DNA of 49,989 nucleotides from Bacteroidaceae bacterium (GTDB lineage Bacteria; Bacteroidota; Bacteroidia; Bacteroidales; Bacteroidaceae), in contig JAFXAR010000010.1 of assembly GCA_017516885.1 (NCBI GenBank), positions 1 to 49,989 of the forward strand. The letters run 5' to 3'. Positions 1 to 49,989 of the stretch are shown one piece after another (the first letter of the stretch is position 1; every line of letters starts with the position of its first letter). Under the pieces are notes generated by a model. It was not told the origin of the DNA. It made no database searches and saw only the letters and a list, made by a program, of their open reading frames with translations. The translations under genes were made by a program, and so were the position numbers.

Positions 1-1
1 C

Positions 2-205
2 GAGAAGAGTGGCTTTATGGCATTTGCAAAGGTCATGAGAACTATCTATTTGCATTATGAGAAGATTCTCAACTTCTTCGACAAGCGTTCAACAAATGCC
101 GCATCAGAGAGTTTCAACTCTAAAATCAAGGCTTTCAGAGCACAATTCAGGGGTGTGAAAGATAAAGATTTTTTCCTTTTCAGACTGGCAAAATTATATG
201 CATGA
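2..205 (+). mobile_element. Transposase C-terminal fragment (probably ISL3-type DDE transposase), cut by the window edge
   Basis: The reading frame is open from base 2 without a start, so the gene begins outside the window; 67 residues are visible before the stop. The segment NAASESFNSKIKAFR followed by RGVKDKDFFLFRLAKLY resembles the C-terminal end of ISL3-type DDE transposases, where the last catalytic Glu lies in an N-x-x-x-E-x-x-N-x-x-I-K context. Most of the catalytic domain cannot be seen, so the family call rests on this tail. The end of the element probably lies between the stop and the tRNA gene at 348. Confidence 0.65.
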
Positions 206-274
206 ATACAAAATCCCTCAGAATTTTACGTTGAGCCGATAAGGGATGCTTGATTCATCTTAAATAATGCAAAA

Positions 275-309
275 ACACCCAACTTTACATTTTTGGGTGT
301 AAAATTGGG
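275..309. repeat. Imperfect inverted repeat downstream of the transposase
   Basis: ACACCCA (275-281) is answered by TGGGTGT (294-300). An alternative pairing matches CCCAACTTTACA (278-289) with TGTAAAATTGGG (298-309), with one mismatch. It lies about 70 bp after the transposase stop and 40 bp before the tRNA. It could be the end of the insertion sequence, a transcription terminator, or both. No target-site duplication can be checked because the other end is outside the window. Confidence 0.45.
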
Positions 310-347
310 CGTTTGTTTTGCAATTTACTGATTTTCAGCGTTTATTG

Positions 348-432
348 CGGAGAGAGAGGGATTCGAACCCCCGGTACCTCTCGGTACGTCGGTTTTCAAG
401 ACCGGTGCAATCGACCACTCTGCCACCTCTCC
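348..432 (-). tRNA. tRNA-Ser (anticodon TGA)
   Basis: Read on the minus strand, the 85-nt gene starts GGAGAGG, which pairs with TCTCTCC at the end and is followed by discriminator G. The anticodon loop is CTTGAAA, giving anticodon TGA (serine, UCA codons). A long variable arm (TACC..GGTA hairpin) is present, as expected for class II tRNA-Ser. The T arm is GGGGG-TTCGAAT-CCCTC. CCA is not encoded. An insertion element ends close to its 3' side. Confidence 0.95.
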
Positions 433-479
433 TAAGGTTTTTGTTTGTCCGAGAATGTGGTCTTTCTCGTTTGACGTTG

Positions 480-510
480 CAAAGGTATATCAAAGTTGTG
501 ACGTGTGCAA
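480..510 (-). promoter_or_regulatory. Promoter of tRNA-Ser
   Basis: On the minus strand TACCTTTG (487-480) fits the Bacteroidetes -7 box TAnnTTTG. TTGC (510-507) lies 19 bp before it at the -33 position. Transcription would start roughly 40 bp before the mature tRNA. Confidence 0.6.
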
Positions 511-601
511 GGAAAATGAGAAAAAAATGAAAATTTTTTTTTCAATAGACGGTTTTTGCCCATGAGAATGTGTTTATTTTGCAGGTTTATATCTCAATTC
601 T

Positions 602-1399
602 ATGTGTTCGCGTGTTTTTATCTGTTTTGCTTGCTTGTGTGGATTGCTTTCCTTGCTTTCGTGCTCGGCTGCGATGGTGTCGCGGCTCGCAGCCCCTGAG
701 ATAATTGCTCATAGGGGCGGCGTCTCTTCTGCGCCGGAGAATTCTCTGGCTGCAATTGAGCGTTCTGTTTTGGCCGGTGTGGATGCTGTTGAGATTGATG
801 TGCGTATGAGTGCCGATGGCGTACCTGTGTTAATGCACGATGCGTCTGTTAATCGTACAACTGATGGCAGGGGCAGGGTGGATGGGCTCTGCTTTGACGA
901 ATTGCGCTGTCTGTCGTTGCTTGATTCTGTTGGGAATGCTACATGCGAGCGTGTTCCTTCTCTTCGCGAGGCGCTTGAACTTGTTAATGGCAGATGTGGC
1001 GTGCTGATTGAGGTTAAGGATAAAAGTGACCGCGGTGTTGAGGAGGCTGTGGCTGGTGTCATAGAGCTGTGCGGTGCGGAAGAGTGGGTTGCTGTGCAGT
1101 CGTTCAGTGATAGGGTTCTTGAGCGGTTCAGCTCTCTTGGGGTTGCTTTTCCGCTTGAGAAGCTTTTTGTGTTTAAACTGCCTTTGCTGCCAGTTGTGTT
1201 TGATGGCGGCTTCTCTTATTTCTCGATGAAAAAGTATTGTTATGTTTCCTCTTTTAATATAAGGCACTGTTTTGCCCGTCCGGGGCTTGTGAAGAAAATC
1301 AGGTCGTCGGGGAAAGAGGTGAAGCTATGGACGTTTGATGCAGTGCCGGAGCGGTTGCCTCTTCCGGTTGACGGAGTTATCGTGGATGCGATTCCTTAG
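602..1399 (+). CDS. Glycerophosphodiester phosphodiesterase family lipoprotein
   Basis: This 265-residue protein belongs to the GDPD family, which hydrolyses glycerophosphodiesters to an alcohol and glycerol 3-phosphate. Catalytic-site motifs are in order: H37-R38-G, the APENS segment around residue 45, E64-I-D66 and H79-D80. The start is followed by a hydrophobic stretch ending in a lipobox (LLSC, Cys21), so the mature enzyme is probably a lipoprotein facing the periplasm. Length is normal for small bacterial GDPDs. The coding strand is unusually rich in T and G compared with pflB downstream, which suggests modest expression. The TSUP permease gene follows after 65 bp but has its own -7 box, so the two need not share a transcript. 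The substrate is unknown. Confidence 0.88.
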   Translation: MCSRVFICFACLCGLLSLLSCSAAMVSRLAAPEIIAHRGGVSSAPENSLAAIERSVLAGVDAVEIDVRMSADGVPVLMHDASVNRTTDGRGRVDGLCFDELRCLSLLDSVGNATCERVPSLREALELVNGRCGVLIEVKDKSDRGVEEAVAGVIELCGAEEWVAVQSFSDRVLERFSSLGVAFPLEKLFVFKLPLLPVVFDGGFSYFSMKKYCYVSSFNIRHCFARPGLVKKIRSSGKEVKLWTFDAVPERLPLPVDGVIVDAIP

Positions 1400-1431
1400 T
1401 TGGTGGCTTTTTTTCTTTTCCGTGTTTTTCT

Positions 1432-1439
1432 TAATTTTG
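1432..1439 (+). promoter_or_regulatory. -7 box upstream of the TSUP permease
   Basis: TAATTTTG matches TAnnTTTG and sits 25 bp before the ATG at 1465. The -33 region is only T-rich, without a clear TTTG. Confidence 0.5.
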
Positions 1440-1464
1440 CAGCAGATTGTTGTAGTTTTGCCTG

Positions 1465-2187
1465 ATGGTGCTTTTGCTTTTGTTTGTTCTTTCTGCGTTG
1501 GCTGGTTTTGTTCAGCGCGTATCGGGTTTTGGGTTTGGAATATTCATTATGATGTTCCTTCCTTATATTATGCCATCTTATAACGAAGCGGTTGCGCTTT
1601 CGGGTATCCTCTCGGGCTCGACAGCTCTTTTTATTGTTGCCCGCAATCTTTCTTTTGTGCAATGGCGCAAGATGGTGACTGTTGTTCTTTCAAATATTGT
1701 TGTTTCCTATTTTGCCGTCATGTATATGCAGTCGTTAGGCGGGGCGTTTATGCGCCGCTGCCTTGGCGCTCTTTTGGTACTGGTTGCGGTTTATTTTCTT
1801 TTCTTTCAGGATAAGGCGCGTTTCTCTTTTTCGTCATGGTGGCAAAAAGGTGCAGTAGGGGCTCTTAGCGGTGTTATGGGTTCTATGTTTGGAATGCCCG
1901 GACCTCCTGTGGTTGTGTATGGCGTCAGCGTGCTTGAGAATAAAAAGGAGTACATGGCAACCATGCAGGCGTTTTGGCTTCTGTTTAACATATTTTATTT
2001 ATTGTTTCGTTCGGGTGGAGGGTATTACACTGATGATACTCCCTTGTATTGGCTGGCAGGCATTGTGGGGGTTCTGCCAGGGATATGGCTGGGCGGGTTG
2101 TGCTTTAAACGCCTTGGCAGTCTTTGGTTTAGGAGGGTGGTGTATTCCGTGATGCTGCTGAGCGGAGTAGTGGCGTTTTTCAAATGA
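1465..2187 (+). CDS. TSUP (TauE/SafE) family membrane permease
   Basis: This 240-residue hydrophobic protein has about seven to eight predicted membrane segments. The N-terminal sequence with VQRVSGFGFG and the central GALSGVMGSMFGMPGPP loop are typical of the sulfite exporter TauE/SafE (TSUP) family. The two similar G-rich halves reflect the family's internal duplication. Members move small organosulfur or organic anions across the inner membrane; the substrate here cannot be read from the sequence. The start at 1465 was chosen because it opens directly into the first membrane segment and follows a -7 box at 1432. An AT-rich hairpin follows the stop. Confidence 0.85.
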   Translation: MVLLLLFVLSALAGFVQRVSGFGFGIFIMMFLPYIMPSYNEAVALSGILSGSTALFIVARNLSFVQWRKMVTVVLSNIVVSYFAVMYMQSLGGAFMRRCLGALLVLVAVYFLFFQDKARFSFSSWWQKGAVGALSGVMGSMFGMPGPPVVVYGVSVLENKKEYMATMQAFWLLFNIFYLLFRSGGGYYTDDTPLYWLAGIVGVLPGIWLGGLCFKRLGSLWFRRVVYSVMLLSGVVAFFK

Positions 2188-2194
2188 TTGCTGT

Positions 2195-2221
2195 AATGAT
2201 TTTAAAAATAAAATCATTTTA
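2195..2221 (+). terminator. AT-rich hairpin after the TSUP permease
   Basis: AATGATTTTA (2195-2204) and TAAAATCATT (2209-2218) are perfect complements around an AAAA loop, followed by TTT. It lies 8 bp after the stop codon at 2187. The stem is long but has little GC, so termination strength is uncertain. Confidence 0.5.
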
Positions 2222-2276
2222 TAGATATTTAACAATAATATCCCGAATATAATAATGTGGTTATATTATTTTTTAT

Positions 2277-2284
2277 TAACTTTG
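2277..2284 (+). promoter_or_regulatory. -7 box of pflB
   Basis: TAACTTTG fits the Bacteroidetes -7 consensus. No TTTG is seen at the usual -33 distance. The predicted start of transcription near 2291 leaves a leader of about 68 nt before the ATG at 2359. Confidence 0.5.
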
Positions 2285-2358
2285 CAGAGGAATAGGAGCG
2301 GAATTGTTCCGCGTGCTTGAGAGAGTATTTTTATAACTATATATTGGTTTATATAACT

Positions 2359-4587
2359 ATGGAAAAAATTTTGAACTTTAAGGATGGCTTGTGGAGCAAG
2401 GAAATCAATGTTGGTAACTTTGTTCACGAGAACATCACTCCTTATGAAGGAGACGCTTCTTTCTTGGTTGGTCCAACAGAAAGAACAAAGAAGGTATGGG
2501 ATGTATGCCTCAAGGCGCTTGAGGAGGAACGTGCAAATAACGGTGTGCGCTCTCTTGACAATGTGACTGTATCTACAATCACATCTCACAAGGCGGGTTA
2601 CATCGACAAGGAGAATGAACTCATCGTTGGTCTTCAGACCGATGAACTGCTGAAACGTGCTATCAAGCCTTTCGGCGGTATCAAGGTTGTTGAGAAGGCT
2701 TGCCGTGAGAATGGCATTGAGGTAGACGACAAGGTAAAGGATATTTTCTATCACTACCGCAAGACACACAACGACGGTGTATTCGATGCTTACACTGAGG
2801 AAATCCGTATGTACCGTTCACTCGGTTTCTTGACCGGTCTGCCCGATAACTATGCTCGTGGCCGTATAATCGGTGACTACCGACGTCTTGCACTTTATGG
2901 CGTTGACCGTCTTATCGAGGCAAAGAAGGCCGACCTCAAGGGTCTCCTCAGCCCGATGACTGAGCACACAATCCGTCTCCGCGAGGAGGTTGCTGAGCAG
3001 ATTAAGGCTCTTAACGAGATTAAGGTAATGGGTGAGTATTATGGCCTTGACCTCTCTCGTCCTGCAACAAGCGCTCAGGAGGCTGTACAGTGGACATATA
3101 TGGCATATCTTGCTGCCGTTAAGGAGCAGGACGGTGCTGCAATGTCACTCGGTAACGTATCTTCATTCCTTGATATTTACATCCAGTACGACCTTGACCA
3201 CGGCAACATTGACGAGACATTTGCACAGGAGCTCATCGACCAGTTCGTAATCAAGCTCCGTATGGTTCGCCACTTGCGCATGCAGTCTTACAACGACCTC
3301 TTTGCAGGTGACCCGACATGGGTGACAGAGGCAATCGGCGGCCGCTTCAACGATGGCCGCACAAAGGTTACAAAGACATCTTTCCGTTTCTTGCAGACAC
3401 TTTACAACCTCGGCCCCTCACCAGAGCCTAACATGACAGTTCTGTGGAGCCCCGAACTTCCTGAGGGCTTCAAGGAGTACTGCGCAAAGGTTTCTATTGA
3501 CACATCTTCAATCCAGTACGAGAACGATACATTGATGCGCGAGGTTCGCGAGTGCGATGACTACGGTATCGCATGCTGCGTATCTTACCAGGCTGTTGGC
3601 CGTCAGATTCAGTTCTTCGGTGCGCGCTGTAACTTTGCAAAGGCCCTATTGCTTGCCATCAACGGCGGACGCTGCGAGAACACAGGTACTGTTGTAGTAA
3701 AGGATATTCCTGTTCTTGAGGGTGATGTTCTTGACTATGAGGAGGTACTCAAGAACTACAAGAAGGTGCTCATTGAGATTGCACGCGTTTACAACGACTC
3801 AATGAACATCATCCACTACATGCACGACAAGTACTACTATGAGAAGGCTCAGATGGCGTTCATCGACACCGATCCTTCAATCAACCTCGCGTATGGTGTT
3901 GCAGGTCTTTCTATTGCTATTGACTCATTGTCAGCTATCAAGTATGGCAAGGTAACAGTTAAGCGCAATGAGCTCGGCCTTACAGAGTCTTTTGACATTG
4001 AGAACGACTTCCCATGCTTCGGTAACGATGACGACCGTGTTGACCACCTTGGCGTTGACTTGGTTTACTTCTTCAGCGAGGAGCTTAAGAAGCATCCGGT
4101 ATACAAGAACGCTAAGCCGACACTCTCATTGCTTACAATTACATCTAACGTAATGTATGGCAAAAAGACTGGCGCTACACCTGACGGCCGCGCTAAGGGC
4201 GTTGCTTTCGCTCCGGGTGCCAACCCAATGCACGGACGCGACAAGAACGGTGCTGTTGCATCGCTCAGTTCTGTTGCAAAGCTCCGCTACCGCGACTCAC
4301 AGGACGGTATCAGCAACACATTCTCAATCATTCCAAAGTCACTTGGCGTTGACACTGAGACACGCATTGAGAACCTCGTTACTTTGATGGACGGTTACTT
4401 CACAAAGGGTGCACACCACCTTAACGTGAACGTGCTGAACCGTGAGATGCTCATGGATGCTATGGAGCACCCCGAGAAGTATCCGCAGCTGACAATCCGC
4501 GTATCGGGTTACGCTGTGAACTTCATCAAGCTCAGCCGCGAGCATCAGCTTGAGGTTATCTCCCGTTCGTTCCACGAGCGCATGTAA
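2359..4587 (+). CDS. pflB: Formate acetyltransferase (pyruvate formate-lyase)
   Basis: A glycyl-radical enzyme that converts pyruvate and CoA to acetyl-CoA and formate in anaerobic sugar fermentation. The 742 residues are close to the usual length. The adjacent catalytic cysteines are C406-C407 (in [10 protein letters not shown]), and the glycyl-radical loop RVSGYAV near the C-terminus carries Gly717. The frame is open back to an ATG at 2317, but homologous proteins begin near [10 protein letters not shown], so the ATG at 2359 was chosen. Codon use is strongly biased, consistent with high expression. A strong terminator follows, then pflA, so the ratio of enzyme to activase may be set by that terminator. 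Confidence 0.97.
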
Positions 4588-4604
4588 TAACAAATATTAA
4601 ATGA

Positions 4605-4640
4605 AAAGACAGGCCGGCCAGTAGGTCGGCCTGTCTTTAT
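4605..4640 (+). terminator. Rho-independent terminator after pflB
   Basis: GACAGGCCG (4608-4616) and CGGCCTGTC (4627-4635) are perfect complements. With GCC/GGT the stem reaches 12 bp including one G-U pair around an AGTA loop, preceded by AAAA and followed by TTTAT. It lies between pflB and pflA. Confidence 0.85.
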
Positions 4641-4656
4641 AAGACACATATTGTAT

Positions 4657-4679
4657 AGAATTTCAAACAGCTTCTTAAA
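4657..4679 (+). repeat. Leader-type palindromic motif upstream of pflA
   Basis: AGAA-TTTCAAACAGC-TTCT followed by TAAA, ending 11 bp before the pflA start codon. Closely similar copies in the same orientation relative to the gene lie before the wzz-like gene (24674-24695), the DUF4488 gene (39069-39093, minus) and the OmpA-like gene (8753-8774, minus). Confidence 0.55.
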
Positions 4680-4690
4680 TGTAATGCAAA

Positions 4691-5422
4691 ATGAAAATAA
4701 GAGTACATTCATACGAATCTTTAGGAACATTTGACGGTCCGGGTCTGCGTCTTGTTGTTTTCCTGCAGGGCTGCAACTTCCGCTGTCTCTACTGTGCCAA
4801 TCCCGATACTATTGATGCCAAGGGGGAAAGCAAGGAAACAGATATAGAGGACATTGTGCGCATGGCAATGAACGAAAAGCCTTTCTTTGGCAAGCGCGGC
4901 GGTGTTACTTTCAGCGGTGGCGAGCCCACATTCCAGGCGAAGGCGCTTGTGCCATTGGTTAAACGCCTGAAAGAGCAGGGCATCCATGTTTGCCTTGACA
5001 CAAACGGCAGTATATGGAACAGTGATGTAGAGGAGCTTCTTTCGCTCGTTGACCTTGTAATGCTTGACATTAAGCAGTTCAATCCCGAACGTCATACAGT
5101 TCTTACAGAGCGCCAGAACAAGCAGACTCTTGCTACAGCAAAATGGCTGCAGGAACAGGGCCGTCCTTTCTGGATTCGCTATGTTCTTGTGCAGGGATAC
5201 AGTGCGTTTGAGGAGGATATGCGTGCACTTGGCGAGCACTTCAGAAATTACGACATGATTAAGCGTGTTGAGGTTTTGCCTTACCACACTCTTGGCGCTC
5301 ACAAATATGAGCCGCTTGGCATGGAATACAAGCTTAAAGATGTAAAGGAGAATACCCCAGAGCAGCTCGATGCGGCAAAGGCGCTATTTGATGAGTATTT
5401 TGACTGTGTTTATGTGAACTGA
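4691..5422 (+). CDS. pflA: Pyruvate formate-lyase activating enzyme
   Basis: A radical-SAM enzyme that installs the glycyl radical on PflB using S-adenosylmethionine. The [4Fe-4S] ligands C28-x3-C32-x2-C35 are seen in QGCNFRCLYCANPD, and FSGGEP is the SAM-binding GGE motif. Length is 243 residues, normal for PflA. It is separated from pflB by a terminator hairpin and a palindromic leader motif, so it may be transcribed partly by read-through and partly on its own. The O-acetyltransferase gene starts 1 bp after its stop. Confidence 0.96.
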   Translation: MKIRVHSYESLGTFDGPGLRLVVFLQGCNFRCLYCANPDTIDAKGESKETDIEDIVRMAMNEKPFFGKRGGVTFSGGEPTFQAKALVPLVKRLKEQGIHVCLDTNGSIWNSDVEELLSLVDLVMLDIKQFNPERHTVLTERQNKQTLATAKWLQEQGRPFWIRYVLVQGYSAFEEDMRALGEHFRNYDMIKRVEVLPYHTLGAHKYEPLGMEYKLKDVKENTPEQLDAAKALFDEYFDCVYVN

Positions 5423-5423
5423 T

Positions 5424-5981
5424 ATGGGCAGTATAAGAGAGAGAATGTGTTCGGGAGAACTCTATGACGCTAATTTCAATATTGAACTTATTAGTGCGCG
5501 CTCCTCATGCAAGGCCAAGTGCCAGCAGTTTAATACGCTGCCTTACGAAAATGTTGAAGAGCGGCAGAAGGTTCTGCGCGAAATAATAGCAAAAACTCCG
5601 CTGAATTTTACAATAGAGCCATCATTCTGGTGCGACTATGGGTATAATATAATTCTTGGCGAGAATTTCTATGCAAATCATAATCTTGTAATTCTTGATG
5701 CCGCGCCGGTTGTTTTTGGCATGAATGTATTTGTTGCTCCAAACTGCTGTTTCACCACTGCCGGGCATCCTTTGGATGTGGAACAGCGCAACAGGGGGCT
5801 TGAATATGCGCGCCCTATTAAGGTGGGGAACAACGTGTGGATTGGAGCCGGGGTTACTGTGCTGCCGGGAGTAACCATTGGAGATAATGTGACGATAGGC
5901 GCAGGAAGCATCGTCAACAGGGATATTCCATCAAACTGCGTAGCGGCAGGTGTGCCCTGCAGGGTTATAAGAGAACTTTAG
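5424..5981 (+). CDS. Sugar O-acetyltransferase, maltose/galactoside acetyltransferase type
   Basis: 185 residues of the left-handed beta-helix (hexapeptide repeat) acyltransferase family, which moves acetyl from acetyl-CoA to a sugar hydroxyl. The N-terminal MCSGELYDANF resembles the maltose acetyltransferase N-cap. Hexapeptide repeats run from about residue 75 to 175 (VWIGAGVTVLPGVTIGDNVTIGAGS). TTAGHPLD carries the likely catalytic His. It lies 1 bp after pflA and is probably co-transcribed with it; a functional link with pyruvate formate-lyase is not obvious. Its stop is only 4 bp from the stop of the convergent permease gene, with no terminator visible. Confidence 0.88.
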   Translation: MGSIRERMCSGELYDANFNIELISARSSCKAKCQQFNTLPYENVEERQKVLREIIAKTPLNFTIEPSFWCDYGYNIILGENFYANHNLVILDAAPVVFGMNVFVAPNCCFTTAGHPLDVEQRNRGLEYARPIKVGNNVWIGAGVTVLPGVTIGDNVTIGAGSIVNRDIPSNCVAAGVPCRVIREL

Positions 5982-5985
5982 TCCG

Positions 5986-7257
5986 CTATTCGCAGCAATC
6001 GCATGAGGATGTGCAGGAATCTTTTTCCGGTGCATCCTCTTTTATGTATTTATATCCCAATGCTTCAATTGTCTTTATTATTTCTGCATCGTTGACATTT
6101 TCCCCTTCAACATAGGCTATGCCTTCGGCGAGTTCAACGCGTACCGAAGCTACACCGTCAACTTTAGCAAGTCCTTTTTCCACATTTGCCTTGCAATGGT
6201 TGCACATCATGCCGCTTATTCTAAACTGCTTGCAGCAGCACTTGCTTTCGCTTCCGTTTTTCTTGTAGCGCAAGATGAAGGCCACAGCAAGCAGTATAAC
6301 GAAAATAATGCTTGATGCAGTCTGCCACCATGCAGCTCCAGAATGCCCGCAGCATGAACTGTGCTGGTGTATGCTCCCGGTGAACCATTCTGCCGGCAGC
6401 GCATAGTCAATCAGCATGCCAAAGCCTATTGCTCCGGCGATAATGCTTAGAAGATAGATTATAAGCGGCTTGCGCCCAAGAACCTTGTTAATTACAAATA
6501 TTGCTGCCATGTTCGTTGCCGGTCCGGCCATCAGCAGCACCAGCGCCGAACCGGGCGAGAGGCCTTTGAGCATGAGTGCCGCGGCAATGGGGATAGAGCC
6601 GGTTGCGCACAGGTACATTGGAATTGATATTGCCAAAATAAGCAGCATATTCAGTATCGGGTAATCGTTGAACTGTGCAAAGAAATTGTCGGGTACAGCT
6701 ACGGTAATTATTCCAGCAATAACAAGTCCTATTACTATCCATTTGCCAATATCCTGCAGCATGTGTATGAATCCGTAGTGCAATGTCCCTGCGCACTTCT
6801 GCCAGAAGGTTTTTCTTTTCTCCTCCCCGGCATCGGCAGCATTGCTTAGGCTCTCTTTGCATAGTTTGTTCGTCATTGCTCCTCCGGCAAGTGCTGTTAC
6901 CAATGCCACGAACGGACGTATAATGGCAAATGGAATTCCCAAGAGCGATGCTGTTGCAAGAATGGAGTCAGCCCCAGTTTGTGGGGTTGATATTAGAAAT
7001 GAGACGGTAGCTCCTTTTGATGCTCCCGCGCGGCGCAATGATGCAGCTGTGGGGATTACTCCGCATGAGCAGAGCGGCAGCGGTATGCCGAAAAGCGCAG
7101 CCCAAAGGACTGAGCGGAAGTTGCTGCCTGATAGGTTCTTTGAATATATTCTGCGGGGAACAAATTCGTGCAGTATGCCCGCTATGAGGAATCCAAAAAG
7201 CAGGTATGGCGACATTTCGTTCAGCAGATCAACAAGAGGGTATATGTATTCTTCCAT
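5986..7257 (-). CDS. Permease with C-terminal heavy-metal-associated domain (SO_0444-type Cu/Zn efflux transporter)
   Basis: 423 residues. The first 320 or so form a polytopic permease with the motifs PLPLCSCGVIP and FLISTPQTGADS, typical of the DUF318/SO_0444 transporters thought to export Cu or Zn. A second half repeats the pattern (GSIPIAAALMLKGLSPGSALVLLMAGPATN). Near residue 340 a Cys-rich stretch (KCCCK) leads into an HMA domain with M-x-C-x-x-C (MMCNHC) and the usual beta-alpha-beta fold signs. The tail ends CTSSCDCCE, a further possible metal ligand set. It is preceded by a perfect 22-bp inverted repeat (7293-7345) that could be its operator. The metal cannot be decided from sequence. 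Confidence 0.85.
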   Translation of the reverse strand: MEEYIYPLVDLLNEMSPYLLFGFLIAGILHEFVPRRIYSKNLSGSNFRSVLWAALFGIPLPLCSCGVIPTAASLRRAGASKGATVSFLISTPQTGADSILATASLLGIPFAIIRPFVALVTALAGGAMTNKLCKESLSNAADAGEEKRKTFWQKCAGTLHYGFIHMLQDIGKWIVIGLVIAGIITVAVPDNFFAQFNDYPILNMLLILAISIPMYLCATGSIPIAAALMLKGLSPGSALVLLMAGPATNMAAIFVINKVLGRKPLIIYLLSIIAGAIGFGMLIDYALPAEWFTGSIHQHSSCCGHSGAAWWQTASSIIFVILLAVAFILRYKKNGSESKCCCKQFRISGMMCNHCKANVEKGLAKVDGVASVRVELAEGIAYVEGENVNDAEIIKTIEALGYKYIKEDAPEKDSCTSSCDCCE

Positions 7258-7292
7258 TTGTACTATATTTTATCAGCGGGTCTCTTTTGGCA

Positions 7293-7345
7293 GCAAAATT
7301 CGTATATTTGCACCGTAATTCAAGGTGCAAATATACGAATTTTGC
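7293..7345. promoter_or_regulatory. Perfect 22-bp inverted repeat containing facing -7 boxes; candidate operator
   Basis: The arms at 7293-7314 and 7324-7345 are exact reverse complements, with a 9-bp spacer GTAATTCAA. Each arm includes TATATTTG, a good Bacteroidetes -7 box (7303-7310 on plus, 7335-7328 on minus), so the two boxes face each other. The site is 36 bp upstream of the permease start. There is no T-run on either side, which argues against a terminator. A -33 TTTG is not found for either direction. Confidence 0.55.
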
Positions 7346-7397
7346 AGATAACAGCCATTGGTTATTTCTTGCTAAAGTTAGAAGTATTCAAGCTTTT

Positions 7398-8702
7398 TTA
7401 TTCACTGTTTTTATTGCTTTCTACTATTTGCAGGTTTATTGCTGCCTGTTCATCGCCCATTGCGGCAGCTTCAATGAATGCCTGCTCTGCTGCGTGCCGG
7501 TGATGCCGGCGGTATTCTATTACTCCTTGCAGATTTAGCACCCGGGGGTCGTCTCTGTACTGCTTCAGCTGTCCGATTAGCGCTGCGTAATCGGGCGCGG
7601 GATTATTTACAAGTTCGTCAATAATTTCGTTTAGCGCTATGGCTGCACTGTCCGGCTTGTTGCAGTAGTATATGCCCGAACAGCATGCTGAGCGATGCTC
7701 AGGGAAACTGCTCCTTGAGAGCTCCTTGTAGAGCGTTCCTTTGTCCATTCTCTTCAGCATCGCCTCGCGTCTGCTTGCCGAGGGTTCTTTCTTTAAGGCT
7801 TCCACAATGCTGTCTCCCTCTTTTGGCATCATGCTTCTTATATCACTGTATATCCTGTTCCAGTCTCTGCCGCCGTTTGCAATTTCAAATACAGAATCGT
7901 GCAGATTATGATGTGCGCGTATGTGGTTGCGCAGAGACATAGCCCTTGCATACCCAAGGCGGGCGCTGTTGCTGCCAGTCTCGTCAGGCGAACTGTATCC
8001 CACAATCTGCACGGCCTCTAACTGTGTGGTGCTGTCGGCAAGAATTTCATTTATGATGCCGGAAAGTTCTTCAATAGAGCGTGCGTTATTGAGATAGTCC
8101 GGGTTGAGCATGCTGCTGTTGCTCGAGTAGGTTACAATGCCCGGTATATGCGGCAGATTGTTCAGGTTAATGTTGCCCAAAGGAACGTATCTGCTGATGT
8201 TGCGAACTTGCGGGTGCTCGCTTTCAAGGTGTCTTGATATGCTTTCACGCACTCCGGCTCTGTGGCAGCTCATTGCAGGCGCTTGCGGAAGGCATATTGC
8301 GACAGTGTCGCAGAGGAAAACTGTGCTGTCCCTGTTGCTGTATTCACAGTATGTGATGCCCCATACGGTATCGTTTACTGCTGTTTCGGGCATAGTGAGG
8401 GTGCATCCGTGGGTTTTTTCTCTGACAAGGTCGGGCGTATGTCCATAGCGCTTGACAAATCTTTTTGAGAATTTTCTCCCCTGGATATGCCTCTCGCTTG
8501 AACTTATGCATGTGTCGGGGGTGCATACATGAGTTATCACAAGCATTCCTTCGCTTGAAGGAATCTTTGGCGTGTCATAATCAAAGGTGAAGTGCCAGCA
8601 GCTGTCGCTGTGGGTGGCATTGTAACCGGCAGGGGCCGTTTGCGCAATAAGCGTGCTGCATGCTGTTGCAAGCAGCAGCGAGAAGAAGATTTTACGTTTC
8701 AT
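7398..8702 (-). CDS. Secreted protein with OmpA-like C-terminal region
   Basis: 434 residues with a clear signal peptide (KRKIFFSLLLATACSTLIAQ). The N-terminal half is a beta-rich region with several cysteines and no recognised family. From about residue 175 to 275 there is an OmpA-like pattern: a strand-helix unit ending in IVGYSSPDETGSNSARLGYARAMSLRNHI, then NGGRDWNRI, matching the peptidoglycan-binding OmpA fold seen in Bacteroidetes fimbria-associated and DUF3868-like proteins. The C-terminal part (residues 350-430) is helical and TPR-like (ALIGQLKQYRDDPRVLNLQGVI). It is probably periplasmic or outer-membrane attached. A palindromic leader motif lies 50 bp before its start. Confidence 0.6.
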   Translation of the reverse strand: MKRKIFFSLLLATACSTLIAQTAPAGYNATHSDSCWHFTFDYDTPKIPSSEGMLVITHVCTPDTCISSSERHIQGRKFSKRFVKRYGHTPDLVREKTHGCTLTMPETAVNDTVWGITYCEYSNRDSTVFLCDTVAICLPQAPAMSCHRAGVRESISRHLESEHPQVRNISRYVPLGNINLNNLPHIPGIVTYSSNSSMLNPDYLNNARSIEELSGIINEILADSTTQLEAVQIVGYSSPDETGSNSARLGYARAMSLRNHIRAHHNLHDSVFEIANGGRDWNRIYSDIRSMMPKEGDSIVEALKKEPSASRREAMLKRMDKGTLYKELSRSSFPEHRSACCSGIYYCNKPDSAAIALNEIIDELVNNPAPDYAALIGQLKQYRDDPRVLNLQGVIEYRRHHRHAAEQAFIEAAAMGDEQAAINLQIVESNKNSE

Positions 8703-8752
8703 ATAACTGTTTTTAGGGGTTTTTATATGAAACGCATGAGCATCAGCTAAGG

Positions 8753-8774
8753 TTTAGAAACTGTTTGAGTTTCT
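8753..8774 (-). repeat. Leader-type palindromic motif upstream of the OmpA-like gene
   Basis: Within this copy AGAAACT (8756-8762) and AGTTTCT (8768-8774) are exact complements around GTTTG. Read on the minus strand it is AGAAACTCAAACAGTTTCT, the same family as the copies before pflA, the wzz-like gene and the DUF4488 gene. It lies 4 bp after the stop of the HAD gene and 50 bp before the OmpA-like start. Confidence 0.5.
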
Positions 8775-8778
8775 TAAA

Positions 8779-9516
8779 TTAAAACAGATGCTTATTCTGC
8801 CATGATTTTTCAATCAGTACCGGCAGCTTTTCAAGAGAATCTATTATTGCTGCGGGTTCAAAACCCGGCTCAATGCTTTCTTCGGCCCAGCAGATTTTCT
8901 TTAGCCACACGCTCTTGCATCCAAGTGCGGATGACGGGTAGATGTCTTTCTTGTATGAGTCGCCAATTACAAGAGTTTCATTGGCATGTGTTCCTAATTT
9001 GTCTACTCCAAGAGCGAACAGGGCCGGGTCGGGCTTGCGTATGCCAACCACGGACGATTCTATGATTTCATTGAAATAACCGCTGAGTGCGAATTCCTCA
9101 AGAACAACAGGCATGTTGCCATAGAAATTCGTAACAAGTACCGTGGGGTAGAGCGCTGACAGCTTTTCTACGATTGGGCGGGTGGTTTCAAGTGTGGTTT
9201 CTACCTTATTATAACAGCGGCGCAGAATCTCTTCGCCTTCTGCATTTCCTATCTTCATGTATGGCATTGTCTCATTGAGGAAAGCAATTTGCAGGGCAAT
9301 CTTCTTTTCAAGCATTGTGCGGAATGTGTCGCTTGGCTCAATTATGCGTGCTTTAGCCAATGAACGCTCGCCGTGTATGTATGCGTTGCGGAAAGTCTCC
9401 TTGTCAATGCCAGTTGCGACTTGCCTGTACTGCTCCCAGATGAGCTCGCCCCAATGGATGCCGTTAGTATCAATTGTGCCGCCAAAGTCAAATATTATAC
9501 CTTTAATTGTACTCAT
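8779..9516 (-). CDS. HAD-superfamily hydrolase, last gene of the CDP-alcohol cluster
   Basis: About 245 residues. HAD motif I is seen as FDFGGTID near residue 10 (nucleophile Asp10), motif II as LVTNF, motif III as the Lys of GIRKPDPALF, and motif IV as VIGDSYKKD. A cap region of helices follows motif I. The ATG at 9516 (MSTIKGIIF) was preferred to the one four codons upstream. It overlaps the end of the CDP-alcohol phosphotransferase gene by 14 bp, which suggests translational coupling. In this context it may be the phosphatase that removes a phosphate left after phosphotransfer, or one that acts on the precursor. The substrate is unknown. Confidence 0.85.
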   Translation of the reverse strand: MSTIKGIIFDFGGTIDTNGIHWGELIWEQYRQVATGIDKETFRNAYIHGERSLAKARIIEPSDTFRTMLEKKIALQIAFLNETMPYMKIGNAEGEEILRRCYNKVETTLETTRPIVEKLSALYPTVLVTNFYGNMPVVLEEFALSGYFNEIIESSVVGIRKPDPALFALGVDKLGTHANETLVIGDSYKKDIYPSSALGCKSVWLKKICWAEESIEPGFEPAAIIDSLEKLPVLIEKSWQNKHLF

Positions 9517-10456
9517 AACCGCTTTCAATTTTTTCTGTCAGGCGTTTGCATAGCGATTCGTGCTTGTGCTGCATGTAGAGGAAGAGTGTCATTAGCGCCA
9601 CAAGCTCAAAAATCAGGTACATCCACAGCTCCCCTGTAAGCATGGCAAAGCAGAGCATTATTGCGCGGGAATTGAATGTGAGGATGTTTGTGTATTTCAT
9701 CAGCGGAAGGCTGCCTTTGCGGAACTCCTCGCGAAGTTCCGATGGGATTGCTGTGCCGTAGTGCCTGTGCACGCATTTAATGAACTGTTGGAATTTGGGT
9801 GACATGCGTTCCTGGTTGCTTACATAGGCAACGTAGGCGTTGAGGAATATCTTCCAAAAGAAATTGCCGCGCCATGGTGTTTCGTCATACTCCTTTTTCT
9901 GTGCAATGGAGTTGTGGAATTCGTTGCCGTTCTTTTCGTTGGTAAAGTAGAGGTGTATGTTGCGGTAGTAGTCGGCAAGCTGGCACTGCGAGCCGTGAAC
10001 CCAAAATCCGCAGAATGAGACAAGCACCCAGATTATAGGCCCCCAATTGTACTCCGGAGCAAATGGTATGGGCTGGAAGGTCTCCCTGGAAGCTATTGCA
10101 AAGTATATGCAGAAGAACCAGCAGTCGCCGGCGAATCCATCAAGTATGCGTCCCCACCGTGTCTTTTGCCCGGTTATTCGCGCCAGTTGCCCATCGGTGC
10201 TGTCGTAGAGGTTTGCCCACATGAGCAGCAGCACGCCAAGAATGTTCCAGCGCAGATTTTCCTGGAAAAAGCAAACTCCTGCTCCAATTCCCAGGAATAT
10301 TGATATAATTGTTATTACGTTAGGGTGTATGCCTCTGTTGCGGAAGAACAGCGCACAGTGGAATCCGAGCGGACGGTAGAACCAAAGGTCAAGGAATTCT
10401 TCTGTGTCGGCCGATTTTATTGATGCCTGATATATCTTCTTATCTTCTTCTCTCAT
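9503..10456 (-). CDS. CDP-alcohol phosphatidyltransferase family integral membrane enzyme
   Basis: 317 residues with about six membrane segments. The family signature D-x2-D-G-x2-A-R-x8-G-x3-D is present in YDSTDGQLARITG and GRILD. The last Asp of the signature, usually x3 after the previous one, falls one residue later here (DGFAGD). The family moves a phospho-alcohol from a CDP-linked donor to an acceptor alcohol, with the active site at the membrane. The gene overlaps its neighbours on both sides (17 bp with the ATP-grasp gene, 14 bp with the HAD gene). With a nucleotidyltransferase two genes upstream, the pair recalls inositol-1-phosphate cytidylyltransferase plus di-inositol-phosphate-phosphate synthase of thermophiles, but the substrate here is not known. 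Confidence 0.85.
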   Translation of the reverse strand: MREEDKKIYQASIKSADTEEFLDLWFYRPLGFHCALFFRNRGIHPNVITIISIFLGIGAGVCFFQENLRWNILGVLLLMWANLYDSTDGQLARITGQKTRWGRILDGFAGDCWFFCIYFAIASRETFQPIPFAPEYNWGPIIWVLVSFCGFWVHGSQCQLADYYRNIHLYFTNEKNGNEFHNSIAQKKEYDETPWRGNFFWKIFLNAYVAYVSNQERMSPKFQQFIKCVHRHYGTAIPSELREEFRKGSLPLMKYTNILTFNSRAIMLCFAMLTGELWMYLIFELVALMTLFLYMQHKHESLCKRLTEKIESGYEYN

Positions 10457-11273
10457 TTTCTTCTATGTATCTCTTGGTTATATGTTCGGCAATTTCGTAT
10501 GCCGCCTTGCTGCGTACGGCAGTGAAACTGGGAAAGTCATTGAGGTCTATTATATATATGCTCCCATTTTTGTCAACGATGCAGTCGCCGCCGTATATTT
10601 CAACTCCCACTGCCTTTGCTGCCGAGAATGCAGTCTCTCTCATCTCTTGCATGCTGAAGGCGTAGTGATGCGGAGCGCCATTGATTTTTTCAAGTCCGAA
10701 CTTGCTCTTGTCAGGGTCGGGATAGCAATAGTGGAAGAACCGCTCTCCAATGCCATAGAACTTTACTATGTCGCCTTCAATGTGCTTGCTGTGCACATGG
10801 CGGCTTATGCCTCTGCTTTTCATTTCGGCAACGGCCTCTTTCGCTTCATTGAGGTTGCGTGCGAAGCATACGTCGTTTTTATGACAGCTCCAGCCATCGC
10901 CCCTTTTTATCCATGCCGGATAGGGGAGCGCATCAATAGCTTCATCATTCTCAAAAACGGTAAACTCCGGCTGGGGTATGCCGCTTTTTTGCAGCTCTTG
11001 CATGAGGGCAATTCTTGAACAGCGCCTTACTGCCGCTGCGCTGTTTATAGCAATAGCTCCGTTTTTTTCGGCCTCTGCAATTTTGTCCAGTGTGCTGCCT
11101 GTGCGTGTCATGTGGCAGATTATGTCGGCATCAATCGGAGCATGCCCGTCAATGACGGTTACTTCGGCGTCTCTTGACTTGAGCTCTTCCGCTACACTTT
11201 CAAGGATGGCTGCATCGTTGCCTGCCATGTTGGGAGAATCGCTTGCGTTGCGCTTTATTATTGCTATCTTCAT
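10440..11273 (-). CDS. ATP-grasp fold ligase-like protein
   Basis: 277 residues with an ATP-grasp layout: an N-terminal Rossmann-like domain (MKIAIIKRNASD, ending near residue 90), an ATP-binding lysine in PAWIKRGDGWS, a glutamate-containing strand in HIEGDIVKFYGIG, and the metal-binding strand YIIDLNDFPSF near residue 245. Such proteins join a carboxylate to an amine through an acyl-phosphate. It overlaps the nucleotidyltransferase gene by 4 bp (ATGA) and the CDP-alcohol phosphotransferase gene by 17 bp, so the three are surely one operon. The partner substrates cannot be read; an amino acid or small peptide added to the polar group is a reasonable guess. Confidence 0.8.
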   Translation of the reverse strand: MKIAIIKRNASDSPNMAGNDAAILESVAEELKSRDAEVTVIDGHAPIDADIICHMTRTGSTLDKIAEAEKNGAIAINSAAAVRRCSRIALMQELQKSGIPQPEFTVFENDEAIDALPYPAWIKRGDGWSCHKNDVCFARNLNEAKEAVAEMKSRGISRHVHSKHIEGDIVKFYGIGERFFHYCYPDPDKSKFGLEKINGAPHHYAFSMQEMRETAFSAAKAVGVEIYGGDCIVDKNGSIYIIDLNDFPSFTAVRSKAAYEIAEHITKRYIEENERRR

Positions 11274-11968
11274 TCTTCTGAAAGGAATTCCAAGGCCTTA
11301 GCAATGTCATCGGCATGGTCAATGTCTATGATTTTTGAGAAAGGCCATGCTTTAAGCATCATTCCCTCTTCGGTGAGCCTGCGCTGAAAGTTGCGCATGC
11401 GTGAATTTCCCTCTTCTATGCACTTGTCAAGAATGTCAAGCGCCTCGGGCGGCAGTCCGTAGATGCCTCCCGATATATACTTTGTGCTGACGGAGGGGGT
11501 GTCGCTGAAGCGGGTTATATGCATTTCGCTGTCGGTGTCAATGTAGAGCGGCTTTTCATCATCAATAAAGTCTGTCACTGCCATAAGGCCTCCTTCGCTG
11601 CATTCGGAGAATGCCTTTATGTATTCCCCGAATTCCCTTTCATGAAAAAGGGTGTCAACAGTGGTAAGGCAGAATTTTTTGCCGCGCAGCAGATGGCTCA
11701 GCGCATGAAGGCTGTGCATGGAACTTGGTGTGCTCTTTACGACAATGTTTATGGGGAACTCCTGTTGCAGGGTTCTCAGGTGCTGATGCGTTTCGGGCTG
11801 CTGTTCGTTTATTATTATGTTTATTGAACTTGCGCCGTGGCGGGCAAACACTCTGACGAGACGCTCTATGACAGGAGTGCCGTTCAGTTTGACAAGGGGC
11901 TTGGGTGTTGCAATGCCCTCTTTGGCAAGACGCGAGCCTTCGCCGGCCGCTATTATTGCAAAATCCAT
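11270..11968 (-). CDS. Sugar/alcohol-phosphate nucleotidyltransferase (NTP transferase family)
   Basis: 232 residues of the GT-A-like nucleotidyltransferase family. The NTP-binding loop is AAGEGSRLAKEG, followed by TPKPLVKLNGTPVIERLV, which also binds the nucleotide. CLTTVDTLF gives the metal-binding Asp, and IDIDHADDIAKAL is the common C-terminal motif. The family makes NDP-sugars or CDP-alcohols from a phosphorylated substrate and NTP. Since a CDP-alcohol phosphotransferase is encoded in the same operon, a CTP-using enzyme that makes a CDP-alcohol is the best guess. pdxA ends 3 bp upstream. Confidence 0.85.
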   Translation of the reverse strand: MDFAIIAAGEGSRLAKEGIATPKPLVKLNGTPVIERLVRVFARHGASSINIIINEQQPETHQHLRTLQQEFPINIVVKSTPSSMHSLHALSHLLRGKKFCLTTVDTLFHEREFGEYIKAFSECSEGGLMAVTDFIDDEKPLYIDTDSEMHITRFSDTPSVSTKYISGGIYGLPPEALDILDKCIEEGNSRMRNFQRRLTEEGMMLKAWPFSKIIDIDHADDIAKALEFLSEE

Positions 11969-11971
11969 ACT

Positions 11972-13069
11972 TTATTCGTTGTCGGGCAGTTGCAGGTTAA
12001 GGCGGTTGCTGTCATCGCGCTTCTCAAAATACATTTTGCGAAGCGGATTGCGGCGTGCCTCGCTGTATCTCTTGCGGTTGCGGTATATGTCAATGCCTGC
12101 GTATATTGCCTGTCTGAACGAGTTTTCGTCGGCAGTTCCCTTGCCTGCAATGTCGTATGCAACGCCGTGAGCCGGTGAGGTGCGTATAATTTGCAGTCCG
12201 GCAGTGAAGTTCACTCCGTCATTCATGGCAAGTGTCTTGAGCGGGGTAAGTCCCTGGTCGTGGTACATTGCCAAAATTGCATCAAATGATGAATATTTGC
12301 CGCTTCCCATAAAGCCGTCAGCAGCGAATGGTCCATAGCAGAATATTCCGCTATCGTTCATCTTCCTTATTGTGGGAGTGATAATCTCTATCTCCTCCTT
12401 GCCTAACAGGCCGTTGTCTCCTGAATGGGGGTTGAGCGAGAGGACTGCAATCTTGGGCGCGTCAATATTGAAGTCTTTCTTCAGGCTCTCGTTCAGCAGT
12501 GTCAGCTTCTCTTCAAGCAGTTCGCCTGTTATGGCTTCGGGAATGTCGCGCAGTGCCATGTGCGATGTGGCCACTGCAACACGCATGTCGCCGCTGCACA
12601 GGAGCATTAGAGCCTTCTCCTCGCCGCCGCAGCGTTCCTGCAGATATTCGGTGTGTCCGGGGAAACTGAACTGCTCGTTCTGTATTGTGCTTTTGTTTAT
12701 TGGCGCAGTCACTATTATGTCAATATTTCCTTCAAGGCAGTCTTTTACAGCCATTTCTAATGCCTGGAATGCAGCAATGCCAGCCTCGGCAGTGCTTGTG
12801 CCTAACTCAATATGTACCTCATCGTCATTGCAATTGATGATATTGAGCCTGCCTTCCTGTGCCTCGGCAATGCTGCCAATGCTGTTGTATTGTGTCTCCG
12901 TTTCCAGCGCTTTGCGATGGTATGCTGCCACTTTGGGCGAGCCGTAGACCACCGGGGTGCATATTTCAAACATTTCGGGATTGCTGAATGCCTTGAAGAT
13001 AATCTCGTAGCCTATGCCGTTTATATCGCCTTGTGTAATTCCTATGCGTATCTTATGCTTGTTGCTCAT
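11972..13069 (-). CDS. pdxA: 4-hydroxythreonine-4-phosphate dehydrogenase
   Basis: 365 residues. PdxA oxidises 4-phosphohydroxy-L-threonine in the DXP-dependent pyridoxal phosphate pathway, using NAD and a metal ion. Family marks are the N-terminal GITQGDINGIGYEI, the metal-binding FPGHTEYL, and AMYHDQGLTPLK and TSPAHGVAYDIAGKG near the C-terminus. It is slightly longer than E. coli PdxA (329), as in other Bacteroidetes. It lies 13 bp after the DUF4837 gene and 3 bp before the nucleotidyltransferase gene, so it bridges a housekeeping block and the accessory lipid-like block. Confidence 0.95.
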   Translation of the reverse strand: MSNKHKIRIGITQGDINGIGYEIIFKAFSNPEMFEICTPVVYGSPKVAAYHRKALETETQYNSIGSIAEAQEGRLNIINCNDDEVHIELGTSTAEAGIAAFQALEMAVKDCLEGNIDIIVTAPINKSTIQNEQFSFPGHTEYLQERCGGEEKALMLLCSGDMRVAVATSHMALRDIPEAITGELLEEKLTLLNESLKKDFNIDAPKIAVLSLNPHSGDNGLLGKEEIEIITPTIRKMNDSGIFCYGPFAADGFMGSGKYSSFDAILAMYHDQGLTPLKTLAMNDGVNFTAGLQIIRTSPAHGVAYDIAGKGTADENSFRQAIYAGIDIYRNRKRYSEARRNPLRKMYFEKRDDSNRLNLQLPDNE

Positions 13070-13082
13070 GGTAATATGTTTT

Positions 13083-14117
13083 CTATTTTTCTTCTACAAT
13101 AATTTCGGGCAAGGTGTTTGCATTGTCGGCGAGCTTGTCCTCGGGCAGCCTCAATGTGCGCAGCGAAGCCTCTAGCCTTCTCATTATGTTGCCTTTGTCT
13201 TTATTCTCAATTGATGTAAATGTCTCCACTACAATCATGCGGTTGTTTATTTCGTCCACTACGGAGTACGATACGAATGCGCCTCCCCATGGCTCATTGT
13301 CCATTTCCCATAATCCTCTTACCGATTTCATGTAATGGCCATTGAAGTCCTCCTCTCTCACGGAGAGGTCTTTTCTTCTTGTTGTCATGTGCTCGCTGAC
13401 GTTCTTCCTGAGCACTGAATCGCGCATGTTTGAGAAGTTCTCCTTAGAGAAATTATCAGTAGAGGTATAGGGGTAGCTGTAGATTACAAAATTGAGTATA
13501 TCGCGGTTTGTTGTATTGTGGTCAGAGAACCAGATGCAGTTTTCTCCAACTTTGTAGCCGGCAATGCCAAGGGGAATCTTCATGTCGCATCCGAACTCCT
13601 TGTTTATCATCTCCTGAGCCTGCTTGTTGTAGTTGTCCTTAAGGATTTCCTGTTGTCTGTCAAACTCAATAAGTGTAAAAAAGTCAATAATGCTCTGCGA
13701 ATTATCTTTTACATAACTCTCAAACTCTTCAATAGAGGGTGCCTGTATACGCAGTGCTACTTGCGGAACTGCGTTTACATTCCTTGCATACTTCATGCTT
13801 GCCTGTGAATAGTACTGGCCGTTTATGTCAACAATAATAATATTGCGGAATGTCTTCTTTACTCCTTCAAATTTGTCTTTGCTTATTCTTGTCACTTTGA
13901 ATGAGGGCTCGGGAAGCGGAAGGCCGGGGATGCTTTTGGTTACAACTTCGGCTATTGCTGTTCCTGCGGGTGTCTCCCAAATTGCGTCGTCACATACGAG
14001 AAGAATTTCATAGGGGTTGCCTATTGATTTTTTCTCAACCCCTGCAACTGAACTGAACAGGCCGTCGCATCCGGTAAGCGCTATGAGGGCGGCAAATATA
14101 AAGATAATCTTTTTCAT
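13083..14117 (-). CDS. DUF4837 family lipoprotein
   Basis: 344 residues from the ATG at 14117. The frame is open 18 codons further, but that part overlaps rlmN, and MKKIIFIFAALIALTGCDG is a clean lipoprotein signal with Cys at the lipobox. The mature part begins GNPYEILLVCDDAIW and matches the DUF4837 family found in Bacteroidetes; two similar halves are likely (the second begins near GYKVGENCIWFSD). The function is unknown. The order rlmN - DUF4837 - pdxA is, as I recall, common in this order of bacteria, which supports the call. It starts 7 bp after rlmN. Confidence 0.85.
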   Translation of the reverse strand: MKKIIFIFAALIALTGCDGLFSSVAGVEKKSIGNPYEILLVCDDAIWETPAGTAIAEVVTKSIPGLPLPEPSFKVTRISKDKFEGVKKTFRNIIIVDINGQYYSQASMKYARNVNAVPQVALRIQAPSIEEFESYVKDNSQSIIDFFTLIEFDRQQEILKDNYNKQAQEMINKEFGCDMKIPLGIAGYKVGENCIWFSDHNTTNRDILNFVIYSYPYTSTDNFSKENFSNMRDSVLRKNVSEHMTTRRKDLSVREEDFNGHYMKSVRGLWEMDNEPWGGAFVSYSVVDEINNRMIVVETFTSIENKDKGNIMRRLEASLRTLRLPEDKLADNANTLPEIIVEEK

Positions 14118-14124
14118 ATTTATG

Positions 14125-15156
14125 TTATTTATTGTTATGCTTGAGTGTCGACAGCATTCCGCATGCTGCAAAAATATCCTCTCCTCTTGACGCCCTTATG
14201 GTGGTGAAAAGGCCGTTCTTGGTGAGGAAATCCCTAAGGCGTACCATTCCCTCCTCGTCTACGCCCTCAAGGGGCACTCCGGGTATTGCGTGGTAACGTA
14301 TCAGGTTTATTCTGCAATCCAAGCCGCGAAGCAGCTTTATAAGTTCTCTTGCGTGGGCGAGGGTTTCGTTTATGCCTTTGAACACAATGTACTCAAATGT
14401 GAGCCTGCGCTGGTGGCTGAAGTCATACTCCCTGAGCAGGTCAAGAATTTCTGTAATTGAATAGCCTTTTTCGGCAGGCATAATCTCCTTGCGCTTTTCT
14501 GGAATTGGGTGGTGCAGGCTTATTGCAATGTGATAGTCGCCCGAATCGAGAAGGCGCTTCAGTCCCTTGCGCACTCCAACCGATGAAACGGTCAGGCGGT
14601 GAGGGCTCCATGCAAGTCCGTAATTGCTTGTCAGCACCTCTATTGCCGGAAGCAGATTATCAAGATTGTCGCACGGCTCACCCATGCCCATGAATACGAT
14701 GTTTGTCAGCTTTTCAAATTCAGGAAGTGAGAAAATTTGGTTTAGAATCTCATTCGATGTAAGGCTTGCCGTGTACTTCTGCTTGCCGGTCATGCAAAAC
14801 AGGCAGTTCATCTTGCAGCCTACTTGTGACGATACGCATAGCGTGGCACGCTCTCCGTCGGGGATGTATACCGCCTCTACAAAATGCCCATTGTCAACCT
14901 CAAAAAGGTATTTTACTGTGCCGTCGATTGAACGTGCTGCCTCGGCAGGTTCTTTGCGGCCAACCTCAAACAGCCTGGCAAGTTTTTCGCGGTTCTTGAG
15001 GGAGATGTTTGACATGCTCTCTATTGAGAGTACGCGCTTGCTGTAAACCCAGTCGGCAATCTGCTTGGCTGAAAATGCCGGCATTCCGGCCTCCTTTACA
15101 GCATCGGTCATTTCGCTGAGTGTCATTCCCAAAAGTTTTCTCTTGTTCTCGTCCAT
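14125..15156 (-). CDS. rlmN: Dual-specificity 23S rRNA A2503 / tRNA A37 C2-methyltransferase
   Basis: 343 residues. A radical-SAM methyltransferase that methylates C2 of A2503 in 23S rRNA and of A37 in some tRNAs. The cluster ligands are C114-x3-C118-x2-C121 (GCKMNCLFC), the SAM motif GMGEP is present, and the methyl-carrying Cys is C332 in FAACGML near the C-terminus. It is first in a minus-strand run with the DUF4837 gene, pdxA and the CDP-alcohol cluster. A -7 box (TATCTTCG) lies about 65 bp upstream, and the divergent 15401 gene has its own promoter in the same gap. Confidence 0.97.
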   Translation of the reverse strand: MDENKRKLLGMTLSEMTDAVKEAGMPAFSAKQIADWVYSKRVLSIESMSNISLKNREKLARLFEVGRKEPAEAARSIDGTVKYLFEVDNGHFVEAVYIPDGERATLCVSSQVGCKMNCLFCMTGKQKYTASLTSNEILNQIFSLPEFEKLTNIVFMGMGEPCDNLDNLLPAIEVLTSNYGLAWSPHRLTVSSVGVRKGLKRLLDSGDYHIAISLHHPIPEKRKEIMPAEKGYSITEILDLLREYDFSHQRRLTFEYIVFKGINETLAHARELIKLLRGLDCRINLIRYHAIPGVPLEGVDEEGMVRLRDFLTKNGLFTTIRASRGEDIFAACGMLSTLKHNNK

Positions 15157-15218
15157 CCGCTAAAACTGTTTAATTGTCATTTAGCAAGGTTATTCCCCGC
15201 AGTTTCTGAATTCAACTG

Positions 15219-15226
15219 CGAAGATA
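15219..15226 (-). promoter_or_regulatory. -7 box upstream of rlmN
   Basis: On the minus strand this reads TATCTTCG, followed by CA, one base away from TAnnTTTG. There is no clear -33 TTTG at 19-20 bp. Confidence 0.4.
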
Positions 15227-15351
15227 CACATTTTTTGCCGTATTCTCTCTCTTTATTTACGAAATAACTTATTTATTAAGGTATATTCTGATAAATATGT
15301 TCACGTCTGATGCTCTGATGAGTGCAATATCCAAGTTTTTTAATCAAAAAT

Positions 15352-15382
15352 TTTGCTTCTTGAAGCATGTTTGCTAACTTCG
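15352..15382 (+). promoter_or_regulatory. Promoter of the GT2/DUF4922 gene
   Basis: TTTG (15352-15355), a 19-bp spacer, then TAACTTCG (15375-15382). The expected transcription start near 15388 leaves about 12 nt before the ATG at 15401. This excludes the in-frame ATG at 15353, which lies in the -33 box. Confidence 0.65.
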
Positions 15383-15400
15383 CAAAAACAGATTCTTATT

Positions 15401-17812
15401 ATGAAAAAATATAGTTTGGAACTTTTTATGCCTATGCCCAGTGACGCAGAGGGCATGAGGGCGCTTGAGAATATGCTTGGCAGCGAAACTGTCAGAAAGG
15501 CGTGGCTGCTGGCTGCTGGCGGGAATGATGCGGAAATTCCTTCAAAGTGCGAACTGCTTGCAGTGGATTCGCTTCTCTCAACCTCGCTATTCAATACTGT
15601 TGCCGAAAGGGCTTCGGCCGATTATGTGCTCTTTTTTGCAAAAAATGGAATAGAGGCTGATTTGAATTCACTTGATGCCTTCGTGCAGAGCGTGCCCGAG
15701 GGTACTTCAATGGCATTTTCGCATTACCGCAAAAGTATAGGCGGCGTTGTTGCCAATGCCCCTACGATAGACTATTTCCCGGGGTGTCTGAGGAATGATT
15801 TTGATTTTGGCTCAATGTTGCTTTTCAGTGTTCCTGCGCTGAAAAAATACCTTGAGCAGAATCTCAAGGAGTATAAATATGCCGGTCTTTATCAATTGAG
15901 ATTGGCTATGGACCGCTTGGGCGGAATTTTCCATTATTGCGAATATGTTTACACTGAAGCTGAACTTGATACCCGAAAGAGCGGCGAGAAGCAGTTTGAC
16001 TATGTAAACCCTGCCCAGCGCGAGGTGCAGGTGGAGATGGAGAAGGTATGCACTCATCACTTGAAGGAGATTGGCGCATGGCTGCCTCCATGCAAATATG
16101 AGGCCTTAGATGTTTCAGAAGGCGAATTCCCGGTAGAGGCATCTGTTGTAATTCCGGTTCTTAACCGCCGCTCGACAATTGCCGATGCTATTGGTTCTGT
16201 GCTGGCGCAGAAAACCTCTTTTCCGTTCAATATAATTGTTGTTGACAACCATTCAACAGATGGTACAGGGGAGATTGTTGATTCTTTTGCCGATGACAGG
16301 GTGGTGCACGTTGTCCCTCAGACACATGACCTTGGCATAGGCGGATGCTGGAATCTTGCTGTAAACAGCGGGCATTGCGGACGCTTTGCCGTACAGCTTG
16401 ACAGTGACGACCTATACAGCGATGAGAATGTACTGCAGCGTATTGTAGACGAATTTTACAGTCAGCAGTGCGCGATGCTTGTAGGCACTTACCGAATATG
16501 CGATTTCGACCTTAATACCTTGCCGCCGGGAGTTATAGACCATCGCGAATGGACCGAAGACAATGGCCGTAACAATGCTCTTAGAATCAATGGCCTTGGC
16601 GCTCCGCGCGCTTTCTATACGCCTGTTATCCGCGAGATTGGATTCCCGAATGTAAGTTATGGCGAGGACTATGCGGTTGGGCTTAAGATTTCCCGCAGAT
16701 ACAGATTGGGTAGAATATATGACGTGCTATATCTTTGCCGCCGCTGGGGAGGCAATTCCGATGCGGCGTTGTCGCACGAGAAGGTAAATGCGCATAATCT
16801 CTATAAGGATTCCTTGCGCACGGCCGAACTTGAGGCGCGAAAGGAACTCTTGGGCAGAATAGGCATCCCTTCAAGGGAAGAGCTTGGCGCGTTCATTGAG
16901 GAGCAGCTTTCACAATGGCCTGATGCTGCAGAGCGGCATGCTGCGCTTGTGAATGTGGAGACGCGTGACCTTGGAAATGGTGTACAGCTGCAGCATAATC
17001 CTGCCCGTGCGGTATCAACGGCGGCAAAGGTTGATAAGGCATCGGTTGCGGCCCGCAAATGTTTCCTTTGTGCAGGCAACCGTCCCTCAGAGCAGATTGC
17101 AAGGAGAGCATTGGGCACTGTTGAGGTGCTTGTTAATCCTTATCCTATATTGCCTTTGCACTTGACTTTGCCGTTGAAGGAGCATTCTCCACAGCTGATA
17201 AAGGGTTTTTATGCCGATATGCTTAACATTGCCCGTGAGTGGCCCGATATGGCTCTGTTCTACAATGGTGCAATGTGCGGTGCTTCAGCGCCCGACCATG
17301 CGCATCTGCAGGCCGGCAGCCGTGCGGCAATACCGCTTTTCGGCGATTGCTGGCGCGAGGAAATTTCATGCGGAATGGAACCTGTGACAGTCAATGAGGG
17401 GGGCGCTGTTTACTATGTTTCCTCATTTACTGTCCCAATGTTCATGATTGCTGCCGGAAGCGTGTCGGCATCGGCGGAACTTTTCACCAGGCTGCTAAAG
17501 GCTTTGCCTGTGGCGGAGGGCGAGGAAGAACCGAGAATGAATCTGTTTGCATGCTACGAAACTGATGAAGGGTATGTGACAATGGTGCTGCCTCGCTCAG
17601 CACATCGCCCTGCTGCATATTATGCCTCAGGCGTGGAGCAGCGCATTGTCAGTCCCGGAGCAATTGACATGGCAGGACTTGTGATAACCCCCCGCAGGGA
17701 GGACTTTGTGTCAATTGGCGCTGATGAGGCTTTGGGCATGCTGCGCGAGGTAGCTATTTCGCAGGATGAGGCTGATGCAGTAGTTAACAGATTAGCGCAG
17801 TTGCCCGAATGA
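15401..17812 (+). CDS. GT2 glycosyltransferase fused to a DUF4922 (HIT/Ap4A-phosphorylase-like) domain
   Basis: 803 residues in three parts. Residues 1-240 look like a degenerate glycosyltransferase-like region with no clear metal site. Residues 246-440 are a GT2 domain (ASVVIPVLNRRSTI, VVDNHSTDGTG, and the DxD-type site DSDD at 334-337). Residues 530-800 match DUF4922: C554-F-L-C557 is a possible zinc site, NPYPILPLHLTLP is the strand before the active site, and H633-A-H635-L-Q637 is the H-x-H-x-Q triad of Ap4A phosphorylase and GalT-type enzymes. The protein may therefore both split an NDP-sugar or dinucleotide and transfer a sugar. Its stop overlaps the start of the SpoIID gene (ATGA), so the two are coupled. 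The substrate is unknown. Confidence 0.82.
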   Translation: MKKYSLELFMPMPSDAEGMRALENMLGSETVRKAWLLAAGGNDAEIPSKCELLAVDSLLSTSLFNTVAERASADYVLFFAKNGIEADLNSLDAFVQSVPEGTSMAFSHYRKSIGGVVANAPTIDYFPGCLRNDFDFGSMLLFSVPALKKYLEQNLKEYKYAGLYQLRLAMDRLGGIFHYCEYVYTEAELDTRKSGEKQFDYVNPAQREVQVEMEKVCTHHLKEIGAWLPPCKYEALDVSEGEFPVEASVVIPVLNRRSTIADAIGSVLAQKTSFPFNIIVVDNHSTDGTGEIVDSFADDRVVHVVPQTHDLGIGGCWNLAVNSGHCGRFAVQLDSDDLYSDENVLQRIVDEFYSQQCAMLVGTYRICDFDLNTLPPGVIDHREWTEDNGRNNALRINGLGAPRAFYTPVIREIGFPNVSYGEDYAVGLKISRRYRLGRIYDVLYLCRRWGGNSDAALSHEKVNAHNLYKDSLRTAELEARKELLGRIGIPSREELGAFIEEQLSQWPDAAERHAALVNVETRDLGNGVQLQHNPARAVSTAAKVDKASVAARKCFLCAGNRPSEQIARRALGTVEVLVNPYPILPLHLTLPLKEHSPQLIKGFYADMLNIAREWPDMALFYNGAMCGASAPDHAHLQAGSRAAIPLFGDCWREEISCGMEPVTVNEGGAVYYVSSFTVPMFMIAAGSVSASAELFTRLLKALPVAEGEEEPRMNLFACYETDEGYVTMVLPRSAHRPAAYYASGVEQRIVSPGAIDMAGLVITPRREDFVSIGADEALGMLREVAISQDEADAVVNRLAQLPE

Positions 17813-19113
17813 GAAATGTTGACATTGGAGTGCTCCGTGCTCCGCAGATAAAGTTCGATTTAATCGGCAATTTTGCCTCAGATGTTCCTTTTCTTGAAAA
17901 GGAGAATACGGTGTCTGTTGCCGAAGGCTCGCTTTGCTTGAACGGCGTTGCCTGCAGTTCTATAAATTTTCAGCCTCAGGACACTGATTCGCTGTTTGTG
18001 CTGCACGATGTTGTCATAGGTGTTGGCTTTCACTGGCAACGCAGGGAGAACCAGACTTTCCGCGGTGCTCTGCTATTTATTATTGAGGATGGCGAAGTGC
18101 GCGCCGTAAACCGCCTGCCGGTTGAGGATTACCTTGAGAGTGTTATTTCAAGCGAAATGTCGGCAACCTCCTCAATGGAATTTCTTAAGGCTCATACGGT
18201 AATATCCCGCAGCTGGCTTTACGCTCAGCTTGCGAGAAGAAAAAGGGTGGAGCAAGGGGTGCTCGGCTGGGAGAACAAAGAGGAAATTGTGCGCTGGTAT
18301 GCCCGTGAAGACCATACACTTTTTGATTTCTGCGCCGATGACCACTGTCAGCGCTATCAGGGCATTACGCGGGCTGTAAATCCCAATGTGGCGCGTGCGG
18401 TGCGTGAAACGTGTGATATTGTCCTTATGTATGATGGCGAGGTTTGCGATGCCCGCTTCAGCAAATGCTGCGGCGGTGTGACCGAGCGCTTTTCGGCATG
18501 CTGGGAGAATGAGGATTATGGTTATTTGCAGGCTTTCCGCGATGCTCCCGGCAATGAGCCATTGCCAGACCTTACTACTGAAGAGGGTGCGAGGGAGTGG
18601 CTTGAAAATGTGCCTTCTTCCTATTGCTCTACTGACGACCAGAAGGTGCTGTCGCAGATACTGAACGGATATGACCGTGAAACTAACGATTTCTACCGGT
18701 GGAAAGTTGAATATTCGCAGGATGAACTCTCGGCTTTGCTCAGTGAACGCTCCGGAATTGATTTTGGAAAAGTGATTGACTTGCAGCCGGTGGAGCGTGC
18801 TGCGTCGGGGCGCATTGTTAGGCTTCGGGTCGTAGGCAGCAAACGGACAGTGACAGTGGGCAAGGAACTTGAAATAAGGCGCTGGCTCTCAAAGTCGCAT
18901 CTCTACAGTTCTGCGTTTGTTGTAGACACTTTTCATGAAGGAAATTCCGTGCGCTTTCGGCTTAAAGGAGCAGGGTGGGGGCATGGTGTCGGCCTTTGCC
19001 AGATAGGTGCTGCAATGATGGGTGAGAAGGGCTGTTCTTATTCTCAGATTCTTGAACACTACTATCCAGGCGCTCTGCTTGAGAAAATTGATGCTTCAAA
19101 AGAATATTTCTAA
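17809..19113 (+). CDS. SpoIID/LytB domain protein
   Basis: 434 residues. The SpoIID/LytB domain (residues about 70-400) is recognised by the strand FRGALLFI, VEDYLESVISSEMSATSS, the helix LKAHTVISRSWLYAQL and the C-terminal GAGWGHGVGLCQIGAAMMG. SpoIID of Bacillus is a lytic transglycosylase acting on peptide-free glycan. I see no signal peptide or membrane anchor at the N-terminus (MRNVDIGVLRAP), so the location is unclear. ATGA overlap with the GT2/DUF4922 gene points to a shared job, perhaps in peptidoglycan recycling or modification. A cysteine pair (KCCGGV) is also seen. Confidence 0.85.
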   Translation: MRNVDIGVLRAPQIKFDLIGNFASDVPFLEKENTVSVAEGSLCLNGVACSSINFQPQDTDSLFVLHDVVIGVGFHWQRRENQTFRGALLFIIEDGEVRAVNRLPVEDYLESVISSEMSATSSMEFLKAHTVISRSWLYAQLARRKRVEQGVLGWENKEEIVRWYAREDHTLFDFCADDHCQRYQGITRAVNPNVARAVRETCDIVLMYDGEVCDARFSKCCGGVTERFSACWENEDYGYLQAFRDAPGNEPLPDLTTEEGAREWLENVPSSYCSTDDQKVLSQILNGYDRETNDFYRWKVEYSQDELSALLSERSGIDFGKVIDLQPVERAASGRIVRLRVVGSKRTVTVGKELEIRRWLSKSHLYSSAFVVDTFHEGNSVRFRLKGAGWGHGVGLCQIGAAMMGEKGCSYSQILEHYYPGALLEKIDASKEYF

Positions 19114-19258
19114 AAAAGTTTTAAAAGGTCTTTTGCTTGGTTAAAAGCTTTGATTGTTAACGAGTTGGCATGTAATTTTGAACACTTTTGACAGGCTTTG
19201 GCTCTTGATTTTGCATAAATGCATTTTTTTTGACCAAAAAAAAGTGTTTTCTTTGCAA

Positions 19259-19266
19259 TATTTTTG
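19259..19266 (+). promoter_or_regulatory. -7 box upstream of the polysaccharide locus
   Basis: TATTTTTG fits TAnnTTTG; TTTG at 19229-19232 is 26 bp before it, too far to be canonical. Transcription from about 19273 would support the ATG at 19293 as start. The 179-bp gap before the locus carries no UpxY-type antiterminator gene. Confidence 0.4.
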
Positions 19267-19292
19267 TTAAAAGGTAGTTACTATAATAGCCA

Positions 19293-19937
19293 ATGACAGG
19301 CGGAGATAACAAAGAGACATTGAGTATGGTTATAACTGATGGAATGAATGCCTTTGAACGTGCACTGAAACGCTTATTTGATATTGTTTGCTCGTTCCTC
19401 GGGCTTATCATATTGTCACCGGTATTTTTGGTTGTATACATTAGGCTGCTCATGCAGAACGAGGGCAGTGTGATTTTCAAGCAGGAAAGAATCGGCTACA
19501 AGGGAAAGCCGTTCAATATATACAAATTCAGGACAATGAAAGTCAATTCGGAGAGTGGGGGCGAACCGGTCCTTGCCGTGAAAAATGACGAGCGCCTGAC
19601 GAAAGTGGGAAAGTGGTTGCGAGAGCACCATCTTGACGAACTCCCGCAGCTCTTCAATGTGCTGAAGGGGGATATGTCGTTTGTAGGCCCACGGCCTGAA
19701 CGCAGTTACTTCATAGAGAAAATCCGCCGTGAAAATCCTGATTATGACAATGTCTTCAAGATGCGTCCGGGGCTTACATCAATGGCTACAATCCATAACG
19801 GCTACACCGATACAATGGAAAAGATGCTCATTCGTCTTGATATGGATTTGGAGTATCTGAGAACACGTTCTTTATGGCTTGATATAAAGCTGATATTCAC
19901 TACATTCGTTTATATAGTCAACGGCAAGAAGTTCTAA
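19293..19937 (+). CDS. Priming phosphoglycosyl transferase (bacterial sugar transferase, PglC/WcaJ-C type)
   Basis: 214 residues. This enzyme starts each repeat unit by moving a sugar phosphate from UDP-sugar to undecaprenyl phosphate on the inner membrane. The single re-entrant membrane helix (FDIVCSFLGLIILSPVFLVVYI, near residue 30) is followed by FKQERIGYKGKPFNIYKFRTM and the catalytic Asp-Glu in HHLDELPQLFNVLKGDMSFVGPRP. The short form lacks the WcaJ N-terminal membrane domain, so it resembles PglC. Internal ATGs at 19326 and 19344 are possible starts. It is the first gene of the polysaccharide locus. Confidence 0.92.
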   Translation: MTGGDNKETLSMVITDGMNAFERALKRLFDIVCSFLGLIILSPVFLVVYIRLLMQNEGSVIFKQERIGYKGKPFNIYKFRTMKVNSESGGEPVLAVKNDERLTKVGKWLREHHLDELPQLFNVLKGDMSFVGPRPERSYFIEKIRRENPDYDNVFKMRPGLTSMATIHNGYTDTMEKMLIRLDMDLEYLRTRSLWLDIKLIFTTFVYIVNGKKF

Positions 19938-19941
19938 AAGG

Positions 19942-19985
19942 CTGTTTCTGTTTTTATAACTGGGCAGCCTGTTTCTGTTTTATAA
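19942..19985 (+). repeat. Short direct repeat before the export gene
   Basis: CTGTTTCTGTTTTTATAA (19942-19959) is repeated as CTGTTTCTGTTTTATAA (19969-19985), one T shorter. The two copies fill most of the 72-bp gap between the priming transferase and the SLBB export gene. No function is visible. Confidence 0.5.
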
Positions 19986-20009
19986 ATAATACCAAAACCG
20001 ATACTGAAG

Positions 20010-22508
20010 ATGTCAAGAAAAATATTGCTTATTATAGTTCTCCTGTTCTCTTTCCAGTGGGCAAGTGCACAGGCAATTTCGGACGACAAGGTCATTAAAA
20101 TTGTTAAAGCTGAAATGCAGAAAGGCACTGACGAGAAAACCATCGCACAGAAACTCCTTCGCCAGGGGGTCACTCCTGCCCAGCTGCGCAGAATTAAGGC
20201 AAAGTATGAACAGGAACAGAATGGGCTTGGCGCGGTTGATGTCACAGAAGTGAACCGCAGCCGAAACCAAGAAGGGCAGACCGGACGTGAGGGCGACAAT
20301 TTTATGCTTGTTGACAGCAAGGCAAAATATACCAACGCCGAGAAAGAGGGCAGGCTTCAGGGGGAACTTTCATTCCTTGACATTGATTCCCTTGCATATT
20401 ACAGGAATCGTCTTAAGGGCGATGAAGTGTACGGCCGCAGTCTTTTCAATAACGAGATGCTTACCTTTGAACCGGCAATGAATATTCCCACCCCTGCCGA
20501 TTATGTTCTTGGAGCTGGCGACCTGGTGATAATTGATGTTTGGGGTGCATCGCAGCAGAGTTTCAGCGGCGAAATCTCGCCCGACGGCAATATCATTGTG
20601 GAGAATATCGGTCCGGTACGTCTTGCCGGGCTTAGCGTCTCTGCAGCCAACGAACATGTAAAGGAGGTGTTTGGTGAATACTACAACAGTTCTTCAGTAA
20701 GTCTTTCTGTAGGTTCAACCCGCAGTGTAAAGGTTGAGATTGTGGGTGATGTGGTTGCTCCCGGTTCATATACTTTGAGCGCGTTGTCAACACTCTTCAA
20801 TGCTCTCTACCTGGCCGGCGGAATCAGCGACATGGGTACTTTGCGCGATATTCGTGTGTTCCGAAACGGCAAGCAGGTGTCAAAAATTGACGTGTATGAT
20901 TACATTATAAACGGTAACAACACAGGAAATATACGCCTTCAGGACAATGACCTTGTGGTAGTTGGACCATACAATGCCATTGTGGATATTAAAGGAAAGG
21001 TAAAGCGCCCCATGAAGTATGAGCTGAAGAGTGATGAGCCGCTTTCCAAGCTTTTTATGTACACAGGCGGATTTACAGGCGATGCATTTACCAAGAATGT
21101 AAGGGTTATAAGAAAAAGCGGCAGGGAATACTCAATTCATACTGTTGAGAAGGATAAATTCGGCTCTTTCAAGCTTATGGACGGTGACTCTGTGTATGTT
21201 GATTCCATTATTCCGCGTTTCTCTAACATGGTGGAGATAAAGGGCGCTGTATTCCATCCCGGAATGTATGAGACCGGCGGCAATATAAAAACAGTTTATG
21301 AACTCATTGAGGCTGCTGACGGATTGCGCGAGGATGCCTTTCTTCAGCGTGCTGTGATGCACCGCCGCAAGAGCGACAGACGCCTTGAGGTGCTGCCGGT
21401 TGATGTCGAGGGAATTATAAACGGCACTGCTCCCGATGTGGAACTGCGCAAGGAGGATGTCCTGTTTATACCATCGGTAAATGACATGCGCGGCGAGGAA
21501 ACCTTGAAAATATCGGGTGAGGTGAATTATCCGGGTATATATGAATTCGCAGAAAACACTTCGCTTGAGGATTTTGTGCTTCAGGCAGGTGGACTGACCA
21601 ATATTGCCTCTACAGTAAAAATTGACGTATACCGCAGGGTGTATGACCCAAAGGCCTTGGCCGAAAGGGATACAATAACCGAAAACTTCAGTTTTGCGCT
21701 TAAGGATGGCTTTATTATTGACGGTACTCCGGGCTTTATATTGAAACCATTCGACGAAGTGCATGTGCGCAAGAGCCCGGTAAATGCCAGTATAATGAGT
21801 GTAACTGTACGCGGTGCTGTGAACTTTGCCGGCGACTATGCTATGCATAATCATGATTTCCGTCTGAGCGATTTGGTTGAGGCTGCTGGCGGTCTCTCAA
21901 ATCTTGCTTTCTCTGAAGGCGCAAGGCTTTACAGGAGAATGACACCCGAGGAGCGTGCAAACCGTGAAAATGTAATGAAACTCTCTCAAATACAGATATA
22001 TGAGGAGGGGTTGCGTTCCGATGTAAAGTATGATATTTCCCTTGCCGATTCGCTGATGAACCTGAAACTTGAATTAGGTGACGTGTATCCGGTAGCCATA
22101 AACCTTGAAAAGGCGCTTGAGAATCCGTCGGGCAATGAAAATATTACGTTGCGCGAGGGCGACATGCTTGTTGTTCCACAATATACAGCTACTGTGAAAA
22201 TAAGCGGAGAGGTGCGTTACCCAATTACAATTAACTACAAAAAGGGCGAGAAACTGAGCTATTACATCAAGCATGCCGGCGGATATACTGACAGGGCCAA
22301 GAAGGGCGATGTCTATGCAATTTACATGAACGGCGGCGTGAGCGAGGTTTCAAAGTTCTCAAGCAAGGATATAAAGCCCGGATGCGAGATTGTAGTGCCT
22401 ATGAAGAACGCATCGCGCAAGCTTTCAACGACAGAATTGGTAACAATCAGTTCTTCAATTGTGTCAATCTCAACAATGATTGTTACTTTGATAAATCTGT
22501 TGAAATAA
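20010..22508 (+). CDS. Polysaccharide export protein with multiple SLBB domains (Wza-like, Bacteroidetes type)
   Basis: 832 residues. A signal peptide (ending SFQWASAQ) is followed by a helical segment (residues 25-70), then the polysaccharide export domain near residues 160-245 (PADYVLGAGDLVIIDVWG). After it come several SLBB repeats with the recurring pattern V-x-I-x-G-x-V-x-x-P-G-x-Y (EIVGDVVAPGSYTL, EIKGAVFHPGMYE, KISGEVNYPGIYEF, TVRGAVNFAGDYAM, KISGEVRYPITI). A hydrophobic C-terminal helix ends the protein. It is about twice the length of E. coli Wza, as usual in Bacteroidetes. It should form the outer-membrane/periplasmic export channel with the Wzz-like partner. There is no lipobox. 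Confidence 0.92.
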   Translation: MSRKILLIIVLLFSFQWASAQAISDDKVIKIVKAEMQKGTDEKTIAQKLLRQGVTPAQLRRIKAKYEQEQNGLGAVDVTEVNRSRNQEGQTGREGDNFMLVDSKAKYTNAEKEGRLQGELSFLDIDSLAYYRNRLKGDEVYGRSLFNNEMLTFEPAMNIPTPADYVLGAGDLVIIDVWGASQQSFSGEISPDGNIIVENIGPVRLAGLSVSAANEHVKEVFGEYYNSSSVSLSVGSTRSVKVEIVGDVVAPGSYTLSALSTLFNALYLAGGISDMGTLRDIRVFRNGKQVSKIDVYDYIINGNNTGNIRLQDNDLVVVGPYNAIVDIKGKVKRPMKYELKSDEPLSKLFMYTGGFTGDAFTKNVRVIRKSGREYSIHTVEKDKFGSFKLMDGDSVYVDSIIPRFSNMVEIKGAVFHPGMYETGGNIKTVYELIEAADGLREDAFLQRAVMHRRKSDRRLEVLPVDVEGIINGTAPDVELRKEDVLFIPSVNDMRGEETLKISGEVNYPGIYEFAENTSLEDFVLQAGGLTNIASTVKIDVYRRVYDPKALAERDTITENFSFALKDGFIIDGTPGFILKPFDEVHVRKSPVNASIMSVTVRGAVNFAGDYAMHNHDFRLSDLVEAAGGLSNLAFSEGARLYRRMTPEERANRENVMKLSQIQIYEEGLRSDVKYDISLADSLMNLKLELGDVYPVAINLEKALENPSGNENITLREGDMLVVPQYTATVKISGEVRYPITINYKKGEKLSYYIKHAGGYTDRAKKGDVYAIYMNGGVSEVSKFSSKDIKPGCEIVVPMKNASRKLSTTELVTISSSIVSISTMIVTLINLLK

Positions 22509-22529
22509 AAAATTATTCCTGTCGGCTTT

Positions 22530-24137
22530 ATGAACAGCAAAGCATGGCATATTAGAGGGTTATTCCTTTATGTACTCCTCTTGTTCTCTCCTGTCTGCGC
22601 AAAAGCGCAAACAGGAGTTGATATAAGCCAGTATGTTCAGTTGAATGCAACTTTATCGTCGGGAAACAATGCTCCATTTTGGCTGTCGGCAAACAGGCAA
22701 GGTGTATCTTCTTTGGAAACTTCAAACGGATTTGCGCGTTATGGAGCAACTGCAGATGGCAGAATTGACAGTTGCGGCAATTGGAGGTATACAGGCGGAG
22801 TGTCAGTTATAGCCGGATATAATAGGGAAAGGAGCGTTTCATTGCAAGAACTCTACGCAGGAATAACTTGGAAGAATATTTCGCTTATTGCGGGTTTGGA
22901 AGAGAGAAGTCCTGAAATGCGCGGTCTGCCATCATTGAACAAAGCAGGGTGCTGTGATAATGGGGTTTATTCCCGCCTTTATGGCAATGCTTTAAGCGAA
23001 TTGGGTTCAGGCGGTCTTCTTTATAGCGGCAACAGTTCTCCAATTCCGCAGATTCGCATAGAAATTCCCCATTATATTGCAATACCCGGTACTGAAAACT
23101 GGCTGAAAATACGCGGACACTTTAGTTACGGAATTCTGCTTGACCATAAATTCCAGGAGAAATTCACGCGTGTTAACCCCACAGCCAAGTATGGAAAGAA
23201 TATTCTTTATCACAGCAAGGCTCTTTTCTTGAAATTAGGGAATGAGGAAAAGTTCCCTCTTGAGGTAGAGGGTGGCCTTGAGATGCACTCTCTATTCGGT
23301 GGCGATTTCTATACACATGAGAGAGGCAAGTATTTGTCTATGCCTCGTGGCGTTAAGGACTTTTTCAAGGCAATTGTTCCGCTTGGCGGCGATGAAACGA
23401 CGCCCGCTCCGGAGCAGGCGAATATATCCGGCAACCAGATTGGCAACTGGCATTTAGCGTTTACGCTAAAGACAAAGCCTGTTGATATTAGGGTGTATGG
23501 TGAGCATCTGTTTGAGGACTTCTCGCAGTTATTCTTTTTTGAGTATCAGTCAAACAGAAATGGCAAGAGAACATTGACTTTCTACCCATGGCGGGATATT
23601 CAGGTTGGCATCTCTGTTACAAACAAGAGTGGTTTCCTGAAGTTTGTACGGAACATACAGTATGAGTATGTGTCAATGTACGACCAGAGCGGAGCTGGAT
23701 ATAATGACCCGAATGAATATTTCCAGGAGCAGATGGATGGCATTGATGATTACTACAACCACTCGATATACCCGGGCTGGCACTATTATGGTATGGGCAT
23801 AGGCAATCCGCTTGCTGTTTCGCCGCTTTATAACAGCAATGGCTCTCTTGTGTTCAGCGGCAACAGGTTTAAGGCACATACAGTTGGAGTGAACGGTGCA
23901 TTTGCAAAGAACGATGCTTTAAGGTATCGTATGCTCTATACTTACAGCGAGAACTGGGGCACATACTTCAATCCGTTCAACAGAAAAAAGTATACAACTT
24001 CGCTGTTGGGAGATGTTGTTTTTGTGCCAGGTGAAGGAAAATGGATTTTCTCGCTATCGCTGGCATGCGATAGGAGCAATTATATTGGAAACAATTGGGG
24101 AGCAATGCTCTCCATTGCGAGAATTGGGAATTTTTAG
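22530..24137 (+). CDS. Capsule assembly protein, Wzi family
   Basis: 535 residues with a signal peptide (ending VCAKAQ). The N-terminus QYVQLNATLSSGNNAPFWLSANRQG is the typical Bacteroidetes Wzi start, followed by alternating amphipathic strands of an outer-membrane barrel. E. coli Wzi is a beta-barrel lectin that anchors capsule to the surface. It begins 21 bp after the export gene and is followed 6 bp later by a small lipoprotein gene, so it is part of the same transcript. It is somewhat longer than the E. coli protein (about 480). Confidence 0.9.
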   Translation: MNSKAWHIRGLFLYVLLLFSPVCAKAQTGVDISQYVQLNATLSSGNNAPFWLSANRQGVSSLETSNGFARYGATADGRIDSCGNWRYTGGVSVIAGYNRERSVSLQELYAGITWKNISLIAGLEERSPEMRGLPSLNKAGCCDNGVYSRLYGNALSELGSGGLLYSGNSSPIPQIRIEIPHYIAIPGTENWLKIRGHFSYGILLDHKFQEKFTRVNPTAKYGKNILYHSKALFLKLGNEEKFPLEVEGGLEMHSLFGGDFYTHERGKYLSMPRGVKDFFKAIVPLGGDETTPAPEQANISGNQIGNWHLAFTLKTKPVDIRVYGEHLFEDFSQLFFFEYQSNRNGKRTLTFYPWRDIQVGISVTNKSGFLKFVRNIQYEYVSMYDQSGAGYNDPNEYFQEQMDGIDDYYNHSIYPGWHYYGMGIGNPLAVSPLYNSNGSLVFSGNRFKAHTVGVNGAFAKNDALRYRMLYTYSENWGTYFNPFNRKKYTTSLLGDVVFVPGEGKWIFSLSLACDRSNYIGNNWGAMLSIARIGNF

Positions 24138-24143
24138 AGGCTT

Positions 24144-24557
24144 ATGAAGAAGTTCTTTGTGTTGATTGCATTGATGATGCTTCTTGTTTCGTGCGAGAGG
24201 ATTTACATTAACGGCGACCTTGACGGAATGTGGAGGCTGCAGACGGTAGAGACTGCAGACACAGTGTACCGTCCGAGCAATATTTTCTATTCGTTCCAGC
24301 GTCATTTGGTCATGCTGGGCGAACATAAGAGCGAGGGCTTCCCAAATTACTATATGGCAGTATTTGACAGAAAGGAAGACACGCTGAGAATGACAAATTT
24401 CTACAAGTATCCTCCAGCTTCGGGAGTGAGCAACAGTATTGAACTCAAAAAGTATTATATATTCAGCGATACGGTGGATTTTTGCATTGAGTTCTTGAAT
24501 GGAGAGGCGCTTGTGATGCGTAACGGCGAGCGTGTATATAACTTTATTAAGTGGTAG
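24144..24557 (+). CDS. Small lipocalin-like lipoprotein in the polysaccharide locus
   Basis: 137 residues. The lipobox is LLVSC at the end of a short signal (MKKFFVLIALMMLLVSCE). The mature part opens INGDLDGMWRLQTVE, the G-x-W of lipocalin-like folds, and continues as a run of short strands ending in RNGERVYNFIKW. It starts 6 bp after the wzi-like gene. I infer a periplasmic accessory of export or of outer-membrane insertion; no enzyme motif is visible. Confidence 0.7.
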   Translation: MKKFFVLIALMMLLVSCERIYINGDLDGMWRLQTVETADTVYRPSNIFYSFQRHLVMLGEHKSEGFPNYYMAVFDRKEDTLRMTNFYKYPPASGVSNSIELKKYYIFSDTVDFCIEFLNGEALVMRNGERVYNFIKW

Positions 24558-24595
24558 TGCCTATTGCAAGACAGGCATGCTGAATAATTTGCATG

Positions 24596-24631
24596 TTTGC
24601 ACTGAATTCTGCCTGTTTGTTGTTAACTTTG
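24596..24631 (+). promoter_or_regulatory. Possible internal promoter before the wzz-like gene
   Basis: TAACTTTG (24624-24631) is a good -7 box. The nearest TTTG (24596-24599) is 24 bp upstream, longer than usual. Transcription would start near 24638 and give a 60-nt leader carrying the palindromic motif at 24674-24695. Confidence 0.5.
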
Positions 24632-24673
24632 CAATAATTAGATAAAAATTAGTTTCTATTAGGGAAGTATTTC

Positions 24674-24695
24674 AGAAATTTAAACAGCTTCTAAA
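24674..24695 (+). repeat. Leader-type palindromic motif directly before the wzz-like start codon
   Basis: GAAATTTAAACAGCTTCTAA lies at the core and ends about 3 bp before the ATG at 24699. It has the same AGAA..TTCT ends and AAACAG centre as the pflA copy. Confidence 0.55.
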
Positions 24696-24698
24696 GAT

Positions 24699-25802
24699 AT
24701 GAATGAACAGAAAAAAACTTTGTTAAAGGAGGCCGACCTGCTCAAGGCCGCAGGCCAAATATTCTCAAAATGGAAGTTCGTTGCCGTTGTAACCGTATGT
24801 TTTGCCTTACTTGGTGTAATTATAGCGGTGAGCACGGTTAAAAGCTATACATCGGAGGTTGTGGTAGCGCCGGAGGCATCATCATCCTCATTCTCCTCCT
24901 CAGGTTTGGGTTCGCTTGCTTCTATGGTGGGCGTTGACTTGAGCATGGCCGAAGGCGATGATGCCCTTTATCCTCTGCTGTATCCTGATATTGTACGCTC
25001 TCTGCCTTTTGCTGTCTCTTTGTTTCAGGTTAATGTGAAAACTTTGGACGAATCAGTAGATACAACATTCTATTCATATTACAAGAATTTTCAGAAAAGA
25101 ACCTGGCTTGACGGTGTAAAGGATGCGCCCAAAATGGCAATTGCCTGGGTGAGGAAACTGTTTTCATCAAAGGACGGCAATAGGGCGGGCAGTGCAGATT
25201 TTAACCCTTACAATCTCTCTGAAGAGCAGACTATAATGGTTGACAGGCTTAACGGTGCAATAGATATTTTTGTTGACAAGAAGACAAATGTAATAACAAT
25301 CTCGTTTACCGACAGAGACCCGCGTGTGGCGGCTATAATGGCGGAAACAATAATGGAGCGCCTGCAGAAGGAGATTACCGGATACAGAACCAAAAAATCG
25401 GTTGATGATTGCAATTATATTGAGAAGATGTATCTTGAGGCAAAGGACAGTCTTGAGGTTTCTCAGAAAAGATATGCAAGTTTCCTTGACCGCAACCGCA
25501 ATGTTACAAATGAGCATGTGCTTGTGGAAAAGGAACGTCTTGAGTCGGACAAGAACCTCAAGACAACCCTTTACACTCAGTGGGCGCAGCAGCTTCAGCT
25601 TGCAAGGGCTAAGGTGCAGGAAAAGACACCGGTCTTTGTTACCCTTAAACCTGCTGTAATTCCTGCGCAGGCATCATCAATGGGAAGGGCGGCAATGGTT
25701 GTAATGTATGCATTTATAGGCTTTGTGATTGCTGTTGCACGAGTGCTGCTGAAAGGAAAAATGTCTTTGCTGTGGCTAAAAATTAAAAGAAAGGAAGATT
25801 AG
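24699..25802 (+). CDS. Wzz-type chain-length determinant (polysaccharide co-polymerase), no kinase domain
   Basis: 367 residues. One membrane helix lies near residues 25-50 (FVAVVTVCFALLGVIIAVSTV) and a second near 328-350 (MVVMYAFIGFVIAVARVLL). The periplasmic part between them holds a long helical region. No P-loop tyrosine-kinase domain follows the second helix, so this is the short PCP type. The protein would set chain length and connect the polymerase with the SLBB channel. The start is fixed by a leader motif and promoter just upstream. Its stop codon overlaps the GTG start of the next gene by one base. Confidence 0.88.
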   Translation: MNEQKKTLLKEADLLKAAGQIFSKWKFVAVVTVCFALLGVIIAVSTVKSYTSEVVVAPEASSSSFSSSGLGSLASMVGVDLSMAEGDDALYPLLYPDIVRSLPFAVSLFQVNVKTLDESVDTTFYSYYKNFQKRTWLDGVKDAPKMAIAWVRKLFSSKDGNRAGSADFNPYNLSEEQTIMVDRLNGAIDIFVDKKTNVITISFTDRDPRVAAIMAETIMERLQKEITGYRTKKSVDDCNYIEKMYLEAKDSLEVSQKRYASFLDRNRNVTNEHVLVEKERLESDKNLKTTLYTQWAQQLQLARAKVQEKTPVFVTLKPAVIPAQASSMGRAAMVVMYAFIGFVIAVARVLLKGKMSLLWLKIKRKED

Positions 25803-26989
25803 TGATATATCTGCTTGTTTTCATACTGCTTCTGATTCCGGTTGTCAAGTACGACTGGATGGCTAAGTCAGGTGGTGAGGAAAAATGGTACTATTTTTCT
25901 CTTGTAGTGCTTATTCTCCTTGCCGGCTTGCGCTACAGGGTGGGTGGAGATACTCTGATGTACATGGCGATGTTTAATGAATGGCCTGAGATTGACGAAC
26001 TCAAATATTTTGATTTTGAAGAGGCTATTTATAACCCGCTTTGGTATATTTATGCATCAATTTCAAAAAGTATCAGCGAAGAATTCTGGGTTTTTCAGAT
26101 GATTCAGGCTGTAATTGTGAATGTCGTTTTCTTCCGTTTCTTCAGGAAATTTTCTCCTCAGTATTATTTTTCGGCAATATTGCTATATTACATTGGCTAC
26201 TATTGCTATTTCAATATGGAGATAATGCGTGAGGCTTTGTGCGTCTGCATACTTTTGTCGGCAACCGAGTGGCTGCTTGAAGGCAAATGGGTCAAATATT
26301 CATTAGCATGTATTTTTGCAATAGGTTTTCATTATTCCGCAATAGTGATGCTTGCTTTTCCCCTGCTTGTCTGTTTCTTAAAGAATCCATCATGGAAATG
26401 GCAATTGTTTATTATGGTTGCGGTTATTGTTATATTGAATATAGTTAATGTCGCATCCTTGATTATTTCCATATTGCCTATTGATGATCAGCTGGGCATG
26501 TTGATTGAGAAATATCTTGATATTCAGACAACATTTATGGGAATGATAGCTCAGCTGCTCCTGTATCTTCCTGTATTGGGTATGATTTTTATCAGAAGCA
26601 GATACCCGGGACTTTATCCTGATAAATTTACGCCAATTGTTATGGGAATAGTCTTTGCGTATGCAATGTCAATGGGATTTGCCGGCTTTGGCAGGCTGGT
26701 CAACTATTTTACTCCATACATAATAGTTTATTTAGTCCATACTTCCTATCGTTTTGCAACAGAGACGAACTTTAGAAACTCTCAAGTCTCATACTTGGTG
26801 TTATTTCTGTCTCTGTTTGTTTTGACGTTTAATTTTTCTTTTAACTATTTTCGTACAATTTCAACCGCGTCTCCAGGTACGCATTTTTATGATAGATATG
26901 CACCATATTATTCAATCCTGAATCCTAAGATTGATGAAAAAAGGGAAAAGTATATAGAAAACGACATGGAAGTGTCGCTTAATTTCTGA
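25802..26989 (+). CDS. EpsG-family polysaccharide polymerase (Wzy-like)
   Basis: 395 residues with roughly ten to eleven membrane segments. The N-terminal region with LAGLRYRVGGDTLMYMAMFN and the following W-rich loop are typical of the EpsG family (Wzy-type polymerases). It starts with GTG at 25802, sharing a base with the stop of the wzz-like gene (TAGTG), so translation is probably coupled. The Wzx-type flippase gene follows after 4 bp. As for most Wzy proteins, sequence alone gives little on linkage. The AT content of this gene is higher than that of the genes before it. Confidence 0.85.
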   Translation: MIYLLVFILLLIPVVKYDWMAKSGGEEKWYYFSLVVLILLAGLRYRVGGDTLMYMAMFNEWPEIDELKYFDFEEAIYNPLWYIYASISKSISEEFWVFQMIQAVIVNVVFFRFFRKFSPQYYFSAILLYYIGYYCYFNMEIMREALCVCILLSATEWLLEGKWVKYSLACIFAIGFHYSAIVMLAFPLLVCFLKNPSWKWQLFIMVAVIVILNIVNVASLIISILPIDDQLGMLIEKYLDIQTTFMGMIAQLLLYLPVLGMIFIRSRYPGLYPDKFTPIVMGIVFAYAMSMGFAGFGRLVNYFTPYIIVYLVHTSYRFATETNFRNSQVSYLVLFLSLFVLTFNFSFNYFRTISTASPGTHFYDRYAPYYSILNPKIDEKREKYIENDMEVSLNF

Positions 26990-26993
26990 GCCA

Positions 26994-28244
26994 ATGAACA
27001 TACGCAGATATAAACAGGTGATTGAGAACTTCTTCTCGCTTTCGGTGCTGAACGCTGTAAATATTGTTCTGCAGCTTGTCACGCTTCCATATATACTCAG
27101 TGTGGTGGGCAAGGGCAACTACGGCATATATGCTTATGTGTTCATGGTGGTGCAGTATATCATACTCTTCAGCACATACGGATTTAACTATTCGGCAACT
27201 AAGATGATTTCGCAGCTTCGCGATGACAGGACAGCTGTTACAAGGATATATAATGCTGTGATTGGATGCAAGACTTTGATTGCTGTGGCGCTTGTGCTGC
27301 TGGTGATGCTCTTCTCGGGCATGCTGTTCGAGGAGCGTGTAGGTTACACAATGTTCCTGCTTGGAACAGGAATGATTGCCGGTGACATAATGAACCCGGT
27401 TTGGCTGTTTCAGGGAATGGAGAAGATGAAGTTCATGACCTTGGTTAACTCTACCTCAAAGATACTGTTCACGGTGCTAGTGTTCTTTGTGGTGCGTAGC
27501 GTTGATGATTTTTATCTGCTTATTCTTCTTAACTCCTGCGGCTATCTGCTGGCTGGTATCTTGAGCATTGTACTTGCATACCGTCAGTTCAAGGTAAGGC
27601 TTGCAGTTCCGCGAATAGGGGATATGATTGCGCAGTTCAAGGACGGAGGAGCTATGTTTGGCTCTACATTTGGCATGAACCTTTACCGAAATGCCCATGT
27701 GATAATTCTTAAGCACTTTGCTTCCAATGAGGCTGTCGGGCTGTTTTCTGCTGCAGAAAAGGTTATTCATGGCTTTCAGTCGGTTATTCTGCCTGCTGCC
27801 CAGGCGCTTTTCCCTCATGTGTCGCTGCGCTTCAAGGGCAGGGATGACAAGGAAAATGCGGCTCTTATGAAGAGGGTAATACTGCCGTTTACGGCATTCG
27901 CCTTTGCCGCTGCAGTTTTTGTATATATATTTGCACCGTGGATTTCCGATTTGCTCTGCGGCCCGGAGTTCCGTGAGTGCATTCCGCTTATACGCATAAT
28001 GTCTCTTGTAATAATTTTCGGTGAGGTAAATTATATTGCAGGTATTGTGGGCCTTGTGAATATGGACCGTCAGAACTATTTTTTCCGTTCGGTCATTATA
28101 GCAGGCATTTTCAGCTGCATTGTAACCCTCGCATTGGTAAAATATTGCGGAGCTTATGCCGGCGCAATATCCCTGTCGGCATCGGAGGCGTTGCTTATGG
28201 TTTTGTGCCTTTATGGACTGTTTTATAAAAGCAAAGTTAAATGA
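26994..28244 (+). CDS. Wzx-type oligosaccharide flippase (MOP superfamily)
   Basis: 416 residues, about 12 membrane segments. The start LSVLNAVNIVLQLVTLPYILSVVGKGNYGIYAYV is the conserved first helix pair of polysaccharide flippases, and the central loop with FKDGGAMFGSTFGMNLY begins the second half. It moves undecaprenyl-linked repeat units to the periplasmic side. Its stop overlaps the ATG of the following GT2 gene by 4 bp. Confidence 0.92.
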   Translation: MNIRRYKQVIENFFSLSVLNAVNIVLQLVTLPYILSVVGKGNYGIYAYVFMVVQYIILFSTYGFNYSATKMISQLRDDRTAVTRIYNAVIGCKTLIAVALVLLVMLFSGMLFEERVGYTMFLLGTGMIAGDIMNPVWLFQGMEKMKFMTLVNSTSKILFTVLVFFVVRSVDDFYLLILLNSCGYLLAGILSIVLAYRQFKVRLAVPRIGDMIAQFKDGGAMFGSTFGMNLYRNAHVIILKHFASNEAVGLFSAAEKVIHGFQSVILPAAQALFPHVSLRFKGRDDKENAALMKRVILPFTAFAFAAAVFVYIFAPWISDLLCGPEFRECIPLIRIMSLVIIFGEVNYIAGIVGLVNMDRQNYFFRSVIIAGIFSCIVTLALVKYCGAYAGAISLSASEALLMVLCLYGLFYKSKVK

Positions 28245-29194
28245 CGGCAATAATACTTGTAAACTGGAATGGTGCAGATGATACCATAGCCTGCCTGAAA
28301 TCACTTCAGGCAGCTGAAGGAGACTTTTTCGTTGTTGTGGCCGATAATGCCTCAAATGACGATTCGCTTGAACGCATATCTGCCTTTATTAAGGAGAATG
28401 GCGAAGAGGAGCGTTTTCTTCTTTTGCCGCTTGACGATAATTATGGATTTGCCGTGGGCAACAACAAGGCCTTGGCTTATGCTGCCGGATTTTCTCCCGG
28501 CAGCTATATGCTCCTGAACAACGATACTGAGGTTGAACCTGATTTTCTTGAACAGATATGTTCTTTCTCGTGCTCTCATCCTGAATACCGCGTTATTATG
28601 CCGCGCATTAACTATTTCAGCGACAAGAAAGTGATTTGGGAGTGCGGCGGAGATATAAAGTATGGCAAGCGCTCGGTAAGATATGCAAATGCAGACGACG
28701 AGGTTCTTGACGGAGTAGAGTATTTTCCAATTTCATCAGTGTCGGGATGCGCGATGTTCTTCTATCCCGAACTACTTGAGAACGGATGCATATTCACTGA
28801 CCGCTATTTCTTTGGAGAGGAGGATTTTGAGTTCTCAATGCGCATGAAGGCGAAGGGCGTGTATATGGCGTGTGTGCCCTCTTCAAGGATATACCACAAA
28901 GTGGGCAGCTCACGCAATAAAATGAAGGCCATTGCCAATGTGGGCAAGTATTATATGTATTACATGAACCGGCTTATAACATTGAGGCTGCATTTCTCTC
29001 CCGTCAGGTTTCGTTTGACTAAATTATTGTACATGCCTAACTGCTTCCGTTATTTTTACAGTGTAAACCGCTCGCTTAAGAAATCGTGGAGGCTCATGTG
29101 CCGCCTTTACAGGGAAGTGGACACAAAGTATGGCATAAATAGGGACGATTTTCGTGCGCTGATGATAGACAATGACTATTTTGACAAGCAATGA
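28241..29194 (+). CDS. GT2 family glycosyltransferase (rhamnosyltransferase-like)
   Basis: 317 residues with a GT-A fold. Motifs: ILVNWNGADDTIACL at the start, DNASNDDS for the nucleotide site, LLNNDTEVEPDFL (the DxD-type metal site, here NDT), and GEEDFEFSMRMKAKG (the likely acceptor-side ED). This set resembles WbbL/rhamnosyltransferase-like cytoplasmic GT2 enzymes. It overlaps the flippase gene by 4 bp and the heparinase-like gene by 23 bp. The sugar donor is not known. Confidence 0.88.
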   Translation: MTAIILVNWNGADDTIACLKSLQAAEGDFFVVVADNASNDDSLERISAFIKENGEEERFLLLPLDDNYGFAVGNNKALAYAAGFSPGSYMLLNNDTEVEPDFLEQICSFSCSHPEYRVIMPRINYFSDKKVIWECGGDIKYGKRSVRYANADDEVLDGVEYFPISSVSGCAMFFYPELLENGCIFTDRYFFGEEDFEFSMRMKAKGVYMACVPSSRIYHKVGSSRNKMKAIANVGKYYMYYMNRLITLRLHFSPVRFRLTKLLYMPNCFRYFYSVNRSLKKSWRLMCRLYREVDTKYGINRDDFRALMIDNDYFDKQ

Positions 29195-30785
29195 CGCTGT
29201 GAAACTGTTGAAGTATTATAATACGATACGTTACCTGAAACCTGTGCAGATGCAATATCAGGTACTTTATAAGGCAAAGGCATTGCTTGGCAAAGTTTTT
29301 GGCCGCAAGCCGTGTTATGCAATGTACCGGCAGGGGCGCTGTCTGCGCTTTGCCGCGCCGTGGATAGAGAAGCCGGAATCGTACTGCGGAAACGGTGAGT
29401 TTGAGTTTCTTGGTTTGCGTTATAAGTTCAATGGAACGTGGGACGACCGCTCAAATGGCGATTTGTGGAGATATAATTTCAATTATATGGATTTCCTTCT
29501 GCAGCCATCAATGGGGGCGGAGGAGGGTTGCGAATGGATAGAAAAATTCATTGCATCAATGCCGTTGAACAGTATCGCCAATGACCCTTACCCAATATCT
29601 TTACGGGGCATCAACTGGATTAAATTTGTATCAAGACACCGCGATTCATTGTCGGCCGAACAGATGAAGCGCATTGATACGGCGCTCTATTCGCAATATC
29701 TGATATTGGCCGGCAGGGTAGAGAAGCATCTGCTTGCCAACCATTATCTTGAAAATGGCTTTTCATTGCTGTTCGGGGCATTATATTTCAATGACGAGAA
29801 ATTGCTAAGGCTTGCCGGAAAAATAATCCGTTCGCAGCTTGAGGAGCAGATATTGCCCGATGGAGCGCATTTTGAACTTAGCCCTATGTATCATTGCGTA
29901 ATACTTGAGCGTTTGCTTGACTGTATAAGCATAGCTAAAGGGAATGGCTGCAAGGAACTTTTGGATTTTATGTTCGGAAAGGCAAAGAAGATGCTTGGCT
30001 GGCTCACTGCCGTTGTTATGAGCGATGGAAATATACCGCTACTGAATGATTCGGCTTTGGGTATAGCGCCACTGCCTGCGGAGTTGGCAGAGTACGCAGA
30101 TACGCTTGGCGTAAACTCTCTTAAGAACCCTCTATTAGAATGCGGATACCGCAGATTTGAGAGGGAGGGGTATGATGTATTTGCGGATGTTGCTGCAATA
30201 GGGCCGTCGTATAATCCGGGGCACAGCCATGCCGATACATTTACTTTTGTGATGAATGTTGCTGGGAAACCGTTTATTGTTGATACAGGAACATCTACAT
30301 ATACAGCGGGAACCCGACGCTCTTATGAGCGCTCTACAATTGCCCACAATACTGTTTCTGTCGCCGGCAGGGACAGCAGCAGAGTATGGGGGTCTTTCCG
30401 CTGCGCTGAGCGTGCCAAAGTTGTTATTGATGACGAAACGTGTAATTATGTAAAGGCATCGCACAATGGCTACAGTTCCATGGGTGTAACAGTTTCCCGC
30501 AGTTTTGCGGCAGGTGAGAAAGAATTCACTGTTATAGATGAGATTCACGGCAAGGATGCCGAAGGCATTGCTTCATTTCATCTTGCACCGGGAGTTGAGG
30601 TTATTTCGGCAACTGATGCCGAGGCTGTCACGTCGCTGGGAACACTGCGCTTTAGCGGTGCGTCGGCAGTTGTTGCAGAAACGGTTGAGGTTTCTTCCTC
30701 ATATAACAGCCTGCAATCTGCTGTGCGTCTCTCAGTTTCATTCAGGAAGAGATTGTCAACAGTTATTGTACCAAAAACAATATAA
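29172..30785 (+). CDS. Heparinase II/III family protein in the polysaccharide operon
   Basis: 537 residues. The N-terminal 300 residues are helical (alpha/alpha toroid, e.g. HLLANHYLENGFSLLFGALYF, where NHYLENG is a family-typical motif). The C-terminal part is the heparinase II/III beta domain, with GHSHADTFTF near residue 350 and STIAHNTVSVAGRDSSRVWG. Such proteins are polysaccharide lyases acting on uronic acid polymers, or divergent members in capsule loci. I see no signal peptide, which is odd for a lyase acting in the periplasm. It overlaps the GT2 gene by 23 bp, and the next GT4 starts 1 bp after its stop. Confidence 0.82.
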   Translation: MTILTSNDAVKLLKYYNTIRYLKPVQMQYQVLYKAKALLGKVFGRKPCYAMYRQGRCLRFAAPWIEKPESYCGNGEFEFLGLRYKFNGTWDDRSNGDLWRYNFNYMDFLLQPSMGAEEGCEWIEKFIASMPLNSIANDPYPISLRGINWIKFVSRHRDSLSAEQMKRIDTALYSQYLILAGRVEKHLLANHYLENGFSLLFGALYFNDEKLLRLAGKIIRSQLEEQILPDGAHFELSPMYHCVILERLLDCISIAKGNGCKELLDFMFGKAKKMLGWLTAVVMSDGNIPLLNDSALGIAPLPAELAEYADTLGVNSLKNPLLECGYRRFEREGYDVFADVAAIGPSYNPGHSHADTFTFVMNVAGKPFIVDTGTSTYTAGTRRSYERSTIAHNTVSVAGRDSSRVWGSFRCAERAKVVIDDETCNYVKASHNGYSSMGVTVSRSFAAGEKEFTVIDEIHGKDAEGIASFHLAPGVEVISATDAEAVTSLGTLRFSGASAVVAETVEVSSSYNSLQSAVRLSVSFRKRLSTVIVPKTI

Positions 30786-30786
30786 T

Positions 30787-31917
30787 ATGAAAGTTCTGCT
30801 ATGTTCGCCATACGAGCCAAAGTTTAAAGACAATGGCGGGGGTATTGTAAAGTGGGCAAAGAATCTTATGGGGTATTATAAAAAGAATAGAGAAGGCGTT
30901 GATGTTGAGGTTTTGCCTTTTGACCGTTCTATATATGTCCATGATAACTTGAATGTCCTTGTTAGGATGTACAATGGCATTAAGGATTATCTTGCCTTGA
31001 TAAGAAAAACGTATAATCGTATAAAAGAAGAAAAATTTGACGTACTGCATTTATGCTCCAGTGCTCAATGGAGTATTATACGCGATTACTTGGTAATGAA
31101 GATTGCCCGGCAAAAGAATGTTGCAGGTATCGTTCATTTTCATTGTGGTCGTATTCCTAAGATTGCGTCTGATGGTGGACTTAAGTGGCGTATACTCAAG
31201 AAGGTTGTGGCTATGTCAAGTGCAACAATAGTGCTTGATGATGAATCGTACAGGGTGCTGACTTCATTTGGGTATGATAATGTCTATAAAGTTCCAAATC
31301 CAATATCAATTGAACTTGGTGAAGAAATAGCTTGCGTTAGTAACAAGACTTCTCGCGTCTCACGCCGTGTGCTGTTTGTTGGACATGTGCTTCCAAGCAA
31401 AGGTGTCTATGAACTTGTTCGTGCATGCGCTGGAATAGAAAATATTGAATTGCGTATTGTTGGGCGCATTGAAGAAAAAGTTAAAGCTGAATTGTCTGCT
31501 ATGGCGGGTGACTGGCTCTTGCTTCTTGGTGAGAAAACACATGAGGAAGTCTTGTGCGAGATGCTCTCTTGTGAACTTTTCGTGCTCCCTTCGTACACAG
31601 AGGGATTTCCAAATGTTATAATTGAAGCTATGGCTTGTGGAACACCTATAATAGCTACCGGGGTAGGGGCTATCCCTGAAATACTTGAATGCGCCGGAGG
31701 TGCAAAGGCTGGTGTCATTGTACCAGTGCGTGATGTCAATTCATTACGCGATGCAATATCAGAACTTATTGATGATGAAACTGTGAAAAAGGAATTGTCT
31801 TTCAATGCGGTTGAAAAGGTTAACGCTTGCTATGGGGTTCCTATTGTGTGGAAACGCTTGGTTGATGTATGGGAAAAGGCTGCATCCCGCAGAATCAATA
31901 AGGGTAAAAGATGTTAA
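30787..31917 (+). CDS. GT4 family glycosyltransferase
   Basis: 376 residues from the ATG at 30787 (MKVLLCSPYEPKFKDNGGG), 1 bp after the heparinase-like stop; the frame is open further upstream but that part lies inside the heparinase-like gene. It has a GT-B fold with N-terminal acceptor domain, then VLFVGHVLPSKGVYEL at the second domain, and the donor-site E-x7-E region YTEGFPNVIIEAMACGTPII. This is a retaining transferase for an unknown NDP-sugar. Codon use is more AT-rich than in the genes at either end of the locus, which fits a variable cassette. Confidence 0.9.
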   Translation: MKVLLCSPYEPKFKDNGGGIVKWAKNLMGYYKKNREGVDVEVLPFDRSIYVHDNLNVLVRMYNGIKDYLALIRKTYNRIKEEKFDVLHLCSSAQWSIIRDYLVMKIARQKNVAGIVHFHCGRIPKIASDGGLKWRILKKVVAMSSATIVLDDESYRVLTSFGYDNVYKVPNPISIELGEEIACVSNKTSRVSRRVLFVGHVLPSKGVYELVRACAGIENIELRIVGRIEEKVKAELSAMAGDWLLLLGEKTHEEVLCEMLSCELFVLPSYTEGFPNVIIEAMACGTPIIATGVGAIPEILECAGGAKAGVIVPVRDVNSLRDAISELIDDETVKKELSFNAVEKVNACYGVPIVWKRLVDVWEKAASRRINKGKRC

Positions 31918-32087
31918 CAATAAAATGAGATAAATGCTTCCTGTTGTGGAAAACTGCGTATATGTATAAGTGCTTCTCGTTTGTTGATATTCAAAAATGG
32001 AGCTTAATTCGCAAACTTAAGGATGTTCGCTTTCGCTGAATATATGATGAAAACCTGATAGGATGTCTTATTATAGTTCTCATTTAA

Positions 32088-32119
32088 TTTGGGTAACATA
32101 ATATTTATTGCGATATTTG
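32088..32119 (+). promoter_or_regulatory. Promoter before the two-domain oxidoreductase
   Basis: TTTG (32088-32091), a 20-bp spacer, then GATATTTG (32112-32119), one base from TAnnTTTG. The rest of the gap 31918-32142 shows no gene. The 32143 gene is thus likely transcribed separately from the GT4 gene. Confidence 0.5.
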
Positions 32120-32142
32120 TAAAATAAAAAAGTCCGAGTCAC

Positions 32143-34260
32143 ATGAAACAGATAATACAAGACCTGAAATCAGGTAATACAATTCTAGAGGAAGTGCCAG
32201 TTCCTAATGTTAAAAGCGGATGCGTCCTGATTAAGACTACACGCACCCTTGTCTCGCTTGGAACAGAACGAATGCTGGTGGAGTTTGGTAAGGCTAACCT
32301 CATAGACAAAGCGAGGCAGCAGCCTGATAAGGTAAAGCAGGTTCTTGATAAGTTGAAGACTGATGGAGTAATGCCTACTCTTGAGGCTGTATTCAACAAA
32401 CTCGGCCAGCCACTGCCTTTGGGATATTGCAACGTTGGACGGGTAATTGCTGTAGGAAAGGGAGTTACAGAGTTTGTTGTGGGTGACAGGGTTGCCTCTA
32501 ATGGCAATCATGCAGAGTATGTGTGTGTCCCAAAGAATCTGGTAGCAAAGATTCCCGATAATGTTTCAGATGAAGAGGCTGCTTTTACGGTTATAGGCTC
32601 TATTGGACTGGAAGGTATCCGCTTGTTCAAGCCCGAACTTGGAGAAACTGTAGTTGTCACGGGACTTGGACTTATAGGTCTGGTTGTCGCTCAATTGCTT
32701 CTCTCCAATGGCTGCAGAGTAATAGGTATTGACTTTGACCAAGAGAAGGTGGATATGGCAAAGGCAAAAGGAATTATGGCTATAAATCCCGGTGCTGGTG
32801 TTAATCCTGTGAAATATGTTGAAGAAGTAACGTGTGGAGTGGGTGCAGATGGTGTTATAATAACAGCTTCGGCAAAAACAGACGATGTGATGCACCAATC
32901 CTGCGAGATGTGCAGAAAAAGAGGAAGAGTAATTCTTGTGGGCGTTGTTGGCCTTAATTTACGTCGTGATGATTTCTATAAGAAAGAACTAACTTTTCAG
33001 GTATCATGCTCTTATGGAGCAGGACGTTACGATGAGGATTATGAGAACAAGGGGCATGATTACCCTCTGCCTTATGTACGTTGGACTGAGAAACGTAATT
33101 TTGAGACGATTTTATACGCAATATCGTCTGGTGGTCTTGATGTTAAGTCATTGATAACAGAAGAGGTTGAACTGGAAAACTATATGGAGATATATGGGAA
33201 TATGCGTAAGCGCGGTTCCATTGCCTCTATAATAAAGTTCCCTGAAGAAAGTGTAATTGAGCGTGTTGTTGCAATAGGGGGAAGTGGATTCAAGCCAGGT
33301 AACGGCAAGATTGGTATTATTGGAGCAGGAAATTTTACATCAAGTACAGCTATCCCTGCTTTGCAAAAGGCAAACGCAAAGATAAAGTACATAGCTAGTG
33401 CCGGTGGACTGAATGCAAAAATTCTTGCCAAGAAAGTTGGTGCTGAATGTGCTACCTCTGATTATAATGAGATTCTGAAAGATCCAGAGGTTAATATGGT
33501 TATAATAACTACTAGGCATAATCTCCATGCCAGAATGGTGCTTGAATCACTTAGGGCGGGAAAAAGTGTGTTTGTGGAAAAACCGTTATGCCTTAATAAA
33601 GCAGAACTGGACGATATTGAGGAGGCTTGCAAGAATGCTCCAGAAGGTGTAACTCTTACAGTTGGATTCAACCGCCGCTTCTCGCCATTTGCAACGAAGC
33701 TAAAGCAACTGGCCGGTGAAGGTCCAAAGAATATTGTCGCAACTATGAATGCAGGCTTTATACCTGCAGATGTCTGGGTGCATGATCTTGAAATCGGCGG
33801 CGGGCGAATTGTTGGAGAGGCATGTCATTTTATAGACTTGTGTTCTTACATTGCAGGGTCAAAAGTTATAGCGGTATGTATGAATGCTATGGGCGTGAAT
33901 CCTGAGGAGAATACAGATAATGCAACAATCATTCTGAAATATGAGAATGGCACAAATGCTGTAATAAATTATTTTGCAAATGGCTCGAAATCTTACGCAA
34001 AAGAGCGTATTGAGGTCTATTCTCAAGAACGTGTGTTCGTTATTGATAATTGGAGGAAACTGCATGCTTATGGCACGAAAGGTTTTTCAAAAAAAACCGG
34101 AACCATGGATAAGGGACACAAGGATGAGTTTGCATTATTGAATGAACGTATGCTGAACGGTGGGGCTCCTTTGATACCGCTTGAGAGCATCATTAACACT
34201 ACCCAAGCTTCTTTTGCTGCAATAGATTCGCTAAAGACTGGCAAATGGATAGAAATTTAA
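32143..34260 (+). CDS. Two-domain oxidoreductase: MDR dehydrogenase fused to Gfo/Idh/MocA oxidoreductase
   Basis: 705 residues. Residues 1-345 are a medium-chain dehydrogenase fold with an NAD(P) site (VVVTGLGLIGLVVAQLL). The usual catalytic zinc ligands (Cys, then G-H-E) are replaced, e.g. LGYCNVGRV where GHE would stand. Residues 380-705 are a Gfo/Idh/MocA domain with GKIGIIGAGNFT and the E-K-P motif (VFVEKPLCL). Fusions of this kind occur in polysaccharide gene clusters, and the pair probably carries out a linked two-step change on a sugar nucleotide or lipid-linked sugar. The precise reaction is not known. Confidence 0.85.
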   Translation: MKQIIQDLKSGNTILEEVPVPNVKSGCVLIKTTRTLVSLGTERMLVEFGKANLIDKARQQPDKVKQVLDKLKTDGVMPTLEAVFNKLGQPLPLGYCNVGRVIAVGKGVTEFVVGDRVASNGNHAEYVCVPKNLVAKIPDNVSDEEAAFTVIGSIGLEGIRLFKPELGETVVVTGLGLIGLVVAQLLLSNGCRVIGIDFDQEKVDMAKAKGIMAINPGAGVNPVKYVEEVTCGVGADGVIITASAKTDDVMHQSCEMCRKRGRVILVGVVGLNLRRDDFYKKELTFQVSCSYGAGRYDEDYENKGHDYPLPYVRWTEKRNFETILYAISSGGLDVKSLITEEVELENYMEIYGNMRKRGSIASIIKFPEESVIERVVAIGGSGFKPGNGKIGIIGAGNFTSSTAIPALQKANAKIKYIASAGGLNAKILAKKVGAECATSDYNEILKDPEVNMVIITTRHNLHARMVLESLRAGKSVFVEKPLCLNKAELDDIEEACKNAPEGVTLTVGFNRRFSPFATKLKQLAGEGPKNIVATMNAGFIPADVWVHDLEIGGGRIVGEACHFIDLCSYIAGSKVIAVCMNAMGVNPEENTDNATIILKYENGTNAVINYFANGSKSYAKERIEVYSQERVFVIDNWRKLHAYGTKGFSKKTGTMDKGHKDEFALLNERMLNGGAPLIPLESIINTTQASFAAIDSLKTGKWIEI

Positions 34261-34299
34261 CATGCAGTATTGCTAAATGCCATAATAAGGGTAATTCTT

Positions 34300-34330
34300 T
34301 TTGCCGCGTAAGGATTATTTTATAATTTTG
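34300..34330 (+). promoter_or_regulatory. Promoter of the last glycosyltransferase
   Basis: TTTG (34300-34303), a 19-bp spacer and TAATTTTG (34323-34330) give a full match to the Bacteroidetes consensus. Transcription near 34337 leaves only 11-17 nt before the GTG start. Confidence 0.7.
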
Positions 34331-34347
34331 CATGAATTATAAATTTC

Positions 34348-35550
34348 GTGCGCGTGAAAGTACTCATTGTCTCTTTCTATTACGAACCGGAATTGGGCGC
34401 AGCCCCAAGCCGCATCACAAATCTTGCCAAGGGGCTTAAGGCTTCAGGGGTTGATGTTGATGTGCTTACCTGTCTGCCCAATTACCCCAAAGGGCGTATT
34501 TTTGACGGTTACCGCCGCCGCTTTTCCATGAAGGAGACGATTGACGGAATAAATGTATTCCGCTACTGGACTTATGCAACAGTGTCAAAGAATCCGTTCA
34601 AGAGGGTATTTTCAATGACTTCGTATGCCATGACTATGTGGCGCTTTGCCTTCAAGCGCAAACTCATAAAAGGTTACGACCGTGTCATAGTGCAGTCTCC
34701 TCCTATAATGGTTGCGGCATCGGCAATGCTGCTTTTCAAGAAACTTTATGGAAAGAGAGTGGTGCTAAATGTCTCCGACCTTTGGCCCGGTTCTGCCGTT
34801 GAGCTTGGCTTTGTGCGCAAGGGAAGCATATCTTTTAAGGTGCTCTCATCACTTGAACGCTTCATTTACAGAAACTCTGCTGCGGTGATGGGGCAGTCGA
34901 ATGAGATTGTAGAGCATGTGGGTGGAATGTTCCCGGGAAAGCCTCTGTTCCTTTATTTGAATTTGCAGCCGCAGAACGTGCCGTCATTTACACCAAAGGC
35001 GCGCAATTCAACGCTTAAAGTTGTGTATGCCGGTCTTTTTGGCGTAGCGCAGGATATGCTCTCATTGATAAAGTCGGTTGACTTTAAATCTTTGGGTGTT
35101 GAAATGCACCTTTATGGTGGCGGCAACCAGCTTGACGATATTTTGTCATATATAAAGGAGGGCGACAAGAATATATGGTATCATGGATATGTGTCGAAAC
35201 AGCAGATTAACGAGGAGCTGAAACAGTACGACCTCTCCATAATACCCTTGGCGGTAAGCATTTATGGTGCTGTACCGTCAAAGATATTCGACCTTCTGCC
35301 GGCCGGTGTCCCAATCCTCTTCAGCGGCAGCGGCGAGGGCGCTGCAACTGTTGCTGAAAATGGATTCGGGCTTGTATCAAAATATGGCGACTATAAGGCG
35401 CTGGAAGAGAATATAAGGCGTTTCACGGAAATGTCCGATGCCGAATATTCAAGCTACTCGGCTAATTGTCTGAATGCGGCCGGCAGCAAGTTCTCGTTTG
35501 CCATGCAGATGGATAAATTCTGCAAATTTCTTCGTGAGCCGGGGTGTTAG
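34348..35550 (+). CDS. GT4 family glycosyltransferase, WbuB-like
   Basis: 400 residues with a GT-B fold. The opening VLIVSFYYEPELGAAPSRITNLAKGL, and then CLPNYPKGRIFDGYRRRF and NVSDLWPGSAVELG, are characteristic of the WbuB-type group (in E. coli a fucosamine transferase; the donor here is unknown). The start is GTG at 34348 or 34354; no ATG is close enough. It has its own consensus promoter. Its stop overlaps the stop of the convergent thioesterase gene, with no terminator between. Confidence 0.88.
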   Translation: MRVKVLIVSFYYEPELGAAPSRITNLAKGLKASGVDVDVLTCLPNYPKGRIFDGYRRRFSMKETIDGINVFRYWTYATVSKNPFKRVFSMTSYAMTMWRFAFKRKLIKGYDRVIVQSPPIMVAASAMLLFKKLYGKRVVLNVSDLWPGSAVELGFVRKGSISFKVLSSLERFIYRNSAAVMGQSNEIVEHVGGMFPGKPLFLYLNLQPQNVPSFTPKARNSTLKVVYAGLFGVAQDMLSLIKSVDFKSLGVEMHLYGGGNQLDDILSYIKEGDKNIWYHGYVSKQQINEELKQYDLSIIPLAVSIYGAVPSKIFDLLPAGVPILFSGSGEGAATVAENGFGLVSKYGDYKALEENIRRFTEMSDAEYSSYSANCLNAAGSKFSFAMQMDKFCKFLREPGC

Positions 35551-36023
35551 TCCTCAACCTCGCATCCGCTGAACCAGAAATCCTTTTCGGAAATATCCTT
35601 TGGGAATGTGTAGTAGGTCATTTCGGCGCTTGAACAGAGAGTGCCGTCGAGTGATATTGTGGCTTCAATGAATACAAAATTGCGCTTAACCTCTTTTACG
35701 CGCCCGCGAATTTCAACCTTTACATTTTCTCCTGTCGGCACAGGCTTCTTGTATTTCACATTGAGGTTTGTTGTCATTCCCGATGTCTGGAACTTGCGTG
35801 CAATTATCCACCCTCCTATTTCATCGAGCAGCGTTGCCTGAATGCCGCCGTGAAGCGTGTTCATCCAGCCCTGATAATTGTCGCGGGGATTCCAAATTGA
35901 AACAATGTCATCGCCGTCCTCATAGAATTCCATCTTCAGTCCGTATGGGTTGGTTGGGGCGCATGCAAAACAGTTGTAGCCTTTGTCGGTAAGGCCAATC
36001 CAAGGGTTTATAATCTTTTTCAT
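35547..36023 (-). CDS. PaaI-family (hotdog fold) thioesterase
   Basis: 158 residues from the ATG at 36023 (MKKIINPWIG). A longer frame begins at 36065, but a -7 box lies at 36044-36051, so that ATG would be upstream of transcription. The hotdog motif NTLHGGIQATLLDEIGGWII carries the H-G-G and the Glu/Asp of the active site. N-terminal CFACAPTNPYGLKMEF is typical of the PaaI/YbgC-like thioesterases that hydrolyse acyl-CoA. The convergent glycosyltransferase overlaps its stop. Confidence 0.85.
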   Translation of the reverse strand: MKKIINPWIGLTDKGYNCFACAPTNPYGLKMEFYEDGDDIVSIWNPRDNYQGWMNTLHGGIQATLLDEIGGWIIARKFQTSGMTTNLNVKYKKPVPTGENVKVEIRGRVKEVKRNFVFIEATISLDGTLCSSAEMTYYTFPKDISEKDFWFSGCEVED

Positions 36024-36043
36024 TTGCAATGTTTTTTTTGTTG

Positions 36044-36051
36044 CAAAGGTA
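36044..36051 (-). promoter_or_regulatory. -7 box of the thioesterase gene
   Basis: On the minus strand TACCTTTG, followed by CA. There is no TTTG at a normal distance. It decides the thioesterase start at 36023. Confidence 0.5.
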
Positions 36052-36135
36052 CTTTGTTTTGCCAAATATTATGGCAATTTATATTTTCTTAATATTATGC
36101 ATTTGATTTTGGATATATTTGTGCCACTTTTTTAG

Positions 36136-36143
36136 TAACTTTG
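36136..36143 (+). promoter_or_regulatory. -7 box of the TraB/GumN gene
   Basis: TAACTTTG fits the consensus; TTTG at 36108-36111 is 24 bp upstream, so the -33 is uncertain. The start of transcription near 36150 leaves about 19 nt of leader. Confidence 0.5.
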
Positions 36144-36168
36144 GCGCATATAGTAAAAATATGTAATT

Positions 36169-37074
36169 ATGAAAAAGTTGTTTTTGACCTTAATGTTTGC
36201 TGCTGCACTGCTCTCAAGTGCAAATGCCCAGTTGCTGTATAAGATTTCAGGAAAAGGCTTGGAAAAGCCTTCGTATATAGTTGGAACATATCATCTTGCT
36301 CCTGCAGCATTTGCCGATTCCATTCCCGGTGCAAATGATGCTGTTGCCTCAGTGGAGCAGGTTTGCGGCGAGGTTGACATGGCCGAAATGGAGTCCATGG
36401 CAGGTATGCAGAAGGTGATGAAAGCTATGATGCTCCCCGACGGCAAGTCTCTTGCTGATGTTCTCTCAAAAGAGGAGATGGATAAGCTGAATGCCTTTAT
36501 GCTTGAGGTTTTAGGTACCGACATGAACAATCCAATGGTGTCAATGCAGATGGGAAAAATGACACCTACAGCTATAAGCACTCAGTTGCAGCTGGTGCAG
36601 TTTATGAAAAAGACCCCGGGCTTTAATCCTGAGGCGATGATTGACAGTCATTTCCAGCAGGTGGCAAAGAAGAGCGGCAAACCGGTTATTGGATTTGAGA
36701 CACTTGATTTCCAGATTTCAGTGCTTTATACCGGAACGTCAATTGAACGTCAGAAAGAGCTGCTTGTATGCATGATTGACAATCAGGAATTCAACAACAA
36801 GGTGATGGATATGCTCACTGAAGCCTATTTTACACAGAACATGGAAAAGATTCTTGAAGTAAGCGAGATGAAGATGGGCAGCAGCTGTGACAGTTCGGCC
36901 GAGGAAGACGAAGCAATCCTTTACAAGCGCAACGCCGACTGGGTTGAAAAGATGCCTGCAATCATATCCGGCAAATCAACACTCTTTGTTGTTGGTGCGG
37001 CTCATCTCCCCGGCGAACGTGGAGTGCTTGAGATGCTCAAGAAAGAGGGTTACACTGTTGAGGGTGTTAAGTAA
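36169..37074 (+). CDS. TraB/GumN family protein
   Basis: 301 residues with a signal peptide (ending SSANAQ). The family metal-site elements are G-T-Y-H (YIVGTYHLAP), the acidic EVDMAEM segment, and the C-terminal FVVGAAHLPGERGV. The family (TIKI/TraB) includes predicted membrane or periplasmic metalloproteases, though bacterial GumN members are of unknown role. Length is normal. A terminator hairpin lies 20 bp after the stop. Confidence 0.88.
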   Translation: MKKLFLTLMFAAALLSSANAQLLYKISGKGLEKPSYIVGTYHLAPAAFADSIPGANDAVASVEQVCGEVDMAEMESMAGMQKVMKAMMLPDGKSLADVLSKEEMDKLNAFMLEVLGTDMNNPMVSMQMGKMTPTAISTQLQLVQFMKKTPGFNPEAMIDSHFQQVAKKSGKPVIGFETLDFQISVLYTGTSIERQKELLVCMIDNQEFNNKVMDMLTEAYFTQNMEKILEVSEMKMGSSCDSSAEEDEAILYKRNADWVEKMPAIISGKSTLFVVGAAHLPGERGVLEMLKKEGYTVEGVK

Positions 37075-37094
37075 TAGACCTTTTTACAAATACA

Positions 37095-37128
37095 GGAGAG
37101 TGGGTCTGGAAAAGGCACACTCTCTTTT
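37095..37128 (+). terminator. Terminator after the TraB/GumN gene
   Basis: GAGAGTG (37096-37102) and CACTCTC (37118-37124) are exact complements around a 15-nt loop, followed by TTTT (37125-37128). Confidence 0.6.
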
Positions 37129-37134
37129 CGGCAA

Positions 37135-37155
37135 TTTAGAAACTGTTGGTTAAAG
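37135..37155 (+). repeat. Related leader motif, opposite orientation, before the PepSY-TM gene
   Basis: TTTAGAAACTGTTGGTTAAA ends 1-2 bp before the ATG at 37157. It shares the TTTAGAA and AACTGTT parts with the family but is less conserved and points the other way relative to the gene. Confidence 0.4.
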
Positions 37156-37156
37156 T

Positions 37157-38509
37157 ATGAAGAATTTCTTTCGTAAATTGCATCTGTGGTTATCTGTGCC
37201 GTTTGGCGTAGTAATTACCATAATATGCTTTACTGGTGCAATGATGGTTTTTGAAAGTGAGATAACCGCCTTTTGCATCAGCGACATAACCACTGTTGCT
37301 CCGGGAGAGAAGGCTCTTCCATTGGATAAGCTGGTGGAAAAGGTGAAGCCTTTTCTTGGCGAAGGGGTGAAGGTGGGCAGTGTAGCTGTCTCTTCGTCAC
37401 CTTCCAAGGCATATAAGGTAAACCTTTCAAAGCCTCATCGCGCAGCTGTTTATGTAAACCAGTATACAGGCGAGGTGCTGGGATACTATGAGCGTCTGCC
37501 TTTTTTTGATGTGATGCGCCGCATGCATCGCTGGCTTATGGATACCCGCCCCGGGGATGGCGGCATTTATTGGGGAAAGATGATTGTTGGGGTGAGCACT
37601 CTTGCTTTTGCGCTTATTCTTTTCACCGGTTTGATAGCATGGTGGCCGCGTAACAGAAAAATGCTCAAGAATCGTGTTCAAATTGTGGCAAGCAAGGGCG
37701 TGAACCGCTTCTGGCACGATTTGCATGTGGCCGGCGGCTTTTATGCTCTGCTTTTCCTGCTTGCAATGTCACTTACAGGCCTCACCTGGTTCTTTGGGCT
37801 TCAAAACAACAATTTTAAATTTGCTGGTACTGTAAATCATGTGCAGAACGATAACAAAATTGTTGCCGAAATGAATGGAGCACAAAAAACCGGAAGTTCA
37901 AGAGGGGAGTGCATTGGTGACTGTTCAAGTTGCGATGGCGTTCCTTGCGGCAAGAATCCTGCTCCGGTTCAGGCCGATGCTATTACGAGTGCAACATCTC
38001 AGGCTGATGCCACTACGGGCGCTACTGTGAACGCCGACGCTGTTACTGCAGCAACCGCTCAGGCCGATGCCTCAACAGGCGCTACAGTGGGCGCTGATGC
38101 TGTTACAGCGGCAACAGCCAAGTCTGCCCCGGCACAAAATGCCGATTATTCCAAATGGCAGCTTGCTCTTGATAAAGTAACTGCGTGTGTAAAGGATTAT
38201 TCTGAGATTACCGTTTCTGATGGCGCTGTAAGTGTTGCGCCGGATGGTATGGGCAACCAGCGTGCAATAGACATTTACAGATTTGACAAACAGACAGGTG
38301 ATATAATCTCGCCTTTGTTTTATGACGAAATGCCTTTAGACTTTAAGACTGCTGGCTGGATACGCACCCTGCATGTAGGGTCATGGGGTGGAGTGTTCTC
38401 AAAGGTGCTTTATTTCCTTGCAGCATTGCTTGGCGCTACGCTGCCTCTTACCGGTTATTATTTATGGATAAGGAGAATTTGTCTTAAGAAAAAGAATAAA
38501 AAGCAATAA
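37157..38509 (+). CDS. PepSY-associated TM protein with periplasmic cysteine cluster and flavinylation-like repeats
   Basis: 450 residues. Four membrane helices are predicted near residues 12-32, 141-162, 194-214 and 416-436. Conserved-type His residues flank them (RKLHLWLS, MHRWLM, FWHDLHVAGG, IRTLHVG), as in PepSY_TM proteins linked to heme-dependent or flavin-linked electron transfer and iron reduction. Positive residues at both ends place residues 215-415 in the periplasm. That loop carries C252-x3-C256-x2-C259-x4-C264, then five 10-residue units (272-321) that resemble ApbE flavinylation sites, then a PepSY-like region. The family usually has a plain PepSY domain in this loop. It may be a periplasmic electron-transfer module; its partner is unknown. 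A motif copy lies just before the start. Confidence 0.85.
   Translation: MKNFFRKLHLWLSVPFGVVITIICFTGAMMVFESEITAFCISDITTVAPGEKALPLDKLVEKVKPFLGEGVKVGSVAVSSSPSKAYKVNLSKPHRAAVYVNQYTGEVLGYYERLPFFDVMRRMHRWLMDTRPGDGGIYWGKMIVGVSTLAFALILFTGLIAWWPRNRKMLKNRVQIVASKGVNRFWHDLHVAGGFYALLFLLAMSLTGLTWFFGLQNNNFKFAGTVNHVQNDNKIVAEMNGAQKTGSSRGECIGDCSSCDGVPCGKNPAPVQADAITSATSQADATTGATVNADAVTAATAQADASTGATVGADAVTAATAKSAPAQNADYSKWQLALDKVTACVKDYSEITVSDGAVSVAPDGMGNQRAIDIYRFDKQTGDIISPLFYDEMPLDFKTAGWIRTLHVGSWGGVFSKVLYFLAALLGATLPLTGYYLWIRRICLKKKNKKQ
37970..38119 (+). repeat. Five tandem 30-bp coding units encoding flavinylation-like motifs
   Basis: The units read QADAITSATS, QADATTGATV, NADAVTAATA, QADASTGATV and GADAVTAATA. 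Units 2 and 4 fit the ApbE target pattern D-x-x-T/S-G-A-T. Unit 1 has S, and units 3 and 5 have A, at the G position. Units 3 and 5 encode the same nine residues (ADAVTAATA) yet differ at six of nine codons, all silently, so the protein motif is being kept while the DNA has drifted. There is no DNA-level identity of the sort left by recent slippage. Confidence 0.85.
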
Positions 38510-38512
38510 TCA

Positions 38513-38546
38513 TCATTCGGGGCAGCCTGTTGGCTGCCCCGAATGA
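38513..38546. terminator. Strong bidirectional terminator between convergent genes
   Basis: CATTCGGGGCAGCC (38514-38527) and GGCTGCCCCGAATG (38532-38545) pair perfectly around TGTT, and one outer T-A pair extends the stem to 15 bp. It lies 3 bp after the PepSY-TM stop and 7 bp before the end of the DUF4488 gene. Confidence 0.85.
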
Positions 38547-38553
38547 GAATATG

Positions 38554-39057
38554 TTACTTTGCTCCGTAAGGTATTACCCTGAGCCATACTTCGCTCACCC
38601 AATTCTCGTCACTTCCACCGCCAAGGTTGTATTCAATGTAGAGAATGTTCGGATTCTTCTCGTTGAATCTGTAGCGCAGCTGTGAGATTGTGTTGTTCAG
38701 GCTGCTGTCAAGATAGTGCTTGTTTATGTACTCAAGATAGTTGTTGTCTTCCTGCAGAACAATATCCCCTTCCTGGGTTATGAACGAGAGTGTGCTTGTC
38801 TTTGGCTCTTGTGTCTCCGACTGGCTGAAAGGAACATTTACTCCTAATACTACATAGTACTGATAGCTGCTGGTAATTGTCTTGTAGATTTGCTTGCCGA
38901 TGTAGGCTGTGCCGCCTTCGGGCGTTACCACCTCCTCGACATACTGCCATACTCCCAAGAGCGGTTTAATCTTTAAATCTTCATTTCCCTGTTTGGCACT
39001 GGTGGCGTTCACGCTGCCTATGAGCATGAGCGCAAGTAGAAACACGACCTTTTTCAT
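38554..39057 (-). CDS. DUF4488-like secreted protein
   Basis: 167 residues with a signal peptide (MKKVVFLLALMLIGSVNATSA). The mature part begins LKIKPLLGVWQYVEE, the G-x-W start of lipocalin-like DUF4488 proteins in Bacteroidetes. A pattern of strands (SSYQYYVVLGVN, TSTLSFITQEGDIVL, LRYRFNEKNPNILYIEYNL) and the C-terminal EVWLRV complete the fold. The function is unknown. Its start is 11 bp from a palindromic leader motif (39069-39093). Confidence 0.65.
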   Translation of the reverse strand: MKKVVFLLALMLIGSVNATSAKQGNEDLKIKPLLGVWQYVEEVVTPEGGTAYIGKQIYKTITSSYQYYVVLGVNVPFSQSETQEPKTSTLSFITQEGDIVLQEDNNYLEYINKHYLDSSLNNTISQLRYRFNEKNPNILYIEYNLGGGSDENWVSEVWLRVIPYGAK

Positions 39058-39068
39058 AGCGGTAAATG

Positions 39069-39204
39069 TTTAGAAGCAGTTTGAATTTCTAAAAAACTTT
39101 TTCTTATAGAAGCGGTTTTTTGTTTATTTGCCGTTTTTTATATTCAAAAATGCTTTTTTGAATATAAAAAAACTTGGCAATATAAATTTAAACTGCTTCT
39201 TAAA
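39069..39204. repeat. Nested inverted repeat (MITE- or REP-like), 135 bp
   Basis: The outer arms AGAAGCAGTTTGAATTT (39072-39088) and AAATTTAAACTGCTTCT (39184-39200) pair 16 of 17. The inner arms TTTTTTATATTCAAAAA (39134-39150) and TTTTTGAATATAAAAAA (39155-39171) pair 17 of 17 around TGCT. Further pairing (TTGCC/GGCAA) lies between. A third part-copy of the outer motif (AGAAGCGGTTT) is at 39108-39118. The left outer arm is also the leader motif of the DUF4488 gene. The rest of the 39058-39399 gap holds a -7 box and another degenerate copy (39262-39300), but no gene. Confidence 0.65.
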
Positions 39205-39363
39205 GATTATTGTTTGCGTATGTCACTTGCAAGGTACGAAAAAAAATGAAACAAAAAATAATAAACTGTTTAAATTTATATAAAAAATAAAGCAGCTTCT
39301 TATTTTGTCTCTTTTTTTTGTTTTATGAATGGTTGCAGCTCCTTTAGAATAGCTGTTTTTTAG

Positions 39364-39371
39364 TATCTTCG
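39364..39371 (+). promoter_or_regulatory. -7 box before the DUF454 gene
   Basis: TATCTTCG is close to TAnnTTTG; no -33 TTTG is seen. The leader would be about 22 nt to the ATG at 39400. Confidence 0.4.
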
Positions 39372-39399
39372 CACTGCAAAATGCAAATTGACGCTCTTT

Positions 39400-39759
39400 A
39401 TGAAATATATACTTGCCTTTTTGGGAACTTTGTCCCTGTTGCTCGGTGTCATCGGCATTTTTCTGCCGGTATTGCCAACAACGCCTTTTCTGCTGCTGTC
39501 GGCAGCCCTTTACCTGCGCAGTTCCAGAAGGCTTTACAATTGGCTGATGTCCCACCACCGTTTAGGGCCGTATATTAGGAATTTCCAAATAAACAAGTCT
39601 ATTCCCTTAAGGGTTAAGATTGTATCTGTTAGCATGGTGTGGATTACGCTCCTCTATTGTGCCTTTTTTGTAGCCTCGCAATGGTGGATGGGTGTTATTT
39701 TTATAGCAATTGCCGTTGGGGTGAGCGCGCATATTCTGCACTATAAGACTATGAGGTGA
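39400..39759 (+). CDS. DUF454/YbaN family inner membrane protein
   Basis: 119 residues from the ATG at 39400 (a TTG four codons upstream is possible). The first helix with LGVIGIFLPVLPTTPFLLLSAALY is the hallmark of the YbaN/DUF454 family, followed by RSSRRLYNWLMSHHRLGPYIRNF and two more membrane helices. The family's function is unknown. It converges on the methionine sulfoxide reductase gene with a 15-bp gap. Confidence 0.88.
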   Translation: MKYILAFLGTLSLLLGVIGIFLPVLPTTPFLLLSAALYLRSSRRLYNWLMSHHRLGPYIRNFQINKSIPLRVKIVSVSMVWITLLYCAFFVASQWWMGVIFIAIAVGVSAHILHYKTMR

Positions 39760-39774
39760 CGGCAGAAGCGTTTC

Positions 39775-40242
39775 TTACAGCAGTGTGGCAATTTTTTCGA
39801 GCCACTCTTTGTCGGTGGCGTCAAAAGTTGAGTAGTGCTCGCTGTCAATGTCAAGCACGGCTTTTACAGTGCCGTTATCCATTATGGGCACTACAATTTC
39901 ACTTTTTGATGCGCTGCTGCATGCTATGTGTCCGGGGAACTGCTCTACGTCGGGGACTACCTGGGTTGTGCGCTCTTTCCATGCTGTGCCGCATACGCCG
40001 CGGCCGAAAGCTATGCGGGTGCATGCAAGCGGTCCTTGGAAAGGGCCGAGTACAAGCTCGTTGCCAATTACACGGTAGAATCCTGTCCACCAGAATCCGA
40101 AAGTGCTGTGTATCATTGCTGCGGCATTGGCCATTAGGGCAATGCTGTCGCTCTCGCACTCTCTCATTGCCTCTATTTGCCTGTAGAGCAGGGTGTATTT
40201 TTCTCTCTTCCCGCCTTCTGCAATTTTAAGTTCTTCTGCCAT
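39775..40242 (-). CDS. msrC: Free methionine-R-sulfoxide reductase (GAF domain)
   Basis: 155 residues from the ATG at 40242 (MAEELKIAEG). The GAF-fold enzyme reduces free methionine-R-sulfoxide with three cysteines, here C74 (PLACTRI), C84 (GRGVCGTAW) and C108 (HIACSSASKSEIVVP), matching C84/C94/C118 of the E. coli protein. It is the last gene of the minus-strand operon with feoAB, the hemerythrin gene and the LuxR-type regulator, 11 bp after the regulator. This fits a redox-stress role. Confidence 0.92.
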   Translation of the reverse strand: MAEELKIAEGGKREKYTLLYRQIEAMRECESDSIALMANAAAMIHSTFGFWWTGFYRVIGNELVLGPFQGPLACTRIAFGRGVCGTAWKERTTQVVPDVEQFPGHIACSSASKSEIVVPIMDNGTVKAVLDIDSEHYSTFDATDKEWLEKIATLL

Positions 40243-40253
40243 GGCCTGGGATT

Positions 40254-40844
40254 TTAGAAGTCGGAAATGTCTATTAGCTTGTTCATTATGGCATATACGG
40301 TAAGTCCGGGGATACTGTTGATGCCTAATTTTTGGGAGATGTTGCGGCGGTGCGATATAACGGTGTATATTGATATGTTGAATTCGTCGGCAATCTCCTT
40401 GTTTGTCAGTCCTTTGGCAACGGCGGTCAGAATGTCGCGCTCGCGTGCCGAGAGTTCGTTTAAGTCGCTCTTGGGGTTCTGTGCATTCTCTTCGACAGCG
40501 CTTTTCAGCTTCTGTATTATTCGCGCGGCATTGTCGTATATGCCTATGCATTCGTCGTACTGGCGCAGGACTTTCTCCTCGTAGCTGCTGTGTGTAAGCG
40601 CTACCAGTGCTGCTGTTGTGCTGCTGAGGCTTGCTCGAATGTCAAGCCTTTCATTGTAGTCAATTACTGCCGGATTTATTATTATAATGTCAATGTCGCT
40701 GTTGGCGGCATTGTAGTAATCAGTATTGCTCAATGTCTGCACCAATGAGAATTCCGGCTGCTTGGCAATGATTGATGCAATTCCGGCTGCAACTATCTCC
40801 GACGGTTCAATGAGTATGATTTTATATTTATTCTCCTTGTTCAT
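40254..40844 (-). CDS. LuxR-type transcription regulator with degenerate receiver domain
   Basis: 196 residues. The C-terminal HTH (LSARERDILTAVAKGLTNKEIADEFNISIYTVISHRRNI) is a clear LuxR/NarL-type helix-turn-helix. The N-terminal 120 residues have a receiver-like fold, but the acidic pocket reads IEPSE and the phospho-acceptor position reads IIINPAVI, with Asn for Asp. Phosphorylation is therefore unlikely, and another signal may be used. It overlaps the hemerythrin gene by 17 bp. It probably controls iron or nitrosative-stress genes nearby. Confidence 0.85.
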   Translation of the reverse strand: MNKENKYKIILIEPSEIVAAGIASIIAKQPEFSLVQTLSNTDYYNAANSDIDIIIINPAVIDYNERLDIRASLSSTTAALVALTHSSYEEKVLRQYDECIGIYDNAARIIQKLKSAVEENAQNPKSDLNELSARERDILTAVAKGLTNKEIADEFNISIYTVISHRRNISQKLGINSIPGLTVYAIMNKLIDISDF

Positions 40845-41541
40845 TGCTGTTCTCTAATTTTTCAACCAACGGTATAAGCAGTTTGTTCTCTATGAGCGAA
40901 TGTTTGCTCAGGTCGTTCTCTACATTGTAAATTTCGCCCAGCAGCTCAAATCGCAGCGGCGATGAGTACTCTTCGTTCAGATACTTTATAATGATATTTT
41001 TAAGGTCGTTGAGCTTCTCGTTTATATTGCTGTGATTGTGCTCAAACTGTGCTATGTTGTATTTCTTTCCATTCTCCCTGCCGTTCTCAATTAGGCTTTC
41101 TATGTATGGGAACACAACCTCTTCCTCGTAGCGGAAGTGGTTTGTTACCTCAGTGTCATAGTCATCGTAGAACTTGTCAATGAGCCTGCGGCTAACCTCG
41201 TCAATCTCCTTTACAAGATTATGTATGCGGTTGTGTATGCTTGGGAACGATACCGTTGTATAGTATTTGTGCGATGCGTGCAGATAGGCGGTTATGCTCT
41301 TAATGTCCTTTTCGCTAAGGGTGTTTACATCGGGCATGTAGTCTTTGTGCGAGTAGATGTTGCATATCATCAGGAACAGTTCTGTTGATATTCCGTAGCG
41401 CGTACATGCTTCGGCCACAGTGGCTTCGCCGAAACCGAGCTTTATTTCAAGCCTTTGCAGTATTGAGAGCAGGCTGCCGTCCTTTGCTAAAAGGTCGGCA
41501 ACTTTCATTCGTTTTGTGTATATTGTCTCCTTGTTGTCCAT
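40828..41541 (-). CDS. Hemerythrin-domain protein, probable iron-sulfur cluster repair (RIC-like)
   Basis: 237 residues from the ATG at 41541 (MDNKETIYTKR). A four-helix hemerythrin-like domain carries diiron ligands: H in SFPSIHNRIHNL, H-x3-E in HFRYEEEVVFPYI, H in FEHNHSNI and H-x3-E in KHSLIENKLLIPL. The N-terminal 70 residues (VADLLAKDGSLLSILQRL) differ from the Cys-bearing ScdA N-domain of classic RIC proteins. The neighbouring iron transporter and Met-sulfoxide reductase suggest repair of nitrosative or oxidative damage. It starts 23 bp after feoAB and overlaps the regulator by 17 bp. Confidence 0.85.
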   Translation of the reverse strand: MDNKETIYTKRMKVADLLAKDGSLLSILQRLEIKLGFGEATVAEACTRYGISTELFLMICNIYSHKDYMPDVNTLSEKDIKSITAYLHASHKYYTTVSFPSIHNRIHNLVKEIDEVSRRLIDKFYDDYDTEVTNHFRYEEEVVFPYIESLIENGRENGKKYNIAQFEHNHSNINEKLNDLKNIIIKYLNEEYSSPLRFELLGEIYNVENDLSKHSLIENKLLIPLVEKLENSNEQGE

Positions 41542-41564
41542 ATATGTTTTTTCTTTTATTGTTA

Positions 41565-43967
41565 TTAAAATAATCCTCCAATGGTGTACACGGCAAATCC
41601 CGCAATCCATGCCACAGCCGTGTTGTAGACAATGGAGAAGAGTGCCCACTTGCGGCTGCCTGTTTCGCTTGCAATTGTTGCAATTGTTGCAATGCAAGGG
41701 AAGAAAAGCAGAATGAATACCATGAATGCAGTTGCCGAACGCGGTGTAAAGTCGCCCGAACTTCTGAGATTCTCCCTTATATCCTGTTCCGAATCGCTGC
41801 TGTAAAGTACGCCCAATGTGCTCACTACAAGTTCCTTTGCCGGAATGCTTGTGATAAGTGCGATGCTTGAGCGCCAGTTCTGCCCCAATGGCGCGAGTGC
41901 CGGCTCAACTGCATGTCCTATCATGGCAATGAACGAATTCTCGTTTATGCTCTCTCCGGTTTCAGACGCGTTCTGTTCAGTCTGCTGTTTCTCAAGGCCT
42001 TGCTCATCGGGGCGCGGGTAATAGCTCAAGAACCATATTACAATTGTTGAGAGCAGTATTATTGTACCTATCTTCTTTATGTACTGTGCGCATTTCTCCC
42101 ACATGTGGCGCATGGTTGCTCTCATAGTAGGCCAGCGGTAGGGCGGCAGCTCCATTACAAACGGAGTCTCGTCCTTTGGGAACTTGAACAGGCGCAACAG
42201 TCTTGCCGTGGCTATGGCTACTGCAATGCCAAGCAGATACAGCGCTATAAGTACCGTTGGAGCATGACTTGGGAAGAATGCCCCGGCAAAAAGTATCATT
42301 ACAGGCAGACGCGCGCTGCACGACATAAATGGGGTTACAATGATTGTTATAAGCCTGCTGCTGCGGCTTTCTATGGTGCGGGCTGCCATAATGGCCGGCA
42401 CGTTGCACCCGAAGCCCATGAGCATGGGAATGAACGATTTTCCATGCAGTCCCATTTTATGCATGAGCCTGTCCATTATAAATGCTGCGCGCGCCATGTA
42501 GCCCGAATCCTCCATAAGCGATATTATGAGGTAGAGTATAAGTATTTGGGGGATAAAAACGGCAACGCTTCCCACTCCTCCTATAATTCCGTTTATTACA
42601 AGGTCCTGCATTGCCCCTTCGGGTATAATGCCCGATGCCAGGCCGCCCAGCCAGCCGAACAGGTTTTCAATCCACTCCTGCGGGTATGCGCCAAGAAGGA
42701 ATACGGCGCTGAACATTGCCCACATTACAAAAATGAATATGGGAAATCCCAGCCATCTGTTTGCCACAAGACGGTCAATGCTGCGTGTTTTCTTCAGCGT
42801 GTCCTTGTTTCCGGGCTTGTAGGTCTCCTGCAATGCTCCGTTTATGAATCCGTATTTAGCGTCGCTTATGGCTGTTTCAATATCTATTCCCATCTGCAGC
42901 AGCACCGTCTTGCGCCCTTTTTCGGCAATATGCTGCCAGCGCGGCAGTCCCATTGTGTTTTTCAGCTGCAGGGTTGCCTCCTTGTCGCCCTCAAGCAATT
43001 TCAGTGCCCAATAGCGTACAGGGAACTGCTGTGGCAGGTCATCGGCCTTGTGCAGTTCGGCCGACAGAGGTTCAATCTGTTTCTCAATTATGCTGCCGTA
43101 GTTTATATGAATGTGGCGTATTGTGCTGTTCTTTCCCTCAAAAAGCTCTATGATTGTGTCAAGAAGCTTGTCAAGCCCCTTGCCGTTCTTTGCTACAGTG
43201 GGAATCATGGGCACTCCCATCATTCCTCCCAAGTGCTCGTAATCTATTACCGCACCGCTTGCAAGCAGCTCGTCGTACATGTTAAGTGCAACAACCGTGC
43301 GCAGGTTCATGTCAATGAGCTCCGTGGTGAGATAGAGATTGCGCTCCAGGTTCGATGCAACTACCGAATTTATGATTACGTCGGGGATTTTCTCAAAAAG
43401 ATGCCTGCGCACATATACCTCCTCGGGCGAATATGCGGCAATGGAATATGTTCCGGGAAGGTCGGTAAGGTTAATTCTGTAGCCTTTGTAGTTGAAACTT
43501 CCTGTTTTTGCGTCAATGGTTACTCCGCTGTAGTTGCCCACATGCTCGTTCTGGTTTGCGAGCGCATTGAATATTGAGGTTTTACCGCTGTTGGGGTTTC
43601 CCACAAGTGCTACATTTATCACGTTGTTGCGGCGGGTGGATATTTTCTTGAGCATGCAGCTTGTGCAGTTGCTGCCGCTGCATCCTTCGCATATCGACAG
43701 GCTGGTAAATGTTGGTGCAGGGCCAAGCTCCTTGCGTGCTTCCTCTTCGGGCAGCACTTCTATCATGGCAGCTTCACTGCGGCGCAAAAGCACGTCGTAA
43801 CCCATGACGTGGTACTTTACAGGGTCGTGCATTGGAGAGTCGAGTACCGATTTCACCTTTTCGCCCCTGATGAAGCCCATTTCCATTATGCGCTTGCGGA
43901 ATCCTCCGTGTCCCGACAGGCGTACAATGACTGCAGTTTCGCCGTTTTTAAGTTCAGATAGTTTCAT
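41565..43967 (-). CDS. feoB: FeoA-FeoB fusion, ferrous iron transporter
   Basis: 800 residues from the ATG at 43967. Residues 1-75 are FeoA (SH3-like: KLSELKNGETAVIVRLSG). A linker with C93-x2-C96-x4-C101-x2-C104 follows, then the GTPase with G1 GNPNSGKTS (123-131) and a membrane domain with two Gate regions (e.g. GFGCNVPAIMAARTIES). The longer frame from 43988 lies inside the -7 box, so the shorter start is right. FeoB moves Fe2+ inward. It is the first gene of an operon with the hemerythrin, the regulator and MsrC. FeoA-FeoB fusions are normal for this phylum. Confidence 0.95.
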   Translation of the reverse strand: MKLSELKNGETAVIVRLSGHGGFRKRIMEMGFIRGEKVKSVLDSPMHDPVKYHVMGYDVLLRRSEAAMIEVLPEEEARKELGPAPTFTSLSICEGCSGSNCTSCMLKKISTRRNNVINVALVGNPNSGKTSIFNALANQNEHVGNYSGVTIDAKTGSFNYKGYRINLTDLPGTYSIAAYSPEEVYVRRHLFEKIPDVIINSVVASNLERNLYLTTELIDMNLRTVVALNMYDELLASGAVIDYEHLGGMMGVPMIPTVAKNGKGLDKLLDTIIELFEGKNSTIRHIHINYGSIIEKQIEPLSAELHKADDLPQQFPVRYWALKLLEGDKEATLQLKNTMGLPRWQHIAEKGRKTVLLQMGIDIETAISDAKYGFINGALQETYKPGNKDTLKKTRSIDRLVANRWLGFPIFIFVMWAMFSAVFLLGAYPQEWIENLFGWLGGLASGIIPEGAMQDLVINGIIGGVGSVAVFIPQILILYLIISLMEDSGYMARAAFIMDRLMHKMGLHGKSFIPMLMGFGCNVPAIMAARTIESRSSRLITIIVTPFMSCSARLPVMILFAGAFFPSHAPTVLIALYLLGIAVAIATARLLRLFKFPKDETPFVMELPPYRWPTMRATMRHMWEKCAQYIKKIGTIILLSTIVIWFLSYYPRPDEQGLEKQQTEQNASETGESINENSFIAMIGHAVEPALAPLGQNWRSSIALITSIPAKELVVSTLGVLYSSDSEQDIRENLRSSGDFTPRSATAFMVFILLFFPCIATIATIASETGSRKWALFSIVYNTAVAWIAGFAVYTIGGLF

Positions 43968-43985
43968 TTTTTTATTTTTGCGTAG

Positions 43986-44016
43986 CAAAAATAGTTCACT
44001 TTTGTCTATCAGGCAA
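43986..44016 (-). promoter_or_regulatory. Promoter of the feoAB operon
   Basis: On the minus strand TATTTTTG (43993-43986), a 19-bp spacer and TTGC (44016-44013) as -33. It decides the FeoAB start at 43967. No Fur-like box was recognised. Confidence 0.6.
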
Positions 44017-44122
44017 TAGTTGCTTTTTATAAAATGTGGCCTGTTTGTAGTTATTTGTAGTGATTGGGCGAAAATGGAAATATGTTGTTACTGAAAAAGC
44101 GGATTTTCATGATATTTTATGA

Positions 44123-44153
44123 TTGTGGTGCTTTTATGTTTCATATATTTTTG
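44123..44153 (+). promoter_or_regulatory. Promoter of a possible small RNA
   Basis: TTGT (44123-44126), a 19-bp spacer and TATTTTTG (44146-44153) resemble a full promoter, yet no coding gene follows on this strand. Confidence 0.5.
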
Positions 44154-44157
44154 CATC

Positions 44158-44290
44158 GTGGGAACAAGATACTTCCTGCATGAATAAACCGAACAAATGA
44201 ATTGTATTATCCGTGTCGTGTGACTGCGGTTGCATCACAGGCAGAAATGACAGAGGAGGACGTTTTAAGCCGGCGTTCTCCTCTGTCTCT
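44158..44290 (+). ncRNA. Candidate small RNA between feoAB and the 44394 gene
   Basis: Starting about 7 bp after the promoter, the stretch contains a hairpin TGTGA(C)TGC-GGTT-GCATCACA near 44219-44237. It ends with a longer stem, GACAGAGGAGGAC (44249-44261) with GTTCTCCTCTGTC (44275-44287), 13 bp with one G-U pair. It matches no RNA family known to me. No long open frame exists; two tiny frames (6 and 17 codons) are probably chance. The gap 43968-44393 otherwise holds the feoAB promoter and AT-rich sequence. Confidence 0.35.
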
Positions 44291-44393
44291 ATCTAATTAG
44301 TTGTCAGTAATAAATGCCGGCGGTGCTTTTGTCTTTTTTGAATTGCTTATTAACTTAAACCTTTAGGCTTCTGCCGGCATTTTACAGGCTGTT

Positions 44394-44786
44394 TCAGTCT
44401 GCAATGAGTGCAATGAGTGCTGCAAGGCTCACTACTGTTGCCGCTACGTTTGCCGCATCGTTGCTGCAATAAACCTTTCTTGGCGGCGGTGGCGGGAGCG
44501 GGCGTGGTGCAGGACGGTTTATTACTACCGGTGGCTTGGGGCGCTGCGGTCTGCCTGCCACAACAACCGGCCTGTTGTTCTTGCCGGGCTTGCCGGCATT
44601 AAAGCTATATTTCCTGTCTCTGTTGTCATTCTTCTTATTCTTGCCCTGCTTGAAATCCTTGCCGTTGCCCTTCTTGTTGTTCCTGTTCTCTACTTTAGGT
44701 TTGGCATTCTTGTTGTTCTGAGCCATAATCTGTGCAGGCATAAGCATTCCGCCTATCAACGCTGCAATAATCATCATCTTCTTCAT
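44394..44786 (-). CDS. Small secreted basic, proline-rich protein of unknown function
   Basis: 130 residues. A signal peptide (MKKMMIIAALIGGMLMPAQIMAQ) is followed by an Asn/Lys/Gly-rich disordered part (residues 24-65, e.g. NRNNKKGNGKDF), then a proline-rich part (PPVVINRPAPRPLPPPPPR) and a hydrophobic C-terminal stretch (NVAATVVSLAALIALIAD). The latter could be a membrane tail. I recognise no domain. It has its own promoter (44836-44866). It may be an envelope-associated protein; the high positive charge suggests binding to an anionic polymer. Confidence 0.7.
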   Translation of the reverse strand: MKKMMIIAALIGGMLMPAQIMAQNNKNAKPKVENRNNKKGNGKDFKQGKNKKNDNRDRKYSFNAGKPGKNNRPVVVAGRPQRPKPPVVINRPAPRPLPPPPPRKVYCSNDAANVAATVVSLAALIALIAD

Positions 44787-44835
44787 AGTCGTAATCTTTA
44801 ATTGTTAAACCTGTTCTTTATCTCTTTGTCTGTCG

Positions 44836-44866
44836 CAAAGGTATGGGCATAAAATTCCCCCTGCAA
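44836..44866 (-). promoter_or_regulatory. Promoter of the 44394-44786 gene
   Basis: TACCTTTG (44843-44836), a 19-bp spacer and TTGC (44866-44863) on the minus strand. The -33 element lies inside the left arm of the terminator at 44853-44897. Confidence 0.6.
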
Positions 44867-44897
44867 CGTATATTTCCTATTCGTTGCAGGGGGAATT
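44853..44897 (-). terminator. Terminator of the sialic acid operon
   Basis: AATTCCCCCTGCAACG (44853-44868) and CGTTGCAGGGGGAATT (44882-44897) are perfect complements, 16 bp, with a 13-nt loop. On the minus strand the stem is followed by TTAT after the closing AATT. It lies 55 bp after the symporter stop. Confidence 0.8.
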
Positions 44898-44952
44898 CCT
44901 AAACTGGCAGGGAGTTTCCCGCTTCTATGGCGTCCCGGGCAGGGTGTTTTGA

Positions 44953-47493
44953 TTATAGTTGCTCTTTACACTCCTTTGGGCTTGAAAAGAGCGAGAGCAG
45001 CCATGCTACAATAACGCTTGCCGCTATGCCGGTTGCTCCAAACAGAAGGAAGTTGGCATCGGTGTATGCGCTCATGAGGAATACTACTGCCTCTCCGGCA
45101 ACAAATCCGGCAAGTGCGGAATAACCTCTGACACGTTTCATGAACACCGCCATAAAGAACAGTCCTCCCAGTCCGCTTGTAAGCAGTCCTAATATCTCGT
45201 TGAAGAAATCAAGGAACGACTGTATATCCCATGTAGCCATGAACAGGGCAAGCAGCAGGCCTGTCATGCCGCTCACAACCGATGCCCAACGGGCAACTGA
45301 TACCAATTCCGAATCGGTTGTGGAACGGCGGAAACGCTTCCAGAAGTCAATGGAGAATGCCGTTGCCACACTGTTGATGTTGCTTGAGATTGTACTCATG
45401 GTAGCTGCGAAGATGGCTGCAATGAGAGCGCCTGCCACGCCGGCAGGCATTTGGCTCATCATAAAGAATGGGAAAATTGCATCAGACTGTCCCATTGTTA
45501 CGTCAAGTTCCGTTGGGTGGGTTTTGTAGAATGTGTAAAGGCATGTGCCAATCATGTAGAATACTACAGACACGAACACGCTCATCAAACCATTGACCAG
45601 TATGCCTCGGCCGGCAGACTTTTCATTCGGGGTGGTCATGTATCGCTGTATGACAGTCTGGTCCGAAGTGTAAGAAATCAGGTTGTTTGCCAAGCCTCCA
45701 AGTATAATAACCCACCATGTGGCTTGTGACCAGGTGCTGCTCCAGTCGAACAGCCGCAGCTTGTCATTCTCCAGGGCAATTTCAATGCATCCGCTTATTC
45801 CGCCTTCAGTACCCATGGCCAGGAATATCACAGCAAATATTGCGCCGAATACAAGTATCAGGCCTTGCACTACATCGCCCCAAATAACGGCTTCTACACC
45901 GCCCATAGTGCAGTAGATGATTGTAACCAGGCCCATTAGCACAATGCACAGATAGATGTCAATGCCGGTTACGGCAGTAAGGGCCAATGAGGGGAGATAG
46001 AGCACAATTGCCATACGCACAATCATGAATACTGAGAAGAATGTTGAGGCCAGCATGCGGGTAAACAGATTGAAGCGCAGCTCCAATATCTCGTAGGCGC
46101 TGGTAACATTGAGTTTGCGGAAGTAGGGGAGATAGTATTTGATGACTGGAAAGCTGATTAGCAATATCATCCACAGCATAGGGTAGTATGTCCAGTCAGT
46201 AGCGTATGCTTTTGCCGGAATGGTCATATATGTTATGGCGGAGAGCATTGTGGCGTATATGCTTATACCGGCTGCCCACCATGGAATGCGGCCGCCTCCC
46301 TTGAAAAAGTCGTCGCTGCCGTTCTCCTTGCGCATAAAGTAGAAGCCCATGCCTAACATGGCTATAAGATAGATTGCAAGGATTGTCCAGTTGAGCCATC
46401 CGAAGTTCTTGTCGTTGGCCACTTCAATCTGTGTCACGCCGGTACTGCGCACTCCGGGCTTCAGCTCGCCGCCGCTGTAAATCCAGTTATTCTTATTTTG
46501 GTTTGGGGTAAGGCAGGCACCGGCACGGGCCAGCAGACTGTCACCGGGCAACAGTCCCCATGAGTCGGTTATTGTATGATAGGTAAGCACATCTTCACGG
46601 AACTTGTACCAATCGGGTTCGTGGCGCAGATACATGCTGTCCTGCTCTCCTGCAATGGCGCTGAGGAATATGTCGTGGTCAACGCCGCCAAAGAACAGTA
46701 CATGGCTGTAGCCTACAGAACCGCATGTGCTGCCCACAATGGCCTGTATATGCTGCTCCTGCTTACCGTTTACGGTTTTGCCTGTTCTTGCAAGTGCCGG
46801 CGAGGTGCGTTTCCATTGTGCAGGAGTTACACCGCCTTTCTTAAGCTCGGCAATGGGAATGTATACGCCATCGGTATGTATAATGGCTTTCTGAACGTCA
46901 CTCTTGGGCTGGTATCCGCCAAAGAGAAAAAGGGCGTAGCCAGTGGCTGTATTCTGTACAGCCATGCAGGGTTGAAGGCGGCATGCGTCGGGCAGTGCGG
47001 CCACGGTGCTCCATGATTCTCCCTCATTGGGGTAGGGTATTGCAAACACATCCCTGTTGGGGATGCCATTTGTCTCTCCTCCGGCAACCCATACCATGCC
47101 GTTGCAGTATGTGGCGGCAAAGTTGTCCAGAGCCTTGGGCAAGGAGGCAAATGGTGTTGATTTGCCATCTGTGCCATTGATGTGCATGCATTCGCCAAGA
47201 GAGGATTTTTCATCCATCCCGCCTATGTATAGAAAACCATCGGGCACTTGCACGCTTGCTCCATAGGCACGCGGGTAGTACACCTTCTCTCCGCCGTCAG
47301 CGCATGGAATGCCTGGGAAATTGCAGCCTCCCCAAGTGGTCAGCTTCCCATTTGCCATGCCGGCATAATGGCCTGAGACTGCTTTGTCCAAAGGGGTGCT
47401 TGGCGATACGGTAATCCTGTTCTGAGCCGTGCATAGCATGGTGCAGAAGAGAAGTATCAGTGAAAGATGTTTTTTCATGGACATGTTTTTCAT
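44953..47493 (-). CDS. Kelch-type sialic acid mutarotase fused to sodium:solute symporter
   Basis: 846 residues. A signal or anchor helix starts the protein (KKHLSLILLFCTMLCTAQ). Residues 25-355 form a kelch propeller similar to the NanM N-acetylneuraminate mutarotase (WGGCNFP, YIGGMDEKS, WVAGGETNG, FGGYQPKS, FFGGVDHD). Residues 365-846 are a sodium:solute symporter with about 13 helices, including GGVEAVIWGDVVQG and SDQTVIQRYM. The propeller would face the periplasm and convert alpha- to beta-sialic acid close to the transporter entrance. The start at 47493 overlaps the stop of the epimerase gene by 4 bp (ATGA); internal ATGs at 47484 and 47478 are possible. Confidence 0.9.
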   Translation of the reverse strand: MKNMSMKKHLSLILLFCTMLCTAQNRITVSPSTPLDKAVSGHYAGMANGKLTTWGGCNFPGIPCADGGEKVYYPRAYGASVQVPDGFLYIGGMDEKSSLGECMHINGTDGKSTPFASLPKALDNFAATYCNGMVWVAGGETNGIPNRDVFAIPYPNEGESWSTVAALPDACRLQPCMAVQNTATGYALFLFGGYQPKSDVQKAIIHTDGVYIPIAELKKGGVTPAQWKRTSPALARTGKTVNGKQEQHIQAIVGSTCGSVGYSHVLFFGGVDHDIFLSAIAGEQDSMYLRHEPDWYKFREDVLTYHTITDSWGLLPGDSLLARAGACLTPNQNKNNWIYSGGELKPGVRSTGVTQIEVANDKNFGWLNWTILAIYLIAMLGMGFYFMRKENGSDDFFKGGGRIPWWAAGISIYATMLSAITYMTIPAKAYATDWTYYPMLWMILLISFPVIKYYLPYFRKLNVTSAYEILELRFNLFTRMLASTFFSVFMIVRMAIVLYLPSLALTAVTGIDIYLCIVLMGLVTIIYCTMGGVEAVIWGDVVQGLILVFGAIFAVIFLAMGTEGGISGCIEIALENDKLRLFDWSSTWSQATWWVIILGGLANNLISYTSDQTVIQRYMTTPNEKSAGRGILVNGLMSVFVSVVFYMIGTCLYTFYKTHPTELDVTMGQSDAIFPFFMMSQMPAGVAGALIAAIFAATMSTISSNINSVATAFSIDFWKRFRRSTTDSELVSVARWASVVSGMTGLLLALFMATWDIQSFLDFFNEILGLLTSGLGGLFFMAVFMKRVRGYSALAGFVAGEAVVFLMSAYTDANFLLFGATGIAASVIVAWLLSLFSSPKECKEQL

Positions 47494-48665
47494 TTCGTCA
47501 ATATGTTACACAATTCAAACGATTTTATCATCATTCTTGGTATGTGGAAAGGTCCTTTGAAAATGTTGCCTTTGGCCGGTTGCGCCACTGTGCCGTCGCG
47601 GTGCAGATAACCGTACCATTCACCCTTTTCGGCATCGGGGAAGTGGGCGTATGTCCACTCGCTAATCTGTTTGTGCCAAATGAGATACTTGTCGTCGCCG
47701 GTTGCCTCGTAGGCATATAGGGTTGCAATTATTGCTTCGGTCTGCGGCCACCAGAATTTCATGTCCTGCGAATAGTCCTGGGGCGGCAGATTGCGGCAGT
47801 CGCGGAAATTGATTATGCCGCCGTACTGCTTGTCCCAGCCCCATTCCCATGACCAGTTAAGAATTTGCAGGGCCTGTGCTGTAATATCCTTGTCCCATCC
47901 GCGGTGCTTAGCCTCTTCGAGCAGGAACCACGCTGTTTCAATGCAGTGGCCGGGGTTGATTAGGCGGCCGTTAATGGTGTCAATGAATTCACCGTCTGGG
48001 CCTACAGTCTCAAGCAGCGCCTTGAATTCGGGTTTCATGAAATCCTTGAGCGATGCTATTGATTCGTCAATCTGCTTGTCAAGAACAGGGTCGCTAATGA
48101 CGTTGCGTATGCGTGATGCGGTGTTTATAAGAATCATCACAAGGGAGTGCCCCTTAGCCTGCATTGCCGGCAGATATTTGGGCTCCATGTAACTGGGTGT
48201 GGCAACAAACTTGCGTATATCCTTGAACAGTGCAAGAGCCTTTTCGGCATATTTCATGTCGCCTGACGCCTTGGCATACTCAGCCATTGCAATGGCGGCA
48301 AAGCTTTCCGAGAATACATAGCGGCGCTTGCGCAGCGGAGTGCCGTCGGCCATTACCTCAAAGTACATTCTGCCGTCACTGTCAAAGCAGTGCGCCTCAA
48401 TGAAATCTATTGTACTTTTTGCCGCAGCCAGCCACTCGGGATTCTTCTCCACTGTGTTATATGCAAAACTGCATACAAAGGCGAAGCGTCCCTGAAACCA
48501 TACCGACTTTGTGCTGTCAATAAGTGTGCCGTCACGGTCAACGCATGTATATACGCCGCCGTTTTCACGGTCAAGGCCATTCTTGAGCCAGAATGGCATA
48601 ATGTCATTTACAAGGTCATCGCGATATTTCTGCGACCAGCCTTCAAGGTATTCTTTCCAGTTCAT
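47490..48665 (-). CDS. N-acylglucosamine 2-epimerase (AGE/RenBP family)
   Basis: 391 residues forming an (alpha/alpha)6 barrel. Family marks include NGLDRENGGVYTCVDRDG at the start, GHCIETAWFLLEEAKHRG with the active His, and FHIPRMMIK near the end. The enzyme interconverts N-acetylmannosamine and N-acetylglucosamine. In Bacteroides this AGE-type protein serves as NanE for sialic acid breakdown. It follows the lyase gene by 52 bp and overlaps the symporter gene by 4 bp. Confidence 0.9.
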   Translation of the reverse strand: MNWKEYLEGWSQKYRDDLVNDIMPFWLKNGLDRENGGVYTCVDRDGTLIDSTKSVWFQGRFAFVCSFAYNTVEKNPEWLAAAKSTIDFIEAHCFDSDGRMYFEVMADGTPLRKRRYVFSESFAAIAMAEYAKASGDMKYAEKALALFKDIRKFVATPSYMEPKYLPAMQAKGHSLVMILINTASRIRNVISDPVLDKQIDESIASLKDFMKPEFKALLETVGPDGEFIDTINGRLINPGHCIETAWFLLEEAKHRGWDKDITAQALQILNWSWEWGWDKQYGGIINFRDCRNLPPQDYSQDMKFWWPQTEAIIATLYAYEATGDDKYLIWHKQISEWTYAHFPDAEKGEWYGYLHRDGTVAQPAKGNIFKGPFHIPRMMIKSFELCNILTK

Positions 48666-48717
48666 ATTAAAATAGAATGTCTTGCTGTTTTATGTTGTAT
48701 TATACGAGGGCTGTCTC

Positions 48718-49635
48718 TTAGAGCTTGTTGCAGCGCTCAAAGAAGTTGATAGCCTCAAGCTCCTTGCGCATTGCGGCCTCCTCCTCATCGGTCATATTCT
48801 GGAACGGAGTGCGGTTTTTGCCAAGGTCAAGGCCAATGAGCTTCATTATTCTCTTTCCGCCTACAATATTGCCGCGATAGTGGCAGATTACATTGATTAC
48901 CTCCTGCGAGAAGTTCTGCAACTCGCGAGCCTTCTCAAGGTCACCTGCATTCCAAGCGTCAATAATGCCGGCAAGGTTGCAGCCGTTGTAGTTTGTCGTT
49001 CCGCCAATTCCGCCCTGAGCGCCTCCCATTGCAAGGCAGGGGAGTATGGTCTCGTCCTGTCCGTGCAGCATGTCAAATTTACCGTTCTTGTAGAGGCGGC
49101 ACTGGTTGTATTCGTACAGGCTCTCGAATGTGTACTTTATGCCGGCGAAGTTAGGAATGCGGCCATCTACGGCCTCCAGGAATTTTACCATTGGAAGGAA
49201 TGCTCCGTTGAACGCCGGAATATGGTAGAAGTAGAATGGAAGCTCAGGGGCTGCCGATGCAATCTCCTCGCAATACTTCACAAGCTCCTCAACGCGTCCC
49301 ACCTTAGGGAACGGAGGCGCCATTGCGCCAATGCCGAATACACCCATCTTCTGTGCGTGCTCGGCCATGCGGCGGCTCGATTTTACACAAGTGCTGCCAA
49401 CGTGCACAATAATCTTGAATCCCTCAGGAGCTGCTGCAACCCACGCCTCGGTAAGCTTTATGCGCTCCTCTTCGGTAAGCATGTAGCCCTCGCCCGAAGA
49501 GCCGTTTATGAAAACTCCCTTCATGCCGTTCTTTGCAAGCATCTGCGCGTATGCAGGGATTGGTTCATAATTCACTTCGCCGTTTTCGTAAAATGGTGTG
49601 AACGGCGCATCAATTAGTCCAATAATCTTTTCCAT
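48718..49635 (-). CDS. nanA: N-acetylneuraminate lyase
   Basis: 305 residues of the DHDPS/NAL family. It splits N-acetylneuraminate to pyruvate and N-acetylmannosamine. The Schiff-base lysine is K167 (FAGIKYT), the catalytic Tyr is Y137 (FYFYHIP), and the carboxylate-binding GSSGE is at 45-49. Positions agree well with E. coli NanA. It is the first gene of the operon lyase - epimerase - mutarotase/symporter, and a promoter lies about 50 bp upstream. No sialidase or TonB receptor is in the window. Confidence 0.95.
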   Translation of the reverse strand: MEKIIGLIDAPFTPFYENGEVNYEPIPAYAQMLAKNGMKGVFINGSSGEGYMLTEEERIKLTEAWVAAAPEGFKIIVHVGSTCVKSSRRMAEHAQKMGVFGIGAMAPPFPKVGRVEELVKYCEEIASAAPELPFYFYHIPAFNGAFLPMVKFLEAVDGRIPNFAGIKYTFESLYEYNQCRLYKNGKFDMLHGQDETILPCLAMGGAQGGIGGTTNYNGCNLAGIIDAWNAGDLEKARELQNFSQEVINVICHYRGNIVGGKRIMKLIGLDLGKNRTPFQNMTDEEEAAMRKELEAINFFERCNKL

Positions 49636-49680
49636 AATATTTTTGTAATGATTTTAAGTGTCCTGTTCAGCAATATCATA

Positions 49681-49712
49681 CAAAAAAAAGAAAAATTATT
49701 GAAAATAGCAAA
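49681..49712 (-). promoter_or_regulatory. Promoter of the sialic acid operon
   Basis: On the minus strand TTTG (49712-49709), a 20-bp spacer and TTTTTTTG (49688-49681), one base from TAnnTTTG. The leader is about 40 nt. Confidence 0.4.
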
Positions 49713-49923
49713 TACAGATTCAAGAAAGAATGAATAAATAAATAGCTGTTAAACTTAACGGCTCAGTAGAAATTTACTGTGTGTAACGCAATTTTGGTAT
49801 AATAGAATTATTCGTTTTACCCTTAATCTGTTGTCTTTTATTCTCCTGCTTTCGTTCTATCACATACTTTTCATGACTGAAAAGATACTGTGTTAAAATC
49901 CAAAGAAAAATCAATATATTTTC

Positions 49924-49931
49924 TAACTTTG
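49924..49931 (+). promoter_or_regulatory. -7 box near the window end
   Basis: TAACTTTG matches the consensus, followed by CACACG. It probably drives a gene that lies outside the window. There is no clear -33. The rest of 49636-49989 is AT-rich and shows no gene. Confidence 0.45.
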
Positions 49932-49989
49932 CACACGTTAAGGAAGACAATTGATTTTTGCAATCATTGCCTATCTTGTGTTAGCAATC

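Follow-up and report, generated by a model that had tools for sequence, protein, structure and literature searches.

The window, a stretch of 49,989 nucleotides, carries on its + strand a gene (37157..38509) for a 450-residue PepSY_TM inner-membrane protein that resembles the reductases XusC and FoxB and probably holds two hemes. The PepSY_TM assignment made in the initial annotation stood, as the domain was found in the product with E=6.4e-63 and 213.7 bits against a curated cut-off of 28.8. The gene lies directly 3' of a TraB/PrgY/GumN gene (36169..37074, + strand), identified by a domain match, and is separated from a convergent DUF4488 gene by a strong, terminator-like stem-loop of 15 pairs (38513-38546); scans for promoters and terminators gave counts not clearly over those of shuffles. 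Farther along, a perfect short 9-base repeat (TTGCAATTG, 2.8 copies) was seen at 41669-41693.

Hydrophobic segments of the protein were found near residues 5-41, 136-164, 188-216, and 407-438, with K/R-rich flanks at residues 165-179 and at the C-terminus, and from this hydropathy and charge pattern the loop between the third and fourth segments was assigned to the periplasmic side, which it probably faces. This loop holds an array of five motifs of the type recognised by the flavin transferase ApbE (37976..38116, + strand; residues 274-320, period 10 residues). Directly upstream of the array lies a feature absent from the initial annotation, the Cys motif CIGDCSSCDGVPC (C-x3-C-x2-C-x4-C; 37910..37948, + strand). 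A domain scan of the protein found no FMN_bind domain (PF04205).

A single-sequence search of the PDB with the protein gave no match, and a profile of 42 homologs (of 84 listed sequences) matched the FoxB structure 7abw_A with E=3e-14. Four candidate heme ligands, all encoded on the + strand, were invariant in the 42 rows: His9 (37181..37183) and His190 (37724..37726), which align with FoxB histidines, His124 (37526..37528), which does not, and His406 (38372..38374), whose alignment with a FoxB histidine falls in a weak second stretch. The PepSY_TM domain, the profile match to FoxB, and the invariant histidines are common ground with XusC (Bacteroides thetaiotaomicron BT_2063) and FoxB (PDB 7abw). 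Judged by sequence, the protein is a relative of these diheme siderophore reductases and would bind heme as they do. It differs from them in the motif array and Cys motif added to its periplasmic linker, and in belonging to a genome in which no DUF4374 gene was found.

Read in translation, the tandem repeats that had been annotated at 37970..38119 resolved into five exact 10-residue units over residues 272-321 (QADAITSATS, QADATTGATV, NADAVTAATA, QADASTGATV, and GADAVTAATA), with cores beginning at residues 274, 284, 294, 304, and 314 and a core consensus of D-A-x-T-[GSA]-A-T. Two of the five cores match the ApbE motif D-x-x-[ST]-G-A-[ST] exactly, namely the canonical unit 2 (DATTGAT, 38006..38026) and unit 4 (DASTGAT, 38066..38086), and these also fit the narrower pattern D-x-x-[ST]-G-A-T against which the initial annotation had called the other three near matches. 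Those three deviate at position 5 only, with S in unit 1 (DAITSAT, 37976..37996) and the A typical of RnfG in unit 3 (DAVTAAT, 38036..38056) and unit 5 (DAVTAAT, 38096..38116). The silent divergence reported between units 3 and 5 was likewise found, with six of nine codons differing silently around the same DAVTAAT core.

Tandem Repeats Finder described the array as 2.1 copies of a 60-base period (score 165), the top of its five rows in the window. Shuffling the loop residues over 20,000 rounds produced a mean of 0.02 and a maximum of 2 motifs, against the 5 observed. A degenerate DNA pattern matched 15 places across the genome, of which five were the array and one of the other ten was the motif of NqrC; as its reversed control matched 8 places, an isolated match is about as frequent as chance would give, and the clustering alone is distinctive. 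The 21-base unit cores were on average 68% alike, which rules out that the array of this protein arose by recent slippage and persisted by chance. Cores in the relatives L003, L010, and L029 were 84-90% alike, and a younger duplication is possible there.

Across 44 genomes of the genus, 27 have one or two PepSY_TM proteins, and all 29 of these proteins were read. Most of the genomes used are drafts. The pattern D-x-x-[ST]-[GSA]-A-T occurred at 54 sites in 16 of the 29 proteins (15 genomes), with one to five sites per protein and two or more in 15 of the 16, L013 having a single full unit; the other 13 proteins had none. Shuffled loops of the genus proteins gave a mean of 0.37 and a maximum of 3 motifs. 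Outside the genus, 54 PepSY_TM homologs belonging to other genera of the family were read and none contained the motif, four of them having short loops (L051, L066, L080, and L081); these homologs came from 52 of 96 matching genomes, chosen for the most part among the top-ranked ones. The Cys motif was found in 7 of the 16 array proteins, none of the 13 genus proteins lacking an array, and none of the 54 outside homologs. It may bind a metal, hold an Fe-S cluster, or form disulphides.

A tree of all 29 genus proteins and 10 of the 54 outside proteins, from which the variable loop was left out, placed all 16 array proteins in one clade of 19, with a support of 94/94 that is slightly below the star mark of 95/80. 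The three clade members without the motif formed one subclade (97/94), and L022, which is motif-less inside the array clade, retains the remnant SAVSGAT. Searches farther afield, with a 53-residue array query among 393 genomes of the order and a 50-residue idealised array query among 395 genomes of the phylum, each returned only the genome of the window. The 50-residue query recovers 7 of the 15 known array genomes of the genus and misses the other 8, as short or widely spaced arrays escape it, so that absence elsewhere in the order and phylum is just partly tested.

The spacing from core to core was 10 residues in 24 cases, 9 in 6, 13 in 2, and 23-26 in 6, which marks the 7-residue core as the conserved unit, a length that ApbE recognises according to the review PMC12052999. 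The acceptor at position 7 was T in 54 of 54 units even though S had been permitted there, while position 4 was divided between T (33) and S (21). Among 74 pairs of units within proteins, the acceptor codon differed silently in 50 and never in the residue encoded. A Thr-only acceptor with silent changes agrees with the preference of ApbE for T over S described in the same review. The counts at D1 and A6 were predetermined by the search pattern, and the loops were hence scanned with seeds that leave these positions free, in 15 of the 16 array loops (L011 omitted). Seeds of [ST][GSA]A (n=55) had D three residues earlier in 50 cases and T next in 50, and seeds of D..[ST][GSA] (n=54) were followed by AT in 50, in loops composed of 8% D and 11% T. 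The search of homologs for the repeat that had been suggested from the sequence thus showed copy number (1-5) and spacing varying while D, A, and the final T are kept, within one clade.

Position 5 is where the arrays depart from the canonical motif. Across the 54 units it was G in only 25, A in 19, and S in 10, and L014, L015, and L017 had no G unit at all; this deviation is the main weakness of reading the arrays as flavinylation sites. Among 30 FMN_bind loci of the order (L176-L205, the high-scoring ones from a longer list), A stood at position 5 in 23 and G in one, six being unreadable by the pattern. The 23 comprised 18 D-x-I-[TS]-A-A-T, 4 DAITAST, and 1 QAITAAT; FMN_bind loci of this order thus mostly carry DAITAAT or DAITAST and not the textbook SGAT. 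The three A-type loci scanned against NCBIfam (L176, L184, and L195) scored above the cut-off for RnfG, and the G-type locus is NqrC. As A is common at this position in FMN_bind proteins of the order, AAT units are plausible ApbE sites, whereas S had no precedent among the FMN_bind loci sampled. The proposal that both variants are modified therefore gained support for AAT and none for SAT. According to the review PMC12052999, a G-to-A change in one ApbE target leaves ~50% flavinylation and a D-to-A change has little effect; another paper, contrary to that review, terms the Asp essential.

The apbE gene sought by the initial annotation is present in one copy (PF02424, 292 bits). Its product has an N-terminal hydrophobic segment and also matches the NCBIfam ApbE type, below the cut-off. 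It is not colocalised with the array gene in this draft genome, lying on contig C26 and the array on C68. ApbE was found in 37 of the 44 genus genomes and in 13 of the 15 that bear arrays; none was found in the array-bearing drafts G006 and G024, which are about 67% and 86% complete. FMN_bind proteins were likewise found in 37 of 44 genomes, with one match each and two in one genome, and the sole match in the genome of the window is an NqrC with the motif DAISGAT. ApbE is so widespread, and Nqr needs it, that its presence is a weak discriminator and counts as evidence for a necessary condition only; Nqr alone accounts for the copy here.

TonB-receptor-like and DUF4374-like genes preceded the PepSY gene in 8 of the 14 neighbourhoods fetched for the 29 genus genes, with Pfam checks at L101 (receptor and DUF4374) and L108 (DUF4374). 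This order of TonB receptor, DUF4374, and PepSY is the XusABC arrangement known from Bacteroides, in which XusC is termed an iron-siderophore reductase (PMC13142918), so relatives of the window gene have XusA/XusB-like neighbours as in the XusC system. DUF4374, which is XusB-like, adjoins a PepSY gene in all 17 genomes that have it. It adjoins 6 of the 16 array genes (L003, L010, L014, L015, L017, and L029), with a TonB receptor also present at 5 of the 5 surroundings fetched among these six, while the other 10, including the window gene, have no adjacent XusB-like gene. DUF4374 was not found in the genome of the window (87% complete), and the XusABC neighbourhood is absent from the locus. In L101, L108, and L109, the genes for TraB, TonB receptor, DUF4374, and PepSY stand in sequence, which makes loss of the receptor and DUF4374 genes between TraB and PepSY the likely history here. 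A different neighbour occurs 3' of the PepSY gene in L103, L104, and L105, in one subclade: a protein of 1404-1422 residues, whose L103 version (L103:2748-6959) carries DUF5112/DUF5113 and a histidine-kinase ATPase domain, followed by a response regulator.

Taken together, I consider it probable that the gene encodes a diheme PepSY_TM reductase whose periplasmic linker became a multi-site ApbE substrate, giving an FMN tether that would relay electrons from heme. Membrane-anchored ApbE would use FAD to attach FMN to the final Thr in several of the five D-x-x-T-[G/A/S]-A-T units, leaving the flavins on the flexible tether that joins TM3 to the second PepSY domain. There they could accept electrons from the periplasmic heme and hand them either to a partner protein or to a soluble acceptor, for which ferric iron or ferri-siderophores are the likeliest candidates; with multiple sites, flavin would be locally more concentrated and could reach farther, and electrons might also be exchanged from FMN to FMN. 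The suggestion that the repeats are ApbE targets is backed by the conserved core, by the one genomic ApbE, and by the report in PMC12052999 that ApbE needs no more than a 7-residue tag, with no folded domain around it, but not for the SAT unit, which lacks precedent. By analogy with such tags, the motif could also work without a folded FMN-binding domain, as had been supposed. Also in favour of the proposed tether, another paper saw no in vitro modification of a motif that lay within a folded domain. Against it, the same review states that terminal tags are flavinylated better than those in surface loops, and the protein offers no FMN_bind domain in which a flavin could be held.

The initial annotation had proposed that the array would be a periplasmic electron wire. 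It is likelier to act as a tethered Fe(III) reductant or a flexible relay, since the PepSY_TM module belongs with the XusC/FoxB siderophore reductases and since the irregular spacing in several relatives favours independent tethers. A domain-free redox polymer falls somewhat short of an even chance: here a natural tandem array of bare ApbE motifs in a disordered loop, with the Cys4 site beside it, would give a transmembrane diheme cytochrome up to five covalent FMNs, and one polypeptide would move electrons from membrane hemes along a flexible flavin string to extracytosolic acceptors.

The closest alternative is a variant of this explanation and overlaps with it in probability: the loop is flavinylated and no hopping occurs, the FMNs acting as independent swinging reductants, or one docking on a PepSY domain near the heme with the rest as spares. 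Copy numbers down to the single unit of L013 and the irregular spacing speak for it, while the window protein, L003, L004, L014, L015, and L017 have their units at regular intervals of 10 residues, which would let neighbouring flavins touch, and it comes close to being an even call. Somewhat less probable is that the tether passes electrons to something other than iron, the reductase having taken on a new periplasmic task after XusA/XusB were lost; this too is compatible with flavinylation and overlaps in probability. Of 12 PepSY genes that lack an adjacent DUF4374, 10 carry arrays, against 6 of 17 that have one (Fisher p=0.02, ignoring kinship), and since the genome of the window has no XusB-like gene, an iron role here would be carried over from relatives. 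Against this, the six array genes that adjoin DUF4374 show that arrays also occur in the XusB-like setting.

That the array is an Ala/Thr-rich disordered spacer resembling an ApbE target by coincidence is unlikely. The homolog loops are indeed variable low-complexity linkers and position 5 deviates in half of the units, but the 54 sites far exceed the shuffled mean, D, A, and T are kept despite silent codon change and irregular spacing, and the motif is missing from every homolog read outside the genus; shuffles, seed tests, and outgroup homologs together speak against chance or low complexity as the origin of the arrays. Retention for another modification or for binding, such as Bacteroidota O-glycosylation at D-[ST]-[AILMVT], would suit a Thr-rich periplasmic loop in an apparent Bacteroidota genome and the 1-3 such triplets upstream of the array in the loops of 8 of the 16 array proteins, but is very improbable, the glycosylation motif being ruled out for the arrays by its absence from all 16, with none anywhere in the window protein.

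The proposed FMN tether has partial counterparts among known flavinylated proteins. Multi-flavinylated proteins such as SaFMN3 and CbFMN4, as presented in Meheust 2021, likewise carry several covalent FMNs, predicted or shown, on one extracytosolic protein, but with a folded FMN_bind domain for each FMN, where the window protein has bare 7-residue motifs in a PepSY_TM protein. DUF3570, described there with two flavinylated motifs, is likewise outside the FMN_bind family; its two sites lie in a domain of ~420 residues, its gene is beside apbE, and no tandem array in a linker is described for it. In that source's PepSY-like clusters with DUF2271, a PepSY reductase is also tied to ApbE chemistry, with the flavin on a separate protein encoded nearby and not, as proposed here, on the PepSY protein itself. 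FMN_red proteins (mSystems 2024, PMC11334425) likewise have the motif on a flexible segment outside FMN_bind and are reported there to be flavinylated; they differ in bearing one or two motifs on an unstructured C-terminal extension next to a known flavin pocket, mainly in Firmicutes. The Flavin-tag (Tong 2021, as cited in the review PMC12052999) shares the sufficiency of a seven-residue motif for ApbE, but is an engineered single tag where the array would be a natural tandem one.

No report of a bare-motif tandem array in a PepSY loop was found in passages of PMC8238504, PMC11334425, PMC12052999, PMC10722498, PMC13142918, PMC10434189, PMC12424826, and PMC10339131, a scope that leaves most subscription literature outside. 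Published flavinylation surveys, as described in these sources, screen the surroundings of apbE for FMN_bind and a small number of other domains, so short-motif flavin carriers in linkers far from apbE would escape them. The array may be a novel means of equipping a single protein with several electron carriers. If real, it would mean that multi-flavin proteins can be built without folded flavin domains and grafted onto a heme reductase; it would also offer a testable model for how PepSY/XusC reductases reach bulky ferri-siderophores and a compact natural scaffold for multi-flavin tags.

The NqrC of the genome (L041:775-1725, contig C57) has an N-terminal rubredoxin-like segment (NCBIfam, under cut-offs) and a Cys-rich C-terminal tail, and similar heads occur in the other NqrC-like proteins of the genus that were compared. 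The genus has 38 FMN_bind matches, and in the 30 of them that were tabulated (L115-L144) the first residue of the NqrC-like motif was D in 12 of 14 array-bearing genomes. It was N, as in NAISGAT and similar forms, in 8 of 8 genomes whose PepSY proteins lack arrays and in 7 of 8 without PepSY proteins, a split that may reflect kinship or a shifted preference of ApbE.
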